Of a stretch of DNA of 64,000 nucleotides, positions 1 to 64,000 are shown piece after piece. The translations under genes were made by a program, and so were the position numbers. The notes below the pieces were generated by a model. The model was not told the origin of the DNA, searched no databases, and saw nothing but the letters and a program-made list of their open reading frames with translations. This stretch comes from Candidatus Polarisedimenticolaceae bacterium (GTDB lineage Bacteria > Acidobacteriota > Polarisedimenticolia > Polarisedimenticolales > DASRJG01), in contig DASUCV010000002.1 of the NCBI GenBank assembly GCA_036275915.1, positions 186,001 to 250,000 of the forward strand, in the 5' to 3' direction. The stretch's first letter is position 1; each line of letters begins with the position of its first letter.

Positions 1-277
1 ACGCCGTCGCGAACTGGAGGACGCTCCCCGGCACGTACCCTTCGGGGCGGTGCGCGAACGGGACGATGTGCTCGGTCGGCCAGCGGCGGCAGGCGGTCAT
101 CCCGGCGAGCGCGACCGACGCGCCCATGAGCCGGAGGAAGTCGCGTCGCGACGGCGCCAGCATCTCGTCGGCGTGAAGCGGGAACTCGCGGCCCACGGTC
201 TCGCGGAACGACGGATCGCCGGCGAGGTCCTCGAGGCTGCGCCACATGCGGCCCTGATCGTCGTCTAGCGGTGGCAT
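1..277 (-). CDS. actB: Alternative Complex III subunit ActB, N-terminal fragment (cut by window edge)
   Basis: This is the first 92 codons of the large periplasm-facing iron-sulfur/molybdopterin-like subunit of Alternative Complex III, the quinol:acceptor oxidoreductase that replaces cytochrome bc1. The visible part has the family's opening 'MWRSLEDLAGDPSF', then 'SRRDFLRLMGASVALAG' (an Rx twin-arginine-like signal, as in the TAT-variant family) and 'EHIVPFAHRPEGYVPG'. The start at 277 (ATG, 'MPPLDDD') overlaps the last codons of actA by 13 bases; a second in-frame ATG at 247 is possible. The rest of the gene, including the iron-sulfur ligands, lies outside the window. Identification rests on the N-terminal motif string plus the adjacent pentaheme actA. 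Confidence 0.88.
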   Translation of the reverse strand, partial: MPPLDDDQGRMWRSLEDLAGDPSFRETVGREFPLHADEMLAPSRRDFLRLMGASVALAGMTACRRWPTEHIVPFAHRPEGYVPGSVLQFATA

Positions 278-933
278 GTGCTGCAGTCCTCGGAAGGGTT
301 CAGGTGGTACTGCTCGCGGACCTTGCGGCCGATCGCCAGCCGGTCGGTGCCCGGCGGCGGCCAGTCCATCTTCGTGACGAGCTCGGGAGGGCGGAGGTGC
401 GCGTCGGGGTTGCGGTGGCAGTCGAGGCACCACCCCATCGACAGCTTCTTCGCCTGATAGACGACCTCCATCTTGTCGACGCGGTCGTGGCACTCGGCGC
501 ACCCGACGCCGCGCTGCACGTGGGCGCTGTGATTGAAGTAGACGAAATCGGGAAGGTCGTGGACGCGCACCCAAGGCACCGGCATCCCGCTCGCGTTGCT
601 CTCACGAACGGTGAGGAGCTTCGGCGACGCCGACTTGATGTTGGTGTGGCAATTCATGCAGGTCTGCGTGGGCGGGATCGCGGCGTGGGCGGCGATCTCG
701 ACCGTCGTGTGGCAGTAGCGGCAGTCGATGCCGAGCTGCCCGGCGTGGAGGAGATGCGAGTACGGGACCGGCTGCACGGGCGCGTAGCCGACGTCGGTCG
801 TCGCGGGCGATCCGCCGTACCAGACCAGGAAGACGAGGAAGACCGGCACGCCGAGGGCGAGGCCCGCGAGCAGGGGCTTCAGATCGTCGACCCACTTGGG
901 GAAGACGAACGGACGATTGCCGTCTTGTGCCAT
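265..933 (-). CDS. actA: Alternative Complex III pentaheme cytochrome c ActA
   Basis: Membrane-anchored multiheme cytochrome c of Alternative Complex III, passing electrons from the quinol-oxidising core to a soluble acceptor or oxidase. It has one N-terminal membrane segment (about residues 20-42, 'LLAGLALGVPVFLVFLVWYGG' region) and five CxxCH haem motifs: CRYCH, CMNCH, CAECH, CLDCH and CSTCH, the last at the extreme C terminus. Five motifs and 222 residues match the family. It precedes and overlaps actB, the usual order. No ribosome binding site is visible before ATG 933; a TTGCAC-18-TATAGT promoter ends 11 bases upstream, so the mRNA is probably almost leaderless. Confidence 0.95.
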   Translation of the reverse strand: MAQDGNRPFVFPKWVDDLKPLLAGLALGVPVFLVFLVWYGGSPATTDVGYAPVQPVPYSHLLHAGQLGIDCRYCHTTVEIAAHAAIPPTQTCMNCHTNIKSASPKLLTVRESNASGMPVPWVRVHDLPDFVYFNHSAHVQRGVGCAECHDRVDKMEVVYQAKKLSMGWCLDCHRNPDAHLRPPELVTKMDWPPPGTDRLAIGRKVREQYHLNPSEDCSTCHR

Positions 934-944
934 GCGGACCGCGC

Positions 945-974
945 ACTATATCGAGAGGCACGATCCGGGTGCAA
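945..974 (-). promoter_or_regulatory. Predicted sigma70-type promoter of actA
   Basis: On the minus strand, TTGCAC (969-974) and TATAGT (945-950) are separated by 18 bases. The -10 box ends 11 bases before the actA ATG, so transcription would start about five bases before the start codon. It is the best full -35/-10 pair I see in the window. Confidence 0.5.
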
Positions 975-999
975 GCGAACGGAAACGGTGAAATCGTTG

Positions 1000-1043
1000 G
1001 GACTGGCACCGATTTTCGTCCTTCAGAAAATCGGTGCCTGTCC
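1000..1043. repeat. REP-like hairpin A after the redoxin gene
   Basis: Inverted repeat with 17-base arms (1000-1016 and 1027-1043; one mismatch) and a 10-base loop. Read on the minus strand it begins GGACAGGCACCGATTTT, sharing the GGACAG edge with the three other hairpins of this window. It starts 7 bases after the stop codon of the redoxin gene (1051) and probably acts as its 3' end. Confidence 0.7.
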
Positions 1044-1050
1044 TCTTATT

Positions 1051-1659
1051 TCACGAACGGAACTTGATCCCGCAACCGACCGACTTGGTCTCTTTGACGG
1101 CGACGTCCTTACCGGAGGTGACCGCCTCGAGGGCGTTCTTGAGATAGGGGCTCGTCACGGCCTTCGCGTCTTCCTTGTTGTCGTCGATCGCGCCGTGGTA
1201 GACGAGCTTTCCGCCCTTGTCGAAGAGGAACGCTTCGGGGGTCCGCGTCGCCCCGAACGCCTTCGCGACCGACGAGGTCGCGTCGACGACGTACGGGAAG
1301 TTCATGCCGTCTTCCTTCGCTTTCGCCTGCATCGTGCCCATGTCGTCCTCGGGCGCGACGTTGGGATCGTTCGAGTTGATCGCGACGACGCCGATCCCCT
1401 TCGCGGCGTACTCGTTGCCGAGGGCGACGATCCGCGATTCCCACGCCTTGGCGAACGGGCAATGGTTGCAGGTGAAGACGACGAGGGTTCCCGCCGGCTT
1501 CTGAACCTGGGCGAGGGTGACGTCCTTGCCGTCGACGTTCTGCATCTTCACGTCGGTCGAGGGCATCTTGCCGCCGATCGTGAGCGGATCGCCGGCGAGG
1601 ATGAATCCCGCCGCGGCCGCGAGGACGAGCGGAACTGCCAATAGTGCCTTCCGGTTCAT
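1051..1659 (-). CDS. Exported thioredoxin-fold (redoxin/AhpC-TSA-like) protein
   Basis: 202-residue thioredoxin-fold protein with an N-terminal signal segment ('MNRKALLAVPLVLAAAAGF'), so periplasmic or lipid-anchored. 'VVFTCNHCPFAKAWESR' places CNHC at the position of the thioredoxin CxxC; this CNHCPF form is typical of 'redoxin domain' proteins related to AhpC/TSA. 'TRTPEAFLFDKGGKLVYHG' is the cis-proline strand. ATG 1659 overlaps the stop of the upstream TlpA-like gene (ATGA), so the two are co-translated. A thiol-disulfide role in the cell envelope is likely, perhaps serving the neighbouring cytochrome genes, but the substrate is unknown. Confidence 0.85.
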   Translation of the reverse strand: MNRKALLAVPLVLAAAAGFILAGDPLTIGGKMPSTDVKMQNVDGKDVTLAQVQKPAGTLVVFTCNHCPFAKAWESRIVALGNEYAAKGIGVVAINSNDPNVAPEDDMGTMQAKAKEDGMNFPYVVDATSSVAKAFGATRTPEAFLFDKGGKLVYHGAIDDNKEDAKAVTSPYLKNALEAVTSGKDVAVKETKSVGCGIKFRS

Positions 1660-2135
1660 GGAGCCTCCTTGGATGCAAGCGCCGCCTCGGCGCGCTTCTT
1701 GATGGTCGCGTAGTCGGCCTTCCCCTCCCAGTAGCGGACGAGCTTCCCGTCCTTGCCGTAGAGGAACGTCGCGGGGATCGAGCCGGTCCACCGCCGGTCG
1801 AGGCCATCGATGAATTTCTGATCGGTCTCCGCCTGGATGAAGGTCGGGAAGTCGACGCCCTGCTCGGTGAGGAACGTCTTCACATCGGCCGCGGAGTCCG
1901 ACATGTCGGCCGAGACGAGGACGAGGCGGAGTCCCTTCGGCGCGAGCTCGCGGGCCGCCTTGATGAGATCCGGGAACTCCTCGCGGCACGGCATGCACCA
2001 CGTCGCCCACACGTTGAGCATGACCGCGGAGGCGCCGGCGCGATGGACCTCGTCCAGGACCGCCTTGGAGTCGGCGGGGCGGGGCGCCGGGGCGGCGGCC
2101 GCGGCGGCGAGGAGTACTGCTGCGACGATCGGCAT
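1656..2135 (-). CDS. TlpA-like periplasmic thiol:disulfide oxidoreductase
   Basis: 159-residue TlpA/ResA-type thioredoxin. A short signal peptide ('MPIVAAVLLAAAAAAPAP') is followed by the fold with the active-site motif WATWCMPCREEFPDL (WCMPC) and the cis-proline region 'GSIPATFLYGKDGKLVRYWEG'. Family members reduce apocytochrome cysteines or other envelope disulfides. It overlaps the downstream redoxin gene by four bases. Position next to actAB suggests, but does not prove, a cytochrome maturation role. Confidence 0.9.
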   Translation of the reverse strand: MPIVAAVLLAAAAAAPAPRPADSKAVLDEVHRAGASAVMLNVWATWCMPCREEFPDLIKAARELAPKGLRLVLVSADMSDSAADVKTFLTEQGVDFPTFIQAETDQKFIDGLDRRWTGSIPATFLYGKDGKLVRYWEGKADYATIKKRAEAALASKEAP

Positions 2136-2236
2136 GCGTCCGCAGAGGATGGCCTACGGCGAAAAAGCCCGCAACCTTTGCTGGGACGGGGGCGCATGGG
2201 GGGTGGGACGGTTAACATCGCTGCCAGGAGGCCGCC

Positions 2237-2803
2237 ATGACCCTTCGACGCTTGCTCCCGCTCATCGGAATCCTGGCTCTCACCGCGTTGCCGGCGCTCG
2301 CACGCGTCGACGTGACGCTCGACGCGGCCACCCTGAACGAGCTGCTCTCCAAGCTGGCGCCCGACCACGTCCCGGTCGACCTGCACAGCGGCAAGACGCT
2401 CAATCTCCAGCTCAAGGACGTGAAGGTCACCGGCTTCGACCCGGCCGCAGGGCCGAACGGCGGGATCTTGACGTCACTCCGCCTCATCGTGCCGGAGCTG
2501 AACCTCGACTCGCCGGTGACGCCGCGGCTCACCCTCGACGTGAAGGACGCCGGCGGGAAAAAGGTCTGCTTCCTCAAGTTCGACAAGGTGAATCTCACCC
2601 TGCCGATCATGGGCGCCATCGACGTCGGCCCTCTTCTCCCGCCGCTCCCGATCCTCCCGGACAAGGGCTGGGAGGTCGACTCCGCCAACGGCCCGATGGA
2701 GGTGACGCCGAAGCTCATCGACGCGAAGACGGGGGCCCAATCGATCCGCGTCGGGTTCGACCTCGTCGTCGGGCCTGCGACCGGGGGCACCGCCGGACGC
2801 TAA
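2237..2803 (+). CDS. Secreted protein of unknown function
   Basis: 188 residues with a clear signal peptide ('MTLRRLLPLIGILALTALPALA'), then a beta-rich sequence with alternating hydrophobic residues ('LNLQLKDVKVTGFD', 'VPELNLDSPVTPRLTLDVKD', 'VNLTLPIMGAIDVGP'). No catalytic motif or cofactor site is visible. An AGGAGG ribosome binding site precedes ATG 2237, and a TAACAT -10-like hexamer lies at 2213-2218. The periodic strands recall lipid-binding or barrel-like envelope proteins, but I do not recognise the family. Confidence 0.75.
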   Translation: MTLRRLLPLIGILALTALPALARVDVTLDAATLNELLSKLAPDHVPVDLHSGKTLNLQLKDVKVTGFDPAAGPNGGILTSLRLIVPELNLDSPVTPRLTLDVKDAGGKKVCFLKFDKVNLTLPIMGAIDVGPLLPPLPILPDKGWEVDSANGPMEVTPKLIDAKTGAQSIRVGFDLVVGPATGGTAGR

Positions 2804-2865
2804 GTGCGTCATGGCCGGGCCTTCCGGGGGGCGTTTGGTAATCTTCGGAGGGGAGGCCCTTCGCG

Positions 2866-5800
2866 ATGCCCCTCACGTCTCATCCGCTCGCCCGGTTGCT
2901 CCTCGAGCGCATCCTCGTGCTCGACGGCGCCATGGGGACGATGATCCAGTCGTACCGGCTGGGTGAGGCGGACTTTCGCGGGGAGCGGTTCAAGGATCAC
3001 TCGAAGGACCTGAAGGGCTGCAACGACCTGCTGTGCCTCACGCGGCCCGAGGTCGTCCACGAGATCCACACGAAGTATCTCGACGCCGGCGCCGACATCC
3101 TCGAGACGAACACCTTCAACGCGCAGGCGATCTCGCTCGCCGACTACGGGATGGAGCGGCACGCTTACGAGATCAACAAGGCGGCCGCGGAGATCGCCGT
3201 TCGCGCGGCCCGCGCCGCCACGGCGGCGCACCCGGGCAAGCCGCGCTTCGTGGCGGGCTCCCTCGGTCCAACGAACCGCACGGCGTCGCTCTCCCCCGAC
3301 GTCGAGAATCCAGCGTTCCGAGCGATCCACTTCCGCGAGCTGAAGGACGCGTACAAGGAGCAGGCGCGCGGCCTTCTCGACGGCGGCGCCGATCTCCTCC
3401 TTCCGGAGACGACGTTCGACACCTTGAATCTCAAGGCGGCGCTCTTCGCGATCCAGGAGCTGTTCGAGGAACGAGGAAGCTCGGTGCCGGTGATCGCATC
3501 GCTCACGATCACCGATCAGAGCGGGCGCACGCTGTCGGGGCAGACGCTCGAAGCGGCATGGATCTCGATCTCGCACGCGCCGCTCCTCGCGACGGGTCTC
3601 AACTGCGCGCTCGGTGCCGAGCAGATGGGCCCGTTCCTCGAGGACCTTCAGCGCGTCGCGCCGCTCCCGATCACCTGCTATCCGAACGCGGGGCTTCCGA
3701 ACGAGCTCGGAGGCTACGACGAGACGCCGGCGCAGATGGCGGCGACCCTCGCCGAGTTCGCGCGCGAAGGCTGGGTCAACGCCGTCGGCGGATGCTGCGG
3801 GACGACCCCGGCGTACATCGAGGCGATCGCGCACGCGGTCGGCGGGCTCCGTCCGCACAAGCCGGTCGCGCCGGTCGCGTTCACGTACCTCTCCGGGTTC
3901 GAGCCCCTTTCGATTCGCCCCGACTCGAACTTCACCGTGATCGGCGAGCGGACGAACGTCACCGGCTCGAAGAAGTTCGCGCGCCTCGTGGCGGCGGACG
4001 ACTACGAGGGCGCGCTCGCCGTCGCGCGCGATCAGGTCGCGGGCGGCGCGAACATCCTCGACGTCAACTTCGACGAGGGCCTCCTCGACTCCGAGAAGGC
4101 GATGACCACCTTCCTCCACCTCATCGGCTCCGAGCCCGAGATCGCGAAGCTCCCGATCATGGTCGACAGCTCGAAGTGGTCGGTGCTCGTCGCCGGTCTC
4201 GAGTGCCTCCAGGGCAAGGGCGTCGTCAACTCGATCTCGCTCAAGGAGGGTGAGGAGGTCTTCAGAGGACACGCCCGGGCGATCCGGCGCTACGGCGCCG
4301 CGGTCGTCGTGATGGCGTTCGACGAGGAGGGCCAGGCGGTCGAGGTTGACCGCAAGGTCGCGATCGCGAAGCGCGCCTACCGGATTCTCACCGAGGAGGT
4401 CGGCTTCCCTCCCGAGGACATCATCTTCGACGCGAACATCCTGACCGTCGGCACCGGGATCGAAGAGCACGCCCCGTACGCCGTCGCCTTCCTCGACGCG
4501 GTGCGGCGGATCAAGCAGGAGTGCCCCGGCGCCAAGACATCGGGCGGCGTGAGCAACGTGTCGTTCTCGTTCCGCGGGAACGAGCCGGTCCGCGAGGCGA
4601 TGCACGCGGCGTTCCTCTACCACGCAATCCGCGCGGGACTCGACATGGGGATCGTCAACGCCGGCCAGCTCGCCGTCTACGACGAGGTCCCGAAAGACCT
4701 CCTGGAGCACGTCGAGGACGTGCTGCTGAACCGCCGGCCCGACGCCACCGAGCGTCTCATCACGTTCGCTGCGGGAATCAAGGGAGGCGCGAAGGCGCGC
4801 GAGGTCGACGAGGCCTGGCGCAACGCCCCGGTCGAGAAGCGGCTCGAGCACGCGCTCGTCCAGGGCATCGTCGATCACGTCGAGGCCGACACCGAGGAGG
4901 CGCTCGCCCGCTATGGCAAGCCGCTCGCCGTCATCGAGGGGCCGCTCATGGCCGGGATGAACGTCGTCGGCGAGCTGTTCGGCGCCGGGAAGATGTTCCT
5001 GCCCCAGGTCGTCAAGAGCGCGCGCGTCATGAAGAAAGCGGTCGCGTGGCTCGAGCCGTACCTCGAGGCGGAGAAGGCCGCAGGCGGCGGCGCGACCTCC
5101 CGGGCTCGCGTGCTCATGGCGACGGTCAAAGGGGACGTCCACGACATAGGCAAGAACATCGTGGGCGTCGTGCTCGGCTGCAACAACTACGAGGTCATCG
5201 ATCTCGGCGTCATGGTCTCCGCCGAGCGGATCCTGAGAGAAGCGCGCGAGCGCGACGTCCAGGTCATCGGCCTCTCGGGGCTCATCACGCCTTCGCTCGA
5301 CGAGATGGTCCACGTCGCCCGCGAGATGAAGCGGCAGGGGTTCACGACGCCGGTTCTCATCGGCGGCGCGACGACGTCACGCAAGCACACCGCCGTCAAG
5401 ATCGCCCCCGAGTATCCGGGCCCCACCGTCCACGTCGTCGACGCGAGCCGCGCCGTCGACGTCGTCGGCAGCATCGTCTCTCCCGCGCTCTCGGGCCCCT
5501 TCCTCTCGGACGTGCGCGCGGAGTACGAGAAGATCCGCCGCTCCTACGAGGCGCGCGACCAAGCTCCCACGGTCCCCTACGCCGTTGCGCGGGCGCGACG
5601 TCCCGCCCTCTCGTGGTCGGGAGACGAGATTCCGCGCCCCGGGTTCCTGGGCTCGCGCACCGTCGCCACGCTCCCGCTCGACGAGCTGCTGCCCTACATC
5701 GACTGGACACCCTTCTTCCATGCCTGGGAGCTGCCCGGCGTCTACCCTCGCATCCTCGAGCACCCGGTCCACGGCGCCGCGGCGCGCGAGCTGTTCGACA

Positions 5801-6540
5801 ACGGCCAGAAGCTGTTGGCGCGGATCGTCGACAAGCGCCTCCTCCACGCCTTCGGCGTCTACGGCTTCTTCCCCGCGAACGCGCACGGCGACGACGTCGT
5901 GCTGTGGCGGGACGAGTCGCGCGACGCCGAGCGTGCGCGCCTCCACTTCCTCCGCCAGCAGACCGAGAAGGGCGAGGGCGAGCCGCTCCTCTCGCTCGCC
6001 GACTTCGTGGCGCCGCGCGAGAGCGGGATCGTCGACTTCGTCGGCGCGTTCGCGGTGACGACCGGCATCGGCGTCGACGCGCTCGTCAAGAAGTTCGAGG
6101 CCGATCACGACGACTACAACGCGATCCTCGTCAAAGCGCTCGCCGACCGGCTCGCGGAGGCGTTCGCCGAGCTGCTCCACCATCGCGCGCGCATCGAGTG
6201 GGGCTACGGCCGCGACGAGCGACCTTCGCTCGACGATCTCATCCACGAGCGCTACCGCGGCATCCGCCCCGCTCCCGGCTATCCCGCCTGCCCCGACCAC
6301 ACGGAGAAGGCGACGCTCTGGCAGCTCCTCGACGTCGAGTCCGCCGCGTCCATCCGCCTCACCGAGAACTTCGCGATGACCCCTGCGGCGTCCGTGAGCG
6401 GCTTCTATTTCGCGCACCCGAAGTCGCGCTACTTCTCCCTCGGCAAGATCGGGCGCGATCAGGTCGAGGACTACGCGCGGCGGAAGGGAATCACCGTCGA
6501 CGAGACGGAGCGCTGGCTGCGGCCGCACCTCGGCTACTGA
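2866..6540 (+). CDS. metH: Cobalamin-dependent methionine synthase
   Basis: Full-length four-module MetH (1224 residues) that methylates homocysteine from 5-methyltetrahydrofolate via cobalamin. The homocysteine domain (about 1-330) carries the zinc cysteines in 'GGCCGTTP'. The folate domain (about 345-620) opens with '[11 protein letters not shown]'. The cap and B12-binding domains (about 640-880) contain [18 protein letters not shown] with the cobalt-ligand histidine, plus 'SGLITPS' and 'GGATTS'. The reactivation domain (about 900-1224) ends in '[10 protein letters not shown]...[10 protein letters not shown]'. GGAGGGGAGG precedes ATG 2866. The 62-base leader is too short for a cobalamin riboswitch. 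Hairpin B follows the stop by two bases. Confidence 0.98.
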
Positions 6541-6542
6541 AT

Positions 6543-6561
6543 TGGGGACAGAATGTCCCCA
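6543..6561. repeat. REP-like hairpin B between convergent genes
   Basis: Small palindrome, GGGGACA-GAA-TGTCCCC, extended by one further T-A pair. It fills the 23 bases between the metH stop and the Rieske stop, two bases from each. It is the shortest member of the GGGGACAG hairpin set and is suited to end transcription from both sides. Confidence 0.7.
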
Positions 6562-6563
6562 TT

Positions 6564-6950
6564 TCACTTCTTGAAATAGCGGCTCGGATCCCAGGTCAGC
6601 CACTCGGGCTCCTGTTCGTCCTCCGGTGGCTTCGCCGGCTCCGGTGCTTTGATCCACAACGCTCCCTGCTCGACCTTCGTCTCGTAGACGCGCACCTTCG
6701 CCCACGGCCTCAGGGGGCACTGACCCGTCGTCGTGTCGTAACGCCACTCGTGCCACGAGCACTGCAGGTCGTCGCCGACGAGGCGGCCGTCGGCGAGAGA
6801 CGCGCCCATGTGCGGGCAGGCGTCGGCGACGGCGATGAAGCGCGCGCCGTCCCAGAAGACGGCGACAGCGTTTCCGGCGACGTCGACGCGCCGGCCGCGC
6901 CCCTTGATCCAGCGGGCGGTCTCGCCGGCGCGAACCCAGGGATCAGTCAC
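6564..6950 (-). CDS. Rieske [2Fe-2S] ferredoxin-like protein
   Basis: 128-residue soluble Rieske protein. The cluster ligands are CPHMG (CxH) and, 17 residues on, CSWHEW (CxxH). There is no signal peptide or membrane segment, so it is probably a cytoplasmic ferredoxin of an oxygenase-like or nitrite-reductase-small-subunit-like type rather than a bc1 subunit. The GTG start at 6950 is chosen because it overlaps the upstream GST stop (GTGACTGA) and gives the natural N terminus 'VTDPWVRAGE'. The long C-terminal tail is rich in P, E and W. Its partner oxidoreductase is not evident. Confidence 0.85.
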   Translation of the reverse strand: MTDPWVRAGETARWIKGRGRRVDVAGNAVAVFWDGARFIAVADACPHMGASLADGRLVGDDLQCSWHEWRYDTTTGQCPLRPWAKVRVYETKVEQGALWIKAPEPAKPPEDEQEPEWLTWDPSRYFKK

Positions 6951-7599
6951 GGATCCTGAGCGGAACCTTGGGCGCGGAGGCGCGCACCGACGGGCGCGCA
7001 TTGACCCGGAGGGCCCACGCGCGAAGCGCGGGGTAGCGGTCGTCCGGGAGGATCGAGAGGAGCGGGAGCGACGCCGTGAGCGGCGGCACGAGTCCGGCGT
7101 CGGCGAGCGAGAAAATGTCGCCGCCGAAATAGTTCCGGCCGGACAGCTCGGCCTCGAGGCGCGCGAGGTGCTGGTGGACCTTCGCCTTGGCGCCCTCGAG
7201 CGCCTTGTGATCGATCTCGTCGGGCTTCTTGCGGACGAGATACGGCGGCGCGTACTCGAACTGGGCGGCACGCAGCTCGCGGAGCGCCGTGTAGAGGTAC
7301 TGGTCGGTCGTGTCCTCGAGCATGCGGATACGCGCTCGCTCGTAGGGATCCTTCGGCAGCATCGGCGGCTGCGGGAACGCCTCCTCGAGGTACTCGTTGA
7401 TCACGGTCGACTCGTAGAGCGACCGTCCGTCCGGGAGCTCGAGGACCGGCGTGAGCTTGTAGGGGTTCAGCTTCGCGAACGCCGGATCCTCGGTCTTGTT
7501 GTCGGGGATGACGAGCTCGTGCGGCACGTCCTTCTCCGCCAGGACCATGCGGACCTTCCAGCCGAACGGCGAGCGATCGAGATGATGGAGCTTGAGCAT
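6943..7599 (-). CDS. Glutathione S-transferase family protein
   Basis: 218 residues with the two-domain GST plan: an N-terminal thioredoxin-like part ('HHLDRSPFGWKVRMVLAEKDVP', cis-proline in 'KLTPVLELPDG', and the glutathione-contact 'YESTVINEYLEEAF') and an all-alpha C-terminal part from about residue 90. Ser10, in 'RSPFGWK', is the likely thiol-activating residue. It is translationally coupled to the Rieske gene downstream. The substrate cannot be told from sequence. Confidence 0.9.
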   Translation of the reverse strand: MLKLHHLDRSPFGWKVRMVLAEKDVPHELVIPDNKTEDPAFAKLNPYKLTPVLELPDGRSLYESTVINEYLEEAFPQPPMLPKDPYERARIRMLEDTTDQYLYTALRELRAAQFEYAPPYLVRKKPDEIDHKALEGAKAKVHQHLARLEAELSGRNYFGGDIFSLADAGLVPPLTASLPLLSILPDDRYPALRAWALRVNARPSVRASAPKVPLRIRD

Positions 7600-7611
7600 T
7601 GGAGAGCCTCG

Positions 7612-8664
7612 CTATCCCAAGAGCGCGATGAGCCTGTAGCAGATCATCCCGACGAGCCCGGCCATCGGGATCGTGAGCACCCAGGCCCACACGACGCGTC
7701 GCGCGATCCCCCACCGGACGGCGGAGACGCGCTGCACGGCGCCGACGCCGACGATCGCGCCGGTGATCGTGTGGGTCGTCGACACCGGGACGCCGAGGCT
7801 CGCCGAGGTGAAGAGGGAGATCGCGGCCGCCGTCTCGGCGCAGGCGCCGCCGTAGGGCCGGAGTTTCGTGAGCTTCATCCCCATCGTCTTCACGATACGC
7901 CAGCCGCCCGTCATCGTCCCGAGGCCGATGGCGAGATGGCAGACGAGGACGATCCAGAACGGGAACTGGACCTTGCCCGCCTCGAACGCCGCCTGGTCGG
8001 CCTTCCAGATCGTCGCGTAGAAGAGCGCGGCGATGATCCCCATCGTCTTCTGCGCGTCGTTCGTGCCGTGGCCGAGCGAAAACGCCGCGGCCGAGCCGAG
8101 CTGGATGACGCGGAACCAGCGGTCGACCTTCGACGCCGCGAACTTCCAGAAGGCGCGGATGACGATGACGACGAGCGCAAGCGCGAGCACGAACCCGATG
8201 AACGGCGCGATGACGATGAACTCGACCGTCGTGACGAGCTTGCCGACGTGGAGGACGCCGTTCCAGGTCCCCGCGAAGGCGATCGCGGCGCCGGCGAAGC
8301 CGCCGAGCAGCGCGTGAGACGAGCTGGTGGGAAGACCGACGAGCCACGTGATGACGTCCCACACGATGGCGCCGATGAGCCCCGCGAGGATGACGTCGGG
8401 ATTGACGAATTCGGGGTGGACCCACTTCGCCACCGTGTTGGCGACCGCGAGCGGAAAACACCAGGCGGCGGCGAAGTTCCACCACGCGGCCCAGAGAACC
8501 GCAGGTCCGGGCCGCATGACGCGCGTGCCGACGATCGTCGCGATGGAGTTCGCGGCGTCGTGGAAGCCGTTGATGAAGTCGAAGGCCAGCGCCGCGACGA
8601 AGATGATCGCCACGTACGGGTGGGCGAAGATCGCTCCGAGATCCTGGAAGAAGCTCTGCGGCAA
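7612..8664 (-). CDS. PiT-family low-affinity inorganic phosphate transporter
   Basis: 350-residue multi-spanning PiT permease that imports metal phosphate by proton symport. The two duplicated PiT signatures are visible: 'FDFINGFHDAANSIAT' near residue 30, and the second-half 'GHGTNDAQKTMGII' around 205, followed by 'GVPVSTTHTITGAIVGVG' near the C terminus. It lies just downstream of the DUF47 gene (13-base gap), the standard pit operon arrangement, and the two are surely co-transcribed. Confidence 0.95.
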   Translation of the reverse strand: MPQSFFQDLGAIFAHPYVAIIFVAALAFDFINGFHDAANSIATIVGTRVMRPGPAVLWAAWWNFAAAWCFPLAVANTVAKWVHPEFVNPDVILAGLIGAIVWDVITWLVGLPTSSSHALLGGFAGAAIAFAGTWNGVLHVGKLVTTVEFIVIAPFIGFVLALALVVIVIRAFWKFAASKVDRWFRVIQLGSAAAFSLGHGTNDAQKTMGIIAALFYATIWKADQAAFEAGKVQFPFWIVLVCHLAIGLGTMTGGWRIVKTMGMKLTKLRPYGGACAETAAAISLFTSASLGVPVSTTHTITGAIVGVGAVQRVSAVRWGIARRVVWAWVLTIPMAGLVGMICYRLIALLG

Positions 8665-8677
8665 GGGAGGTTTCCGC

Positions 8678-9310
8678 CTAGCTGTACTTCACGAGGACGG
8701 TCTCGATGATGTTCGCCACGTCCTCGCACTTGTCGGTGGCGACCTCGAGGTGCTCGTAGAGGTCCTTCCACTTGATGACCTCGAGCGGGTCCTTTGTGCC
8801 GCCGTTGAACAGCTCGTTGAGCGCGTCGCGCATGACCTGGTCGGCGTCGTTCTCGAGCTGGTTGATCTTGGCGACTTGCCGGACGATCGCGTCGGCGTGG
8901 CTCAGGTCGCGCAGGAGCGCGATCCCCGCCGCGGTCTCCTCGGCGCCGCGCACGATGATGCGCCCGAGCTCGATCGCGTGGTGCGTCGGGGTCGCGATCT
9001 TGAAGGTGACGAGGCGCTTCGCGACCGCGTCGACGTAGTCGAGCACGTCGTCCAGGCGGCTCGTCAGCTCGTAGATGTCCTCACGGTCGAGCGGCGTGAT
9101 GAAGCTCTTGTTGAGGCGGTCCATCAGACGGTGGACGAGCTCGTCGCCCTCGTGCTCGACGTCGTGGATGCGCTTGCTCGCGAGGTAAATCTCGTCGACC
9201 GAGCCCTTCGACTCGAGGCACTCCTGGAGGAGCTTCGCGCCCCGGACGACGACGTTCGACTGCTGCTCGAGGAGATCGAAGAACTGGACCTCGCGCGGAA
9301 TCAGACCCAT
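8678..9310 (-). CDS. DUF47 (PhoU-like) phosphate transport accessory protein
   Basis: 210-residue helical DUF47/TIGR00153 protein, a PhoU relative found beside PiT permeases and thought to regulate them. It has the family pattern 'FDLLEQQSNVVVRGAKLL', the metal-binding 'IHDVEHEGDELVHRLMDRL' (ExxxD) and 'FITPLDREDIYELTSRLDDVLDYVD', and a second repeat half with 'INQLENDADQVMRDAL'. First gene of the DUF47-pit unit, divergent from the D-amino-acid oxidase gene. Confidence 0.93.
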   Translation of the reverse strand: MGLIPREVQFFDLLEQQSNVVVRGAKLLQECLESKGSVDEIYLASKRIHDVEHEGDELVHRLMDRLNKSFITPLDREDIYELTSRLDDVLDYVDAVAKRLVTFKIATPTHHAIELGRIIVRGAEETAAGIALLRDLSHADAIVRQVAKINQLENDADQVMRDALNELFNGGTKDPLEVIKWKDLYEHLEVATDKCEDVANIIETVLVKYS

Positions 9311-9398
9311 GAGTGCATTCCCCCCTGTCGACCGTAGGACTTTCTATCATCGTCCCCGCGTTTCCGACAAGCGTCCGGGGGATTGGCGTTGGTTTCGG

Positions 9399-9404
9399 TA
9401 CACT
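9399..9404 (+). promoter_or_regulatory. -10-like TACACT of the D-amino-acid oxidase gene
   Basis: TANNNT hexamer ending six bases before GTG 9411, with no ribosome binding site between. This supports the GTG start and a leaderless transcript. Confidence 0.45.
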
Positions 9405-9410
9405 CCGGGG

Positions 9411-10385
9411 GTGACCTTCTCCCGGAAAGTCTTGACGCGCGACGCGGTCGTCGTCGGCGCCGGCGTGTCGGGCCTGACGTCCGCTCTGCGCCTCGCCGAG
9501 GCCGGATTCAAGGTCCGCGTCTTCGCCCGCGAGCGGACACCGCACACGACCTCCGATATCGCCGCGGCGGTCTGGTATCCGTTCCGTTGCGGGCCGGCCG
9601 ATCGCGGCCTCGGCTGGAGCCGCCGCGCCTACCGCGTCTTCCGCGACCTCGCGCGCGAACCGGACACCGGCGTCACGATGGTCGAAGGGATCGATCTCAC
9701 CGAGCCCGGTGCTTCGCCGTGGTGGGCCGGCGCCGTCGAGTCGCTGCGCGACGCGAGGGCCGACGAGGTGCCGGACGGTTACCGGACCGGCCGCGTCTTC
9801 CTGTCGCCGGTCGCCATGATGCCGGTCTTCCTGAAGTGGCTCGAGTCGCGCCTCGATGCGCTCGGCGTCACGATCGAGGCGAGGAGCGTCGGCGGACTCG
9901 AGCCGCTCCTCCTCGAGGCGTCGCTCGTCGTCAACTGCACCGGCCTCGGAGCGGCCGAGCTCGTGCGCGACGACGACCTCCATCCGATCCGCGGACAGAT
10001 CGTGCGCGTGACGCCGGGCCACGCGACGCGCTTCCTCCAGGCGGGAGGTGAAGGCTCGCCTCTGATCTACGTCATCCCCCGCCCCGATTGCACCGTGCTC
10101 GGCGGCACGGCCGAGGTCGGAAGCTGGGACATGGACGTCGAGCCCGCGACCTCCGGCGCCATCCTCGAGCGCTGCGTCGCCGTCGTCCCCGAGCTGGCGC
10201 GCGCCGAGGTGCTGTCGCAAGCCGTCGGCCTCCGTCCCGGCCGCAGGGAAGTGCGGCTCGAGACGGTCCGCCGTCCGGACGGCGTCATCATCCACAACTA
10301 CGGCCACGGCGGCGGCGGCATGACGCTGTCGTGGGGATGCGCGGAAGAAGTCGTTCGACGCGCTGGGTCGGAAATCCCGAAGTAA
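9411..10385 (+). CDS. D-amino-acid oxidase-like FAD-dependent oxidase
   Basis: 324-residue flavoenzyme of the DAO family, oxidatively deaminating D-amino acids. Evidence: the FAD Rossmann motif 'VVGAGVSGLTSALRLAEAG', the DAO-typical 'SDIAAAVWYPFRC', and the C-terminal signature 'IIHNYGHGGGGMTLSWG'. I start at GTG 9411 rather than the in-frame ATG 9309, which would overlap the divergent DUF47 start and add about 34 non-homologous residues; a TACACT hexamer lies six bases before the GTG. A role in peptidoglycan-derived D-amino-acid catabolism is possible. Hairpin C begins one base after the stop. Confidence 0.9.
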   Translation: MTFSRKVLTRDAVVVGAGVSGLTSALRLAEAGFKVRVFARERTPHTTSDIAAAVWYPFRCGPADRGLGWSRRAYRVFRDLAREPDTGVTMVEGIDLTEPGASPWWAGAVESLRDARADEVPDGYRTGRVFLSPVAMMPVFLKWLESRLDALGVTIEARSVGGLEPLLLEASLVVNCTGLGAAELVRDDDLHPIRGQIVRVTPGHATRFLQAGGEGSPLIYVIPRPDCTVLGGTAEVGSWDMDVEPATSGAILERCVAVVPELARAEVLSQAVGLRPGRREVRLETVRRPDGVIIHNYGHGGGGMTLSWGCAEEVVRRAGSEIPK

Positions 10386-10386
10386 A

Positions 10387-10507
10387 GAGGGGACAGCTAC
10401 CGGAATGAAAACCCGGGACTGTAACCAGGTTTTTCTTACGCGCGAACTACGCGCGTAAGAAAAACCTGGTTACAGTCCCGGGTTTTCATTCCGGTAGTTG
10501 TCCCCTC
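10387..10507. repeat. REP-like hairpin C: 58-base arms, near perfect
   Basis: Arms 10387-10444 and 10450-10507 are complementary over 58 bases with one mismatch, separated by a 5-base loop (AACTA). Its ends are GAGGGGACAG / TTGTCCCCTC. It occupies nearly the whole gap between the oxidase stop and the start of the dehydrogenase gene, beginning one base after the oxidase stop. Such a long exact cruciform is probably recent or actively maintained. Confidence 0.9.
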
Positions 10508-10510
10508 ATT

Positions 10511-10519
10511 TGCTAACCT
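10511..10519 (+). promoter_or_regulatory. Extended -10 (TGCTAACCT) of the E1 gene
   Basis: TG-N-TAACCT ends eight bases before ATG 10528. It lies just outside the right arm of hairpin C, so the promoter's upstream half would sit inside the palindrome. Confidence 0.45.
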
Positions 10520-10527
10520 TCCGCGCG

Positions 10528-12501
10528 ATGGCGACGCAAACGACCTCCGAAAAGCGCCTCCTCGAGCTGTACCGCGCGATCCTGCTGCCGCGGATGATCG
10601 AGGAGAAGATGCTCAATCTTCTCCGTCAGGGTCGGCTCTCGAAGTGGTTCTCCGGAATCGGGCAGGAAGCGATCGCGGTCGGTGTCGCGTCGGCCCTGAA
10701 CGACGACGACTTCATCCTGCCGATGCACCGGAACCTCGGCGTCTTCACGACGCGCGGGTTCGATCTCGAGAAGCTCTTCCGCCAGCTCTTCGGCAAGGAC
10801 GGCGGCTGGACGAAAGGGCGCGACCGCACCTTCCACTTCGGCGCGCTCGATCACCGCATCGTCGGGATGATCAGCCACCTCGGCGCGATGCTCCCCGTCG
10901 CCGACGGCCTGGCGCTCGCGGCGCAGCTCCGCGGCGAGAAGCGCGTCGCCGCGACGTTCACCGGCGACGGGTCGACGAGCGAGGGCGACTTCCACGAGGC
11001 GATCAACCTCGCGGCGGTTTGGAAGCTCCCGGTTCTCTTCATCGTCGAGAACAACCAGTACGGCCTCTCGACTCCGGTCTCCGAGCAGTACGCGTGCGAG
11101 AACATCGCCGACAAGGCGATCGGCTACGGCATCCCCGGCGTCATCGTCGACGGGAACGACCTCCTTGCCGTCGTCGACGCGGTCTCCGCGGCGGCCACGC
11201 GCGCCCGTTCGGGCGACGGTCCGACACTCCTCGAGTTCAAGACGTTCCGGATGCGCGGCCACGAAGAGGCTTCGGGAACCGCTTACGTTCCGAAGGAGCT
11301 GTTCACGCTCTGGGCCAAGAAAGACCCCGTCGCGCGGTTCGAGGCGGCGCTCCTCGAGCAAAAGGTCGTCTCGCCGTCCAAGATCGAGTCGCTTCGCTCG
11401 ACTATGAAGGCGATGATCGACGACGTCGCCGACCGCGCGCTCGCCGCCCCTGACCCCGACTCGAGCGCGGGCGCCGAGCTACGAGACGTCTTCGCGCCAT
11501 CCGGTGTCGTCGTTCACGATCCGTCGGGCCCGTCGAAGGAGATGCGCCTCGTCGATGCCGTCCGCGACGGACTCCACGAGGCGATGGCTGATCCGCGCGT
11601 GATCCTGATGGGCCAGGACATCGCCGAGTACGGCGGCGTCTTCAAGTGCACTGAGGGTTTCGCCGAGGAGTTCGGGAAGGCACGTGTCAGGAATACCCCG
11701 ATCATCGAGTCGGGGGCGGTCGGCTGCGCCATGGGGCTCGCGCTCGACGGCTTCCGGCCGATGCTCGAGATGCAATTTGGCGACTTCATCACGTGCGGCT
11801 TCAACCAGATCGTGAACAACCTCGCGAAGACGCACTACCGCTGGGGCGCGCCGCTTCCCGTCGTGCTCCGCGTTCCCGTCGGCGGCGGCATGGGCGCCGG
11901 TCCGTTCCACTCTCAGAACATGGAGGCGTGGTTCACCCACACCGCGGGCCTGAAGGTCATCGAGCCCGCCACGCCCTACGACGCGAAAGGATTGCTGCTC
12001 GCGGCGTTCGAGGACGGCAACCCGGTCCTCTTCCTCGAGCACAAGGGTCTCTATCGCTCGGCGAAGGGACAGGTGCCCGAGGGCCGTTACACGCTCCCGA
12101 TCGGCAAGGCGCGCATCGCCCGCGCGGGGACCGATGCGACCATCGTCACCTACGGCGCCGGCGTCGTCTGGGCGCTCGAGGCGGCGGAGAAGCTCGCGAC
12201 CGAGGGTTTCGAGGTCGAGGTCGTCGACCTGCGCACGCTCATCCCGTGGGACGTCGAGGCCGCGGCCGCTTCGGTGCGCAAGACGTCGAAGGCGCTCGTC
12301 CTCCACGAAGCCCCGGTGACCGGCGGCTTCGGCGCCGAGATCGCGGCCACGATCGCGAAGGAATGCTTCCAGCACCTCGACGCGCCGGTCGAGCGCCTCG
12401 GCGGTCTCGACATCCCGGTTCCCTTCAGCAAGAAGCTCGAGGAGCTGTTCATGCCGAGGGCGCGGCTCCTCGACACCCTGCGAACGCTGCTGACCTCTTA
12501 G
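10528..12501 (+). CDS. Fused alpha/beta E1 of a 2-oxoacid dehydrogenase
   Basis: 657-residue thiamine-diphosphate enzyme in which the alpha and beta E1 chains, usually separate, are one polypeptide. The alpha half (about 1-325) has the ThDP motif 'GDGSTSEGDFHEAINLA...VENNQYG'. The beta half (about 345-657) has 'MGQDIAEYGGVFKCTEGF', 'PIIESGAVGCAMGLALDG' and 'PVTGGFGAEIAATI'. It resembles branched-chain 2-oxoisovalerate dehydrogenases most, but pyruvate or acetoin cannot be excluded. No E2 or E3 gene is nearby. ATG 10528 follows a TAACCT -10 by eight bases without a ribosome binding site. Confidence 0.92.
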   Translation: MATQTTSEKRLLELYRAILLPRMIEEKMLNLLRQGRLSKWFSGIGQEAIAVGVASALNDDDFILPMHRNLGVFTTRGFDLEKLFRQLFGKDGGWTKGRDRTFHFGALDHRIVGMISHLGAMLPVADGLALAAQLRGEKRVAATFTGDGSTSEGDFHEAINLAAVWKLPVLFIVENNQYGLSTPVSEQYACENIADKAIGYGIPGVIVDGNDLLAVVDAVSAAATRARSGDGPTLLEFKTFRMRGHEEASGTAYVPKELFTLWAKKDPVARFEAALLEQKVVSPSKIESLRSTMKAMIDDVADRALAAPDPDSSAGAELRDVFAPSGVVVHDPSGPSKEMRLVDAVRDGLHEAMADPRVILMGQDIAEYGGVFKCTEGFAEEFGKARVRNTPIIESGAVGCAMGLALDGFRPMLEMQFGDFITCGFNQIVNNLAKTHYRWGAPLPVVLRVPVGGGMGAGPFHSQNMEAWFTHTAGLKVIEPATPYDAKGLLLAAFEDGNPVLFLEHKGLYRSAKGQVPEGRYTLPIGKARIARAGTDATIVTYGAGVVWALEAAEKLATEGFEVEVVDLRTLIPWDVEAAAASVRKTSKALVLHEAPVTGGFGAEIAATIAKECFQHLDAPVERLGGLDIPVPFSKKLEELFMPRARLLDTLRTLLTS

Positions 12502-12505
12502 CCGA

Positions 12506-15500
12506 TCACGGGCACGGCGTGAAGTTGCTGCGCTCCATGCAGTGGGCGTTGCCCAGCGTCCCGCCGTCCGAAGCGATCAGGTAGACGAAGCACTGACCGC
12601 TCGCCGGCGTCGAGCTATCCGCGAGCTGCGTATCGGTGCGGATGGGGTCGAGATCGTCGCGGCAAACGCCGAAGTTCCCGTAGGAGAGGTTGCTCCGCAG
12701 ATCCCGGTAGACGTGGTAGGTGCCCGTACCGGGAACTGAGTTCCAGGTCAGGAGCGTCTTCGAGCTCCACAAGAGGCCCGTCACCTCGGCGGGCGTCAGC
12801 GGATTTTGCTGCCTTTCGTACGCCCCCGGGTCCATGTTCGCGAAGCCGTCGCCGTCGGCGTCCTTCAAGCGCGGTGTCCCGTCGAGATCGGTACAGGGCG
12901 TGCCGGTGAAGGTCGACGGATCCGGGCCGAAGTCGAGAAGCGGCGACGACGCGGTGAGCCGCCAATTGCCGAACCCTTCGAACCCGGGATCGACCTGACG
13001 GTTGCCCGAGGCGGTGCAGTTCTGAGAGCCGATGTCCGACCAGGAGATATTCGCGCAGTCGACATTGAGGAGATCGCCCCCCTGATTGGCGAAGATGATG
13101 GAGCTCGTGATCGTCACCGGGCGGCCCGCCGAGTTGTCGATACCGGCGTTCAGCTGCGAGGCGATCGTCGAGTTGGCGAGCGTGAGCGACCCTGACGGTT
13201 GGAGGATGATCCCCGAGGACCGGCTCGTCGCGATGACGACGGTCCTTGCCGTGGCCGGACCGTTCAAGCTGAGCGGCGTCCCGTATAGGTTCTGCAGCGA
13301 GGACCCCGAGAGGTCGAGCGACCCGCCCGCACCGAGCACGATCCCGTCGGCGACCGGCGCGATCGCGGTGATGCGCGAGACGACGTGCGCGCCGTCGTTC
13401 AACGCGAGCGCGGTCCCCGTGCCGTCGAAGATGCAATTGTCGATCTGCGTCGAGATCGAGGTCCCGGCTTGGGTCTGCACGCCGTACGAGCCGCGCAGGG
13501 TCAGGTTGTGAACGGCGATCGGGCTGCCGGGGGAGGTCGAGACGAGGAAGAACGCGGGGCTCGCGCCTCCGTCGATCGTGACCGCGCGATGCGTTCCGTC
13601 GTCGAGCGGCTCGAAGGTGAACGCCATGTTCCGGTTCACGAGCACGCTCTCGGTGTAGGTGCCGTTGATGCCGGGAAGGATCCTGACGCGCGCGCCTGAC
13701 GCCGCCGCGGCGTTCACGGCCCCCTGGATCGAGAAGAAGTCGGGGAGATCGTCCGCGCGGGAGCTCACCAGGAACTTTGGAATCGCGCTGCAGGCGTCGC
13801 CGATACCGTCCCCGTTCTCGTCGGCCTGCGAGGCGTTCGAGACCGTCGGGCAGTTGTCGCAGGGGTTTCCGACGCCGTCGCTGTCTGCGTCGGCTTGACT
13901 CGGGTTGGAGATGCCGGGGCAGTTGTCGACCGAATCGAGGAAGCCGTCGCCGTCGGTATCTGGAACGACAATGGAGAACGAGGCGACGAAATTCCCCCCT
14001 GCCACGCCGTCTCCGGACGGCAAGCTCCCGTTTCCTTCGCCGTCGAGCGCGTTGACCGACGTGTCGCACAGGCCGCTCGGCTCTTCGCCGGACACGAGGG
14101 TGAGCGTGTAGCTATCCGAGGGCAGCGCCGCCGCGTACTTGATCGTGAGGTCGTGCGTCGTCGTGTTGAACGACATGCCCGACGGCGTGAACGTGCCGTG
14201 GGCGCCGCTCACGAGCTGGGCGAACGACGGGAGAATCATCGGCGCGTAGAGATTCTCGGAAAAGCGCACCACGATTTGTTTGGCGACGCCCGTGAACGTC
14301 GCGTTCGGTGCCGGTGTCATCGCCGTCACCTTCGGCGGCACCCACTCGCCGGAGAAAAAGGTTCCGTTGGCGACGAGGGCGAGCCCGGTCCACGTACTGG
14401 CGTTCTTGCGGAGCGCGATGCGGCCGCCGCCGCCGCCCGAGCCACCGCTTCCTGCTCCCGATCCTCCCATGGCGGTGATCGAGCCGGACCCCGTGATCGT
14501 CCCACAGTCGAGCTTGATGGCACCGCCGGAGCCTCCCGCAATGCCCGGGGGCGGCGGCGCCGTCGGTGCCGCGTTCGAGACCGCGGACTCACCGTTGGCC
14601 GAAAACGTCGAACCCGCCGCGAGCGAGCACACGGCGGCGTCGACCCACACACGCCCGCCGCCGCGCCCGCCGAACCCGTCCGAGGTCGAGCGCGAGCCGC
14701 CCGAGCCGAGGTGGCGTGGATTGACGGCGACCCCGTACGTCGGGTTCGTCGTGCCGCCGGCCGTGCCGCCGTACGAGCCACCCGCGCCGGCGCCGCTTCC
14801 GGCACGCAGCGGGGTACCCGCCTCCAGGGTGACGGGGTCGAGCGTGTACGTCTCGCCGGAGTTCAACCACGGCGAGCCGCCGGAGCCGCCCGCGAGGAGT
14901 CCGTCACCGGTCGCATTGATTCCGGCTTGGACGCCGAGATCGAGGGTGCCGCTGACCGACAGACGCATCCCGCCGAGGTCACGCGGCACGGGCGACAAGC
15001 GAGAGCCGTTTCCGCTGATCGAGACCGACGCCGCGTAGACGTGCGGCGTGATCGAGGCTCCGATCTCGAGCGCGCCCTTGTTCCGGATGATGATCTGATT
15101 GAACCTGGCCGTGGAACTGCGAAGCTGCGCATTCGCGAGGACACCCAACGTGACGCCCCCGCCGTCCGCGATGAGGTCGCCCAACGGCTGAGCGTGGTTC
15201 TTCAGGTAGAGCGTTCCCGGCCCGGCGTTGAAGGGCTGCGCGTTGACGCCGCCGGGCACGAGCAGATTGGCCTGCGGAAACGTCATCGTGTCGAAGTAGA
15301 CCGCGATCCGGCCGCCGGAGGCGCAGCCGTAGAGATTGACGCTTCCACCTGCCGCCCGGACCAGACCGGTCCCCGTGAACGATCCCGCGTCGATCTTGAT
15401 GGAGCCGCCGGAGCCGGCCGCGTCCCCGCTCCCGATCGTGCCGTCGGCGATGATCGATCCATCGACGTTGACGGTCCCGGCCGTGATGCGGACGAGACCT

Positions 15501-16153
15501 CCGCCGTTCCCCCCGGGATTGGTGTGGTAGGACGCGCCGCCCGCACCGAGCTGCGACGGGTCCTCGACCACTCCGTAGGGGCTGTTCGTCGCAGCCGTGG
15601 GGTCCGCGTAGCCGCGGCCGCCGTAACTGCCGCCCGCGGGCGCGACCGCGAAGATATCGGTCTTCGCTCCTTCGATGATCGCGCCGGAGATCGGATCGAA
15701 CGCTTCACCCGAGGTACCGAAAGCGGAGCCGTTCGATCCGCCCCTGAGTCCCTTGTCGGAGACGTCGATCAGGCCACTCGCCTGGACATCCACCGTCCCG
15801 GCATTGATGACGAGACCGGAGAGCTGCCGCGAGGAGTGCGTGACGAGGCCTTGCACGGTCAGCGTGCCCGTGACCGTGAGCGGCGCGTCCGCGGTGATCG
15901 TCCCCGAGTGGTTGACGAGGAGATTCAGGAACGTCCGCGGCGCAACGAATGCGACGGCGGTGCCGACGGTCGTCGACGGATCGCAAGCGTCGCCGATGCC
16001 GTCGAGGTCGAGATCCTCCTGGCCTGGATTGAACACCGTCGGGCAATTGTCGACCGAATCATCGATGCCGTCGCCGTCGGTATCAGCCGCCCACGCGGAG
16101 GAGCTGAGAAGAGAAACCGCCGCGATGACCGTGAGCCACGCAATGCGCTTCAT
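12506..16153 (-). CDS. Large secreted surface protein with TSP3 repeats and beta-helix regions
   Basis: 1215 residues. Order: signal peptide ('MKRIAWLTVIAAVSLLSSSAWA'); a calcium-binding TSP3 repeat ('DTDGDGIDDSVDNCP'); a long Gly/Ser-rich region (about 60-600) with repeated 'GGSGG' and 'GSITA' strands typical of parallel beta-helices; a Big_5-like Ig domain ('VTAMTPAPNATFTGVAKQ'); two more TSP3 repeats; a second beta-helix (about 790-1090); and a C-terminal fibronectin-like module with 'YHVYRDLRSN' and 'GQCFVYLIASDGG'. It is probably an adhesin or matrix protein, or a carbohydrate-facing beta-helix; no catalytic residues are recognisable. It converges on the E1 gene with a 4-base gap. Confidence 0.85.
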   Translation of the reverse strand: MKRIAWLTVIAAVSLLSSSAWAADTDGDGIDDSVDNCPTVFNPGQEDLDLDGIGDACDPSTTVGTAVAFVAPRTFLNLLVNHSGTITADAPLTVTGTLTVQGLVTHSSRQLSGLVINAGTVDVQASGLIDVSDKGLRGGSNGSAFGTSGEAFDPISGAIIEGAKTDIFAVAPAGGSYGGRGYADPTAATNSPYGVVEDPSQLGAGGASYHTNPGGNGGGLVRITAGTVNVDGSIIADGTIGSGDAAGSGGSIKIDAGSFTGTGLVRAAGGSVNLYGCASGGRIAVYFDTMTFPQANLLVPGGVNAQPFNAGPGTLYLKNHAQPLGDLIADGGGVTLGVLANAQLRSSTARFNQIIIRNKGALEIGASITPHVYAASVSISGNGSRLSPVPRDLGGMRLSVSGTLDLGVQAGINATGDGLLAGGSGGSPWLNSGETYTLDPVTLEAGTPLRAGSGAGAGGSYGGTAGGTTNPTYGVAVNPRHLGSGGSRSTSDGFGGRGGGRVWVDAAVCSLAAGSTFSANGESAVSNAAPTAPPPPGIAGGSGGAIKLDCGTITGSGSITAMGGSGAGSGGSGGGGGRIALRKNASTWTGLALVANGTFFSGEWVPPKVTAMTPAPNATFTGVAKQIVVRFSENLYAPMILPSFAQLVSGAHGTFTPSGMSFNTTTHDLTIKYAAALPSDSYTLTLVSGEEPSGLCDTSVNALDGEGNGSLPSGDGVAGGNFVASFSIVVPDTDGDGFLDSVDNCPGISNPSQADADSDGVGNPCDNCPTVSNASQADENGDGIGDACSAIPKFLVSSRADDLPDFFSIQGAVNAAAASGARVRILPGINGTYTESVLVNRNMAFTFEPLDDGTHRAVTIDGGASPAFFLVSTSPGSPIAVHNLTLRGSYGVQTQAGTSISTQIDNCIFDGTGTALALNDGAHVVSRITAIAPVADGIVLGAGGSLDLSGSSLQNLYGTPLSLNGPATARTVVIATSRSSGIILQPSGSLTLANSTIASQLNAGIDNSAGRPVTITSSIIFANQGGDLLNVDCANISWSDIGSQNCTASGNRQVDPGFEGFGNWRLTASSPLLDFGPDPSTFTGTPCTDLDGTPRLKDADGDGFANMDPGAYERQQNPLTPAEVTGLLWSSKTLLTWNSVPGTGTYHVYRDLRSNLSYGNFGVCRDDLDPIRTDTQLADSSTPASGQCFVYLIASDGGTLGNAHCMERSNFTPCP

Positions 16154-16197
16154 GTGCCGCCCCCGTTGCTGTGCTTGAACATACGCCTGTCGGAATG

Positions 16198-16227
16198 AAA
16201 AAGGGGGGCCTTCCGGCCCCCCCTTTT
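16198..16227 (-). terminator. Rho-independent terminator of the OmpA/TSP3 gene
   Basis: G/C-rich hairpin with AAAA(G)6CC / GG(C)7TTTT arms and a TTCC loop. On the minus strand it ends in a run of five T. It lies 30 bases past the OmpA stop. Its symmetrical A and T flanks could let it work on both strands. Confidence 0.85.
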
Positions 16228-16256
16228 GGGTGGTACATGGTCGATTTCGCTTGCGG

Positions 16257-17675
16257 TCAATCCATCCGCTTCAACCCCACGCGCCGGTTCTTGGCCCGGC
16301 CTTCCGCGGTCTTGTTGTCGGCGACCGGGTCGGTCAGTCCGTACCCCTTTTCCGTGAGCTGCGACGCGGGAACGCCCTTCGAGACCAGGTAGTCCATGAC
16401 CGACTTCGCGCGCTTGTCGGAGAGCTTCATGTTGTAGGCCGCCGAGCCGGTATTGTCGGTGTGGCCCGCCACCTGGATGTGAACGTCGGGGTTCGCCTTG
16501 AGCGACTCCGCGACCTTGTCGAGCGTCCCCGACGACTCCGGCTTGAGCTTGGCGCTGTTCGTCTCGAACGTGATCCCTTCCAGGAACAGCTCCTTCTTCG
16601 GCTCCGGGATGAACGCCGGCGCGGGCGGAGGAGGCGGCGGGGGCGGCGGGCAGCCCTTGGCGTCGACCTGCGTTCCCTTCGGCGTGCCGGGGCACTGGTC
16701 GATCCCGTCGCAGACGCCGTCGCCGTCGGAGTCGAGCGTGCAGCCGCGCGCGTCGACGCGGCAGCCCTTCGGCGTGTTCGGGCACTGATCGATGCCGTCG
16801 CAGACGCCGTCGCCGTCGGCGTCGGCCGGGCAGCCGTTCGCGTCGACCTTGCAGCCCTTCGGTGTGTTCGGGCATTTGTCGGCGCCGTCCGGCACGCCGT
16901 CGCCGTCGGAGTCGAGCGGGCAACCCTGCGCCGAAACCGGCCAGCCCTTCGGCGTGTTCGGGCACTGGTCGATCCCGTCGAAGACGCCGTCGCCGTCGGA
17001 ATCGGACGGACAGCCGACCTTGTCGACGATCGCCCCCTTGGGCGTGTCGGGGCACTTGTCTTTCTTGTCGTAAACGCCGTCGCCGTCGGAGTCCTTCGGC
17101 GGCGCGCCGATCCCCCACGTCCAGCCGGCGACGAGCTTGTAGTTGGTGAAGTCGCGACTCCCGAGCGACGTCGCGCTCGTGAGATCGTGGTCCATCCGCG
17201 CCTCGATGCGGAGCGCTCCCGGCATCCACCCGCGGCGGATGCCGACGCCGAGCGAGCCGAAGCCGCGGCCGTCGTTCCCCGCGAGATCGCTCTTGTACTG
17301 GACGGCGCCCACGCCGAAGTCGAGGAGCCACTGCCAGTTCGAGTGCGGGTTGATGTGCCATTCCGGCCCGATGCGCAGCGCGTTCTCCGTGACGTCGCCG
17401 TAGAGCGCGCTGTCGCCCTGGTACGACGTCCACGTGTACTCCGCGAAGCCGGTGATGTACTGCGTGAAGTGCCAGCCGAACCGTGCGCCGATGAGCGGCG
17501 CGACCTTCGTGTCGTTGTCGGAGCCGACGAGCTTCTGGTCGCCGAACCCGACGCCCGCGAGGACGCCGATCTCCCCCGGCCTCTCGTCGTCGGACGTCGC
17601 CCGTACGGGCGGAACGGCGAGCAACGCCGGCAGAGCCGCCGCGAGCCACACCACGGTCAGGATGGAACGTCGCAT
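16257..17675 (-). CDS. OmpA-family outer-membrane protein with TSP3 repeats
   Basis: 472 residues: signal peptide ('MRRSILTVVWLAAALPALLA'); an N-terminal beta-barrel (about 25-200); TSP3 repeats of 30 residues ('CPNTPKG...GCPLDSDGDGVPDG'), five copies; a proline stretch; and a C-terminal OmpA peptidoglycan-binding domain ('ITFETNSAKLKPES', 'VAGHTDNTGSAAYNMKLSDKRA', 'AEGRAKNRRV'). It links the outer membrane to peptidoglycan. Of two close ATGs, 17675 has the better spacing (8 bases) to AAGGAG; the alternative is 17681. The terminator at 16198-16227 follows. Confidence 0.93.
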   Translation of the reverse strand: MRRSILTVVWLAAALPALLAVPPVRATSDDERPGEIGVLAGVGFGDQKLVGSDNDTKVAPLIGARFGWHFTQYITGFAEYTWTSYQGDSALYGDVTENALRIGPEWHINPHSNWQWLLDFGVGAVQYKSDLAGNDGRGFGSLGVGIRRGWMPGALRIEARMDHDLTSATSLGSRDFTNYKLVAGWTWGIGAPPKDSDGDGVYDKKDKCPDTPKGAIVDKVGCPSDSDGDGVFDGIDQCPNTPKGWPVSAQGCPLDSDGDGVPDGADKCPNTPKGCKVDANGCPADADGDGVCDGIDQCPNTPKGCRVDARGCTLDSDGDGVCDGIDQCPGTPKGTQVDAKGCPPPPPPPPPAPAFIPEPKKELFLEGITFETNSAKLKPESSGTLDKVAESLKANPDVHIQVAGHTDNTGSAAYNMKLSDKRAKSVMDYLVSKGVPASQLTEKGYGLTDPVADNKTAEGRAKNRRVGLKRMD

Positions 17676-17713
17676 AGACATCTCTCCTTCGCGAAAAAGG
17701 CGGACAGGGTAGC

Positions 17714-18151
17714 TCAGGCGGCGCGCACCTCGGAGGTGCAATTCGGACAACGCGTGGCGCCGAGCGGGATCTGCGTCTTGCAGTACGGGCACTCCCTGGT
17801 GGTCGGCGCGGCCGCGGGCGCTTCCTTCTTGAGCCGGTTCATCTGCTTGACGAGCAGGAAGATGACGAACGCGACGATGAGGAAGTCGATGACCGCGTTG
17901 ATGAAGAGCCCGTAGTTCACCGTCGGCGCGCCGGCGGCCTTGGCCGCGGCGAGCGACGCATACGTCTTGCCGTCGAGAGCCAGGAAGAGGCTCGAGAAGT
18001 CCATGCCTCCCATGAGCTTCCCGATCGGCGGCATGAGGACGTCGTTGACGAGCGAGCTGACGATCCTGCCGAACGCAGCGCCGATGATGATGCCGACCGC
18101 CATGTCGACGACGTTTCCCTTGAGCGCGAACTCTTTGAATTCCTTGAGCAT
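17714..18151 (-). CDS. mscL: Large-conductance mechanosensitive channel with C-terminal zinc ribbon
   Basis: 145 residues. The MscL core is clear: '[43 protein letters not shown]' as first membrane helix and pore, then '[23 protein letters not shown]' as the second. The usual cytoplasmic bundle is followed by a two-CxxC zinc ribbon ([18 protein letters not shown]). GGAGG lies five bases before ATG 18151. It releases solutes on hypo-osmotic shock; the ribbon may gate, anchor or sense metal, which is inference. Confidence 0.95.
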
Positions 18152-18230
18152 GTACCCCTCCGTCAAGCGTCGTGTGGGCTATCGAATCAAAACTCGATCA
18201 CGATTGCCAGAGCATACTAGTGGTCAAAGT

Positions 18231-18536
18231 TCACGTCCGAGTTCCGGACTGATACGTGTGGATCAGGTCGCGGATCGCGATGGCGTCGCGCTTGTAGTGC
18301 CCTTCGGAGACGATCGGCGTCGCGCCCCCGCTCGACTCGACGCGGATCGACGAGAAGATGAGGCCGGTCGCGATCGACACCGACGCGATCTTCGCGATCG
18401 GGATGCTGTCCTCGTTGCGCCCGATCCAGTGCGGCTTGATCCGCGCGACCCGGTCGGGCGTGATCTCGATGCGCGTCGGAAAGATCAGGTTGCCGCCGGT
18501 CAGCCGGCTCGCCGTGAAGACGCGCGCCTCGCTCAT
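18231..18536 (-). CDS. Small PH-like conserved hypothetical protein
   Basis: 101 residues with no signal or membrane segment. The pattern 'FPTRIEITPDRVARIKPHWIG...EDSIPIAKIASVSIATGLIFSSIRVES' looks like a bacterial PH-like fold ('short PH', DUF304-like). The start at 18536 is supported by TATGAT eight bases upstream and no competing ribosome binding site. Its function is unknown; it is a stand-alone gene upstream of mscL. Confidence 0.7.
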   Translation of the reverse strand: MSEARVFTASRLTGGNLIFPTRIEITPDRVARIKPHWIGRNEDSIPIAKIASVSIATGLIFSSIRVESSGGATPIVSEGHYKRDAIAIRDLIHTYQSGTRT

Positions 18537-18544
18537 CGCGCGCC

Positions 18545-18550
18545 ATCATA
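18545..18550 (-). promoter_or_regulatory. -10-like TATGAT of the PH-like gene
   Basis: TANNNT hexamer on the minus strand ending eight bases before ATG 18536; a leaderless-type promoter. Confidence 0.4.
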
Positions 18551-18555
18551 CGCGG

Positions 18556-19314
18556 TCAGCGCAGCACGAAGTCCACGCGCACCGAGATGTACACCCGAAC
18601 CGGCCGCCCATTCATCGTCGCCGGCGTGTAGCGCCACTGACGGACCGCCTCGATCGCCGCCGCGTTAAAGAGGGCGCTCGTCGAGGCGAGGATCTCCGCC
18701 GACTCGATCCGGCCGTCGAGGCCGACGACCGCCTGCACGACGACCGACCCGCTCATGCGCGCGATGCGTGGCGTGCTCGGGTAGACGGGTTCCACCTTGA
18801 CGATGCGGACGGGCGCGATCATCTCGCCGGTGAGGACGACCGGGCCGACAACCCCCGTCGCATCGGCGTCGCCGCCCCCGCCTCCACCGCCGCCCCCGCC
18901 GTGGTCCCCGCCTTCGCCCGGAGGGCCCGCCGAACCATCCGGCCCTTCTGCCACAGGCCCGGTGGAACCGTCCGTCGTCTCGGGAGGCGGCGTCTCTTGC
19001 GGTGCCGGCAGTCGCTGCAGTGTCTCGATCGGAACCGGTGGCGGCAACACAGCGCGCACCGGCTCCGAGTGCCCGCTGCGCTTCGGAGGCTGCGGGGCGA
19101 CGAGTGGCCTCTCGGGCCCGGAGGACCGGGGCGGCGGCGTGATCAGGACGATGGTCGCTGGAAGAGGCCGCTCGACGATCGGCTTCACGGTGAGCGCGGC
19201 GACAACCGCCAGAAACGACACCGCGGTCAAATGGGCGAGAGCCACGACGGACACCGTGCGAAATCGTCGTTCACCGGCATCGAGCGCTTGCGCTTCGATC
19301 GTCCTCTCGAACAT
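18556..19314 (-). CDS. TonB-family energy transducer
   Basis: 252 residues: one N-terminal membrane anchor (about 20-43, 'VVALAHLTAVSFLAVVAALTV'), a Pro-rich then Gly-rich periplasmic linker (about 55-155), and a C-terminal TonB domain ('VKVEPVYPSTPRIARMSGSVVVQAVVGLDGRIESAEIL...AAIEAVRQWRYTPATMNGRPV'). It spans the periplasm to energise outer-membrane receptors. No ExbBD or TonB-dependent receptor is adjacent. An AAGGAGG ribosome binding site precedes ATG 19314. Confidence 0.92.
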   Translation of the reverse strand: MFERTIEAQALDAGERRFRTVSVVALAHLTAVSFLAVVAALTVKPIVERPLPATIVLITPPPRSSGPERPLVAPQPPKRSGHSEPVRAVLPPPVPIETLQRLPAPQETPPPETTDGSTGPVAEGPDGSAGPPGEGGDHGGGGGGGGGGDADATGVVGPVVLTGEMIAPVRIVKVEPVYPSTPRIARMSGSVVVQAVVGLDGRIESAEILASTSALFNAAAIEAVRQWRYTPATMNGRPVRVYISVRVDFVLR

Positions 19315-19414
19315 GGCGGGCCTCCTTGGAGGATCTGCCCTCGAGCATGGGACCGGGACGAACGCCCGAAGTTCCCGCGCGCACGTTCGCGCGGCGCCGG
19401 CACCGCTTTGCCCT

Positions 19415-19420
19415 TATCCT
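19415..19420 (+). promoter_or_regulatory. -10-like TATCCT of the candidate selenoprotein gene
   Basis: TANNNT hexamer ending eight bases before ATG 19429, with no ribosome binding site; a leaderless-type promoter that fixes the start codon of the lipoprotein. Confidence 0.4.
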
Positions 19421-19428
19421 TGCTCGCC

Positions 19429-20085
19429 ATGCGCAGGACGGCGATCGCGCTCACGGCCCTGACCCTCGCCGCGTGCGGTGCACGCCCCGCGGAAGTCCTG
19501 CCGCCCGCCGGCAAGGCCGAGTACGTCGACGCGTCGGCCGATCACCCGCACCTCAAGTTCGGCGACGGCTCGGTCTCCGCGAACGAGGCCTGCCCGGTCA
19601 CGAAACGGAAGCTGTCGGTGTGGTTCCCCCCGGTCTACGTCAACGGGAAGCCGTTCGGCTTCTGCTGAAGGCCCTGCGTCAAGGTCTTCGTGCAAGACCC
19701 TCAGGTTCAGCTCGGCGAGCTCGGGATCGAGATCCCCGATCTCATCGACCCGTCGCGGAAGGCGGTGCTCGATCCCGCGCACCGGACGTTCGTGAATTAC
19801 GAGACCTACTTCTTCGCCGACGAAGGGGACAAGAAGCGGTTCGACGCCGACCCTACGGGATCGTGCGGCGTGCTCACCGACCCGATCGGCAAGCGTCGAT
19901 TCCGCCCCGCCTCGGACGCGCCGCGCGCCGACGTCGACGGACGCATCTATCTGTTCCTGAGCGAGGACGACAAGGCGAAGTTCCTCGCGAGCCCCGAGGC
20001 GTACGCGCGCCCGAATTACGACGCGATCGAGATTCCGGAGATGCCGATGATGCCGGCGCCGGCGTCACCGGCTCCAGCGAAGTAG
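19429..20085 (+). CDS. Candidate selenoprotein: YHS/TRASH-like lipoprotein with in-frame TGA
   Basis: Reading through TGA 19666-19668 gives a 218-residue protein. Residues 1-20 form a lipoprotein signal (lipobox LAAC, Cys16). Module 1 reads CPVT (Cys55) ... 'VYVNGKPFGFC-U-RPCVKVF', so codon 80 falls where YHS/TRASH metal-binding proteins have the second Cys of FCCxxC, and creates a UxxC redox pair with Cys83. Two further YHS-like modules follow ('TYFFADEGDKKRFDADP', 'IYLFLSEDDKAKFLASPEAY') without cysteine pairs. The 139 codons after TGA are open, homologous and same-frame. A hairpin fitting bacterial SECIS geometry lies downstream. Alternative: a recent nonsense mutation. The 3' end overlaps the convergent NUDIX gene by 21 bases. 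Confidence 0.72.
19666..19668 (+). other. In-frame TGA, candidate selenocysteine codon (residue 80)
   Basis: TTC TGC TGA AGG CCC TGC: the only stop inside the lipoprotein frame, placed between the two thiols of an expected metal/redox site. Reading frame and YHS/TRASH homology continue on both sides. Confidence 0.7.
19673..19705 (+). promoter_or_regulatory. SECIS-like hairpin downstream of the TGA
   Basis: Upper stem GGTCTT/AAGACC (19683-19688 with 19694-19699), apical loop CGTGC with G in second position, and lower stem CCTG/CAGG (19673-19676 with 19702-19705). The loop begins 20 bases after the TGA, inside the 16-37 base window known for bacterial SECIS elements. Found by eye; not folded computationally. 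Confidence 0.55.
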
Positions 20086-21441
20086 ATCTTCCCCTTCCGG
20101 GCGTGCGGCTCCCCGCTCCTTCAGATGGACGAGGTGCGCGCGCGTCTGCATCTCGCGAAGGAACGCGGGCGCCTCGGGCGTGTCGGCGTAGGCGTCCCTC
20201 GCGATGTCCTGGAGCGCGCGCGGAGTGTCGTTCAGCGCGGCCGCAACGAGACGCTCCCGCTCCTCGCGATGCGCGACCGCGGCGGCGAGGGCGGCTCCCG
20301 GGATCGGCGGCCCGTGCGACGGGAAGACCGCCTTCGGGGCGAGCGCGGCGACGCGCCGGAGCGAGGCGAGGTAGTCCTCCATGTCGCCCTCGGCGAATCC
20401 CACGAGGATGCTCGACAGTCCGCTCACGAGATCGCCCGCGAGGAGGAGCCGGCGCTCCTCGTCGTAGAACGCGAGATGCCCGGGGGCGTGGCCCGGTGTG
20501 TGGTGCGCGATCAGGCGCATCCCACCGAGGTCGAGAACCTCGCCGTTTACGAGCGCCCGCGTCGGGGCGCCCGCGAGGGCGGGCACGCGCGCGAGCGTCG
20601 CCGCGTGCGCCAGCACGGGAACGCCGAGGGCCTGCGCGAGCCGCGCCGCTCCGGCGACGTGATCGCGGTGGTGATGGCTGAGAACGACCGAGGTCACGGG
20701 ACTCCCCTCGTCGGCGCGGCGCCGCACGAGGCGGAGCAGGCGCGCGTGCTCCGCCTCGTCGTCGCTCCCCGGGTCGATGACGACGCTCGTCGTGCCTCCG
20801 GGAATCCAGACGTTCGTGCACGACGCCGGCGGCAGCGTGCGGCTGCGCACCGGGAGCACCCAGACCCCAGGGCTGAACTCGATCTTGGGGACCGGGTCTT
20901 CCGCGGCGTTGATCGCGGCGATGCGCGCGGCGAGGCGTGAGGGATCGGCGTCGGTCAGCGTGACGAGGAGGCGGAGGATCGGCAGGAGCGGAGGCGGTAC
21001 GAGCGCCCGCCCCGCCGCCCACGCGTCGAGGACGCCCTTCGGGTCTTCGAATGCGAGCGTCTCGATCTCCTGCGGTTGCGGGGCCACCGGAGGAAGCGGG
21101 ATACCGCCGGCGACGGCGACGAAGAACCGCGTGCGGAAACGAACGGGAAAAATGGGCGGTGTCGTCCGTTCGCCCGCCGGATACCACGCCGTCTCGGGGA
21201 TCGCGAGGCCGGTCTCCTCCAGCACCTCGCGCGAGACGCAGCGCTCGAAGGCGCCGGCGGTTCCGGGACGATCTTCCGGCTCCATCCGGCCGCCGGGGAA
21301 CGCCAGGTTCCCCGGCATGAAGCGCGACCGGCGCGCGCGGCGTCCCAGGAGGACACGGCCGCGGTCGAGCACGATGCCGAGGGCCGAGTCCTTGGGCTCC
21401 GGAATCGGTGCGGGGTCGACGTCGTCGGGAAGCTCGCTCAT
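20065..21441 (-). CDS. NUDIX hydrolase fused to a metallo-beta-lactamase-fold hydrolase
   Basis: 458 residues. The N-terminal half (about 20-185) is a NUDIX domain with the box 'GGRMEP...SREVLEETGL', carrying a short insertion between its G and R parts. The C-terminal half (about 195-458) is a beta-lactamase-fold hydrolase with the metal motif 'LSHHHRDHVAGAA', then 'HTPGHAPGHLAFY' and 'LLLAGDLVSG', like LACTB2/RNase-type members. Such fusions are thought to act on CoA or nucleotide derivatives, but the substrate here is unknown. Divergent from pgl, sharing a palindromic -10 at 21451-21460. Confidence 0.9.
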   Translation of the reverse strand: MSELPDDVDPAPIPEPKDSALGIVLDRGRVLLGRRARRSRFMPGNLAFPGGRMEPEDRPGTAGAFERCVSREVLEETGLAIPETAWYPAGERTTPPIFPVRFRTRFFVAVAGGIPLPPVAPQPQEIETLAFEDPKGVLDAWAAGRALVPPPLLPILRLLVTLTDADPSRLAARIAAINAAEDPVPKIEFSPGVWVLPVRSRTLPPASCTNVWIPGGTTSVVIDPGSDDEAEHARLLRLVRRRADEGSPVTSVVLSHHHRDHVAGAARLAQALGVPVLAHAATLARVPALAGAPTRALVNGEVLDLGGMRLIAHHTPGHAPGHLAFYDEERRLLLAGDLVSGLSSILVGFAEGDMEDYLASLRRVAALAPKAVFPSHGPPIPGAALAAAVAHREERERLVAAALNDTPRALQDIARDAYADTPEAPAFLREMQTRAHLVHLKERGAARPEGEDLLRWSR

Positions 21442-21450
21442 GGGGCGGGC

Positions 21451-21460
21451 ATGTTAGCCT
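21451..21460. promoter_or_regulatory. Shared bidirectional -10 of NUDIX-MBL and pgl
   Basis: ATGTTAGCCT. Plus strand: TG-T-TAGCCT, ending ten bases before the pgl ATG. Minus strand: TAACAT (21451-21456), ending nine bases before the NUDIX ATG. The whole gap between the divergent start codons is 29 bases. Confidence 0.5.
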
Positions 21461-21470
21461 CGCCCGCGCG

Positions 21471-22193
21471 ATGAACGCCTCCGTCGAGGCCGCACCGGTC
21501 GAAATCCTCCGCGAACGCTTCGCCGAGCGGGTCGAGCGCGGCGCCCGCCGCGCCGTCGCCGACCGTGGATCGTTCACGCTCGCGCTTTCGGGCGGCTCGG
21601 CGGCGACGGTCCTCCTCCCCCGTCTCGTGCGGGCCGCGGTCGACTGGCGCCGGGTCGACGTCTTCTGGATCGACGAGCGCGCGGTCCCCCAGGACGACCC
21701 CGAATCGAACGCCGGCGCGGCGATGACGGCGTTCATCCGGCGCGTGCCGCTGCGCACCGAGCGCGTGCACGTCATGCCCGCGGCGTCGCCGGATCTCGCC
21801 GCCGCCGCGGAGGAGTACGAGCGGACGATGCGCCGGGTGCTCGGCGGCACGCCGGCGTTCGACCTCGTCTTCCTCGGCATGGGACCGGACGGCCACGTCG
21901 CGTCGCTCTTCCCCGGGCACCCGCTCCTGGAGGAGAGCCGGCGATGGGTCGCCGCCGTCACGGACTCGCCGAAGCCGCCTCCCGCGCGACTAACCGTCAC
22001 CATGCCGGTGCTCCAGTCGGCCCGGGAGACGGTGCTGTTCGTGACGGGGACCGAGAAGGGAACGAAGCTGGCCGGCGCGCTCCGCCATCCGGAGAACGGA
22101 CTGCCGGTCGCCCGCGCCCTGGACGGGCCCGGAACGGCGACCATTCTCGTCGACGAAGAGGCGGGTTCCGCCTTGCAAGCTCCTATAAGATGA
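21471..22193 (+). CDS. pgl: 6-phosphogluconolactonase
   Basis: 240 residues of the DevB/SOL type, hydrolysing 6-phosphogluconolactone in the oxidative pentose phosphate pathway. Signatures: 'FTLALSGGSAATVLLPRL' near residue 37, 'VFWIDERAVPQDDPESNAG' near 65, and 'FLGMGPDGHVASLFPGH' near 140. The ATG at 21471 is chosen over in-frame codons inside the divergent gene. It heads a unit with aldolase and is near glucokinase. Confidence 0.95.
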   Translation: MNASVEAAPVEILRERFAERVERGARRAVADRGSFTLALSGGSAATVLLPRLVRAAVDWRRVDVFWIDERAVPQDDPESNAGAAMTAFIRRVPLRTERVHVMPAASPDLAAAAEEYERTMRRVLGGTPAFDLVFLGMGPDGHVASLFPGHPLLEESRRWVAAVTDSPKPPPARLTVTMPVLQSARETVLFVTGTEKGTKLAGALRHPENGLPVARALDGPGTATILVDEEAGSALQAPIR

Positions 22194-22220
22194 CGCCTCT
22201 TGCCAAGGAGCGTCCCGCGC

Positions 22221-23285
22221 ATGTACAGCGACATCCAGAAGGCTCTCGGCGACAAGGCTGGGTACTATCTGGGCTTCACGTCCCCGAAGATCGCGAAGAG
22301 CCGGCTGCATCTCCCCGGCCCCGATTTCCTCGACCGCATCTTCGCCCCCTCCGACCGCAATAACCGCGTGCTGGGGAACCTGCAACGTCTGTTCGGCACC
22401 GGCCGTCTCGCGGGCACCGGCTACCTCTCGATCCTCCCGGTCGACCAGGGAATCGAGCACTCGGCCGGCGCGTCTTTTGCGAGTAATCCCGATTACTTCG
22501 ATCCCGAGAACATCGTCAAGCTCGCGGTCGAGGGTGGGTGCAACGCGGTCGCATCGACGTTCGGCGTCCTGGGCTCGGTCGCGAGGAAATACGCGCACAA
22601 GATCCCGTTCATCGTGAAGATCAACCACAACGAGCTGCTCACCTACCCGAACAAGTTCGACCAGATCCTCTTCGGCACGGTCGAGGAGGCGTTCGACATG
22701 GGCGCCGCCGCCGTCGGCGCCACGATCTATTTCGGCTCGGACGAGAGCGGCCGGCAGATCGTCGAGATCGCGCAGGCGTTCCGGCACGCGCATGAGCTCG
22801 GGATGGCGACGGTGCTGTGGTGCTACCTCCGCAACCCGGCGTTCAAGAAGGACAAGGACTACCATCTCTCCGCGGATATCACCGGCCAGGCGAACCACCT
22901 CGGCGCGACGATCGAAGCCGACATCCTCAAGCAGAAGATGCCCGAGGTGAACGGGGGCTTCGAGGCGATGGGCACCGGCGGCTCGAGCTACGGCAAGCTC
23001 GACAAGCGGATGTACACCGAGCTGGCGAGCGATCATCCGATCGATCTCTGCCGTTATCAGGTGGCGAACGGCTACATGGGCCGCGCCGGCCTGATCAACT
23101 CGGGCGGCGCCTCCGGCGCGAACGACTTCGCGGAGGCGGTCACGACCGCCGTCATCAACAAGCGCGCCGGCGGCACCGGCCTCATCTCCGGCCGCAAGGC
23201 GTTCCAGCGCCCCATGGCCGAAGGGGTCAAGCTCCTCAACACGATCCAGGACGTCTACCTCTGCTCCGAGGTCACTGTCGCTTAG
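22221..23285 (+). CDS. fbaB: Class I fructose-bisphosphate aldolase (DhnA/FbaB type)
   Basis: 354-residue Schiff-base aldolase of the archaeal/DhnA type, cleaving fructose 1,6-bisphosphate. Visible: '[18 protein letters not shown]', '[19 protein letters not shown]', '[16 protein letters not shown]', and the C-terminal phosphate-binding 'LINSGGASG...[15 protein letters not shown]'. AAGGAG lies ten bases before ATG 22221; pgl ends 27 bases upstream, so the two are likely co-transcribed. Confidence 0.95.
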
Positions 23286-23298
23286 TGGGGGTCACACC

Positions 23299-24135
23299 AT
23301 GAGCATCCGGAAGCTCGCCGTTCTCTCCGTCATCCTTCTGGGCGCTGTCGCGACGTCGGCGCGCGCGGAGGAGTTCGCGAACAAGATCCCCGACCGCGTG
23401 TGGGTCGACCTCGGCGGCAGCACGAACGAGCTGACCACGGACGTCACGCTCGCCGGCAAGAACGGACTGGGCGCGTCGGTCAACTTCGAGGACGTGTTCG
23501 ACCTTCCCGGCAACAAGACGACGTTCACGATCCAAGGGACGGTGCGCGTCTCCGAAAAACGGCGGTGGGTCGACTTCGGCTACGTCAAGATCGATCGCTC
23601 CGGTGGCCGTCAGCTCCAGCAGGACCTGGAGTGGGGCGACTACTTCTTCTCGGCCGGCGCGACGGTCCAGGCGAATTTCAACACCGAGTTCATCTACGGA
23701 GCCTTCCGGTACGACTTCCTCCACGAGGACAAGATCCGGATCTCCGGGAGCGCGGGCGCCAGCTGGACGAATCTCGGCGCCGGCGTCGACGGCAACGCGA
23801 GCCTGAACGGAGGCGCGCCGCAGGTTTACGACGTCCAGGGAAAGATCGGCGTTCCCGTCCCTCTCGTCGGCCTGAACCTGGACTGGGCGATCGCCAAGGG
23901 GCTTGTGATTCGCTCCTACAACCGCTTCTTCCGGGTGAAGGCCTCGAACATCGACGGCGGCATGTACGAGAACGGCGTCCATCTGAACTGGTACTTCATC
24001 AAGAACCTCGGGATCGGTCTCGGGCTCGACCGGTACCAGGTGAAAATCAACGAGTACACGACGAGCGAGGGCAACAAGGCGAAGTTCGGCTACACGATCA
24101 CCGGCCTGGGCCTGTACGCGACGCTCGCGTTCTAA
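23299..24135 (+). CDS. Outer-membrane beta-barrel protein of unknown function
   Basis: 278 residues with a signal peptide ('MSIRKLAVLSVILLGAVATSARA'), alternating amphipathic strands throughout, and a C-terminal aromatic ending 'GLYATLAF', which is typical of BAM-inserted barrels. It follows the aldolase by 13 bases and may share its transcript, although no metabolic link is obvious. No ligand or enzyme motif is visible. The 3' end overlaps convergent ubiX by four bases. Confidence 0.75.
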   Translation: MSIRKLAVLSVILLGAVATSARAEEFANKIPDRVWVDLGGSTNELTTDVTLAGKNGLGASVNFEDVFDLPGNKTTFTIQGTVRVSEKRRWVDFGYVKIDRSGGRQLQQDLEWGDYFFSAGATVQANFNTEFIYGAFRYDFLHEDKIRISGSAGASWTNLGAGVDGNASLNGGAPQVYDVQGKIGVPVPLVGLNLDWAIAKGLVIRSYNRFFRVKASNIDGGMYENGVHLNWYFIKNLGIGLGLDRYQVKINEYTTSEGNKAKFGYTITGLGLYATLAF

Positions 24136-24719
24136 CCGTCGACTTCTTCTTTCGCCGTCTCGCCCCAGCGCGCCGACAGCTCGTTCGCGATCCCGAGCTG
24201 GTCCAGGATGCGGGCCACCGTGTGGTCGACGATGTCCGAGACCGACTGCGGGCGCGTGTAGAACGCCGGCACCGGCGGTACGATCGTCGCGCCGTTCTCC
24301 GCCGCTTCGAGCATCGCTTTCAAGTGGCCGCGGTGGAGCGGGGCTTCCCGCACGACGAGGATGAGCTTCCGCCCCTCCTTGAGCGTGACGTCCGCGGCGC
24401 GCGTCAGGAGGTTGTCGGCCTGACAGTAAGCGACCGCCGAGACCGTCCGGATCGAGCACGGCACGATGACCATCCCCATCGTGGCGAACGAGCCGCTGGC
24501 GAGCGGCGCGCCGATGTCGCCCGGTGCGTGGACGTAGTCCGCGATCGCGCGGACCGCCGCGGGCTGGCGGTCGGTCTCCTCGACGATCGTGCGCTCGGCC
24601 GGCTTCGTGAGGATGAGGTGGGTCTCGATCGAGGTGTCGTCGCGGAGCGCCTCCAGGAGGCGGATCCCGTAGATCGCCCCCGAAGCCCCCGACATGCCGA
24701 CGATCAGGCGCTGTCTCAT
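24132..24719 (-). CDS. ubiX: UbiX flavin prenyltransferase
   Basis: 195-residue enzyme making prenylated FMN, the cofactor of UbiD decarboxylases, from FMN and dimethylallyl phosphate. Hallmarks: 'IVGMSGASGAIYGIRLLEAL' at the N terminus, 'GSFATMGMVIVPCSIRTVSAVAYCQADNLLTRAADV' with the conserved serine/cysteine cluster, and 'LILVVREAPLHRGHL'. Coupled to glk by a four-base overlap. No ubiD is in the window. Confidence 0.95.
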   Translation of the reverse strand: MRQRLIVGMSGASGAIYGIRLLEALRDDTSIETHLILTKPAERTIVEETDRQPAAVRAIADYVHAPGDIGAPLASGSFATMGMVIVPCSIRTVSAVAYCQADNLLTRAADVTLKEGRKLILVVREAPLHRGHLKAMLEAAENGATIVPPVPAFYTRPQSVSDIVDHTVARILDQLGIANELSARWGETAKEEVDG

Positions 24720-25663
24720 CGTCGAGAAGATAGCGCGTAGAAGCCGGCGCCGCGCAGGGCGGTCTCGTCGTTCGTGATGACCCGCACGGGAATCGCCTCG
24801 AGAAACGGCCGGAAGCGGCCCTTGTCGGTGAACGCCTCGAGGAACCCCGGCTGCTTCAGTCGCGGGAGGATCTTCGGTGCGATGCCGCCCCCGATCCAGA
24901 CGCCGCGCGTCGCCTTCATCTTGAGCGCGAGGTTTCCGGCTTCGGCACCGTAGAGGGCCACGAACAGGTCGAGCGCCCGCACCGCGATCGGATCGGTGCC
25001 GGCGAGGGCCGCCTGCGAGATCGCGGCGGCCGGATCGGGCGTCTCCGGAAGCGCGCCTCGCAAGAACTCGTAGATGTTCGCGAGCCCCGGCCCCGAGACC
25101 ACACGTTCCCAGCTCACGTGGCCGAACGTCTTCTGGAGCCAGCGCAGGAGGTCGATCGTGAGTTCATCGTGCGGGGAGAAGTCGGCGTGGCCTCCCTCGG
25201 ACGCGAACGGGATCAGCCGCTCGCCGAGCGCGTGGTAGCCCGCTTCGCCGAGTCCCGTTCCCGCGGCGATGATCGCCGCGTTGCCGGTCCCGAGAGGACG
25301 GCCGGGAGCGAGCGTGACGACGTCGTCGGTCCCGAGCGTGAAGACGCCCCACGCGTTCGCCTCGAGGTCGTTCAGGAGGATGACCTCGGCGAGGCGGAGC
25401 TGACGCGCGAGCTCCGCGCTCTCGATCACCCAGGGCAGATTCGGCGTGACGACCCGGCCGTCGATGACCGGCCCGGCGATGCCGAAGCAGGCCGCCTCGA
25501 CCGGCTCGGGGTGGGCTGCGGTGAACGCGGCGACGATCTGGGCCAGCCCCGCGTAATCGTGGCTGCGGTAGCGCTCCTTGGCGATCGCGCGCACGCCGCC
25601 GCCGTCGGCGGCGAAGGTGGCGAGGCGGGTGGAAGTCCCGCCGATGTCTCCGGCGAGGATCAT
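24716..25663 (-). CDS. glk: Glucokinase
   Basis: 315-residue Glk-type glucokinase phosphorylating glucose with ATP. Evidence: phosphate-1 motif 'ILAGDIGGTSTRLATF' at the N terminus, 'ACFGIAGPVIDGRVVTPNLPW' around residue 60, 'LLNDLEANAWGV' with the catalytic Asp near 100, and 'IIAAGTGLGEAGY' near 130. It sits near pgl and the aldolase gene, forming a small sugar-phosphate neighbourhood. TACGAT ends nine bases before the ATG with no ribosome binding site. Confidence 0.95.
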   Translation of the reverse strand: MILAGDIGGTSTRLATFAADGGGVRAIAKERYRSHDYAGLAQIVAAFTAAHPEPVEAACFGIAGPVIDGRVVTPNLPWVIESAELARQLRLAEVILLNDLEANAWGVFTLGTDDVVTLAPGRPLGTGNAAIIAAGTGLGEAGYHALGERLIPFASEGGHADFSPHDELTIDLLRWLQKTFGHVSWERVVSGPGLANIYEFLRGALPETPDPAAAISQAALAGTDPIAVRALDLFVALYGAEAGNLALKMKATRGVWIGGGIAPKILPRLKQPGFLEAFTDKGRFRPFLEAIPVRVITNDETALRGAGFYALSSRR

Positions 25664-25672
25664 CGGCGGGAC

Positions 25673-25678
25673 ATCGTA
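25673..25678 (-). promoter_or_regulatory. -10-like TACGAT of glk-ubiX
   Basis: Minus-strand TANNNT hexamer ending nine bases before ATG 25663; leaderless-type promoter. Confidence 0.4.
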
Positions 25679-25685
25679 GCGCGGT

Positions 25686-27053
25686 CTAGAGCTGCGGCTC
25701 CGACGACACGATCTCGACGCGGCGGTTCTTCGACCGGCCGTCGGGGGTGTCGTTCGGCGCCACCGGATCCGCCGGGCCCTTGCCGACGTAGGTCAACCGG
25801 TTCGACTGGATTCCCTGGCCCTCGAAGAAGTCACGGACCGCCTTGGCGCGGTCGGTCGAGAGCTTCATGTTCGTGGCGTCACTGCCGACGTTGTCGGTGT
25901 AACCCTCCACCGACATCGAGGTCTTCGAGAAGACGAGCATGACGCCTGCGAGCTTCGCCAGCGTGAGCTTCGCCTCCGGCTTGAGCGTGGCCTTGCCGGT
26001 GTCGAAGAGCACGCCCGAGAGGCTCGTCACGGTGCCGCGCGCCGTGGTCTTCGTTTCGGCAACGGCGCCGAGCGCGTTCGAGAGCTTCGCCGCGAGCGCG
26101 TCGCGCTCGGCGGTGAGCGCTGCTTGGTCCTTCGTGAGCTGGTCGCGCTCCTTCGCGAGCTGGTCGCGCTGGACCGCGATCGCCGACTTCTCCGCCTCGG
26201 AGGTCGAGAGCTTCTGCTGCGTCGCCGCGTTCTTCTGCTCGAGGGCGGTCTTCTCGGCCGCGGTCTTCGCGGCGGCCTGGGACGCGGCGAGCTCGTCGCG
26301 CGTGTGGGCCCAGTCGCGCAGCGCCAGAGCGGACGACGAGATCGAGCGGCGCGCGGCGTCGGTGACCGCCGTCGAGCTCTTGGCCGCCTGCGCCTCGCCC
26401 AGCGCGACCGTCGCCTTCTGCACGGCATCCGGATTCACGTCGCCCGCGTTCAGCCGCTTGACGAGGTTCAGCGCCGACTCGGCCTGCTTGACCGGCACCG
26501 GCGCCTTGTCGGTGTAGCTCATCCCGGCGATCGACTGGTGGCCGGCGACGGGCCCCGGGCGGAAGTCCTGGAAGACCCAGCTCGTTCCCTGGTACTTCTT
26601 CGTGTCCTTCGGCGCCGACGTCGCGATGACGAGCTCGAACGGGCGGGCCACGACGTAGTAGGGCTCCGCGGTGATCATGATCGCGAAGTCCTTCTTGCCC
26701 GTCGTGTAGACCTGCTTGCCCGAGGCTCCCTTCTTCGTGACGACGAGCTCGCCGAGGTTCTCGGGCGCGGCGCTCTTCTGGACCGCCCAGACGACGTAGG
26801 CGGCGATGTCGCCGCCGAAGAGGATCGCGGGCTCCATCCCCGAATACTTCACCGTGACCTGCGCCTGTCCGTTCTCGTATCTCACCGACCCCGAGATGCT
26901 CGCCTTGTCGGGCGCGGCGGCGGTCTTCGCGAACGCGAGATCGACCGACGCCTTCTCGGGATACGGCAGGCTGACGACCGACGGCGTGGAGGCGAACGTC
27001 GTGCCGGCCGCGAGCGCCACGGCCGACCACAGTGCGATGACTCTCGACTTCAT
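25686..27053 (-). CDS. OmpA-domain envelope protein with coiled coil
   Basis: 455 residues: signal peptide ('MKSRVIALWSAVALAAGTTFA'); a beta-rich N-terminal domain (about 25-175); a helical, Ala/Lys/Glu/Gln-rich coiled coil (about 180-325, with 'LAKERDQLTKDQAALTAERD'); and a C-terminal OmpA peptidoglycan-binding domain ('FDTGKATLKPEAKLTLAKLA', 'VEGYTDNVGSDATNMKLSTDRA'). It probably spans the periplasm to peptidoglycan. It overlaps the efflux outer-membrane channel gene by four bases, so it belongs to that operon and may stabilise the pump. Confidence 0.88.
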   Translation of the reverse strand: MKSRVIALWSAVALAAGTTFASTPSVVSLPYPEKASVDLAFAKTAAAPDKASISGSVRYENGQAQVTVKYSGMEPAILFGGDIAAYVVWAVQKSAAPENLGELVVTKKGASGKQVYTTGKKDFAIMITAEPYYVVARPFELVIATSAPKDTKKYQGTSWVFQDFRPGPVAGHQSIAGMSYTDKAPVPVKQAESALNLVKRLNAGDVNPDAVQKATVALGEAQAAKSSTAVTDAARRSISSSALALRDWAHTRDELAASQAAAKTAAEKTALEQKNAATQQKLSTSEAEKSAIAVQRDQLAKERDQLTKDQAALTAERDALAAKLSNALGAVAETKTTARGTVTSLSGVLFDTGKATLKPEAKLTLAKLAGVMLVFSKTSMSVEGYTDNVGSDATNMKLSTDRAKAVRDFFEGQGIQSNRLTYVGKGPADPVAPNDTPDGRSKNRRVEIVSSEPQL

Positions 27054-28474
27054 GGTGCTTCCTTTCTATCCGAGTTGGCGGCGCCGGGCTCCTGCGGTTG
27101 CCAGCCCCCCCCGAGCGCCTTGTAAAGAGAGACGATGGCATTCAACTCATCGCGCCGTGCCTGCGCCAGCGCGTTCTCGACCGGGAAGAGCTGCTGCTGG
27201 GCGTCGATCACCTCGAAGTACGAGGAGAGCCCGGAGAGGTAGCGGACGTTCGCGATCCGGACCGACTCTTCGTAGGCGGCGACCGACGACGCGAGCTGAG
27301 TCTTGACCTCCTGGAGCTTCTGGACCGCGACGAGCGCCGTCGACACGTCGGCGAACGCGTTCGTCACCGCCTGCTCGTAGCCGATCTTCGCCTGCTCCCA
27401 CTGGGCGATCGCGACCTGCTTCTCACGCTTCAGGCGTCCGCCCTGGAAGATCGGCCCGGCGAGCCCTGCCCCGATCGACCAGGTCTTGTCGTTGCCGAAG
27501 ACCTCGGACAGCTCCTTGCTGACCCCGCCGAGGAGGCCGGTGAGGCTGATGACCGGAAAGAAGTTCGCCTGAGCGACGCCGACGCCCGCGTTCGCGGAGA
27601 TCAGCGTCTCCTCGGCCTGCCGGACGTCCGGCCGACGCTCGAGGAGCGCCGACGGCAGCCCCGGCGGCGCCTCCGGGTAGACGCGCTGGCCTTGGAGCGG
27701 TGTCCCGCGCGGGATCGGCTGCGGAGGACGGCCGACGAGGAGATTGATCTGGTTCTCGGTCTCGACGATCCGGCGCTCGATGTCGGGGATCGCCGCGGCG
27801 GTCTGCGAGGTGAGCGCCTGCGCGCGTGAGGTCTCGAGCGCGCTCGCGGCCCCGCCCTGCAGCTTGCGGTTGAAGAGGTCGAAGGTCTCCTGGAACGACG
27901 ACGTCGTGCGCTTCGCGATCTCGAGCTCCGCGTCGAGCTCGATGAGGGCGAAATACGACTGCGCGACCTCGGAGGCGAGCGTCAGGAGAACGCCCCGCCG
28001 CGCCTCCTCGGTGGCCAGGTAATCGTGCAGCGCCGCTTCGTTCAGGCGCCGGACGCGCCCCCAGAGGTCGATCTCCCACGCGACGTTGACGTTCGCGGAG
28101 TAGCGCGACGCGGCGTTTCCGGAAGGATCGACCGATTGCGGGAGACGGGTGTAATCGTAGCCGGCCGCGTACCCCACCTGCGGCCAATACGCCGACTTGG
28201 CGACGCCGTAACGCGCCTGCGCTTCTTCCACGCGCGCCGCCGCGATGCGCGCGTCGTAGCCGTTCGCGAGCGCCTGCTCGACGAGCGCCTTCAGCTCCGG
28301 ATCGCCGAAGACCTCGAACCACGGGACATCGGTGAGCGCTTTCGCCTGGGCGGCCTGCGCCTCGCCGTAGAACCGGTCGGGCGAGGTGATCTCCGGGCGC
28401 TTGTAGTTCGGGCCGACCGCGCACGAGGCCGCGAGGCCGGCGATCGTGAGGACGGCGAGGAGGCGCCGCATCAT
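27050..28474 (-). CDS. Efflux outer-membrane channel (NodT/OprM family lipoprotein)
   Basis: 474-residue TolC-like outer-membrane factor. A lipoprotein signal ('LAVLTIAGLAASC') is followed by the NodT hallmark 'AVGPNYKRPE', long alpha-hairpin repeats ('ALANGYDARIAAARVEEAQARYGVAKSAY'), 'VAWEIDLWGRVRRLNEA', and 'LLERRPDVRQAEETL'. Its start overlaps the stop of the pump gene (TGATG). It forms the exit duct of the tripartite system with the permease and adaptor encoded upstream. Confidence 0.95.
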   Translation of the reverse strand: MMRRLLAVLTIAGLAASCAVGPNYKRPEITSPDRFYGEAQAAQAKALTDVPWFEVFGDPELKALVEQALANGYDARIAAARVEEAQARYGVAKSAYWPQVGYAAGYDYTRLPQSVDPSGNAASRYSANVNVAWEIDLWGRVRRLNEAALHDYLATEEARRGVLLTLASEVAQSYFALIELDAELEIAKRTTSSFQETFDLFNRKLQGGAASALETSRAQALTSQTAAAIPDIERRIVETENQINLLVGRPPQPIPRGTPLQGQRVYPEAPPGLPSALLERRPDVRQAEETLISANAGVGVAQANFFPVISLTGLLGGVSKELSEVFGNDKTWSIGAGLAGPIFQGGRLKREKQVAIAQWEQAKIGYEQAVTNAFADVSTALVAVQKLQEVKTQLASSVAAYEESVRIANVRYLSGLSSYFEVIDAQQQLFPVENALAQARRDELNAIVSLYKALGGGWQPQEPGAANSDRKEAP

Positions 28475-31400
28475 CAGTGAGCCCCGCTCGCCGGCGGCGC
28501 GGCAGCATGCTTCTTCTCCGCGCCGGACAGCTTTTCGACCAGGACGAACAGCGCGGGGATGATGAAGATCGCGAGCCCGGTCGCCGCCGACATCCCCGCG
28601 ATCACCGCGGTGCCGAGGATCCGGCGCGAGAAGCCGCCGGCGCCGCTCGCGAGGTAGAGCGGCACACAACCGAGGATGAACGCGAACGAGGTCATGAGGA
28701 TCGGCCGCAGGCGGAGCTTCGCGCCCTCGAGCGCGGCGTCGACGAGCGACTTGCCCTGCTCGTGCTGCATCTTCGCGAACTCGACGATGAGGATCGCGTT
28801 CTTCGCGGCGAGGCCGATGAGCATGACGAGGCCGATCTGGCCGTAGACGTCGAAGTCGTACTTCCGGAGCATGAGACCGCCGAACGCGCCGAAGACGGCG
28901 ACCGGCACCGAGAGGAGCACGGAGAACGGGAGCGACCAGCTCTCGTAAAGGGCGGCGAGGATCAGGAAGACGAAGACGATCGAGAGGGCGAAGACGGGAC
29001 CGGCGCTGCCCGCGTGCTTCTCCTGGTAGGAGAGGTCGGCCCACTCGTACCCCATTCCGCGCGGCAGCACCTCGGCGGCGACGCGCTCGAGCGCCGCCAT
29101 CGCCTGCCCGGAGCTGTACCCGGGAGCGGGCGCGCCGGTCACCTGGACCGCGCGGTAGAGATTGAACCGGTTCGTGTACTCGGGACCGGTGATGCGCTTG
29201 ACGTTCGTGAGCGCCGACAGCGGCACCATGTCCCCCGAGGAGTTCCTCACGTAGAACGATCCGATCTGCGCGGGATCGACGCGGGCGTCCCCTTCGGCCT
29301 GGAGGTAGACGCGCCACTGCCGGCCGAAGCGGTTGAACTGGTTGATGTACGCGCCGCCGAGATCGGCCTGCAAGGTCTGGTAGACGTCGGCGATCGGCAC
29401 GCCCTGCTTGAGGACCTTGTCTCGGTCGACGTCGGCGTAGATCTGCGGCACGCCCGCACGGAACACCGTCGAAAGGCGCGCCAGCTCCGGCTGCTTGCCG
29501 GCAGCCTCCATGAACTTCTTCACGTTCTGGTCGAGGAACGCGATGTCCCGCCCCTCGCGGTCCTGGAGGTAGAGGGAGAAGCCGCCCGCCGTGCCGAGAC
29601 CTGGGATCTCGGGGGGCGGGAAGCCGAAGACGAGGGCCTCCGGGATCGACTCGCGGAACTTCTTGTTCATTGCCGGGAGCAGCGCGTAGACGGTCTGGGG
29701 GAACTCCTTCCGCTCCTCCCACGGCTTCAGGGACACGAAGAAGAAGGCGTTGTAGCTCGCCGACGCGCCGGTGAGCATGCTGTAGCCGCCGATCGAGTTG
29801 AAGTGCTCGACCTCCGGCGTCGCCGCGAGGATCGCCTCGACCTTCTTGGTGACCGCGTTCGTGCGCTCGAGCGAGGCCGCGTCGGGGAGCTGGACGTTGA
29901 GGAAGAAGTAGCCCTGGTCCTCCATCGGCAGGAAGCTCTTCGGAAGGCTCTTCCCGAACATGCCGGCGACGATCGTGAATCCCACGAGGAGCGCCAGCAT
30001 GATCACCGTACGGCGGATGAGCAGGTGCGAAACGCTCACGTACCCGTTCGTCATCTTCGTGAAGCCGCGGTTGAACGCTCCGAAGAACTTCCCGAGCGGC
30101 CCCTTCGACTCCCCGCGGTGCCGCAGCAAGAGCGCGGAAAGCGCCGGCGACAGGGTCAGCGCGTTGAACGCCGAGATGAGGACCGAGATCGCGATCGTGA
30201 CCGCGAACTGCTTGTTCAATCGCCCCTGGATCCCGGGGGTGAACGCCATGGGGATGAAAACCGACGAGAGGATGAGCGCGATGCCGACGACCGGCCCCGA
30301 GACCTCCTCCATCGCCTTGTAGGTGGCCTCTTTCGGGGAAAGGCCGTGCTCGATGTGAACCTCGACCGCCTCGACGACGACGATCGCGTCGTCGACGACG
30401 AGGCCGATCGCGAGGACGAGGCCGAGGAGCGACAGTGTGTTCACGGAGAACCCGAGCATCGGGAAGACGGCGAACGTCGCGACGAGCGAGACGATGACCG
30501 CGATCATCGGTATCAGCGTCGCGCGCCAGCTCTGGAGGAACAGGAACACGACGACGATGACGAGCACCATCGCCTCGAGGAGGGTGTGGATGATGTCGTC
30601 GATGCCGGCGGTCACCGGAAGGGTCGTGTCGAGCGAGATGATGTAGTCGAGATCCGACGGGAACGACGCCTTGAGCTCCTCGACCGCCTTCTTCACCCCG
30701 TCGGCGACCGCGAGCGCGTTCGATCCGGGTGCCTGGTAGACCGCGATGATGCCGGAGGGCTTCCCGTCGAGGCCTCCGAACTGGTTGTAATTCAGGGCGC
30801 CCAGCTCGATGCGGGCGACGTCGCCGAGACGCACGATCGACCCGTCCGGGTTCAACCGCACGACGACCTTCGCGAACTCGTCCGCATCGACGAGGCGTCC
30901 CTGCGCGCGCACGGTGTAGGTGAACGACTGCCCCTTCGGCGCCGGCTCGGCGGCGATCTTGCCCGCGGGGTTGACGTTGCTCTGCGCCTGCACCGCGGAG
31001 ATCAGGTCCGAGACCGTGAGACCGAGCTTGGCCAGCCGGTCGGGGCGCACCCAGATGCGCATCGAGTAGTCGGCGGAGCCGAAGATCGTGATCTGGCCGA
31101 CGCCCTTCACGCGGTACAGGAAGTCTTTGACGTTGATCGTCGCGTAGTTGCCGAGGAAGAGGCTGTCGTAGCTGCCCTTCGGCGAGTACAGCGAGACGAC
31201 GAGGAGAGGGAGCCCCATGGACTTGTTGACGGTGACGCCGAACTGGTTGACCGAGGTCGGAAGGTTCGGCGACGCCTGCGACACGCGGTTTTGCGCGTTG
31301 ACCTGGTCCATGTCGACGATCGTGTCGATGTCGAACGTGACCTGGAGCGTCAGCGTGCCGTCGTTGGCGTTGATCGATTTCATGTAGAGCGAGTTGTCGA

Positions 31401-31614
31401 CGCCCGACATCTGCTGCTCGAGGGGTGCGGCAACCGACTGCTCGATCGTGAGCGCGTCGGCGCCGACATAGCTCGTCGTGATCTGGATGAGCGGCGGCGT
31501 GATCTCCGGGAACTGCGCGATCGGGAGGCCGGTGATCGTGACCGCCCCCGCGATCACCATGATGATCGAGATGACGATCGACAGGACCGGACGGTCGATG
31601 AAGAGCTTCGCCAC
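28474..31614 (-). CDS. RND multidrug efflux permease (AcrB/MexB type)
   Basis: 1046 residues, the usual HAE1 length. N-terminal '[23 protein letters not shown]', periplasmic porter domain with 'VNRFGVTV'-like segments, the proton-relay Asp pair in '[15 protein letters not shown]' on TM4, and '[22 protein letters not shown]' in the first half; the second half repeats the fold. It exports drugs or other amphiphiles from periplasm and inner leaflet using proton motive force. Flanked by adaptor (3-base gap) and outer-membrane channel. Confidence 0.97.
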
Positions 31615-31617
31615 GAG

Positions 31618-32736
31618 TCAGCTCGCCCGCGCGGGCGCCGGCTTCGCGGTGACCTTGCTCCCCGTCCGCACGAACTGGAGGCCCTCGACGACGACCTGGT
31701 CGCCGGGCTCGAGCCCCTTCTCGATGACCCAGAGATCGCCTTGCCGCGGCCCGACCGTCACCGGGCGGACCTCGGCGGTGCCGTCCGGCTTGACGACGCC
31801 GACCATGAACGAGCCCTGAAGCTCGCTCACGGCGCGTTGCGGGACGAGGAGCGCCCCCTTCTTCGTGTCGACGACGGCGCGGACCTTCGCGTACTGGCCG
31901 GGACGCAGCGTATGGTCGGGGTTCGGGAAATCGCCGAGCACCGAAATCGTCCCGGTCTTGACGTCGACCTCGCGGTTCAACGCGGACGCCGTCCCCTTCT
32001 GCGGGTAGACGCTGCCGTCGGCAAGGATCAGCTCGAGGGGAAGCTTCTGCATTCCCGCGTTCCCGGCCTGGTTGAGCCGCTCCGCGGCGGCCATGTACTC
32101 CTGCTCGCTGATCGAGAAGTTCACGCGGATCGGGTCGACCGTGGAGACGGAGGTCAAGACGGTGGACCCGTCGACGAGATCGCCGACCTGCGCTTTCGCA
32201 ATCCCGGCGACGCCGTCGATCGGCGAGGTCACCTTCGACCATTGGAGGTTCAACTTCGCCTGTTCCTGGTTTGCGTTGGCGGCGGCGAGCGCCGCGGTCG
32301 CCTCGTCGCGCGCGGCGAGCGCGTTGTCGAGCTCTTGCTGGCTGACCGCCTTCTGCGCCGCCAGCGGCGTGTAGCGATCGACGTCGACCTTGGTCTTGGC
32401 AAGGGCCGCTTGTGCCCTGCCGACCGTACCCGCCGCCTGGTCGTACGCGGCCTGGAACTGCCGCGCGTCGATCTCGAACAGGACCGCGCCCTGACGGACG
32501 AAGCTTCCCTCGTTGTAGGCCCGGCGCATCAGGTAGCCCTGCACCTTCGGGCGGATCTGCGCGTCGACGCTCCCCTGGAGAGTGCCGATCCACTCCTTCA
32601 CCACCGGGACGTCTTGTTGCACGACGGGAGCGACGAGCACCTCCGGCGGGGCGGCAGGAGGCGCATCCGTCTTCTTCGCGCACGCCGCGCACACGACCAG
32701 GGTCGCGATCACCGTCGCCTTTTTCAGCCGATGCAT
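31618..32736 (-). CDS. RND efflux periplasmic adaptor (membrane fusion protein)
   Basis: 372 residues. Lipoprotein signal with lipobox VCAAC, then the AcrA/MexA plan: 'VVQQDVPVVKEWIGTLQGSVDAQIRPKVQGYL' (barrel and lipoyl half), an alpha-hairpin (about 95-165), the second lipoyl half 'TSPIDGVAGIAKAQVGDLVDG', and membrane-proximal 'LVPQRAVSELQG'. ATG 32736 is preferred because GGGAGG lies six bases before it. First gene of the efflux operon; the 130-base leader carries CTTA(T/C)C repeats. Confidence 0.95.
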   Translation of the reverse strand: MHRLKKATVIATLVVCAACAKKTDAPPAAPPEVLVAPVVQQDVPVVKEWIGTLQGSVDAQIRPKVQGYLMRRAYNEGSFVRQGAVLFEIDARQFQAAYDQAAGTVGRAQAALAKTKVDVDRYTPLAAQKAVSQQELDNALAARDEATAALAAANANQEQAKLNLQWSKVTSPIDGVAGIAKAQVGDLVDGSTVLTSVSTVDPIRVNFSISEQEYMAAAERLNQAGNAGMQKLPLELILADGSVYPQKGTASALNREVDVKTGTISVLGDFPNPDHTLRPGQYAKVRAVVDTKKGALLVPQRAVSELQGSFMVGVVKPDGTAEVRPVTVGPRQGDLWVIEKGLEPGDQVVVEGLQFVRTGSKVTAKPAPARAS

Positions 32737-32811
32737 GCAAAGCCTCCCGGGCAACCCGTCAGCGGCAGCTTACCTCGGCAGCTTTTCGTGTAAAGCGGAA
32801 TAGAAATATTA

Positions 32812-32858
32812 CTTATCTTCTTGCCCGATTCTTACCACGGAATCTTCAAGTTCTTATC
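32812..32858 (-). promoter_or_regulatory. Direct repeats CTTA(T/C)C upstream of the RND operon
   Basis: Copies at 32812-32817, 32831-32836 and 32853-32858 (read GATAAG/GGTAAG on the minus strand), spaced 19 and 22 bases, in an unusually A/T-rich 130-base gap. Phased direct repeats suggest a regulator site. No confident -35/-10 pair is seen. Confidence 0.35.
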
Positions 32859-32866
32859 CCTGGATC

Positions 32867-35491
32867 TCAGGCGACTCTCACGACCACGACAGTCATGTCG
32901 TCGTGCTGCATCGCCCCTGCGGCGAAGGCGTCCGCTGCGGTGAACAAGCGCTCGATGAGCCCGGAGGCGGGAACGTCGCGCGCGTCTCGGATCGCCGCGG
33001 CCAGCCGCGTCTCGCCCCACTCCTGCTCGTCCGGGTTCATCGCCTCGCTGATCCCGTCGGAGTAGACGACGAGGAGGTCGCCGCGCGCGAGCTCGACGCT
33101 GCGCTGCTCGAACTTTCCGCCGTCGACGAGGCCGACGACCGGCCCCGACGCGGACAGCCTCTCGAGCGTCCCGCCGTTTCCGCGGAAGAGCATCGGCGCG
33201 TTGTGGCCCGCGTTGACGAAGTCGAGACGCCGGCTCCCCGGATCGAGCTCGCCGTAGAAGAACGTCGCGTAGCGATTGTCCGGCGAGGCCTCGTAGATCA
33301 GGTAGTTCAGGTTCGTGATGAGCTGCGCCAGATCGGTCGGTCCGGAGAGGCGCTGACCTCGAAGAGAGGCCTGGAGGCTGGCCATGAGGAGCGCCGCGGG
33401 GATGCCCTTCCCGGCGACGTCTCCGAGCGCGATGCCGAGCCGGCCCCCCGGGAGCGCCAGGAAGTCGTAGTAGTCGCCGCCGACGCCCTGCGCCGGCCGG
33501 CAGAACCCGGCGCAGTCGATCCCGTCGACGGCCGGCACGCGCTGCGGGAAGAGCTTCTGCTGCACGTCGCGGGCGATCTCGATCTCGCGCGACATGCGCT
33601 CCCGGCTCGCGATCTCGCGGGCGATCGTCGCCGTGAGGCGGCTGTTCTCGAGCGCGAGCCCGGTCTGCGTCGCGACGAGGCCGAGGAGCTTCGAATCGCT
33701 GAGCGAGTACGGCTCCTCGCTCTTCTTGGGACCGAGCGTGATCGCGCCCAGGAGATCGCTCTTGCCGATGAGCGGGAGGATGATCTCGGCATCGACCTGC
33801 GCGAGGCGGGAGCGGCTCTCCTCGGAGATCGCCTCGCGGCGGAGCGGGCTCTCGGGATCTTCGTAGCGCACGCGCGCGGGGCGCCCGGAAGCGGCGAGCC
33901 TGCGGATCGCGTCGGCGCTCACCGGGAACGCGACGGCGGGCGCCAAGTCGAACCCGCGCGAGCGGACCGGCACGAGCCATTCCTTCTCGAGGAGGAAGAC
34001 GACGAGCTTCTCGACGTGAAGGGTCGAGCCGATGCGGTCGATGACGGTATCGAGGAGAGGCTCGGTCTCGACGATGGTGCGGACCTCGTCCGAGAGGTTC
34101 GTCAAGACGTGCTCGGCGTCGTAAGCCTCGCGGAAGAACCGCCTGTCGGTCCAATCCATCGCCTTCTTCGCGAAGCGCGGCACGACGACCGCCGCGGCCG
34201 CCATCAAGGCGATCGCCTCGATCTTGCGCGGCCGGTTCGCCGACGGGTCGTTGATGAGGTTCCAAGCGTTCCAGAGAGCGGCGAGCATGAACAGGAAGCC
34301 GACGACCCGGATCGTGCCCCGCGCCGCCGCGTAGCGCAGGCCCTGCCTCACGGCGACGCGGACGTCCATCGCCTTGTCGACGAGGATCACGTACGCGAGC
34401 GTCAACGGGAAGACGGGGACGACGAGGAGCGCGCCGGCGATCGCGGCGATCGGGAAGGTGTCGAGCGAGCGTGAGGTGACCACCGACGCGATGAGGAGCA
34501 CCAGGAGCGGCGTCAATGCGATCGTCGCGCCCCAGAAGAGGATGCGGATCCTCCGGAGCGCGTCGGCGCTCTCGACGACCCCCTTCTTCCAGCCCATGAC
34601 GACGAAGAAGAACGAGATCGAGCCCATCGAAGCGACCTGCACGACGTCGGCGGAGACCGTGAGCGCGTGGGCGAACGGCGCGAGCGCCCGGACGTTCCCC
34701 TGCTCGGCGAGCGTGACGACCACGTCGCAGACCGCGAACGCCGCGAGCGGGCCGACGAGGGCCCACTTGATCCAGCCGTGGCGCCGCTCCCACGGGAGCC
34801 GGCCCGCGAACTGTGCGCCGAACAGCGTGAACCAGATCGGCCACGTCAGTTGCGACAGCTCGCCGTAGAGGGCCCCCGCGATGCGGAGCGGATCGGGCCA
34901 GAAGAGGTAGGCGTACGACTGGATCGCCGCGATCTGTGAGAAGCCGAGGAGCATGAGGAGGACGAGCCACGCCGCGGGGTCGCGCGGCCGGACCGCGGTG
35001 ACCCAGAAGCCGACGCCGAGTCCGACCCACGGCATGATCAGGCCGAGCGCAATCGCGAGCACGCGGAACGCCGTGATGTGCGCCGCGTCGCCGACCGAGC
35101 GCGCGAGGACGCTCGACGGGATCGTCGTCTCACCGCCGTGGCCGTCGGAGCGGGACACGACGACCGCCAGGTGCGTGCCGGGGACCGCGGTACGGAACCG
35201 GCGCACGACCTGCGCCGGGGTCTCGAACGGCTCCCCGTCGATCGAGACGATGCGGTCGCGGCGCTTGAGCGGCGGCGTCGCGATTTGGTCGATCTCGCGC
35301 GACGTCGACTGGATGAAGCCGTCGGGCCAATCGGGGACAATCGGCGTCGCGGGCACCGTCGACGGATGCCAGGCGATCGCGAGCATCTCGAGCGTCATCG
35401 GGATCCGGTACGCGAGCACCCAGAGCAGGAGCGCCGCGAGCGCGGCGTAGAGAACGCCGAGCGGAAGGCGCGTCCGGGACGATTCGCTCAT
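32867..35491 (-). CDS. Membrane SpoIIE-type protein phosphatase with PDZ and GAF domains
   Basis: 874 residues. Order: N-terminal membrane helix; a PDZ-like domain (about 70-125, 'LKRRDRIVSIDGEPFETPAQVVRRF'); a multi-helix membrane region (about 138-400); a GAF-like sensor (about 455-600, 'EVRTIVETEPLLDTVIDRI' onward); a short coiled linker ('IEIARDVQQKLFPQRVP'); and a PP2C/SpoIIE catalytic domain with metal ligands 'GVGGDYYDFLALPGG' and 'GDVAGKGIPAALLMA', and near the end 'HDDMTVVVVRV'. It likely controls an anti-sigma-factor antagonist pathway; no partner is adjacent. Confidence 0.92.
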   Translation of the reverse strand: MSESSRTRLPLGVLYAALAALLLWVLAYRIPMTLEMLAIAWHPSTVPATPIVPDWPDGFIQSTSREIDQIATPPLKRRDRIVSIDGEPFETPAQVVRRFRTAVPGTHLAVVVSRSDGHGGETTIPSSVLARSVGDAAHITAFRVLAIALGLIMPWVGLGVGFWVTAVRPRDPAAWLVLLMLLGFSQIAAIQSYAYLFWPDPLRIAGALYGELSQLTWPIWFTLFGAQFAGRLPWERRHGWIKWALVGPLAAFAVCDVVVTLAEQGNVRALAPFAHALTVSADVVQVASMGSISFFFVVMGWKKGVVESADALRRIRILFWGATIALTPLLVLLIASVVTSRSLDTFPIAAIAGALLVVPVFPLTLAYVILVDKAMDVRVAVRQGLRYAAARGTIRVVGFLFMLAALWNAWNLINDPSANRPRKIEAIALMAAAAVVVPRFAKKAMDWTDRRFFREAYDAEHVLTNLSDEVRTIVETEPLLDTVIDRIGSTLHVEKLVVFLLEKEWLVPVRSRGFDLAPAVAFPVSADAIRRLAASGRPARVRYEDPESPLRREAISEESRSRLAQVDAEIILPLIGKSDLLGAITLGPKKSEEPYSLSDSKLLGLVATQTGLALENSRLTATIAREIASRERMSREIEIARDVQQKLFPQRVPAVDGIDCAGFCRPAQGVGGDYYDFLALPGGRLGIALGDVAGKGIPAALLMASLQASLRGQRLSGPTDLAQLITNLNYLIYEASPDNRYATFFYGELDPGSRRLDFVNAGHNAPMLFRGNGGTLERLSASGPVVGLVDGGKFEQRSVELARGDLLVVYSDGISEAMNPDEQEWGETRLAAAIRDARDVPASGLIERLFTAADAFAAGAMQHDDMTVVVVRVA

Positions 35492-35500
35492 GGCCGCAGG

Positions 35501-35510
35501 AGGTTACCAT
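35501..35510. promoter_or_regulatory. Shared bidirectional -10 of the phosphatase and DUF4336-like genes
   Basis: AGGTTACCAT. Plus strand: TACCAT (35505-35510), ending six bases before ATG 35517. Minus strand: TG-G-TAACCT (hexamer 35501-35506), ending nine bases before ATG 35491. The start codons are only 25 bases apart. Confidence 0.5.
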
Positions 35511-35516
35511 GCGGCC

Positions 35517-36215
35517 ATGACGCTCTATCCGCACGAGCCGCCGGCGTTCCTCGACGACGGTCTCTTCGTCGTCGTGGGCCGCTGGAAGAAGTCACCCTTC
35601 GAACGGAAGATGACGATCTTCCTCCTCTCGACCGGCGAGCTGGCGGTTCACAGCGCGATCGCGATGGACGCCGCCGGGATGACGGCGCTCGAGTCGCTCG
35701 GACGTCCAAGTTGGATCCTGGTGCCCAACCGCTTTCACGCTTCCGACGCCGGCTGGTACGCCGACCGCTACCCGTCCGCGCGCGTCCTCGTTCCGGCCGA
35801 GATCCGTCAGCGGCTCTTCGAGAAGCTCCCGCGCATCGACGGGTCACTCGACGAGGACTGGCCCGAAGCGCTCGCCGGCGAGCTCGCGGTCGTGCCCCTC
35901 CGCGGAACGCGGATCGGCGAGGTCGCGTTCGTCCACGCGCCGTCGCGCACGCTCGTCCTCACCGACGCTTGCTTTCATTACAAGCACGGCGACCTGCCGC
36001 GGATCGCCCGGCTCGTCATGCGCATGAACGGAGCCTACGGCGGCTTCGGGACCACGCGCTTCTTCCGCTCGTTCGCCGTCAACGACCGCGACGCGCTCCG
36101 TACGTCGATCGACGCCGTCCTCGAGCACGAGTTCGCTCGGATCGTCGTGTCGCACGGGAGGACGCTGGAATACGGCGGCCCGGAAGCGCTTCGGGAGGCG
36201 TTCGCGAAGATCTAA
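35517..36215 (+). CDS. DUF4336-like metallo-hydrolase-fold protein
   Basis: 232 residues of a cytoplasmic beta-lactamase-like fold in the style of DUF4336: 'FLLSTGELAVHSAIAMDAAGMTALESLGRPSWILVPNRFHASDAGWYADRYPSARVLVP', then 'LVLTDACFHYKHGDLP' and the end motif 'RIVVSHGRTLEYGG'. The classical HxHxDH is absent (NRFHASDAGW instead), so a hydrolytic role is uncertain. ATG 35517 is chosen over ATG 35490, which would overlap the divergent gene. Confidence 0.7.
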   Translation: MTLYPHEPPAFLDDGLFVVVGRWKKSPFERKMTIFLLSTGELAVHSAIAMDAAGMTALESLGRPSWILVPNRFHASDAGWYADRYPSARVLVPAEIRQRLFEKLPRIDGSLDEDWPEALAGELAVVPLRGTRIGEVAFVHAPSRTLVLTDACFHYKHGDLPRIARLVMRMNGAYGGFGTTRFFRSFAVNDRDALRTSIDAVLEHEFARIVVSHGRTLEYGGPEALREAFAKI

Positions 36216-36216
36216 T

Positions 36217-38049
36217 TCAGAGCCTTCCGACAGTCGACCGTTGACTGTCGGCTGTCGACTTCCCATCGTGGAACTTCCGGAACCGCTCGAGGTTCGCTCC
36301 GCCCAGGTAGCGCTTCAGGATCTTCGACGCGGTGCACCGAAGGTCGACGACGATGAGGACGTCGAGGACGTTCGAGAAATCCCGGTCGACATTGTGACCG
36401 AGAAGGCGCCCCTCGAGCTTCAGGTACTGCTTCAACAGGACGGGGACGCCCTTCTGGTCGGCTTCGATCTCCGAGATGAATGCGGAGACGTCCTCGAGGT
36501 TTTCGAGGCTCGCCGGACGCAAAGGCCCTTCGCCCTTCGGCTCGCGGAACGGATTCGTCGGCCTCACCCAAGCCGCCCAGTCGGTGCGCTTGCGGTTGCG
36601 CTCGAGGAACGCGACGATGAGCCGCTGGCTGACCGACCGGTACTCCGCGCTGATGCTCACCGGGCCGAAGAGGGTCGCGTAGCGCGGGTGGCGCCCGACG
36701 AACTCGCCGATCCCCTTCCAGAGGAGCATGAGGCCGACGTAGCTCTTCTGGTGCTCGGTGCGGATCCACGACCGCCCCATCTCGAGCGCCGGGCCCATCG
36801 CTTCGAACAGGCGCGCGTCGTAGCGGAAGAGCGACGCGGTGTAGAGCGCGCCGATCCCGCCACGGACGAGCAGCTCGTCGGTCGGCCCGAGGCGGTACGC
36901 ACCGATGACCTGACGCAGACGCCGGTTCCAGATGAACATGTGGAGGTAGAACGGGTCGTACTTGTCGAGATCGATCTCGCGCCCCGTCCCCTCGCCCACC
37001 TCGCGGAAGGTCAGCTCGCGCAGGCGGCCGATCTCGCGCAGCAGGTTCGGGATCTCTGGCGCTCGTGCGATCAGGACCTCGAGATCTTCCGCCTGCACGA
37101 GGCGGCCCTCGGGCCCGATCGACGCGACCTCCGCTTCGAGAAGCGCCGGGTCGACCGGAGGGACGACGCCGGCTGCGGCGGCAGGCGTGCGCCGGGGCTG
37201 CATCGCCGCGGGAAGCGCCGGGGGGCGCGCCGCGAGGATCTCCGTCCGGTCGCGCAGGTAGGCGATCGCACGGCGATCGTCGTGCAGCTCGTTCAATCTC
37301 GACGCAGGGATCGGCGTGCCGACGCGCAGCTCGACGACGCGTCCGCCCTTGCGGACCAGCTCGCGCGGGAGGAGCGCGGTGCGTAGCGCGGGGTGGAGGA
37401 GGCCGGCGGCCTGGAAGAACGCGCCGTTCCGGCCGGGGATGAACACGGGGAAGGTCGGCGCCCCGCTCCGCCTCGCGAGCCCCGCGACCGTCGGGCTCCA
37501 CGCCGGATCGGCGACGCGGCCGGTCTTGAGATCGAGCGACGCGACCTCGCCGGCGGGAAAGACGACGAGCATGCCGCCGCGCCTGATCCACTGAAGCGCT
37601 TGACGGAGCCCCGACGCGTTCGATCCGGTCGCACCCGGGCGCTCGAACGGATCGACGAAGAGGAACATGTCGCGCAGCTCGGGGATCCGCCCGAGCATGT
37701 AGTTGGCCAGTATCTTCACGTCGTGGCGGACGCGCCGCAGCGCGAGCGCCAACGCGAGCCCCTCGACGGCGCCGAACGGATGGTTGGCGACGACGAGCGC
37801 GGCGCCGGCCCTCGGGATCCGCTCGAGATCGGCAGGGTCGATGCGCACGCTGACCTTGAACGTTTCGAGCGTCCAGGCCGCGAAGTCGTCGCCGTCGATC
37901 CCTTTCGGCCGCCCGCGATACTGCTTCTGCAGCTCGGCGAGGCCGAAGGCGCGCTCGAGGACCGGGCGCGCCGCGGCGAACATCGCCCGCCGGAGCGGCC
38001 CGCGGGGAGTCCAGTCGAGGGCGAAAACGCGGTCGTGCGTCGCGCTCAT
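36217..38049 (-). CDS. Bifunctional acyltransferase: PlsC-like plus OlsB-like (ornithine-lipid type)
   Basis: 610 residues joining two acyltransferases. The N-terminal half (about 60-290) is PlsC-like, with 'VVANHPFGAVEG' (HX4E variant) and 'LVVFPAGEVAS'. The C-terminal half (about 350-590) is the GNAT/hemolysin-like OlsB fold ('YDPFYLHMFIWNRRLRQVIGAYRLG', 'YRSVSQRLIVAFLERNRKR'). The combination matches OlsF-type enzymes that make ornithine or other amino-acid lipids alone; the head-group amine is inferred. The last codons lie inside a 9-bp hairpin (36227-36251). Confidence 0.8.
   Translation of the reverse strand: MSATHDRVFALDWTPRGPLRRAMFAAARPVLERAFGLAELQKQYRGRPKGIDGDDFAAWTLETFKVSVRIDPADLERIPRAGAALVVANHPFGAVEGLALALALRRVRHDVKILANYMLGRIPELRDMFLFVDPFERPGATGSNASGLRQALQWIRRGGMLVVFPAGEVASLDLKTGRVADPAWSPTVAGLARRSGAPTFPVFIPGRNGAFFQAAGLLHPALRTALLPRELVRKGGRVVELRVGTPIPASRLNELHDDRRAIAYLRDRTEILAARPPALPAAMQPRRTPAAAAGVVPPVDPALLEAEVASIGPEGRLVQAEDLEVLIARAPEIPNLLREIGRLRELTFREVGEGTGREIDLDKYDPFYLHMFIWNRRLRQVIGAYRLGPTDELLVRGGIGALYTASLFRYDARLFEAMGPALEMGRSWIRTEHQKSYVGLMLLWKGIGEFVGRHPRYATLFGPVSISAEYRSVSQRLIVAFLERNRKRTDWAAWVRPTNPFREPKGEGPLRPASLENLEDVSAFISEIEADQKGVPVLLKQYLKLEGRLLGHNVDRDFSNVLDVLIVVDLRCTASKILKRYLGGANLERFRKFHDGKSTADSQRSTVGRL
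36227..36251. repeat. Hairpin at convergent gene ends
   Basis: CCGACAGTC / GACTGTCGG arms (nine base pairs) with a 7-base loop, in the 3' end of the acyltransferase gene and just past the DUF4336-like stop. It is followed by a second GACTGTCG-like unit (GGCTGTCGAC). A probable transcript end; the sequence is unlike the GGGGACAG set. Confidence 0.55.
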
Positions 38050-38059
38050 CGCCGGCTCC

Positions 38060-38833
38060 TCACGCCGCGCCGGCCTGCGGCGCGACGAGAGCGAGCTCGA
38101 GCACACCACCCGGGTGCTCCGGCTCGATCGGATCGGAGGTGGCGCGCGGCCACCAGACGAGCCGCGCGGACGCGAGATCGGCATCGACGCGGACCACGGT
38201 GATGCTGCGCGTCGCCGCGTTCGTCCGTGTCATGAACGGCGACGATGCCTCCTCGCCGTCCGGTGCGAGGAGGTGCCACGTCGGGATCTCGTGGATCGTC
38301 GGCGCGCCCGCGTCACGCCAGGACTCGAACGCCCGGCGCCGCCATGCGGTCACCTCGGGCTCGTTCCACGACGACGACGTCAGGAACGACCATCCCATCG
38401 GAACGGGCTCCGTCGTGAGCGCGCCCCCGTGCTCCCAGCGGACGATCTCGCCGCCCTGCGCCGAGACGACGAGGAGCGTGAACGACGGGTACGCCGAGAA
38501 GTCGAGGTTCGCGGGCACCCGCGCGGGGCCGTCGCCCCCCTGCTCCTCGAGGATGCGCGGGATGATCGAGCCGCGGCTCGGGACCGACGGGTCCCCGCGC
38601 AAGGCGCGGTCGGCGGGGGCGAAACCGTTGAGCATGCACGCCGCGACCCCGCGATCGTTGACGCCGATCCACGTCCCGCCCGAAGCAGAGTCGAACGGGG
38701 CGACCCAGCCGGGACGTCCGGGCTCGCCGGGAATGAACCGCGGGGCCTGCTCGGGCGCACGGTCCCAGCGCTCGTCGCGGTTCATCGTGAGGAGGAGGGA
38801 TCCCCCGCCGCAACGTAGGGTGACGGTGCACAT
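38060..38833 (-). CDS. TANGO2/NRDE family protein
   Basis: 257 residues beginning 'MCTVTLRCGGGSLLLTMNRDERWDRAPE', the NRDE signature that names the family, with the nucleophile-like Cys2. 'GGTWIGVNDRGVAACMLNGF' follows around residue 57. TANGO2 proteins are linked to haem or lipid handling, but no bacterial reaction is established. The start at 38833 puts Cys at position 2, as in the family; an upstream in-frame start at 38929 would bury it. It precedes the acyltransferase gene by ten bases. Confidence 0.9.
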   Translation of the reverse strand: MCTVTLRCGGGSLLLTMNRDERWDRAPEQAPRFIPGEPGRPGWVAPFDSASGGTWIGVNDRGVAACMLNGFAPADRALRGDPSVPSRGSIIPRILEEQGGDGPARVPANLDFSAYPSFTLLVVSAQGGEIVRWEHGGALTTEPVPMGWSFLTSSSWNEPEVTAWRRRAFESWRDAGAPTIHEIPTWHLLAPDGEEASSPFMTRTNAATRSITVVRVDADLASARLVWWPRATSDPIEPEHPGGVLELALVAPQAGAA

Positions 38834-38938
38834 CAGTCGACCATCAGTCGCGGCTCCAGCCTGATCGTCGGGACCCACCCCGCTCCAGCCACGGTCGCCA
38901 AGTTTTGCAGGGAAGAGCGGAGCGCGCAACCCGCCGGG

Positions 38939-39361
38939 CTACGACGGGAGTTCGGGGCCGCCGCGACCGGACTCGGGCTCCGGTTTGGACGTGGGAGGCG
39001 TGACCGGGCTCATCAGGCTGACCGACTCGCGGAGCTGGTGGAGCGTGAACGGCTTGTGGATGACCCGCGCCCCGCATCCGCGCACCCGGAGCGATTCTTC
39101 GTGGTCGAGGAGACGTGCGGTTTGGATGAACACGCGCCCCGAAAGGCCGGGGTAGCGCAGGATCGTCTCCTCGAGCCAGTCGAGTGGGTTGCGGCCGCCC
39201 ATGACGAGGTCGAGCGTCAGGAGATCGACCGATCCGGAGCGGAGGATCTCGTCGGCGGCCTCGAACGTCACCGCCGTGTAACATTCGTGCCCGTCGGCTT
39301 CGAGCGCGAGACGGACCAGCTCCGCGAGGAACGCTTCATCGTCGATGACGAGAACTCTCAC
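38939..39361 (-). CDS. Stand-alone response regulator receiver protein
   Basis: 140 residues, a CheY-like receiver without output domain. 'VRVLVIDDEAFLAELVRLAL' supplies the acidic pocket, 'DLLTLDLVMGG' the phospho-acceptor Asp, 'VFIQTAR' the switch Thr, and 'VIHKPFTLHQL' the conserved Lys. The tail (about 122-140) is Pro/Ser/Glu-rich. The GTG start at 39361 fits the domain start; longer in-frame starts add low-complexity residues. No histidine kinase is nearby. Confidence 0.88.
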   Translation of the reverse strand: MRVLVIDDEAFLAELVRLALEADGHECYTAVTFEAADEILRSGSVDLLTLDLVMGGRNPLDWLEETILRYPGLSGRVFIQTARLLDHEESLRVRGCGARVIHKPFTLHQLRESVSLMSPVTPPTSKPEPESGRGGPELPS

Positions 39362-39476
39362 CTGCTCTGTCCCCCACAGCGTGGCGGCCGGGAGTATACG
39401 GTCGCGCACGTCTTGCGGCTCGTCCGTCCGCGACGAATCTGCGTAGCACGCACCGCTCGAGGTGCCCGGAGAACCA

Positions 39477-39875
39477 ATGTCCGACAAAGTCGTCAAAACC
39501 GATGCCGAGTGGCGGGCTCAGCTCACACCCGAGGAGTACCGCGTCGCGCGTGAGAAGGGGACGGAGCGCGCGTTCACCGGTCGTTACTGGGACCATCACG
39601 AAGACGGCACCTATACCTGCATCGGATGCGGCGCACCGCTCTTCGACGCGACGACCAAGTTCGAGAGCGGGAGCGGCTGGCCGAGCTACTTCGCTCCGGT
39701 GAGCCCGGAAGCGGTCGCGACCGAGAGCGACCGATCGCACTTCATGAACCGGACCGAGGTGCATTGCGCGCGTTGCGGCTCGCACCTGGGACATCTCTTC
39801 CCGGATGGTCCGAGGCCGACGGGGCTCCGCTACTGCGTCAACTCGTTGAGCTTGGGGTTCGAGAAGAAGAAGTAG
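39477..39875 (+). CDS. msrB: Peptide-methionine (R)-S-oxide reductase
   Basis: 132-residue MsrB repairing methionine-R-sulfoxide. It has both zinc CxxC pairs ('CIGCGAPLF' and '[15 protein letters not shown]'), '[11 protein letters not shown]', and the catalytic 'RYCVNSLSL', where the nucleophile is Cys rather than selenocysteine. No signal peptide, so cytoplasmic. GGAG lies five bases before ATG 39477. The 3' end overlaps the convergent oxidoreductase gene by 38 bases. Confidence 0.96.
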
Positions 39876-42018
39876 GAGCGGAACGCTCCCTCGCGACCAC
39901 CGGGCTGGCCCACAGGCTGTCGACCGAGATGAGCGCGCCGGTCGCGCTGACGCGGCCGAACTGGAGCACGCCGGTCGGGCAGCTCTCGACGCACGCGGAG
40001 CAGCGGACGCATTGCGGATCGTTCATCGGGCGGCCCCGCTGGGCGAAGCTCATGACGTCGATCCCCTGGTGGCAGACCGACGTGCAGACGTTGCACGAGA
40101 TGCATTTCTTCTTGTCGGCGAGGATCCGGAAGCTCGAGAAGCGCGCGTAGACGTGCATGAGCGCGGCGAGCGGGCAGGCGAACCGGCACCAGGTCCTGCC
40201 GCTCAGGTGGAAGTAGAGGCCGACGCCGAGGATACCGGCGAGCCCGACGTCGACGGTCCACATGTAGCCGTGGACGGACACGTCGAACGCGCGCGCCGTG
40301 AGCGAGCCGGGCACGATCCACGAGACGATCCGGAGCAGCGCCAGGACGAACGCCGCGGCGAGAACGACCTGCCCGGTCATGTTGAGCAGGTTCCACCGCG
40401 GTCCGTGCGGCATCTTCCCGCGGTGAGCGTCGCCGAGCGTCTCGGCGAGCGCGCCGCACGAGCAGATCCAGCCGCAGTAGGCGCCCTTCCCCCAGCGGTG
40501 CACCATCCACGGGATGAGAACGAACGTCTGCACGAAGCTGATCGCGAGCCAGAGCGCGAGCGGCTTCGCGGAGAAGACGTTCCAGATGAAGAGCGGCCAC
40601 GCGAGCAGGAAGCCGAACGCACGCCAGTACTCGCGACCCGACGGGTCCCAGGTCGTCTCGGGGAAGAGCTGGTCGGCGATCGTCTTGCCGAGACCGCCGT
40701 CGAACCAGCCGTGGTGCCCCATCCAGGGGAGGATGAAGTAAGGGAGCAGGAACAGCGGCACGATCTGGATCGCCATCAACGTCAGAGTCTGCCGCTTCAC
40801 GTACGGCGTGCGGCGCTTCGCCATGCGGCGGAATCCGAACGCGACGACGCACAGCGTGTAGGCGAGCGAGTACCAGAAACCGGGCGAGCCGAAGGCACCC
40901 GGAAGCCCCGCGGGGAACCAGCCCTTGCGCTCGAAGAGGGCGTGGAGCGCGCCGCCGGCCTTCCAGTTGTAGACGAACGCGGCGGCGGCGAGGATCGCGG
41001 CGAGCGAGAGCCACCACGCCAAGGGCCGGTCGCCGCGAATCGCGACGCCGGAGCGCCGCAGGAGATCGGTCGCGGGAAGGCGTCCGATCATCGCGAACAC
41101 GGCGTCGTTCTCGATCGTCTCGCCGCGGAGGACGACGGCCCGCTCCTCGATCGCCTCGACCTCCGTCTCGAGCCGGAGGTCGACCGTCGAGGCGGCGAGC
41201 GCCTCGAGGCTCTCGGGCTTCGGGCGCGCGAGGTCGGTGCCGCGATGCGCGAGCGTCACCCGAGCGCCCGCGCCGTCGAGCGCGAGCGCCGTCTCGACCG
41301 CCGCGTCGCCGCCGCCGACGACCAGGACGTTCTGCCCCGTGAAGTCGGCGGGATCGTGCAGGCGGTCGTAGACCCGGTCGCGGGCTTCGCCGGGCACGCC
41401 GAGCCGCCGGTGCGCGCCCGCGCGTCCGATCGCCAGGAGAACGCGATGGGCGACGATCGACTCCCCCGCCTCCGTCGTCGTCACGAGACGGCCCTCCTGT
41501 CGCTCGACGCGCTCGGCCTTCCCGATGCGCACCGCGATACCGGCGTCGTCGATCTGGCGCTCGAGCTCCTGGACGAGCGGCTCCTTGACCTTCGCCGTCA
41601 CCTGCAGCGTTCCCGCGGGCTTCATCGCGGTGGGGTAGACGAAGATCGGTTTCCCCTTGGGGAAGTTGACGACGGTCGCGAACGGCTCGCTCGACTCCAG
41701 GACGACCGCATCGATCCCCGCGCGCTTCGCCTCGAGCGCCGCCGCCATTCCCGATACGCCGCCGCCGACGATGAGCAGGTCGACGACCGCAGGATCTCTT
41801 TCGCGACCCCGGAACCGCGGATCGCCGGCGATCGTCCGCACGACTCTCGCGCCGCTGTCGGCCGCGAACTTGAGGAGGGGAATCCCGCGGAGATCGCCCG
41901 CGACGTAGAGGCCGGGGACGGCGGTCGAGCCGTCGTCCCCGATCTCCGGGAGCGGCTCCACGGTCCCGGCCGGAAAGCCGGTGTGCAGCCACCGGGTGTA
42001 GCGCGCGACGGGATTCAC
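39838..42018 (-). CDS. Membrane oxidoreductase: flavin (TrxR-like) domain fused to NapH/FixG-like ferredoxin
   Basis: 726 residues. An FAD/NAD(P) domain with '[21 protein letters not shown]' (about 82-102) and '[17 protein letters not shown]' (about 225) is followed by about five membrane helices (330-610) bearing '[12 protein letters not shown]' and '[10 protein letters not shown]', then two [4Fe-4S] motifs, [11 protein letters not shown] and [12 protein letters not shown]. It should move electrons between NAD(P)H and a membrane or quinone partner. The '[18 protein letters not shown]' motif, normally C-terminal in such flavoproteins, lies at residue 33, before the first Rossmann motif. GTG 42018 overlaps the antiporter stop. 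Confidence 0.85.
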
Positions 42019-43271
42019 AGCGGCTCGACGCGCGGCAGGAGTCGTCTCAGACCCGGCGTGGTCACCGCCGTCGTGACGACCGCCATCGTGACGAGCATGA
42101 AGAAGACCGGCTTGGGGAAGACCTGGAGGTCGTAGCCGACGTTGATGACGACGAGCGCCATGAGGCCGCGGGTGTTCATGAGGAGGCCGGTCGCGAGGGC
42201 CTCGTTCCGCGGGAGGCCGGCGGCGCGCGCGGCGATCGTGCACGGGATCAGCTTGCCCGCAAAGGCGATGACGATGAGGAGGCCCAGGAGCCCGAGACCC
42301 GCTCCACCCTGACCGTACACGTCGGTCTTGAGGCCGCTCGACATGAAGAAGATCGGCAAGAGGAAGACGGCGACGACGTCGTGGAGCCTCTCGTCGAGCG
42401 CCGTCGCCAACGGGCGGTGGAACGAGATCGCGACGCCGGCGATGAAGCCGCCGAAGATCGAGAAGATGCCGAGCGCGTTCGTCGCCGCGCAGAGGCAGAA
42501 CGCGACGATGAGGACGAGCGCGAGGTCGGCCTCCGGCAGGCCGTCCGTGTAGCGCGCCTCCGGCAGGCGCCGCTCGAGCACGCGCCCGGCGACGACCGCC
42601 GCGGCACCGAGGACGAGCGTGCCGCCGAGCGCGAGCGCGATCCGCGAGACGTCCGCGCCGGCCTCGTGCACGCCGACGACGGCGCCGAGGAGGATCCAGC
42701 CGAGGACGTCGTCGATCGCCGCGGCGGTGATGCTCGTCACGCCGACACGCGATTGCGTGAGACCGGTCGCCCGCAGGATCCGTCCCATCATCGGGATCGC
42801 GGTGATCGAGACCGCCGTCGCGAGCAGGAGCGAGAACGGGAGGCGACGGTCGTCCGGGATACCGATGCCGCGGACGAAGAGCGGCGCCGCGGCGATCGTG
42901 AGGAGGAACGGCGTCGCGATCCCGGCGATCGCGATGCCGACGGCGCCGGGCACCGCCCGCTGCGCCCGCCGGAACGGGAACTCCGCGCCGATCAGGATCA
43001 TGAGGAAAACGAGACCGATCTGGCTGAGGATCGCGAGGCCGCGCTTGACGTCGCTCGTGAAGAGCGCGTCGTACGCCGACGGCGCGAGGCGGCCGAACAG
43101 GCTCGGCCCGAGCGCGATTCCGGCGAGGATCTCCCCCATCTCCTTCGGCTGGCCGACGACGCGCGCCATCTTCCCGAAGATGCGGGACGCGGCGACGATG
43201 ATCGCGAGGACGAGGAGGAGCCGGAGGAGGAGCTGCTCGACGGCGTAGTGCTCGGTTTGGAGAAGGTTCAT
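42015..43271 (-). CDS. CPA2-family cation:proton antiporter (Kef-like)
   Basis: 418 residues with about 12 membrane helices: 'VVGQPKEMGEILAGIALGPSLFG', 'QIGLVFLMILIGAEFPF', 'ATAVSITAIPMMGRIL', the ion-site 'ITAAAIDDVLGWILLG' (Asp-Asp), and 'GLLMNTRGLMALVVINVGY'. There is no C-terminal TrkA-N domain, so it is not a full KefB/C. It exchanges Na+ or K+ for H+. Coupled by ATGA to mscS-like upstream and by GTGA to the oxidoreductase downstream. Confidence 0.93.
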   Translation of the reverse strand: MNLLQTEHYAVEQLLLRLLLVLAIIVAASRIFGKMARVVGQPKEMGEILAGIALGPSLFGRLAPSAYDALFTSDVKRGLAILSQIGLVFLMILIGAEFPFRRAQRAVPGAVGIAIAGIATPFLLTIAAAPLFVRGIGIPDDRRLPFSLLLATAVSITAIPMMGRILRATGLTQSRVGVTSITAAAIDDVLGWILLGAVVGVHEAGADVSRIALALGGTLVLGAAAVVAGRVLERRLPEARYTDGLPEADLALVLIVAFCLCAATNALGIFSIFGGFIAGVAISFHRPLATALDERLHDVVAVFLLPIFFMSSGLKTDVYGQGGAGLGLLGLLIVIAFAGKLIPCTIAARAAGLPRNEALATGLLMNTRGLMALVVINVGYDLQVFPKPVFFMLVTMAVVTTAVTTPGLRRLLPRVEPL

Positions 43272-45007
43272 CGGGGCGACGAGCCGCTGGCCGGGTAATC
43301 GAGCTTGTCCGCGATCTCGGCGATCTCCTGGGGCGTGAAGTCGGGGAAGGGGAGCTTGTTCTGCTCGCGCAGCGCCCGGACCTTCTCCTCGGCGGCGCCC
43401 TTGGCCTCGGCGTCGACGCCGCGGTCGCGGCCGAGGTAAACGACCTGTGACGGAACGGCGAGTCCGGTCCCGTTCGTCTCGAGGATGTCCATGGCACGGA
43501 GGAGGAGGTCCTCTCGGATGGCGCCGAACTCCTTCGTCAGCGCCGTCGCCACCGTGCACTGCATCTCGATCTCGAGCGCGCTCTCGCCGAAGCCGGCGAG
43601 CCGGACCTCGGAATCCTGGAACGTCTTCGGGTGGCCGACGAGCAGCCGGCGCAGGTCGATCAGGACGGCGCGGAGCTGATCGGGCGTCGTCTCGTAGCGG
43701 AGCTTGAGCTTCGTGTAGAACCGCATCCGGTCGCGGTTCGAGAGGTTCTCGATCTGCGCGTTCGAGAATTCGCCGTTCGGCACGGAGATCACCGTGCGGT
43801 CGGGCGTGCGGATGCGCGTCGAGCGGAGGCCGATGTCCTCGACGATGCCGGTCTTGTTGCCGAAGTTGCAGCTGTCGCCGATCTTGACCGGCTTGTCCGC
43901 CATGAGCGCCAGGCCGCCGAAGAGGTTCTCGAGCGTCTTCTGCGCGGCGAGCGCCACCGCGATGCCGCCGACGCCGAGGCCGGCGAGCAGGGTCGTGACG
44001 TTGAAGCCGAGCGCCCTCAGGACGCCGATGAGCGCGACGCACGCGAGGAGAACCTTCGCGATCCGGTTCATGACCGTGAGGACGCCGGCGCTCGAGGTCT
44101 GGCCCTCGCCGAGGAGGCGCGTCCGCGCGGTGAGGACGAACGCCTCGACGATCGCCTGCACGACGAGGACGAACGTGATGAACGTGAGCGCCGCGAGCAC
44201 GCGGTCGAACCGGCTCTCGGAGTGGACCGAGAGGTCGAGGAACCGGACTCCGACGCTGACGATGATGAGCGAGGCGGCCCAGCGCGCGGGCCGGCGCATC
44301 GTGTCGGCGAGCCGGTCGTCGATCGGGGTGCTCGTCTTCTTCGCGAGCTTGAGGCCGAGGCGCGCGAGCCCGGACGCGAACAGGCGTCCCATGATCCAGG
44401 CGACGATCGCGAGGACGATGAGCCCGATCCACTGCCACGCCTCGATGTTGAAGAAGCGGGCCGATTGCAGGCGCGCGGGCACGTGGTCGCCGATCCAGCC
44501 GTAGCCGAACTGGTCGTAGAGCTCCGGGATCTTCGCGACGACGGCGGATGAGAATCGCCAGACCTGTGCGCCGGTGCCGTCGTCCTCGCGTCTCAGGATC
44601 AGGTTGACGGTGCCGCCTTGCGCGGGAATCGCGCCGATCTTCTCGGCGTTCGTCGGTAGGCCGTCGTCGAGGTCGCCCTCGGGGGCGTCCGAGATCTTGT
44701 CGAAATCGATCCAGAGATTGCGATCGATGACGATCTTGAGATGACGCGCGAGGACCGCTCCCGGCTCCTTCCGTTCGGCGTCGGGGAGACGGCTGAGATC
44801 GAGGTATTTCGCCGCCGTCGCGAAGTCGGCGCGACGCGCCGCCGCGATGAAGTCGAACACGGCGGCGCGTGGCGAGCCGGGGACCGCCTCCGGTGCCGGT
44901 GCGCGGTTGGCCGCCGGCGACCAGACCGGCGATGCCGGAGGGGTGCCCTGGGCCCACGCCGGAGCCGTTCCGGCGAGGAGCGCGACCGCCAGGACGACGC
45001 GTCTCAC
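43268..45007 (-). CDS. MscS-family mechanosensitive channel with periplasmic N-terminal domain
   Basis: 579 residues. A signal-like start ('VRRVVLAVALLAGTAPAWAQG') and a periplasmic helical domain (about 30-175) are followed by membrane helices (about 185-360) and the MscS core: the TM3 pore 'LLAGLGVGGIAVALAAQKTLENLFGGLALMADKPVKIGD', then the beta domain 'VEDIGLRSTRIRTPDRTVISVPNGEFSNAQIENLS'. The GTG 45007 start overlaps the GNAT gene stop. It releases osmolytes on membrane tension; the four-gene run suggests an ion/osmotic operon. Confidence 0.92.
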   Translation of the reverse strand: MRRVVLAVALLAGTAPAWAQGTPPASPVWSPAANRAPAPEAVPGSPRAAVFDFIAAARRADFATAAKYLDLSRLPDAERKEPGAVLARHLKIVIDRNLWIDFDKISDAPEGDLDDGLPTNAEKIGAIPAQGGTVNLILRREDDGTGAQVWRFSSAVVAKIPELYDQFGYGWIGDHVPARLQSARFFNIEAWQWIGLIVLAIVAWIMGRLFASGLARLGLKLAKKTSTPIDDRLADTMRRPARWAASLIIVSVGVRFLDLSVHSESRFDRVLAALTFITFVLVVQAIVEAFVLTARTRLLGEGQTSSAGVLTVMNRIAKVLLACVALIGVLRALGFNVTTLLAGLGVGGIAVALAAQKTLENLFGGLALMADKPVKIGDSCNFGNKTGIVEDIGLRSTRIRTPDRTVISVPNGEFSNAQIENLSNRDRMRFYTKLKLRYETTPDQLRAVLIDLRRLLVGHPKTFQDSEVRLAGFGESALEIEMQCTVATALTKEFGAIREDLLLRAMDILETNGTGLAVPSQVVYLGRDRGVDAEAKGAAEEKVRALREQNKLPFPDFTPQEIAEIADKLDYPASGSSPR

Positions 45008-45423
45008 CTGGGGCGGACCCGCCGCTTGAGGAGCCCGTCGCCGCTGGGGGCGAATCCGGACTGCTGCAGCCACGCCGTCACGCGGCCGGCGTCGGGATGC
45101 GCCTTGCCGACCGTGTTGTAGAGGTAGTTCACGCCGCGAGCCGCGGCTTCCCGATCGAGATGGTCGAGGATGAACCCGCCGACGCCGCGGCCCCGGAAAT
45201 CGGGATTCACGGCCAGCGAGACCTCCGCGTCGCCCCACGAGCAATCCATCCAGCCATACCCGGCGACCGTCCCATCCGACTCGACGCGGAACCACTCGCC
45301 GGGCACGAGGCCCCCCTCCGGCGGCGGCGACCACTCGAAGACACCGGGCTCCGCGCGACCCACGACGTCGGCCTTTCCGCGATCCCAGCGGGGCGTGTCC
45401 TCGTGGATCCAAGACAGGGCCAT
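45004..45423 (-). CDS. GNAT-family N-acetyltransferase
   Basis: 139 residues with the acetyl-CoA-binding motif 'LAVNPDFRGRGVGGFILDHLDREAAARGV' and the downstream 'VGKAHPDAGRVTAWLQQSGF'. The substrate is unknown. A GAAGGAG ribosome binding site lies seven bases before ATG 45423. First gene of the GNAT-mscS-antiporter-oxidoreductase operon; all junctions overlap. Confidence 0.88.
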   Translation of the reverse strand: MALSWIHEDTPRWDRGKADVVGRAEPGVFEWSPPPEGGLVPGEWFRVESDGTVAGYGWMDCSWGDAEVSLAVNPDFRGRGVGGFILDHLDREAAARGVNYLYNTVGKAHPDAGRVTAWLQQSGFAPSGDGLLKRRVRPR

Positions 45424-45464
45424 GAAGCGCTCCTTCGTCGGGCGAGTTTACCCGGATTCGGTCG

Positions 45465-45473
45465 TGGTAACTT
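45465..45473 (+). promoter_or_regulatory. Extended -10 (TGGTAACTT) of the DUF748 gene
   Basis: TG-N-TAACTT ends six bases before ATG 45480, with no ribosome binding site. The divergent GNAT gene has its own TAAACT (minus strand, 45445-45450) farther from its start plus a normal ribosome binding site. Confidence 0.45.
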
Positions 45474-45479
45474 TCGACC

Positions 45480-48335
45480 ATGCCGCTCTGGAAGAAGCTC
45501 GTCCTCGGGGCTGCGGCCCTCGTCGCGGCGTTCGCCCTCCTGGGTTTCTTCGTGGCGCCGCCGCTCGTGAAGGCCCGCCTCCTCCGGGAGATGTCGAAGC
45601 GCCTGAACCGCGAGGTCTCGGTCGGGAAGGTCTCCGTCAACCCGTTCGAGCTGTCGATGGTCATCCACGACCTCAAGATCCTGGACAAGGACGGGAAGCC
45701 CTTCGCGTCGTGGGATCGCGCGGAGTTCAACTACCGCTTCACCTCGCTCCTCTCGCACGACTACGTCTTCGACGCGCTCACCTTCGAGGCGCCGTACGCG
45801 CGTTTCGTCATCAACGAAGACGGGTCGCTCAACATCGACGACCTCCTCCGCATCTTCCGGGCGACGCCCTCGACGGAGCAAGCCGGCCCGCCGTCGGCTT
45901 GGCGCTTCGAGACCGTGCGCGTGACCGGCGCGCGCATCGGCTTCACCGACCGCCAGCGCTCGCCGGTCTTCGAGACGACCGTCGGGCCGTTCGAGCTCCA
46001 CCTCGACCGGTTCAGCACGAAGACGAACAGCGAGGCGCCGTACGGGTTCGAAGGGAAGACCGAGTCGGGTGAATCCTTCTCTTGGCACGGGCAGATCACG
46101 AGCAATCCGCTCCGCTCGAGCGGGGAGCTGACGCTCTCGGGGATCAAGCTCCCGAAGTACCGGCCGTACTATGAGACGGGGCGGCCGTTCCGCGTCCTCG
46201 AGGGCACGATCGCGCTCAAGGCGGCCTACAACGCGGTGTGGACCGACACGGAGCACGTTCTCCGAGTGCACGGCGCGGATCTCTCGCTCACCGACGCGCT
46301 CATCGGCCGCCCGGAGGTGGCCGAGCCGGACATCACGGTGAAGTCGCTCACGATCGAAGGAGCGGACGCCGATCTGCTCACGCATGCCGCGAAGATCGAC
46401 GCGATCACGCTCGACGGCGGGCACATCCTGATCGAGAACGATCCGGCGCACGGCGGTGTGAACCTCCATCAGATGATCCGGCCGTATCTCGAGACTCCGG
46501 TGGCGCCGACACCGGGGCCTCCCGGGCCACCGGTGCCGTTCTCGCTCGGCACGCTGACGGTCAAGAACGTCACCGTCGACGCGGCCGACCTGACGCCGGC
46601 GCGTCCGTTCAAGGTCCAGGGCCACGACGTCGCGCTCACGGTGAAAGGGCTCGACAACAAGCCCGGCACCCTGTGCCCGACGACGCTTTCGGCCAAGTTC
46701 GGCGACGCGGGAACCGTCGACGTCACGGGGACCTTCGCTTCCGATTTCCATCACGGAGACCTCGACGTCGAGGTGAAGGACGTCGCGATCGCCCCGACAG
46801 ATTCGTACATCGACCCTGTCGCCCGGGTGCGCCTGGCGAGCGGGACCGTGGGAGCGAAGGGCCACGTCGCCTTCGACCGGCCCGACGTCGGCGACATGCA
46901 CTTCGCCTACAAAGGCGATCTGCGAGTCTACGACGTGGCAGTGACCGGCGCCGAAAACGGCCAGCCCCTTTTCAAGATGGCCGGGCTGAAGATCGCGCCC
47001 GCCGAGGTTCATCTCAACCCCACGAGCGCGAAGATCGGCGAGATCAGCGTACGGGGGCCGCGTCTCGCCGTCGGCATCCTCCCGGACAAGACGATCGACT
47101 TGATGAAGGTCCTCGTCACGGCGGATGAGACCGCGCCCGGGAAGGCGGTGGCGACGGAAGCACCGAAACCGCTGCCGCCGGTCACGATCGACACGCTGCG
47201 CCTCGACGACGGGTCGATCCGCATCGACGACCGCTCGCTCGAGCCGAACGTCGCGATGACGCTGACGAAGGTCGCGGGGACCGTCAAGGGGATCTCGACG
47301 CAAGAGCTGGCCCGCGCGAACGTCGACATCGCGGCGCTGTGGGACGGCGTGGCGCCCGTCAAGATGCAGGGGCAGATCAATCCGATCGCGCGGAAGGACT
47401 TCACCGACCTCAAGATGACGGTCGGGGGCGTCGATCTCGTCGCCTTCTCCCCCTACAGCGGCAAGTACGTCGGTTACGGCATCGGCAAGGGCAAGATGGC
47501 GGCGGACCTTTCTTACAAGATCGCCGAGCGGAAGTTCACCTCCGAGAACGTCTTCACGATCGACCAGTTCGAGCTTGGGCCGAAGGTCGAGTCCCCCGAC
47601 GCGATGCATCTCCCGATGAAGCTCGCCGTCGCCGTGCTGCGCGACAAGAACGGCCAGATCGTGCTCGACGTCCCCGCCGAGGGAAGCGTCGACGATCCGG
47701 AGTTCCGCTACGGCAAGGTCATCATGCGCGCGGTCGTGAACGTCCTCACGAAGGTCGTCACGTCGCCGTTCCGCCTTCTCGCGGGCGCGTTCGGCGGCGG
47801 CAAGACCGAGAACATCGAGTTCCAGGTGTTCGAGCCCGGAAGCGCGGACCTGGCCGACAGCGAGAAGCAGAAGCTCGGGATCGTCGCGAAGTCGATGGCC
47901 GAGCGCCCCGAGCTGTCCGTCTCGATCGACGGCGACGCCGACCCCGCCGCCGACGCCGGCGCGCTCGCGAAGGCGCGCGTCGCCTCGCTCGTGCGGATGG
48001 CGAAATGGAAGGCGACGGGAGGTGCTTCGGCCGACGACGTCACCGTCGCCGCCGACGAGTACCCGCGCTGGCTCCAGGCGGCCTACGACGCCGCCGTCCC
48101 GCCGCCGTCGGCGCCACCGGCCGTGCCGGCGACCGTGGATGAGATGGAGTCCAAGCTGGCGGCGACGAAACCGGTCACCGCGGACGACCTTCGCGCGCTC
48201 GCCGCCGAGCGCGGCAAAGCCGTCCGCGACTACCTCGTCGAGACCGGCCAAGTCGACGCCACCCGTCTCTTCCTGAGCGACGAGACGAAGCCGGATCGCC
48301 CGCCCGCCTCGCGCGTCTGGCTCGACCTCAAGTAA
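45480..48335 (+). CDS. DUF748 / AsmA-like envelope protein
   Basis: 951 residues: one N-terminal membrane anchor ('LVLGAAALVAAFALLGFFVAPPL'), then a very long beta-strand-repeat periplasmic body of the DUF748/AsmA kind ('LKARLLREMSKRLNREVSVGKVSVNPFELSMVIHDL', repeated 'LRLDDGSIRIDDRSL', 'VDLVAFSPYSGKYVGYGIGKGKM'). The end ('VFEPGSADLADSEKQKLGIVAKSM...RVASLVRMAKW') has an OmpA-like flavour. AsmA-like proteins are thought to bridge lipids to the outer membrane; the substrate is unknown. TAACTT lies six bases before the ATG. Confidence 0.88.
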   Translation: MPLWKKLVLGAAALVAAFALLGFFVAPPLVKARLLREMSKRLNREVSVGKVSVNPFELSMVIHDLKILDKDGKPFASWDRAEFNYRFTSLLSHDYVFDALTFEAPYARFVINEDGSLNIDDLLRIFRATPSTEQAGPPSAWRFETVRVTGARIGFTDRQRSPVFETTVGPFELHLDRFSTKTNSEAPYGFEGKTESGESFSWHGQITSNPLRSSGELTLSGIKLPKYRPYYETGRPFRVLEGTIALKAAYNAVWTDTEHVLRVHGADLSLTDALIGRPEVAEPDITVKSLTIEGADADLLTHAAKIDAITLDGGHILIENDPAHGGVNLHQMIRPYLETPVAPTPGPPGPPVPFSLGTLTVKNVTVDAADLTPARPFKVQGHDVALTVKGLDNKPGTLCPTTLSAKFGDAGTVDVTGTFASDFHHGDLDVEVKDVAIAPTDSYIDPVARVRLASGTVGAKGHVAFDRPDVGDMHFAYKGDLRVYDVAVTGAENGQPLFKMAGLKIAPAEVHLNPTSAKIGEISVRGPRLAVGILPDKTIDLMKVLVTADETAPGKAVATEAPKPLPPVTIDTLRLDDGSIRIDDRSLEPNVAMTLTKVAGTVKGISTQELARANVDIAALWDGVAPVKMQGQINPIARKDFTDLKMTVGGVDLVAFSPYSGKYVGYGIGKGKMAADLSYKIAERKFTSENVFTIDQFELGPKVESPDAMHLPMKLAVAVLRDKNGQIVLDVPAEGSVDDPEFRYGKVIMRAVVNVLTKVVTSPFRLLAGAFGGGKTENIEFQVFEPGSADLADSEKQKLGIVAKSMAERPELSVSIDGDADPAADAGALAKARVASLVRMAKWKATGGASADDVTVAADEYPRWLQAAYDAAVPPPSAPPAVPATVDEMESKLAATKPVTADDLRALAAERGKAVRDYLVETGQVDATRLFLSDETKPDRPPASRVWLDLK

Positions 48336-48342
48336 CGAGTCG

Positions 48343-49062
48343 ATGCCCACGCTCAAGACACTCGACAGGATCCTGTCGCAGTTGGGCGTGGGATCGCGCA
48401 CCGAGGCCCGCCGGTGGATCGCGGAGGGACGCGTCAAGGTCGGAGGGCGCGTCGTGCGCGACCCCGACACCTGGCTCGACCCGATGCGGGCGAAGATCGC
48501 GCTCGACGGCCGGCCGCTCGTGCGCGCCGAGCGCATCCACCTCCTCCTGTACAAGCCGAAGGGCTACGTCACGACGTACCGCGACCCGCAAGGCCGCAAG
48601 ACGGTCTACGACCTGCTCCCGCCGGACAGCGGTTACCTCTTCCCGGTCGGCCGGCTCGACCTCGAGACGAGCGGCCTCCTCGTCATGACGAACGACGCGC
48701 CCCTCGCCGAACGACTGACGAACCCCGAGCACGAGGTCCCGAAGACCTACCTCGTCAAGGCGTCGCGGCAGCTCTCGGACGAAGAGCTCGAGAAGCTCGC
48801 GCAAGGCGTGGAGCTGAAGGACGGTCCGACGCGTGCCGCAGTGGTCACGCGCCTCCGGAACCCGGGCGGGCGCACGGTCTTCGAAATCACGCTGAAAGAG
48901 GGACGGAACCGTCAGGTCCGGCGGATGGTCGAGGCGCTCGATGCGAAGGTCTTGAAGCTCGTGCGGATCGCGATTGGGGACCTGAGGATCGGCGATCTTC
49001 CGATCGGAAAGACGCGCCCTCTGACGGCGGACGAGGTGCGGCGGCTCTCGCGCCCCGGTTAG
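48343..49062 (+). CDS. Pseudouridine synthase, RsuA/RluB family
   Basis: 239 residues: S4 RNA-binding domain (about 3-50, 'LDRILSQLGVGSRTEARRWIAEGRVKVGG') and the catalytic domain with 'FPVGRLDLETSGLLVMTND' (catalytic Asp in GRLD), 'KTYLVKA' and 'EGRNRQVRRMVEALDAKVLKLVRI'. It isomerises a uridine in ribosomal RNA; which subunit cannot be decided here. It follows the DUF748 gene by seven bases. Confidence 0.95.
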   Translation: MPTLKTLDRILSQLGVGSRTEARRWIAEGRVKVGGRVVRDPDTWLDPMRAKIALDGRPLVRAERIHLLLYKPKGYVTTYRDPQGRKTVYDLLPPDSGYLFPVGRLDLETSGLLVMTNDAPLAERLTNPEHEVPKTYLVKASRQLSDEELEKLAQGVELKDGPTRAAVVTRLRNPGGRTVFEITLKEGRNRQVRRMVEALDAKVLKLVRIAIGDLRIGDLPIGKTRPLTADEVRRLSRPG

Positions 49063-49679
49063 AAGCCGACCGTCACACCGGCTTGGACACGCCAGGGGCT
49101 GTCGTACGCGCGGTACGGATCGTTCGAGTTGTAGCTGAAATCGTACAGCGCCGAGAAATACATCGCCGCCTTGCCGCCTACGGGAACGGCGTAGCCGGCA
49201 CCGGCCAGGAACGCGTTGTAATCCGTGCGGTGCTTCTGGTTGAAGACGTCCAGGTATTCGTAGTTCGTGTACTGATAGTCGCTCTCGAGGAAAAACGTCC
49301 GGAAGACCCGGAAGCGGGCGAAGAGCGTCCCGCCGTAGCTGGTCGAGTTGAAGCTGGGCGAGTACCGGCTGTCGTTCGTCCACTGATAGAAGAGCTGCGC
49401 GCCGACGTCGAAACGCGGCACGACGTGGTAGCCGACGAGCGGCGCGACCGAGATCGTGTCGACCGTGCCGAACGTCGCGCCGACGCCGCCTCCGAAGAAC
49501 CACTTGCTCGGGCCCGCATGCTGGGGCGGCGGAGCCGTCTCCTGTGGCGCCGGGGCGGGCGCCGGTGTCGGAGCCGGAGCCGGCGTCGTGGGAGGCGGGA
49601 CCGGCGGCGGGGCTTGCGCCCGGGCCGCAAAGGTCGCCATGAACAGGATCGAGCCAAGGAGCAAGCCGCGCATTCTCAT
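49059..49679 (-). CDS. Outer-membrane beta-barrel with proline-rich linker
   Basis: 206 residues: signal peptide ('MRMRGLLLGSILFMATFAARA'), a Pro/Ala-rich linker (about 23-58), and an eight-strand-like barrel (about 60-206) ending in Phe ('RVQAGVTVGF'). Aromatic, Tyr-rich strands ('YQYTNYEYLDVF') fit an OmpW/OmpX-like or 'porin family' barrel. No function is assigned. Four-base convergent overlap with the pseudouridine synthase gene. Confidence 0.75.
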   Translation of the reverse strand: MRMRGLLLGSILFMATFAARAQAPPPVPPPTTPAPAPTPAPAPAPQETAPPPQHAGPSKWFFGGGVGATFGTVDTISVAPLVGYHVVPRFDVGAQLFYQWTNDSRYSPSFNSTSYGGTLFARFRVFRTFFLESDYQYTNYEYLDVFNQKHRTDYNAFLAGAGYAVPVGGKAAMYFSALYDFSYNSNDPYRAYDSPWRVQAGVTVGF

Positions 49680-49693
49680 CCGCGGAGTCTACC

Positions 49694-52600
49694 TCAGTGC
49701 GCGACGGAAACCGCCGCCCCCACGATGACTTGCCGGTTCTGGCTCGAGTGCGTCGCGCTCGCCGTGTCGGTCCCGCTGGCGGTTTCCGCGTGCTGGGCGG
49801 TCGTGCTGTTGCTCGACGAGAGGCTCTGGTCGGTCCCCTCGGTCCAGCCGTTGTTCCAGGTGAACGATCCCGGGTTGCCGCTCATCGCCGCGGCAATCGC
49901 CATCCCGTCGGCGGTCACCGCGACGGAGGTCGGCAGCGGGTTCGGGGTCGCCGCGGGAGTCTGGTTGACGCTGCTCGCCCCGATCGGCGCGGTCTGGTCG
50001 ACGTTCTTGAGGACGACCGCCGCGTAGCTGGGCTCCGTCGGCGCCGTCCCGCCCCAGGTGACGGTGAAGGTGGTCCCCGTCGCGGCGGCGATCCCGCTCT
50101 CCTTGAGGTACCAGAGCTCGATCCGCGCGACCGTCGTCGTCCCGGTGACGACGCCGTCGATCCTCGTGAGCGCCTGGCCGCCGAAGGTGACCGCGCTCAC
50201 GGGAACGTCGGCGGCGTTCTCATAGCCGACCATGAAGACGAGGAGGCGATCGGCGCCCGCCCCCGCCGCGTGCGTCAAGCCGGTCGTCCAGGCGTCGGCG
50301 AGCGCCGTGACGCACGCGTCGCCGACACCGTTGCCGTTCGAATCCTGCTGTCCGGGGTTCGCGACCTTCTTGCAGTTGTCGCAGGCGTCGCCGACCTGGT
50401 CGCCGTCCAGATCGGCCTGGTTCGCGTTCGCGACCGTCGGGCAGTTGTCGACGTTGCCGCAGATCCCGTCGCCATCGACGTCGTTCAGAGGATCTGCCGG
50501 GCACGCGTCGCACGCGTCGCCGAACGCGTCCCCGTCCTGATTCGCCTGGTTCGCGTTCGCCACCGTCGGGCAGTTGTCGACGTTGCCGCAGATCCCGTCG
50601 CCGTCGGCGTCGTTCAGAGGATCGAGCGGACAGGGATCGCAGGCGTCGCCGAAGGCATCGCCGTCCTGATTCGCCTGGTTCGCGTTCGCCACCGTCGGGC
50701 AGTTGTCGACGTTGCCGCAGACCCCGTCGCCGTCGACGTCGTTCAGAGGATCGAGCGGACAGGGATCGCACGCGTCGCCGAAGGCATCGCCGTCCTGATT
50801 CGCCTGGTTCGCGTTCGCCACCGTCGGGCAGTTGTCGACGTTACCGCAGATCCCGTCGCCGTCGACGTCGTTCAGAGGATCTGCCGGGCACGCGTCGCAC
50901 GCGTCGCCGAGCGCGTCGCCGTCCTGGTTAGCCTGGTTCGCATTCGCCACCGTCGGGCAGTTGTCGCAAGCATCGCCGACGCCGTCGAGGTCAGCATCCG
51001 CCTGGTCGGCGTTCGCGATCGCGGGGCAATTGTCGACGGCGCCGCAGACGCCGTCGCCGTCCTGGTCATTCGCGGCGTCGGCCGGGCAGGCATCGCACGC
51101 GTCGCCGAGATGGTCGCCGTCGGCGTCGGCTTGATCGGCGTTGGCGACCGTCGGGCAGTTGTCGACGTTTCCGCAGATTCCATCGCCGTCGGCATCGTTC
51201 AAGGGATCGAGAGGGCAGGCGTCGCACGCGTCGCCGAGCGCGTCGCCGTCGGCGTTGGCCTGACCCGGGTTCGCGATCGAGGGGCAGTTGTCGCAGGCAT
51301 CCCCGATGCCGTCGCCGTCCGCGTCGGCCTGGTCGGCGTTGGGGACCATCGGGCAGTTGTCGATGTTTCCGCACACGCCATCGCCGTCGGCATCGTTCAA
51401 CGCATCCAGAGGACAGGCGTCACACGCGTCGCCCAGCGTGTCACCGTCGGCGTTCGCCTGGCTCGCGTTCGCGACGGTCGGGCAGTTGTCGACGTCGCCG
51501 CAGATTCCGTCGTGGTCGACGTCGTTCAGCGGGTCGGCGGGACAGGCGTCGCACGCGTCGCCGAGCGCGTCGCCGTCCTGGTTCGCCTGGTCCGCGTTCG
51601 CGACGGACGGGCAGTTGTCGACGTCGCCGCAGACACCGTCGTGATCGGCGTCGTTCAGCGGGTCATGGGGACAGGGATCGCACCCTGAGGTCAGGCCGTC
51701 TCCGTCAGCGTCGATCTGTTCCGGATCGGGAGCGAGCGGGCAGGCATCGCACGCATCCCCCACCCCGTCGCCATCGCTGTCGGTCTGGAGCGGGTCGGCG
51801 ACGGCGGCGCAGACGTCGGCGAGATCGGGTACCCCGTCGCCATCCTGGTCGGCCGCGGGGTTCGAGGAGCACACGCTCGCCGGCGTGCGCGAGCCGAAGT
51901 CGCTCGTGCCGAGCGAGCCGTCTCCGCACGAGTTCCGGCCGGCGATCAGGTAGTAATAGAGCTCTCCCGGCGCAGGGACGTCCGGATCGGCGACCGACTT
52001 CGACGTCACCGAAGCGATGACGCACTGATGGTCGTAAGCGAACGGCCCGCCGGGAGTGATGACCCCGCGATAGACGCCGTAGATGTGCCCGCCGGCCGAG
52101 CCGCTCCAACGCAGGGTCGTCTTGTCGGCGTCGATGGAGACGCTGGACACTTCCCCGGGAAGCGCGTGCGTCCCGCGCTCGCGCGGGGCGCAGTCGTTCG
52201 CGTTGGCGAAGCCGTCGCCGTCCACGTCGGTGTCGCAGGCGTCTCCGATGCCGTCGCCGTCCTCGTCCGCCTGCGTGGGATTGGCGACGGTCGGGCAATT
52301 GTCGACGTTCCCGCACACGCCGTCGCCGTCGGCGTCGTTCAGCGGGTCGGCCGGGCACGGGTCGCAGGCATCGCCGAATGCGTCGCCGTCCGCGTTCGCT
52401 TGGGTGGGGTTCGGGACCGTCGGGCAATTGTCGACGTTGCCACAGACGCCGTCCCCGTCGGCGTCGTTGGCCGGGTCGTTCGGGCAGGGATCGCAGGCGT
52501 CGCCGAGCGCGTCGCCGTCGGCGTTCGCTTGCGTCGGGTTCGCGACCGTCGGGCAGTTGTCGCACGCGTCGCCGAGCGTGTCCGCGTCCGAGTCGGTCTG

Positions 52601-54622
52601 CGTCGGATTCGCGACCGTGGGGCAGTTGTCGCAGGCGTCTCCCTTTCCATCACCGTCGCCGTCGGCTTGGCTCGGGTTCGCGACCGTCGGGCAGTTGTCG
52701 CAGGCGTCGCCGAGCGAGTCGCCGTCCGAGTTCGTCTGCGTCGCGTTGGCGACCGTCGGGCAGTTATCGCAGAGATCGCCTTTTCCGTCGTGGTCGCCGT
52801 CGGCTTGGCCCGCGTTCGCGATCGCCGGGCAGTTGTCGCAGGCGTCTCCCTTGCCGTCGCCGTCCGTATCGACCTGCGAGGCGTTGCTCACCGTCGGGCA
52901 GTTGTCGCACGCGTCGCCGAGCGGGTCGCCGTCCGAGTTCGTCTGCGTCGGGTTGGCGACCGTCGGGCAGTTGTCGCAGGCGTCGCCTTTGCCGTCGCCG
53001 TCGGCGTCGGCCTGGTTCGCGTTCGCGACGGAAGGACAGTTGTCGATCGAGTTCGGGATCCCGTCGCCGTCGTCGTCGGGAGGCGGCGAGATGCGAAGGT
53101 CGTACGACCCGTACTGCATCAACGAGCCCGAGCGTGTGACCCGGACGTAGAACGTCGCCGTGCTCGTCGCCGTCCAGGTGATGAGCGACGAGGGATCGCC
53201 CGACGCCCGGTCGTTGTTCGACGCGAGCTTGCTCCCTCCGGCGTTGTAAACGTCAAGGATCGTGTCGCACCCGGACAGGAGGTTCAGGGTTTCGATCGTG
53301 TACTGGAAGCCGTTGACCGCGGGAAACGAGAACCAGTCGATGTCGGCGGTCGTGCTGCCGGAATGATCGCCCGCGTCGCGGAACAGGGTGAGGTGGATGA
53401 GCGACCCGTTCGCCGGGATCGCCTTGGCCGCGCTCTGGGTCTCGTTCGGCTCGTAGGCGTCGGGAAAGAAGTCGATCTGGCAGCCGTCCGAGAAGATCGA
53501 CCTCATTCCGGCGAACTGGCCGTTCGAGACCGGCGGCGCGAACCAGCCGTCCCAGTAGTCCTCCATCGTGATCTGCGACCGGCCGGGAAGCCCCGTCGTC
53601 ATCACCGCCCAGTGCATGGAGTCGGGAAGCGCGAGCGTGTCGATCGGTGTGTCGTCGACGCCGGGGGTGAAATCCGCGGTCGACGCCGAGTCGATGATGT
53701 CCCAGAGCGCGGTCTGGACCGAGACCTCGCTCGTGTCGCCGCTACATGCGTACTGCGACTCGGTTTCGAGGTCGAACCAGAGCACGACGTGACCGGGACC
53801 GAGCCCTGCATCGGTGCGCACGTAGAGGTTCGGATGGGGCAGGCTGAAGTGCTGGCGGATCGCACCGCTGAAGAAGGACGCGTGCCCCTCCTCCCACGCG
53901 AGCCGGGCGTCCTGGTTGCAGTCGGAGAGCGAGTGGCTGCCTCCCGGATTGCTCGTCGCGGAGTACGCAAAGACGGCGTAGTGCCCGAACTCGTGGAGGA
54001 CGACCGAGTCATCGTAGCCGCCCGTGTCGCGCATCCCGATCGTCGTCGAGGTCGTCGCCGAGCTGCTGACGCCGCCGTTCAGCTCCCACTTGATCGTCAG
54101 CGGATGCGACGCGTCGGGCCGGGCGCCATTCAGAAACTTGAGGTAGTCGTCGCCATAGACGCCCATGTCGTACAGGTTGAACGCCTCGCCGCCGGCGTTG
54201 ATCGCGGCGATCAGGGTGCCGAAGTTGACGTTCGTGGTCGACGTGTGGCCGTTGATCGTCGAGGAGGCAATCGAGTAGACGGTGCTGCCGTTGTTCTGAG
54301 TGACCTTGAGGAAGAGGTCTGTGGTCTTGGTCGAGCGCGTCAGCGCCCGGACGAAGATCTTCCGCGTGCTCGAGTCGGTGACGGTGAACGAGAACGCGCC
54401 GCTCGCGTTCGTCGCGCCGGAGCCGATGACGGCGCTCGAGGTCGCGTCGACGACCTCGATGTCGACGAAGCGCGCCGGAAGCACCGGCTCGACGCCGGTG
54501 AAGCCGGTCTGGTCCCACTCGCGGTCGCGGTACTGGATCGTCCCCGATGCCGTCCAATTCGCGGCAGCCGGGACGGCGGCGAGGAAAGCGACCGCCGCCG
54601 CGATGACGATCCGACGCATCAC
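49694..54622 (-). CDS. Giant secreted TSP3-repeat protein with metalloprotease-like head
   Basis: 1642 residues. Signal peptide (about 1-21); an N-terminal domain (about 22-395) with HEFGH at 210-214 and WEEGHASFF near 243-251, the ligand layout of gluzincin zinc proteases; a PPC domain (about 397-510, '[15 protein letters not shown]'); TSP3 array 1 (about 515-810); a fibronectin-like module (about 815-905, '[13 protein letters not shown]'); TSP3 array 2 (about 915-1440); and a C-terminal beta domain (about 1440-1642). Most array units are DxDxDG calcium loops with Cys pairs. GTG 54622 overlaps the stop of the upstream gene. Probably cell-surface or released, calcium-stiffened. Confidence 0.88.
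50401..50960. repeat. 129-bp in-frame tandem repeats inside the TSP3 array
   Basis: The landmark GCAGTTGTCG recurs at 50441, 50570, 50699, 50828 and 50957, exactly 129 bases (43 codons) apart, with near-identical sequence between copies. They encode the 43-residue double TSP3 unit and point to recent duplication or gene conversion. Confidence 0.85.
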
Positions 54623-55125
54623 GGCGCCTGTCCACCCTGCTCGGCCGGGTACTCGAGGACGTCCCCGCGGAGGACCCCGGCGGGCCCAGGATGGCCGAGG
54701 GTGATGCCGACCCCTTCACGAACGGGTAAACCGCCGGCCCGCCCGGTGACGGTGAAAACGAGCATGCCGCCCCCGGTCCGCGGCTCGGTGACGTCGAGGT
54801 CGAAGATCACCGCGCGGCCGGCGGCGAGCGGGCCGAGGAGAAGGCCGGCGGACGGCCACCCGCCCGCCACAGGCAGCCCGGCGACGACCGTCGGATGGAT
54901 CGCCACGGCCGACGCAGGGGGGACTGCCGCGGCGAGCTGGGCGTCGTCGAGGGCAACGACCGTCGTGACGATCAGCCGGAGGACCTTCGTCGAAGAGCCG
55001 TCGGCACCCGGCATCCACGCGTATCGGAACGAGACGCGCCCGTCGGGCTCATGGGCACACGGAGACCGGCTGGCGAGCAGAAGCGTTGCCAGTGCAAGAG
55101 ATAGAAGGATCGGCCGACTTCTCAG
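54619..55125 (-). CDS. Small secreted protein of unknown function, start codon uncertain
   Basis: The frame reads a signal peptide ('[18 protein letters not shown]') then about 140 residues of beta-rich sequence ('[10 protein letters not shown]', '[16 protein letters not shown]', '[13 protein letters not shown]') ending at 54619, overlapping the giant gene's GTGATG start. The only in-frame ATG (55014) lies after the signal peptide, and no ATG, GTG or TTG exists between it and the upstream TGA; CTG 55125 is the best candidate. If ATG 55014 were used, the protein (131 residues) would lack export. Probably co-transcribed and functionally tied to the TSP3 protein. Confidence 0.6.
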
Positions 55126-55134
55126 GAGCCCACC

Positions 55135-55165
55135 CCAAGGCGTGACGGTTCGGATCCCGTCTTGG
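55135..55165. other. Hairpin upstream of the small secreted gene
   Basis: Inner stem GACGG/CCGTC (55144-55148 with 55157-55161) and outer stem CCAA/TTGG (55135-55138 with 55162-55165), in the 127-base gap between tag and the secreted gene. It could end the tag transcript or shape the leader of the next gene; there is no T-run. Confidence 0.35.
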
Positions 55166-55252
55166 AGGAACTTACGGTCTCGTCATTACGCTCGCCGGAC
55201 AAAGTTTTTCTACTAAGAGTATTGAAGTCTGCTGGCGGAAATCGTGCGGACT

Positions 55253-55879
55253 TCAGCGCCGCTCGTGCTCGCGCCGCAGCCTCTCGACGCGCGCCCTCAT
55301 CGCGCACCCTTCGAGGTGGTCGTTGACGAGCCCCATCGCCTGCATGAAGGCGTAGACGGTCGTCGGCCCGACGAAGGTCCAGCCGCGGCGTTTGAGATCC
55401 TTCGAGAGGGCGACCGCCTCGGGCGGAGGCCCCGCTTTTCGGAGCGCAGCGTAGGTGATCCGCTTCGGCCGGCCGCTCAGCGGCTCGAATCGCCACACGT
55501 ACGCCGCGATCGAACCGAACTCCCCCGCCAGCTCCATCGCGCGCGCGGCGTTTCCGATCGTCGATTCGATCTTGCCGCGGTGGCGGACGATCGACGCGTC
55601 GCCGAGGAGACGGCGGACGTCAGCCGCCTTGAATCGCGCGACCTTCTTCGGGTCGAACCCGGCGAATGCGCGCCGGAACGCCTCGCGCTTGCGAAGGATC
55701 GTCAGCCACGAGAGACCCGACTGGAATCCCTCGAGGCACAGCTTCTCGAAGAGCCGCCGGTCGTCGTCGACCGGATAGCCCCACTCCTCGTCGTGGTACG
55801 CGACGTAGTCCGGCGACTCGCCGCACCAGAAGCAGCGCGACACGCCGTCGTGCGACCGGATGAGACCGTCGGAAGCCAT
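55253..55879 (-). CDS. tag: DNA-3-methyladenine glycosylase I
   Basis: 208 residues excising 3-methyladenine from alkylated DNA. Tag signatures: 'RCFWCGESPDYVAYHDEEWGYPVDDDRRLFEKLCLEGFQSGLSWLTIL' (zinc Cys/His plus helical core), 'FVGPTTVYAFMQAMGLVNDHLEGC'. Its zinc-snap C-terminal Cys/His are present ('NDHLEGCAMR'). TAACAT ends six bases before ATG 55879; this box overlaps the plus-strand -10 of the lasso cluster. Confidence 0.95.
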   Translation of the reverse strand: MASDGLIRSHDGVSRCFWCGESPDYVAYHDEEWGYPVDDDRRLFEKLCLEGFQSGLSWLTILRKREAFRRAFAGFDPKKVARFKAADVRRLLGDASIVRHRGKIESTIGNAARAMELAGEFGSIAAYVWRFEPLSGRPKRITYAALRKAGPPPEAVALSKDLKRRGWTFVGPTTVYAFMQAMGLVNDHLEGCAMRARVERLRREHERR

Positions 55880-55885
55880 CGCAGC

Positions 55886-55895
55886 ATGTTAACCT
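55886..55895. promoter_or_regulatory. Shared bidirectional -10 of tag and the lasso-peptide cluster
   Basis: ATGTTAACCT, containing the palindrome GTTAAC. Plus strand: TG-T-TAACCT, ending six bases before GTG 55902. Minus strand: TAACAT (55886-55891), ending six bases before the tag ATG. Only 22 bases separate the start codons. Confidence 0.55.
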
Positions 55896-55901
55896 CGCGC
55901 C

Positions 55902-57026
55902 GTGGCGGCAGACGCGTTGACGCCCGCGCCGAGCGCGGCCCGTGCCCTGCTGGGCGCGCTGGCCGACGTGGCGGCGGGAGGTGCGTCCTCCGCTTCCGCA
56001 CCACCGGGCATCGCCGCTTGGCTGGCCGCGCACGACCTGGCCGCGCTCGGGCGCGCCGCCTTCGGCCCGGGCGATCCGGTGCTGGCCTCGGCCCTCGCGG
56101 CGGAGGCGCTCGGCGCCGCGGCGTCGAACGCGGTTCACCTCGCGACCGCACGGACGATCGAGGGGCAATTCGAGGCGGATGGGATCGGCATGGTCCTGCT
56201 CAAGGGCGCGGCGATCGCGCCGTCGGCGTACGCGGACGCGTCCTTGCGTCCGATGACGGACGTCGACGTGTGGGTGCGCGACGACGAGATGTCCCGGGCC
56301 GTTTCCGCGCTCGGCACGCTGGGGTTCCGGCAGGTCGCCGGGCTCGAGAGCCGCCCGCCGGCGCTCCAGCGGCGATCCGGAGGCGAGCTGGTCTTCCGGG
56401 CCGAGCGCGGTCCCGGTCTCGTCGAGCTGCACTTCTCCCCGTTCCCCGGCTGGTGGATCGCACGCACCGCATCGCCCGATCTCGAGGGGCTCTGGTCTCG
56501 CAGCGTTCCCGTCGGTGCCGGGCGCCATGCGCGGCGTCTCGCCGCGGACGACGCCTGCCTGCAGACCGCCTTTCACGTCGTCGTCAATCAGTTCGGCCAG
56601 GCGCCGCTGCGCGGTCTCATGGATCTCGCCGTCCTCGCGCGCGCGTTCTCGATCGACTGGAGCGCGGTCGTGGCGCGCGCGCGCGCCTATCGCCTCACGC
56701 ACGCGACCTGGATTGCGCTCGACATCGCCGAGCGCCTGATCGGCGTTCCCGGCGCGGCCGCCGCGATCGCGGCGCTCCGGCCGCCGCGGCCGCGGCGGAT
56801 CGCCCTTCGTGCTTTCGCGACGCCTCGATCGGTGCTCGCACGCCGCGATCTCACGCGGGCCTCTCGCCGGCATCCCTTCATGCTCGTGCTCGTCGAACGC
56901 CGCCGCGACGCCGCGCGCCTCGTCGGGCGGACGGTCTGGCCGGAATCGTGGTGGATCGAGGCTCGGCACGGGCATGCCTCACGCCGTCTCCGGCACCTGG
57001 GCGGCCTCCTCCGTGGCGAGGTCTGA
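55902..57026 (+). CDS. Nucleotidyltransferase-family protein of the lasso-peptide cluster
   Basis: 374 residues of the NTP_transf_5 type: 'GIGMVLLKGAAIAPSAYADASLRPMTDVDVWVRDDEM' carries the catalytic DxD (DVDVW), with downstream 'LVELHFSPFPGW' and a helical C-terminal half. Such proteins often sit in lasso-peptide clusters with an HPr-kinase-like enzyme and may modify the peptide or a phosphate on it; the role is unproven. GTG 55902 follows TAACCT by six bases. First gene of the cluster; five bases separate it from the PqqD-like gene. Confidence 0.8.
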   Translation: MAADALTPAPSAARALLGALADVAAGGASSASAPPGIAAWLAAHDLAALGRAAFGPGDPVLASALAAEALGAAASNAVHLATARTIEGQFEADGIGMVLLKGAAIAPSAYADASLRPMTDVDVWVRDDEMSRAVSALGTLGFRQVAGLESRPPALQRRSGGELVFRAERGPGLVELHFSPFPGWWIARTASPDLEGLWSRSVPVGAGRHARRLAADDACLQTAFHVVVNQFGQAPLRGLMDLAVLARAFSIDWSAVVARARAYRLTHATWIALDIAERLIGVPGAAAAIAALRPPRPRRIALRAFATPRSVLARRDLTRASRRHPFMLVLVERRRDAARLVGRTVWPESWWIEARHGHASRRLRHLGGLLRGEV

Positions 57027-57030
57027 CCGC

Positions 57031-57315
57031 GTGGAGAACATTCTCGGGATGCGGGCGGTCGCCGCCGAGCGCGTCCTCGTCAAGGAGGTCGGCGATGAAG
57101 CGGTCCTCCTCGACCTCGACACGGAAACCTACTTCGGCCTCAACGCCGCGGGCGCGCGGATCTTCACCGCCGTCACGGCGGCGCGGACGATCGGCGACGC
57201 CCTGGCCGGACTCGCCGGCGCATTCGATGCGGATCCGGCCGTCGTGCGCGACGATGCGATCGATCTCGTCCGCGCGCTCGCCCTGCGTAAGCTCCTCCGT
57301 CTCGTCGATGCGTAG
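57031..57315 (+). CDS. Lasso-peptide RiPP recognition element (B1, PqqD-like)
   Basis: 94 residues with the PqqD fold: 'VLVKEVGDEAVLLDLDTETYFGLNAAGARIFTAV' is the hallmark string. It binds the precursor leader and delivers it to the B2 protease and cyclase. GTG 57031 gives the better ribosome-binding spacing (GAGG, nine bases); ATG 57049 is an alternative. Its stop overlaps the B2 start by eight bases, so the two halves of the leader peptidase are translationally coupled. Confidence 0.9.
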   Translation: MENILGMRAVAAERVLVKEVGDEAVLLDLDTETYFGLNAAGARIFTAVTAARTIGDALAGLAGAFDADPAVVRDDAIDLVRALALRKLLRLVDA

Positions 57316-57736
57316 CCTGCGCACGCTCGCGGCCGCGCTCCTCTTGACGCCGCTCGTCGCCGGCGCGCTGCGCGCCTTCGGGTTCCGTCGCACGCAGGAG
57401 TGGATGGCGCGCCGGCCTTCGACGCCGCCTCCCGGCCCCGGCGGGGAGACCGCCGCGGCGCGCGCACGCGAGGTCGCGCGAGCCGCCGGGCTCGCCGGCG
57501 CCCACGGACCGGTGCCTGCGAGCTGCCTGCGGCGCGCGCTCACCGCGTGGTGGCTCCTCCGCCGTGAAGGGATCCCGGTCACGATCCGCATCGGTGTCCG
57601 CCGCGAAGAAAGCGCCCTCGCGGCGCACGCCTGGATCGAGCACGACGGCGTCCCCATCGGCGACCTGCCGTCGGTCGTCGCGGGTTACGCTCCGTTCGAC
57701 GCCGACTTCGCCCGGGTGCCGGACACACGTCCTTGA
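57308..57736 (+). CDS. Lasso-peptide leader protease (B2, transglutaminase-like)
   Basis: 142 residues. The Cys-His-Asp catalytic set of B2 proteins is visible: Cys in 'PASCLRRALTAWWLLRREGIPV', His in 'LAAHAWIEHDGVPIGDLP', Asp in the same segment. It cuts the leader after Thr-Thr in the precursor. An N-terminal hydrophobic stretch ('LRTLAAALLLTPLVAGAL') may be membrane-associated. ATG 57308 overlaps the PqqD-like stop; its own stop TGA overlaps the cyclase TTG start. Confidence 0.9.
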   Translation: MRSLRTLAAALLLTPLVAGALRAFGFRRTQEWMARRPSTPPPGPGGETAAARAREVARAAGLAGAHGPVPASCLRRALTAWWLLRREGIPVTIRIGVRREESALAAHAWIEHDGVPIGDLPSVVAGYAPFDADFARVPDTRP

Positions 57737-59379
57737 CGATCGCGGAGAGGGCGTACGCGCGATGGGGCGAGGAGTGCGTCGAGCATCTCGACGGCGACTT
57801 CGCCGTCGTGGTGTCGGAACCGCACCGAGGCCGCACGTTCGCCGCGCGCGATCCGTTCGGGAGCAAGCCGCTCTTCTACCGCGTCTCCGCCGGCGGGATC
57901 GCGGTCGCCTCCTCCCCCGAAGCGGTCGCCGCGCAGGACGGCCTTCCGCTGACCGTCTCCGAACGGCGCATCGCCGACGTGCTGGTCGGCGCGCTCGAAT
58001 GCGGCGACACGACGAGCACGCTCTTCACCGACGTCCTCCGGCTGCCCCCGGGGCATTCCCTCGTCTTCGAGCGCGGCCGGCTCGGCGTCCGGCGCTGGTG
58101 GTCGGCCGATGCGATCGGTCCGGGAGCGGCCCGGAGCGACGCGGAGCACGAGGAGGAGTTCCGGGCGCTCTTCCGCGACGCGGTGCGCCGGCGCCTGAAC
58201 GGGAAGGCGGCGGTCCTGCTGTCGGGCGGGCTCGACTCCTCGGCGATCGCCGGTCTCGCGCGCCGGCCCGGCGAGATCGTGACGACCTTCTCGGCGACGT
58301 CGGATGCTCCCGGCTGCGAGGAGACGGGCGCGATCCGCACGATGCTCTCGCTTCCCGGACTCGACGGCACCTGCGTGACGCTGCGGGAGGTCGCCAAGCC
58401 AAAGGACGTGCTGCGTCGCCTTCTCTTCGATCCCCAAGATCCGTTCGACGCGACGATGGTGATCCCGGCGCTCCTCTACGACGAGGCGCGCCGTCGCGGG
58501 CTCGACGCGGTCCTGGACGGCGTCGACGGCGACGCGGTCGCGTCGATCGAGCCCTACATCGTCACGAACCTGCTCGCGCAGCGTTCGTATGCCGCCGCCT
58601 GGCGCGAGGCGCGCGGACTCGGGAGGTTCTACGGTGGCGGCACCCTGCGCATCGCCGCGGAGGCCGCGGTACGCGTGTGGGCACCTTCCGGCCTTTGGAG
58701 ATGGCGACGGCCGCTCCGCATCGCGAACGCCCTGGAGGGGTCGCTCCTCTCGGACGACCTGGCGCGCGCCGCGGAAGTCGGCCCGCGCCTCGAGCATCTG
58801 TGGGCGATCCGGTCCCGTGGAGGCCACGACCCGAGACGCCGCCATGCGATCGAGGTCGGCCACCCTCAGATCCCGGCGGCGCTCGAGCGTTATCACCGCG
58901 TCGCCGCATCGGCCGGGATCGAAGCGCGGCATCCGTTCCTCGACCGGCGCCTCGTGGAATGGAGCCTCTCCATTCCCTGGGACCTGAAGCTCCGCGACGG
59001 ATGGTCGAAATGGATCGTGCGCCGGGCTCTTCGCGACGTCGTGCCCGACGCGATCCGGTGGCGCCGTGGCCGGTTCGTGCGATTGGGGCCGCAATACCTG
59101 AGCGCCGCCGTCGCAGTGTTCCGCCCGGAGCTCGACGCCGAGGTCGCCTCGGGGCTCTCCGACCTCGCTCCCTACGTCGACCGCAAGCGTCTCGCCGAGG
59201 CGGCGGTGCGGTTCCGTGCGGGCGACGCCGAGGCCGGTGAGAGGATCTGGCAGGCGGTCGCTCTGAACTCCTGGCTGCGCAAAGCTCGCGCAAGAAGGTA
59301 TGATCCGCCCGAGCGCGCGAACGGCCCGGCCGCTGATCACGCCTTCTCCACGTCCGGAGAGGCGGTCATTCCTCATTAA
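57733..59379 (+). CDS. Lasso-peptide macrolactam synthetase (asparagine-synthetase-like)
   Basis: 548 residues. The ATP-pyrophosphatase domain has 'AVLLSGGLDSSAIAGLA' (PP-loop) and 'EARHPFLDRRLVEWSLSIPW'. It adenylates the ring Glu and closes the Gly1-Glu8 amide. The glutaminase-like N-terminal domain is cut: the protein starts at 'ERAYARWGEECVEHLDGDFAVVV', without the first roughly 70-100 residues and catalytic Cys of asparagine synthetases. The frame has no start codon farther upstream; TTG 57733 overlaps the B2 stop. Loss of glutaminase is compatible with lasso cyclases, which do not need ammonia. Confidence 0.9.
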   Translation: MTIAERAYARWGEECVEHLDGDFAVVVSEPHRGRTFAARDPFGSKPLFYRVSAGGIAVASSPEAVAAQDGLPLTVSERRIADVLVGALECGDTTSTLFTDVLRLPPGHSLVFERGRLGVRRWWSADAIGPGAARSDAEHEEEFRALFRDAVRRRLNGKAAVLLSGGLDSSAIAGLARRPGEIVTTFSATSDAPGCEETGAIRTMLSLPGLDGTCVTLREVAKPKDVLRRLLFDPQDPFDATMVIPALLYDEARRRGLDAVLDGVDGDAVASIEPYIVTNLLAQRSYAAAWREARGLGRFYGGGTLRIAAEAAVRVWAPSGLWRWRRPLRIANALEGSLLSDDLARAAEVGPRLEHLWAIRSRGGHDPRRRHAIEVGHPQIPAALERYHRVAASAGIEARHPFLDRRLVEWSLSIPWDLKLRDGWSKWIVRRALRDVVPDAIRWRRGRFVRLGPQYLSAAVAVFRPELDAEVASGLSDLAPYVDRKRLAEAAVRFRAGDAEAGERIWQAVALNSWLRKARARRYDPPERANGPAADHAFSTSGEAVIPH

Positions 59380-59391
59380 GGGGTGGACACG

Positions 59392-59526
59392 ATGAGCCAG
59401 GAACCGTCCGCGAAGAAGCCTTACCAGGCGCCGCGACTTACCGAGTACGGCAAGCTCGCCGACCTCACGACCGGCGGGACCGGGAAAGCCAACGAGGGAT
59501 CGAGCGGCCAGCGTCCCCGCCCCTGA
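59392..59526 (+). CDS. Lasso-peptide precursor (44 residues)
   Basis: Leader of 27 residues then a 17-residue core. Relative to the cut, the leader has Tyr-17, Pro-14, Leu-12, Gly-8 and Thr-2 ('YQAPRLTEYGKLADLTT'), the exact lasso recognition pattern. The core is GGTGKANEGSSGQRPRP: Gly1 and Glu8 give an eight-residue macrolactam and the tail GSSGQRPRP would thread through it; Arg or Gln are candidate plugs. AAGGGG lies about nine bases before ATG 59392, and the cyclase stops 12 bases upstream. Too short for most gene finders. Confidence 0.92.
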   Translation: MSQEPSAKKPYQAPRLTEYGKLADLTTGGTGKANEGSSGQRPRP

Positions 59527-59530
59527 CCCG

Positions 59531-60442
59531 ATGAGCTATCGCTTCGGGGATCTCATCCTCGCGAGCGAGTTCCCCTGCACGCAGCTTCCGGCAGTGGACG
59601 CCGCGCCAGACTGCACCTTCGTGCTCCGTAGGGGACGGGCATGGAGGCCGCATTGGGAGCAGGCGTGGCCCGCCGTGGGGGGCGAGGTCGCGCTCGTCGG
59701 TGCCCGCGAGGGCGATGCCTATCGGCTCGGTGTCCCCGGCGTGGCCGTCTTCTCGATCGATGCGACCGCGACGCGGATCGCAGGCGCGGCGGAGGGAGAT
59801 GCGTCCGCCGAGACGATCGAGCACCTGCTCGTCGATCAGGTGCTGCCGCGCCTCCTCGCGCATCGAGGGCGCCTCGTCCTCCACGCGGGGGGCGTGCTCA
59901 CTCCGTTCGGTGCGGTCGCCTTCATCGGCGAATCGGGAATGGGGAAGTCGACACTTTGCTCGGCGCTCGCCCGCGCCGGCCATCGTGTCCTCGGCGACGA
60001 TGGTCTCGTCGTGCGGCCGCGGCCTGACGGAGCGCCCGACGTCCTGGCGACCTATCCGGGTCTCCGCCTCCTCCCGGAATCGCTCCATGAGCTCCACGGC
60101 GCCGATGTCCCGACGACACCCGTGGCGTCGGGCCGGCCGAAGCGCCGCGTTGCGATCGGGGGCGGTGCGGGTCCTGCGCCGCTTCGCGCGATCTACGCGC
60201 TCGCCGAGTCGCGCGACGTCCAGATCCACCACGTGCGCGGGGTGGACGCGATCATGACCCTCGTCACGTCGTCGTTCCATCTCCACTGGAACGATCCGGT
60301 GCGCTCGCGCGACCATTTCGAGCGCGTGGCGGCGACCGTGCACGAGGTGCCCGTGAGACGCCTCGGCTACCCGCGCGATTTCGCGGCGCTGCCCCGCGTC
60401 GTCTCCGCCGTCATCGAGGACCTGGCCGCCGCGGCGGCGTAA
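59531..60442 (+). CDS. HPr-kinase-like lasso-peptide kinase
   Basis: 303 residues related to HprK/PadeK-type kinases: Walker A 'FIGESGMGKSTLCSALARAG', then 'VLGDDGLVVRP'. Such kinases in lasso clusters phosphorylate the precursor, usually a C-terminal Ser. Here the core ends in Pro, so the target may be Ser10, Ser11 or Thr3, or something else. It begins four bases after the precursor stop; last gene of the cluster. Confidence 0.87.
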   Translation: MSYRFGDLILASEFPCTQLPAVDAAPDCTFVLRRGRAWRPHWEQAWPAVGGEVALVGAREGDAYRLGVPGVAVFSIDATATRIAGAAEGDASAETIEHLLVDQVLPRLLAHRGRLVLHAGGVLTPFGAVAFIGESGMGKSTLCSALARAGHRVLGDDGLVVRPRPDGAPDVLATYPGLRLLPESLHELHGADVPTTPVASGRPKRRVAIGGGAGPAPLRAIYALAESRDVQIHHVRGVDAIMTLVTSSFHLHWNDPVRSRDHFERVAATVHEVPVRRLGYPRDFAALPRVVSAVIEDLAAAAA

Positions 60443-60445
60443 GAT
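60440..60445 (+). promoter_or_regulatory. -10-like TAAGAT of the S1/P1-like gene
   Basis: Overlaps the kinase stop codon (TAA) and ends nine bases before GTG 60455, suggesting a separate, leaderless-type transcript for the downstream gene. Confidence 0.4.
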
Positions 60446-60454
60446 CCTCTTCTC

Positions 60455-61411
60455 GTGACAAGAACCGGGCTCATCGCGGCTGCCGTGGCCGTCGCTCTCG
60501 CGGCGCCGGCCCACGCGTGGGGCCCGCTCGGCCACCGCATCGTCGCCGAGTCGGCCGCGCTCCTCGTCCAGGACGATCTGCCGGAGACATGGGGCCCGCT
60601 CCTCGCGCGCCACCGGTTCGCTCTCGGCATCTACGCGTTCGTTCCCGACTCCCGCTTCCGCCACACCGACGGGCGCGGCGGCAAGCTCGAGGGGCCGACG
60701 CACTACGTCAACCTCGACGCGCCGCATTGCGCCCCGCGTGGTTCGGTGGACCGCCGCGTCGCGCAGTTCGCCGCCAGGGCCGGGGCCGATCTCCATCCGG
60801 TGACGAAGCCGGTCGGCGGGTACGTCGCCGGTGCTACGGCGGACGGTGATGTCCGCAGGATCTACCTCGGCCTGCTCGATCTCGGCCTCATGGCCCATTA
60901 CTCCGGCGATGCCTCGATGCCGTACCACGCCGCGGCCGACTCGAACGGCTTCGCCGCGGGCGAGGGTGGGATCCACTACTACTTCGAGAACGATTGCGTC
61001 GATGCCTTCGAGCCCGGCCTCGCGGAGGAAGTCCTCGCCGTCGCACGCGAGAAGCGCTCCGCCTGGACCGCGGCATGGTCGGCCGCCGGCACCACGCCCG
61101 AGGCGCTCGTCGGCGCCGTCTTGAAGGACAGCCTCGCCGCCGTCGCGAAGGTGTCGGAGATCGACAAGCGCGATGCGGTCATCACGCCGTCGCGGCCGGG
61201 CGGGAAAACTCCTGCCGTGCGCAAGCCGCCCGTCGAGGGGTGCCGTTCGCTGCGGCCGATCGTCGTCGAGCGGCTCGCCAAGGGCGCGGTGCTCACCGCG
61301 ATCATCTGGGAGAGCGTGCTGCCGCGCACCGGTGTCGACTTCAAGGGCGCGTCGTCGCTCCTCTTCTCCGACCTCGTCTCCGATCCCGCCTACGTTCCCC
61401 CGGACTACTGA
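60455..61411 (+). CDS. S1/P1-type zinc nuclease (phospholipase C fold)
   Basis: 318 residues: signal peptide ('AAAVAVALAAPAHA') cleaved before Trp, whose amino group is a zinc ligand in this family ('WGPLGHRIVAESAALLV'). Further ligands appear in 'THYVNLDAPH', 'LGLLDLGLMAHYSGDASMPYHAA' and 'GGIHYYFENDC'. Secreted single-strand nuclease or phosphoesterase. 'GDASMPYH' replaces the usual GDxHQPLH, so activity may differ. GTG 60455. Hairpin D starts one base after the stop. Confidence 0.85.
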   Translation: MTRTGLIAAAVAVALAAPAHAWGPLGHRIVAESAALLVQDDLPETWGPLLARHRFALGIYAFVPDSRFRHTDGRGGKLEGPTHYVNLDAPHCAPRGSVDRRVAQFAARAGADLHPVTKPVGGYVAGATADGDVRRIYLGLLDLGLMAHYSGDASMPYHAAADSNGFAAGEGGIHYYFENDCVDAFEPGLAEEVLAVAREKRSAWTAAWSAAGTTPEALVGAVLKDSLAAVAKVSEIDKRDAVITPSRPGGKTPAVRKPPVEGCRSLRPIVVERLAKGAVLTAIIWESVLPRTGVDFKGASSLLFSDLVSDPAYVPPDY

Positions 61412-61412
61412 C

Positions 61413-61467
61413 AGAGGGGACAGCTTCCGAAACTCACTTTGGGTGAGTTTCGGAAGCTGTCCCCTCT
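61413..61467. repeat. REP-like hairpin D, overlapping the end of a cytochrome gene
   Basis: 25-base perfect arms (61413-61437 and 61443-61467) with a 5-base loop; edges AGAGGGGACAG / CTGTCCCCTCT. It begins one base after the nuclease stop and contains the stop and last codons of the convergent cytochrome c gene. Confidence 0.9.
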
Positions 61468-62486
61468 TCTTTCATGTCGACGATCCAGCGGGAGAAGAGA
61501 TCGACCGCGTCGCGGTCGACGACGGCGGTGCCGAGCGGAGGCATCTGGCTCGACGGCCGCCGCGAGCTCATCCGGTAGATGACCGCGCTCAGGTCGGGCC
61601 GCCCGGGGGCGATGCGCCGCGTCAGCTCGCCGGCGTCGGGGACGATGAAGTCGCCGGGCACGCCCATGGTCGTCGCCAGCGCGCGTGACCCGGCGCTCTC
61701 GTGGGCCAGCACCATGCCGAGTCCGGCGAGAGGCCCGCGGCCGTTGTGACAGTGCCCGCAGTTCGCCGACAGATAGCCGAGCGCCGCGCGCTCGACGGGG
61801 CTCGACGCCTTGATCGCCGGCGGATCGTCGACCCAATCGCCGCGCCGCGGAGAGACCAGCTCGAACGTATCGAGCGTCTTTAGCGTGACCATCCCCGGCT
61901 TGAGCGCCTGCGCGTGCGGCGCCAATGGGTCGCGATCGTCCGAGAGCTGGAGCATCGAGAAGCCGAGGATCGGCGACGCGCTCGAGCCGTGGCAGCTCAG
62001 GCAATCGGTGCGCGACGGGATCGAGTGACGGACACCGGGAGCGATCGCCGCGTGCTGCGGCAGCCCTTCGGCCGGCGCCAGGTAGGCCTCGGTCTGCTCG
62101 TCGTTCCACGCGTACGACGCGAAGATCCAATCGGTCTCGGTGACGCGCCAGATGAAGCGCGTTTCGACCTTGCGCCCTGCGAACGCGAACTCCTTCCAGA
62201 ACCTGGTGCCGACGGGAAAGCCCCATGCATCCGGGTCCGAGACGTCGATCGTGGTGCCGTCCGGAATCCGGATCCACCGCGCTTTCGCGGCACCGTCGGT
62301 CCACAGCGGGTACTGCGGCTCGTACGGGAGGTTCCAGACGTCGATCTTCCCGCTCGCGATGTCGAGGTAGAGCCCGGTCTCCGAGAGCCGCTCGGGGGCG
62401 CGGGGGACGCCCTCGGCCTCGGCACCTCTCGCCGCGGCGGCGAGGACCGCCGCCACGACGAGACACCGGACGACCCTGCGGCTCAT
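61434..62486 (-). CDS. Periplasmic dihaem cytochrome c-like protein
   Basis: 350 residues: signal peptide ('VVRCLVVAAVLAAAARGAEA'), a large N-terminal beta region ('ETGLYLDIASGKIDVWNLPYEPQYPLWTDGAAKARWI'), then two haem motifs, CLSCH (about 162) and CGHCH (about 246), and an 'QMPPLGTAVVDRDAVDLFSRWI' methionine-ligand end. This is an 'SO_0930-like' c-type cytochrome with an unknown partner. The last 11 or so residues ('GTASETHPK') are encoded by hairpin D, so the C-terminal tail is probably acquired from the repeat. Confidence 0.85.
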   Translation of the reverse strand: MSRRVVRCLVVAAVLAAAARGAEAEGVPRAPERLSETGLYLDIASGKIDVWNLPYEPQYPLWTDGAAKARWIRIPDGTTIDVSDPDAWGFPVGTRFWKEFAFAGRKVETRFIWRVTETDWIFASYAWNDEQTEAYLAPAEGLPQHAAIAPGVRHSIPSRTDCLSCHGSSASPILGFSMLQLSDDRDPLAPHAQALKPGMVTLKTLDTFELVSPRRGDWVDDPPAIKASSPVERAALGYLSANCGHCHNGRGPLAGLGMVLAHESAGSRALATTMGVPGDFIVPDAGELTRRIAPGRPDLSAVIYRMSSRRPSSQMPPLGTAVVDRDAVDLFSRWIVDMKEEGTASETHPK

Positions 62487-62499
62487 CGACGGCCTTCTC

Positions 62500-63048
62500 T
62501 CAGTGCGCCTGCGGCGGATCGACCGGTTGCGGGACCTTGTTCTTGACCGGTGGGATCGACTGCAGGTAGGCGAAGATCGCCTCGAGGTCGTCGTCGGTCG
62601 CCTTCCCGTACATCGGCCAGGGCATCGGCGGGAGAACCGGCCGCCCGATCCCCTGGTGGCGCCCGGTGCGCAGCGTGTCGAGGAACATCTTCTCGGTCCA
62701 CTTGCCGAGGCCGGTCTCGGGATCGGGGGTGAGGTTCGCGGTGAAGCTCGTGCCCCACGGGCCGGAGAACGCGGTGTTCGTCACCGCTCCCGCCCATCCC
62801 CACGGGCCCGCGGGGAGGGCCGGGGCCGGCGGCATCTCGAGCTCTTGGGGGTGGCCGCTGAGCATCCGGCTCATGTCGGGCTCGGGTCCGCTCCCGCCCA
62901 TCTTGAACGGCGTGTGGCAATCGTTGCAGACCATGATCCGGACGAGGTAGGCGCCGCGGGCGACGCGGTCGGCGGGGGCGCCCTCGGCCATCGCAGGGAT
63001 CGGCGCGATCGTGGCGGCGGCGAGAATCAACGCGGTCACTGATCTCAT
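62500..63048 (-). CDS. Monohaem cytochrome c
   Basis: 182 residues: signal peptide ('MRSVTALILAAATIAPIPAMA'), then 'RGAYLVRIMVCNDCHTPF' with one CxxCH, and distal 'PMPWPMYGKATDDDLEAIFAYLQSIPP' containing likely Met ligands. It resembles cytochrome subunits of periplasmic dehydrogenases (for example aldehyde or gluconate dehydrogenases). An AAGGAG ribosome binding site precedes ATG 63048. The dihaem gene follows after 13 bases; the two may form an electron chain. Confidence 0.9.
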   Translation of the reverse strand: MRSVTALILAAATIAPIPAMAEGAPADRVARGAYLVRIMVCNDCHTPFKMGGSGPEPDMSRMLSGHPQELEMPPAPALPAGPWGWAGAVTNTAFSGPWGTSFTANLTPDPETGLGKWTEKMFLDTLRTGRHQGIGRPVLPPMPWPMYGKATDDDLEAIFAYLQSIPPVKNKVPQPVDPPQAH

Positions 63049-63111
63049 CGGCTTCTCCTTTCGTTCGACAACGAAAGTACCCGCCGGAGGAGTTGCCGAT
63101 TGCTCAGTGAT

Positions 63112-63150
63112 CCTTAAACTCTTCCTAAGAATTTCCTAACTTGCTAAGGT
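63112..63150. promoter_or_regulatory. Phased CCT(T)AA direct repeats and extended -10 between divergent genes
   Basis: CCTTAA (63112), CCTAA (63124) and CCTAA (63135) are spaced 12 and 11 bases, about one helical turn, as in OmpR/PhoB-type operators. They are followed by TG-C-TAAGGT (63142-63150), an extended -10 ending 12 bases before ATG 63163. Confidence 0.4.
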
Positions 63151-63162
63151 GTCGCGGCGGCC

Positions 63163-63621
63163 ATGGTTTCCCACGAAATCGCAGAGTTCTTCGAGGCGGG
63201 CCACTCCCTCCACATCGGGACGCGCGGCGCCGACCTCCAGCCAAGCGGCACGCGCGCCTGGGCGGTCGAGGTCTCGGCCGACCGCGCCCACATGACCGTC
63301 TTCGTCATGACCGCCGGCGCGGTGGCGCTGCGCCGCGACCTCGAGGGTCAGCCTGAGGTCGCGCTCACCTGCGGACGTGTCGACGATCACGTGACCTGGC
63401 AGGCGAAGGGCCACTGTGTCGAGGTGCGCCCGGCGCGCGTGGCGGAGCGTGAGCGCGTCACGCGGCAGGCCGAGACGTTCCGCGATCATCTGGCCACGAT
63501 CGGCATCACACGCGACCTCACGGCCGGATGGCGCTACTGGCCCTGCATCGCCGTCCGCTTCAAGGTCGCCGAGCTCTTCAACCAAACCCCCGGCCCCGGC
63601 GCGGGCGAGCGCGTCAAATGA
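63163..63621 (+). CDS. PPOX-fold (pyridoxamine 5'-phosphate oxidase-like) protein
   Basis: 152 residues, split-barrel flavin/haem-binding type: 'HEIAEFFEAGHSLHIGTRGADLQPSGTRAWAVEVSADRAHMTVFV' and 'VALTCGRVDDHVTWQAKGHCVEVRP'. The flavin site cannot be verified by eye. Overlaps the next PPOX-like gene by four bases (ATGA), forming a tandem pair. A TAAGGT hexamer lies 12 bases before ATG 63163. Confidence 0.7.
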   Translation: MVSHEIAEFFEAGHSLHIGTRGADLQPSGTRAWAVEVSADRAHMTVFVMTAGAVALRRDLEGQPEVALTCGRVDDHVTWQAKGHCVEVRPARVAERERVTRQAETFRDHLATIGITRDLTAGWRYWPCIAVRFKVAELFNQTPGPGAGERVK

Positions 63622-64000
63622 AGGCGCCGATCGCGCTCGAAACGCTCACGCCGTGCTTCCAGGGGATCATCCCCTCGTTCTTCTACACGTGCTCGAAGGC
63701 CGGCGTCCCCAACTGCGCCGTGATCAGCCACGTGGAGTACGTCGATCCCAAGCACGTCGCGCTGTCGCACCAGTTCTTCAACAAGAGCAAGCGGAACATC
63801 TCGGAGAACCCGAGCGCGATGATCCGCGTCGTCGATCCCGACGACGGACAGTGCTACGAGCTGCGCGTGCGCTACGTGCGCGCCGAGACGACGGGCCCGG
63901 TCTTCCAGTCGATGAACCTCCGCATCGAGGCGATCGCCGCGCACTCGGGGCTCAAGGGGATCTTCAAGCTCTTGGCCGCCGACATCTACGAGGTCGTCTC
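63618..64000 (+). CDS. PPOX-fold protein, N-terminal part (cut by window edge)
   Basis: About 127 residues to the window edge: 'LTPCFQGIIPSFFYTCSKAGVPNCAVISHVEYVDPKHVALSHQFFNKSKRNISENPSAMIRV', typical of the putative PPOX domains that in other bacteria head larger proteins with GAF or signalling domains. The open frame continues, so what follows is unknown. It is translationally coupled to the PPOX gene upstream. Confidence 0.75.
   Translation, partial: MKAPIALETLTPCFQGIIPSFFYTCSKAGVPNCAVISHVEYVDPKHVALSHQFFNKSKRNISENPSAMIRVVDPDDGQCYELRVRYVRAETTGPVFQSMNLRIEAIAAHSGLKGIFKLLAADIYEVV

Follow-up and report, generated by a model that had tools for sequence, protein, structure and literature searches.

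A YHS-domain gene with a single in-frame TGA

The gene described here lies on the forward strand at positions 19429-20085 of the window (the whole 64,000-nucleotide stretch of DNA that was analyzed), where a frame running from ATG to TAG contains one internal stop, a TGA at 19666-19668. This TGA is codon 80, its context is Gly-Phe-Cys-TGA-Arg-Pro-Cys, and when it is translated the frame yields a protein of 218 amino acids. A first-pass annotation, made from the letters of the sequence, had described a single TGA at this codon in an otherwise continuous frame, which proved exact on re-reading. It had also counted 139 open, homologous codons downstream; the open frame and the homology hold, but the number of sense codons after the TGA is 138, as 139 includes the stop. 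A standard open reading frame caller breaks the gene at the UGA and restarts at a GTG at 19690. The features of the locus are as follows:

18556-19314, minus strand: divergent neighbor, a TonB C-terminal domain protein (Pfam PF03544), with no part in the system shown
19429-20085, plus strand: predicted selenoprotein gene, exported, 218 residues, three YHS/TRASH-like repeats, selenocysteine (Sec) at residue 80 (translation, Pfam YHS, 15 other full-length members)
19429-19476, plus strand: putative signal peptide with lipobox, MRRTAIALTALTLAA-C16 (read from the sequence)
19591-19722, plus strand: YHS/TRASH-like repeat 1, residues 55-98, with Cys55 and Cys79-Sec80-x-x-Cys83 (family alignment)
19666-19668, plus strand: UGA codon 80, predicted to be decoded as selenocysteine (of 16 members, 12 with TGA and 4 with TGC; genome encodes Sec machinery)
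19683-19699, plus strand: SECIS-like hairpin, GGUCUU (19683-19688) paired with AAGACC (19694-19699) around the loop CGUGC (19689-19693) (conservation, covariation, codon shuffle, bSECIS criteria)
19771-19869, plus strand: degenerate YHS-like repeat 2, about residues 115-147, a beta-hairpin and helix with no Cys ligand set (alignment; low-confidence model)
19873-20004, plus strand: YHS repeat 3, about residues 149-192, without Cys ligands (Pfam YHS match at residues 170-194; the best-predicted part of the model)
20065-21441, minus strand: convergent neighbor, a NUDIX/metallo-beta-lactamase-fold fusion (Pfam PF00753, PF00293), with no part in the system shown

With a divergent TonB-type gene on one side and the convergent NUDIX/metallo-beta-lactamase gene on the other, there is no sign of an operon at the window's YHS gene. 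Elsewhere in the window, at 12506-17792 on the minus strand, two adjacent frames were seen by eye to carry repeats of the D-x-D-G-D-G type (thrombospondin type 3-like), the second of them with an OmpA-like C-terminus.

Relatives in two phyla carry TGA or TGC at codon 80

The full-length protein was found in three Acidobacteriota genomes, namely the window's own, G001 from the same family, and G012 from another family of the class, and all three genes carry TGA at the codon-80 column. A scan of genomes from 84,980 species gave one further relative, in Candidatus Eisenbacteria (now Ca. Eiseniibacteriota), and a search of 47 Ca. Eiseniibacteriota genomes gave 13 full-length members. The family set consists of these 16 full-length genes, three from Acidobacteriota (window gene included) and 13 from Ca. 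Eiseniibacteriota, the members being approximately 31-43% identical to the window protein. Profile searching across the phylum Acidobacteriota produced matches in 77 genomes, all but three of them partial and mostly to the C-terminal YHS repeat, and the plasmids and viral contigs searched contained no relatives. At one locus (L132, G433:C77), part of the N-terminal region of the YHS gene occurs a second time, at 4151-4927; this incomplete copy sits directly upstream of the intact gene and runs into unrelated sequence, and is either a duplication or an assembly artefact.

At the codon-80 column, 12 of the 16 genes have TGA and the other four have TGC (Cys), with no other residue represented. 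The first-pass annotation had suggested searching for homologues with Cys at residue 80 in the same frame, which the four TGC genes provide, and had expected FCCxxC in the Cys form; the Cys homologues indeed read AFCCMTC, AFCCSPC, GFCCEGC, and GFCCVFC. The Sec and Cys forms interleave in the tree, which requires four state changes; well-supported branches make at least two of these unavoidable.

Viewed in one genome, a lone stop in an otherwise open frame is what a nonsense mutation in a decaying gene would look like, the TGA then being a true stop. The same TGA codon is found, however, in 12 genomes of two phyla, and no other stop lies inside any of the 12 TGA-form frames. Conservation of residues extends to either side of the UGA and continues almost to the C-terminus, and the changes, downstream of the UGA as elsewhere, are concentrated at third codon positions. 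Random stops or frameshifts in relatives, which the first-pass annotation had named as grounds for abandoning the selenoprotein reading, were not seen; the codon is only ever TGA or TGC. A pseudogene is accordingly an extremely improbable explanation of the locus.

A conserved SECIS-like hairpin follows the UGA

The hairpin downstream of the window's UGA is separated from it by 14 nt at the stem and by 20 nt at the apical loop, folds with a minimum free energy (MFE) of -11.3 kcal/mol, and may be enclosed by an outer helix (CCUG 19673-19676 with CAGG 19702-19705). The bSECIS model describes a loop of 3-9 nt, a stem of 4-16 bp, and a G at the first or second base of the loop (PMC13188914), at a distance of 16-37 nt from the UGA and with an MFE at or below -7.5 kcal/mol (PMC13188914); with its loop CGUGC, 6-bp stem, spacing, and energy, the window hairpin fits the model on every count. 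Because the model alone is permissive (a similar screen lets through 27% of the window's TGA triplets), three stronger tests were brought to bear on the hairpin: covariation, codon shuffling, and comparison with the Cys genes.

All 12 TGA genes have an uninterrupted stem of 6-7 bp in the same place, with the loop 20 nt after the UGA and a G within the first two loop positions; in one of them (L019), a different hairpin is more stable than the shared one. Pairing occurs in 94% of cells at the shared stem, compared to at most 61% when the partner strand is slid. Compensatory changes are present in three of the seven stem pairs (19-33, 20-32, and 22-30), where both sides vary and pairing is kept, and the covariation score was reached by none of 500 shuffles. 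When synonymous codons were reshuffled with the protein held fixed, a stem of at least 6 pairs arose in 1-43% of draws per TGA gene, giving a joint probability for the stems over the 12 genes of about 10^-11.5 on the assumption of independence, although the genes are not fully independent. The shared hairpin is established only by comparison across genes: folding the UGA region as a single sequence gave no signal (z -0.18), and an Rfam scan of the region returned nothing meaningful, the best row being flg-Rhizobiales (26 bits; gathering score 55).

In the Cys genes, the corresponding stem has 7, 2, 2, and 0 bp, so that it is lost in three of four, and its retention in the remaining gene (L072) fits a recent change from Sec to Cys. 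These losses also bear on whether the window's TGA is a sequencing or assembly error for TGC, which would need a one-base change and would restore the codon that four relatives do have. The TGA is present in 12 separate, independent assemblies, and the hairpin is kept in all TGA genes and lost in three of the four TGC genes, leaving a minute chance for such an error, which the first-pass annotation had itself raised as a way in which its reading could fail. The close Sec/Cys pairs with matching loss of the hairpin make the family a good system for studying Sec gain and loss.

Selenocysteine machinery in the host genomes

The window's genome is a 4.5-Mb draft in 24 contigs, estimated to be 98% complete. 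It contains selA (518 bits), selB (291 bits, above the cut-off), selD (361 bits), and a tRNA-Sec (72 bits; anticodon UCA by ARAGORN), the last found with model RF01852, whose lower-ranking matches are mostly other tRNAs. All four components that the first-pass annotation had proposed looking for are thereby present in the same genome. In addition, selD (L022, G000:C11:265241-266182) has an internal TGA of its own, at AACAG-U-ASK, and UxxK is the known Sec site of Sec-type SelD (PMC13188914). With selA, selB, tRNA-Sec, and a selD that carries TGA at UxxK, the genome encodes a full Sec pathway and at least one selenoprotein of standard type.

The pathway was also traced in the genomes of the relatives. 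All 12 TGA-form genomes have selA, and selB was matched in each of the four genomes checked (the window's, G001, G012, and G396), the match being partial and near a contig end in G012 and G396. Ten of the 12 TGA-form genomes yielded a tRNA-Sec. In the other two, both drafts with selA, the candidate is a tRNA-Ser according to ARAGORN (G012) or no tRNA-Sec was found (G437), and incompleteness of the drafts may account for both misses. Among the Cys-form genomes, three of four have selA and tRNA-Sec, and G432 lacks both.

UGA readthrough occurs in bacteria, and since some family members have Cys at this position, readthrough or a local reassignment of UGA to an ordinary amino acid (Trp or Cys), with no selenium involved, was also weighed. 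Against this, 8 of 13 genes checked in the window terminate normally in TGA and UGA is the final stop in several members of the same YHS family, from which we conclude that TGA is not generally reassigned. The genomes moreover carry Sec machinery, the SelD of the window's genome has a Sec codon of its own, and the hairpin agrees with the bSECIS model, so readthrough of this kind is very improbable. The selenocysteine reading put forward in the first-pass annotation is instead supported by the machinery, by the TGA/TGC column, and by a covarying SECIS-like hairpin that the annotation did not contain. Taken together, the comparisons between genes suggest that UGA codon 80 almost certainly encodes selenocysteine; it would be decoded by the organism's SelA, SelB, SelD, and tRNA-Sec, directed by the downstream hairpin.

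A predicted exported protein of three YHS/TRASH-like repeats

A lipobox, LAAC, can be read by eye at residues 13-16 of the window protein, suggesting that the protein is exported and of the lipoprotein type. The lipid anchor that the first-pass annotation had proposed fits the window protein and some relatives only; the majority of those from Ca. Eiseniibacteriota seem to carry an ordinary signal peptide.

Pfam YHS (PF04945) matches the window protein at 36.9 bits (gathering threshold 30.3, E 3.7e-9), and all 16 members match it at E up to 1. In the alignment, residues 55, 79, and 83 are Cys and residue 80 is Cys or Sec in 16 of 16 members, and a unit of beta-hairpin and helix is seen three times in the alignment and the low-confidence models. 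The window protein looks like three YHS/TRASH-like units in tandem, of which only the first appears to have the ligand residues. The structure models are of low confidence (pLDDT 47.6 and 69.0), and Foldseek searches with them gave no match at E 0.001 or better, the weak top rows being methane and toluene monooxygenase hydroxylases. No solved structure significantly matches the Sec-bearing repeat in these searches, which are uninformative for that repeat because the structure prediction is weak. Selenocysteine at codon 80 and the three-repeat exported architecture together are very probably correct.

Possible functions of the Sec-bearing site

Cys residues of YHS/TRASH proteins are regarded as metal ligands. 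With regard to gene context, a thioredoxin-NHL gene carrying a CCINC motif lies upstream of the YHS gene, on the opposite strand, in eight Eiseniibacteriota genomes (L056, L129-L131, and L133-L136), where it neighbors Cys and Sec forms alike. At the same eight loci, an M3 peptidase gene lies downstream on the YHS strand, and at the one locus scanned (L129), a DUF4037-like gene is located between the two. The thioredoxin-NHL gene was not found at the locus of the window gene or at those of the two other Acidobacteriota members, and no metal-transport or resistance gene was recognized adjoining the family members examined.

The ligand-type Cys residues, a possible pairing of Sec80 with Cys79 or Cys83, and the thioredoxin-NHL neighbor lead us to favor an exported, redox-switchable soft-metal site. 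In this mechanism, the Cys55...Cys79-Sec80-x-x-Cys83 cluster would serve as a binding site for soft metals or metalloids (Cu(I), Hg(II), or As(III), for example) and would be switched via a selenenylsulfide between Sec80 and Cys79 or Cys83, with re-reduction by a thioredoxin-like partner. The protein would capture or pass on the metal, or work as a thiol oxidoreductase, outside the cytoplasm. This combination of soft-metal or metalloid cluster, selenenylsulfide switch, and extracytoplasmic metal capture, transfer, or thiol oxidoreduction is offered tentatively, as having nearly an even chance of being right, and pure thiol/selenol redox chemistry and pure metal handling are its close rivals.

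CxxU and UxxC motifs are typical of redox selenoproteins (PMC13188914), which speaks for Sec80 as purely a redox catalyst, in a UxxC or vicinal Cys-Sec thiol oxidoreductase that uses no metal. The divergent thioredoxin-NHL gene at the eight homologous loci points the same way. A thioredoxin fold is not indicated, however; the host domain is of the YHS/TRASH type, with its ligand-type Cys residues, and Cys55, which lies outside CUxxC, is invariant too, so that a purely redox role is possible but rather unlikely. Membership of the YHS/TRASH domain argues instead for C55, C79, U80, and C83 as a soft-metal site (Cu, Hg, As, or Ag) that serves detoxification or delivery with no redox step, and other predicted selenoproteins have been linked to heavy-metal handling (PMC13188914). 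The lack of a recognizable metal-transport or resistance gene beside the family members examined counts against a site of this kind, and we consider it the less likely of the two rivals to the redox-switched soft-metal site.

A probable second family of YHS selenoproteins

The family profile search also gave single matches of 120 residues in Ca. Eiseniibacteriota. We read 16 such loci in 15 genomes (L081-L087 and L117-L125), and in 16 of 16 an in-frame TGA lies exactly before the 120-residue stretch, usually preceded by a signal-peptide-like frame where the contig extends far enough upstream. The putative Sec context is then [F/I]T-U-xxxx-(V)PSGP or a GPSAP variant. The main type comprises 11 genes; these share a hairpin with a stem starting 10-11 nt downstream of the UGA, in which 97% of cells are paired and two pairs vary on both strands. 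Of the 15 genomes, 14 have selA, the exception being G432. Judged from these sequence patterns, the loci probably represent a further, independent and new family of selenoproteins, in which Sec would lie close to the N-terminus of the mature protein.

In G432, the second-family gene (L119, G432:C286, from 571 onward) is cut short by an in-frame TAG, the first-family gene has the Cys form with its hairpin lost, and both selA and tRNA-Sec went undetected, a pattern that looks like loss of selenocysteine use.

Considered together, the two families may form a group of exported YHS/TRASH repeat selenoproteins in Acidobacteriota and Ca. Eiseniibacteriota, with Sec at two unrelated sites: the FCUxxC ligand cluster, and a post-signal-peptide FTU...PSGP site. 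In the former, selenium would tune a soft-metal site that a thioredoxin-like partner switches outside the cytoplasm. We regard this wider picture as speculative, and as somewhat less likely to be right than wrong.

Comparison with known selenoproteins

In a 2026 inventory, the selenoproteins of prokaryotes are divided into 119 families and subfamilies (PMC13188914), and most characterized prokaryotic families have a thioredoxin-like fold (PMC13188914). With eleven relatives in two phyla sharing the codon-80 TGA, the window gene and its relatives are regarded as a new exported selenoprotein family, absent from the catalogues checked. In NCBIfam 20.0, no selenoprotein model reaches its cut-off and no other model matches the family meaningfully, and the open-access literature searched contained no report joining the TRASH domain with selenocysteine or Eisenbacteria with a selenoprotein. 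Ordinary annotation splits such genes at the UGA, which makes them easily missed, and the two host phyla are known largely from assembled metagenomes.

The first-pass annotation had been aware of no established selenoprotein family of this kind. That stands as far as the catalogues checked are concerned, but a different YHS selenoprotein family does exist: NF041384, the inventory's one YHS entry, whose motif is GxU (PMC13188914). Like the window protein, NF041384 has a YHS domain and Sec-containing members, and its profile resembles part of repeat 3. However, it matches the window protein at only 15 bits (cut-off 70) and does so at residues 168-197, in repeat 3 and about 90 residues from Sec80; its Sec motif is GxU, compared to F-C-U-x-x-C in 12 of 12 Sec members. 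Across the family, NF041384 matches 15 of the 16 members weakly (best E 1.7e-4), and for the second family the matches are of 18-21 bits (cut-off 70).

Several metal-associated selenoproteins are known, namely NF041115 (UxxU metal-binding), NF045648 MbdU, the CopZ-like CU forms, and the SO_0444 family (PMC13188914). They resemble the window family in having Sec in presumed metal or thiol sites, some of them CU or UxxC, but the 16 proteins gave no match, at E up to 1, to the NCBIfam models of these families. A Cys homologue of repeat 1 occurs in the same phylum, in the double-YHS protein of G051 (L020), which reads FCCAAC; it differs in having 161 residues, two YHS repeats, and no TGA, and its similarity is partial (E 2.7e-5).

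The window family shares with the TRASH-like domain PF04945 the pattern of repeat 1, CPV...FC[C/U]xxC...F..DP, and differs in having three tandem repeats, ligands in the first only, and Sec for the second Cys of FCC. With Sec among the presumed ligands of a YHS/TRASH-type domain in a predicted exported protein, the family offers a testable case of selenium as a metal ligand or as a metal-linked redox residue.
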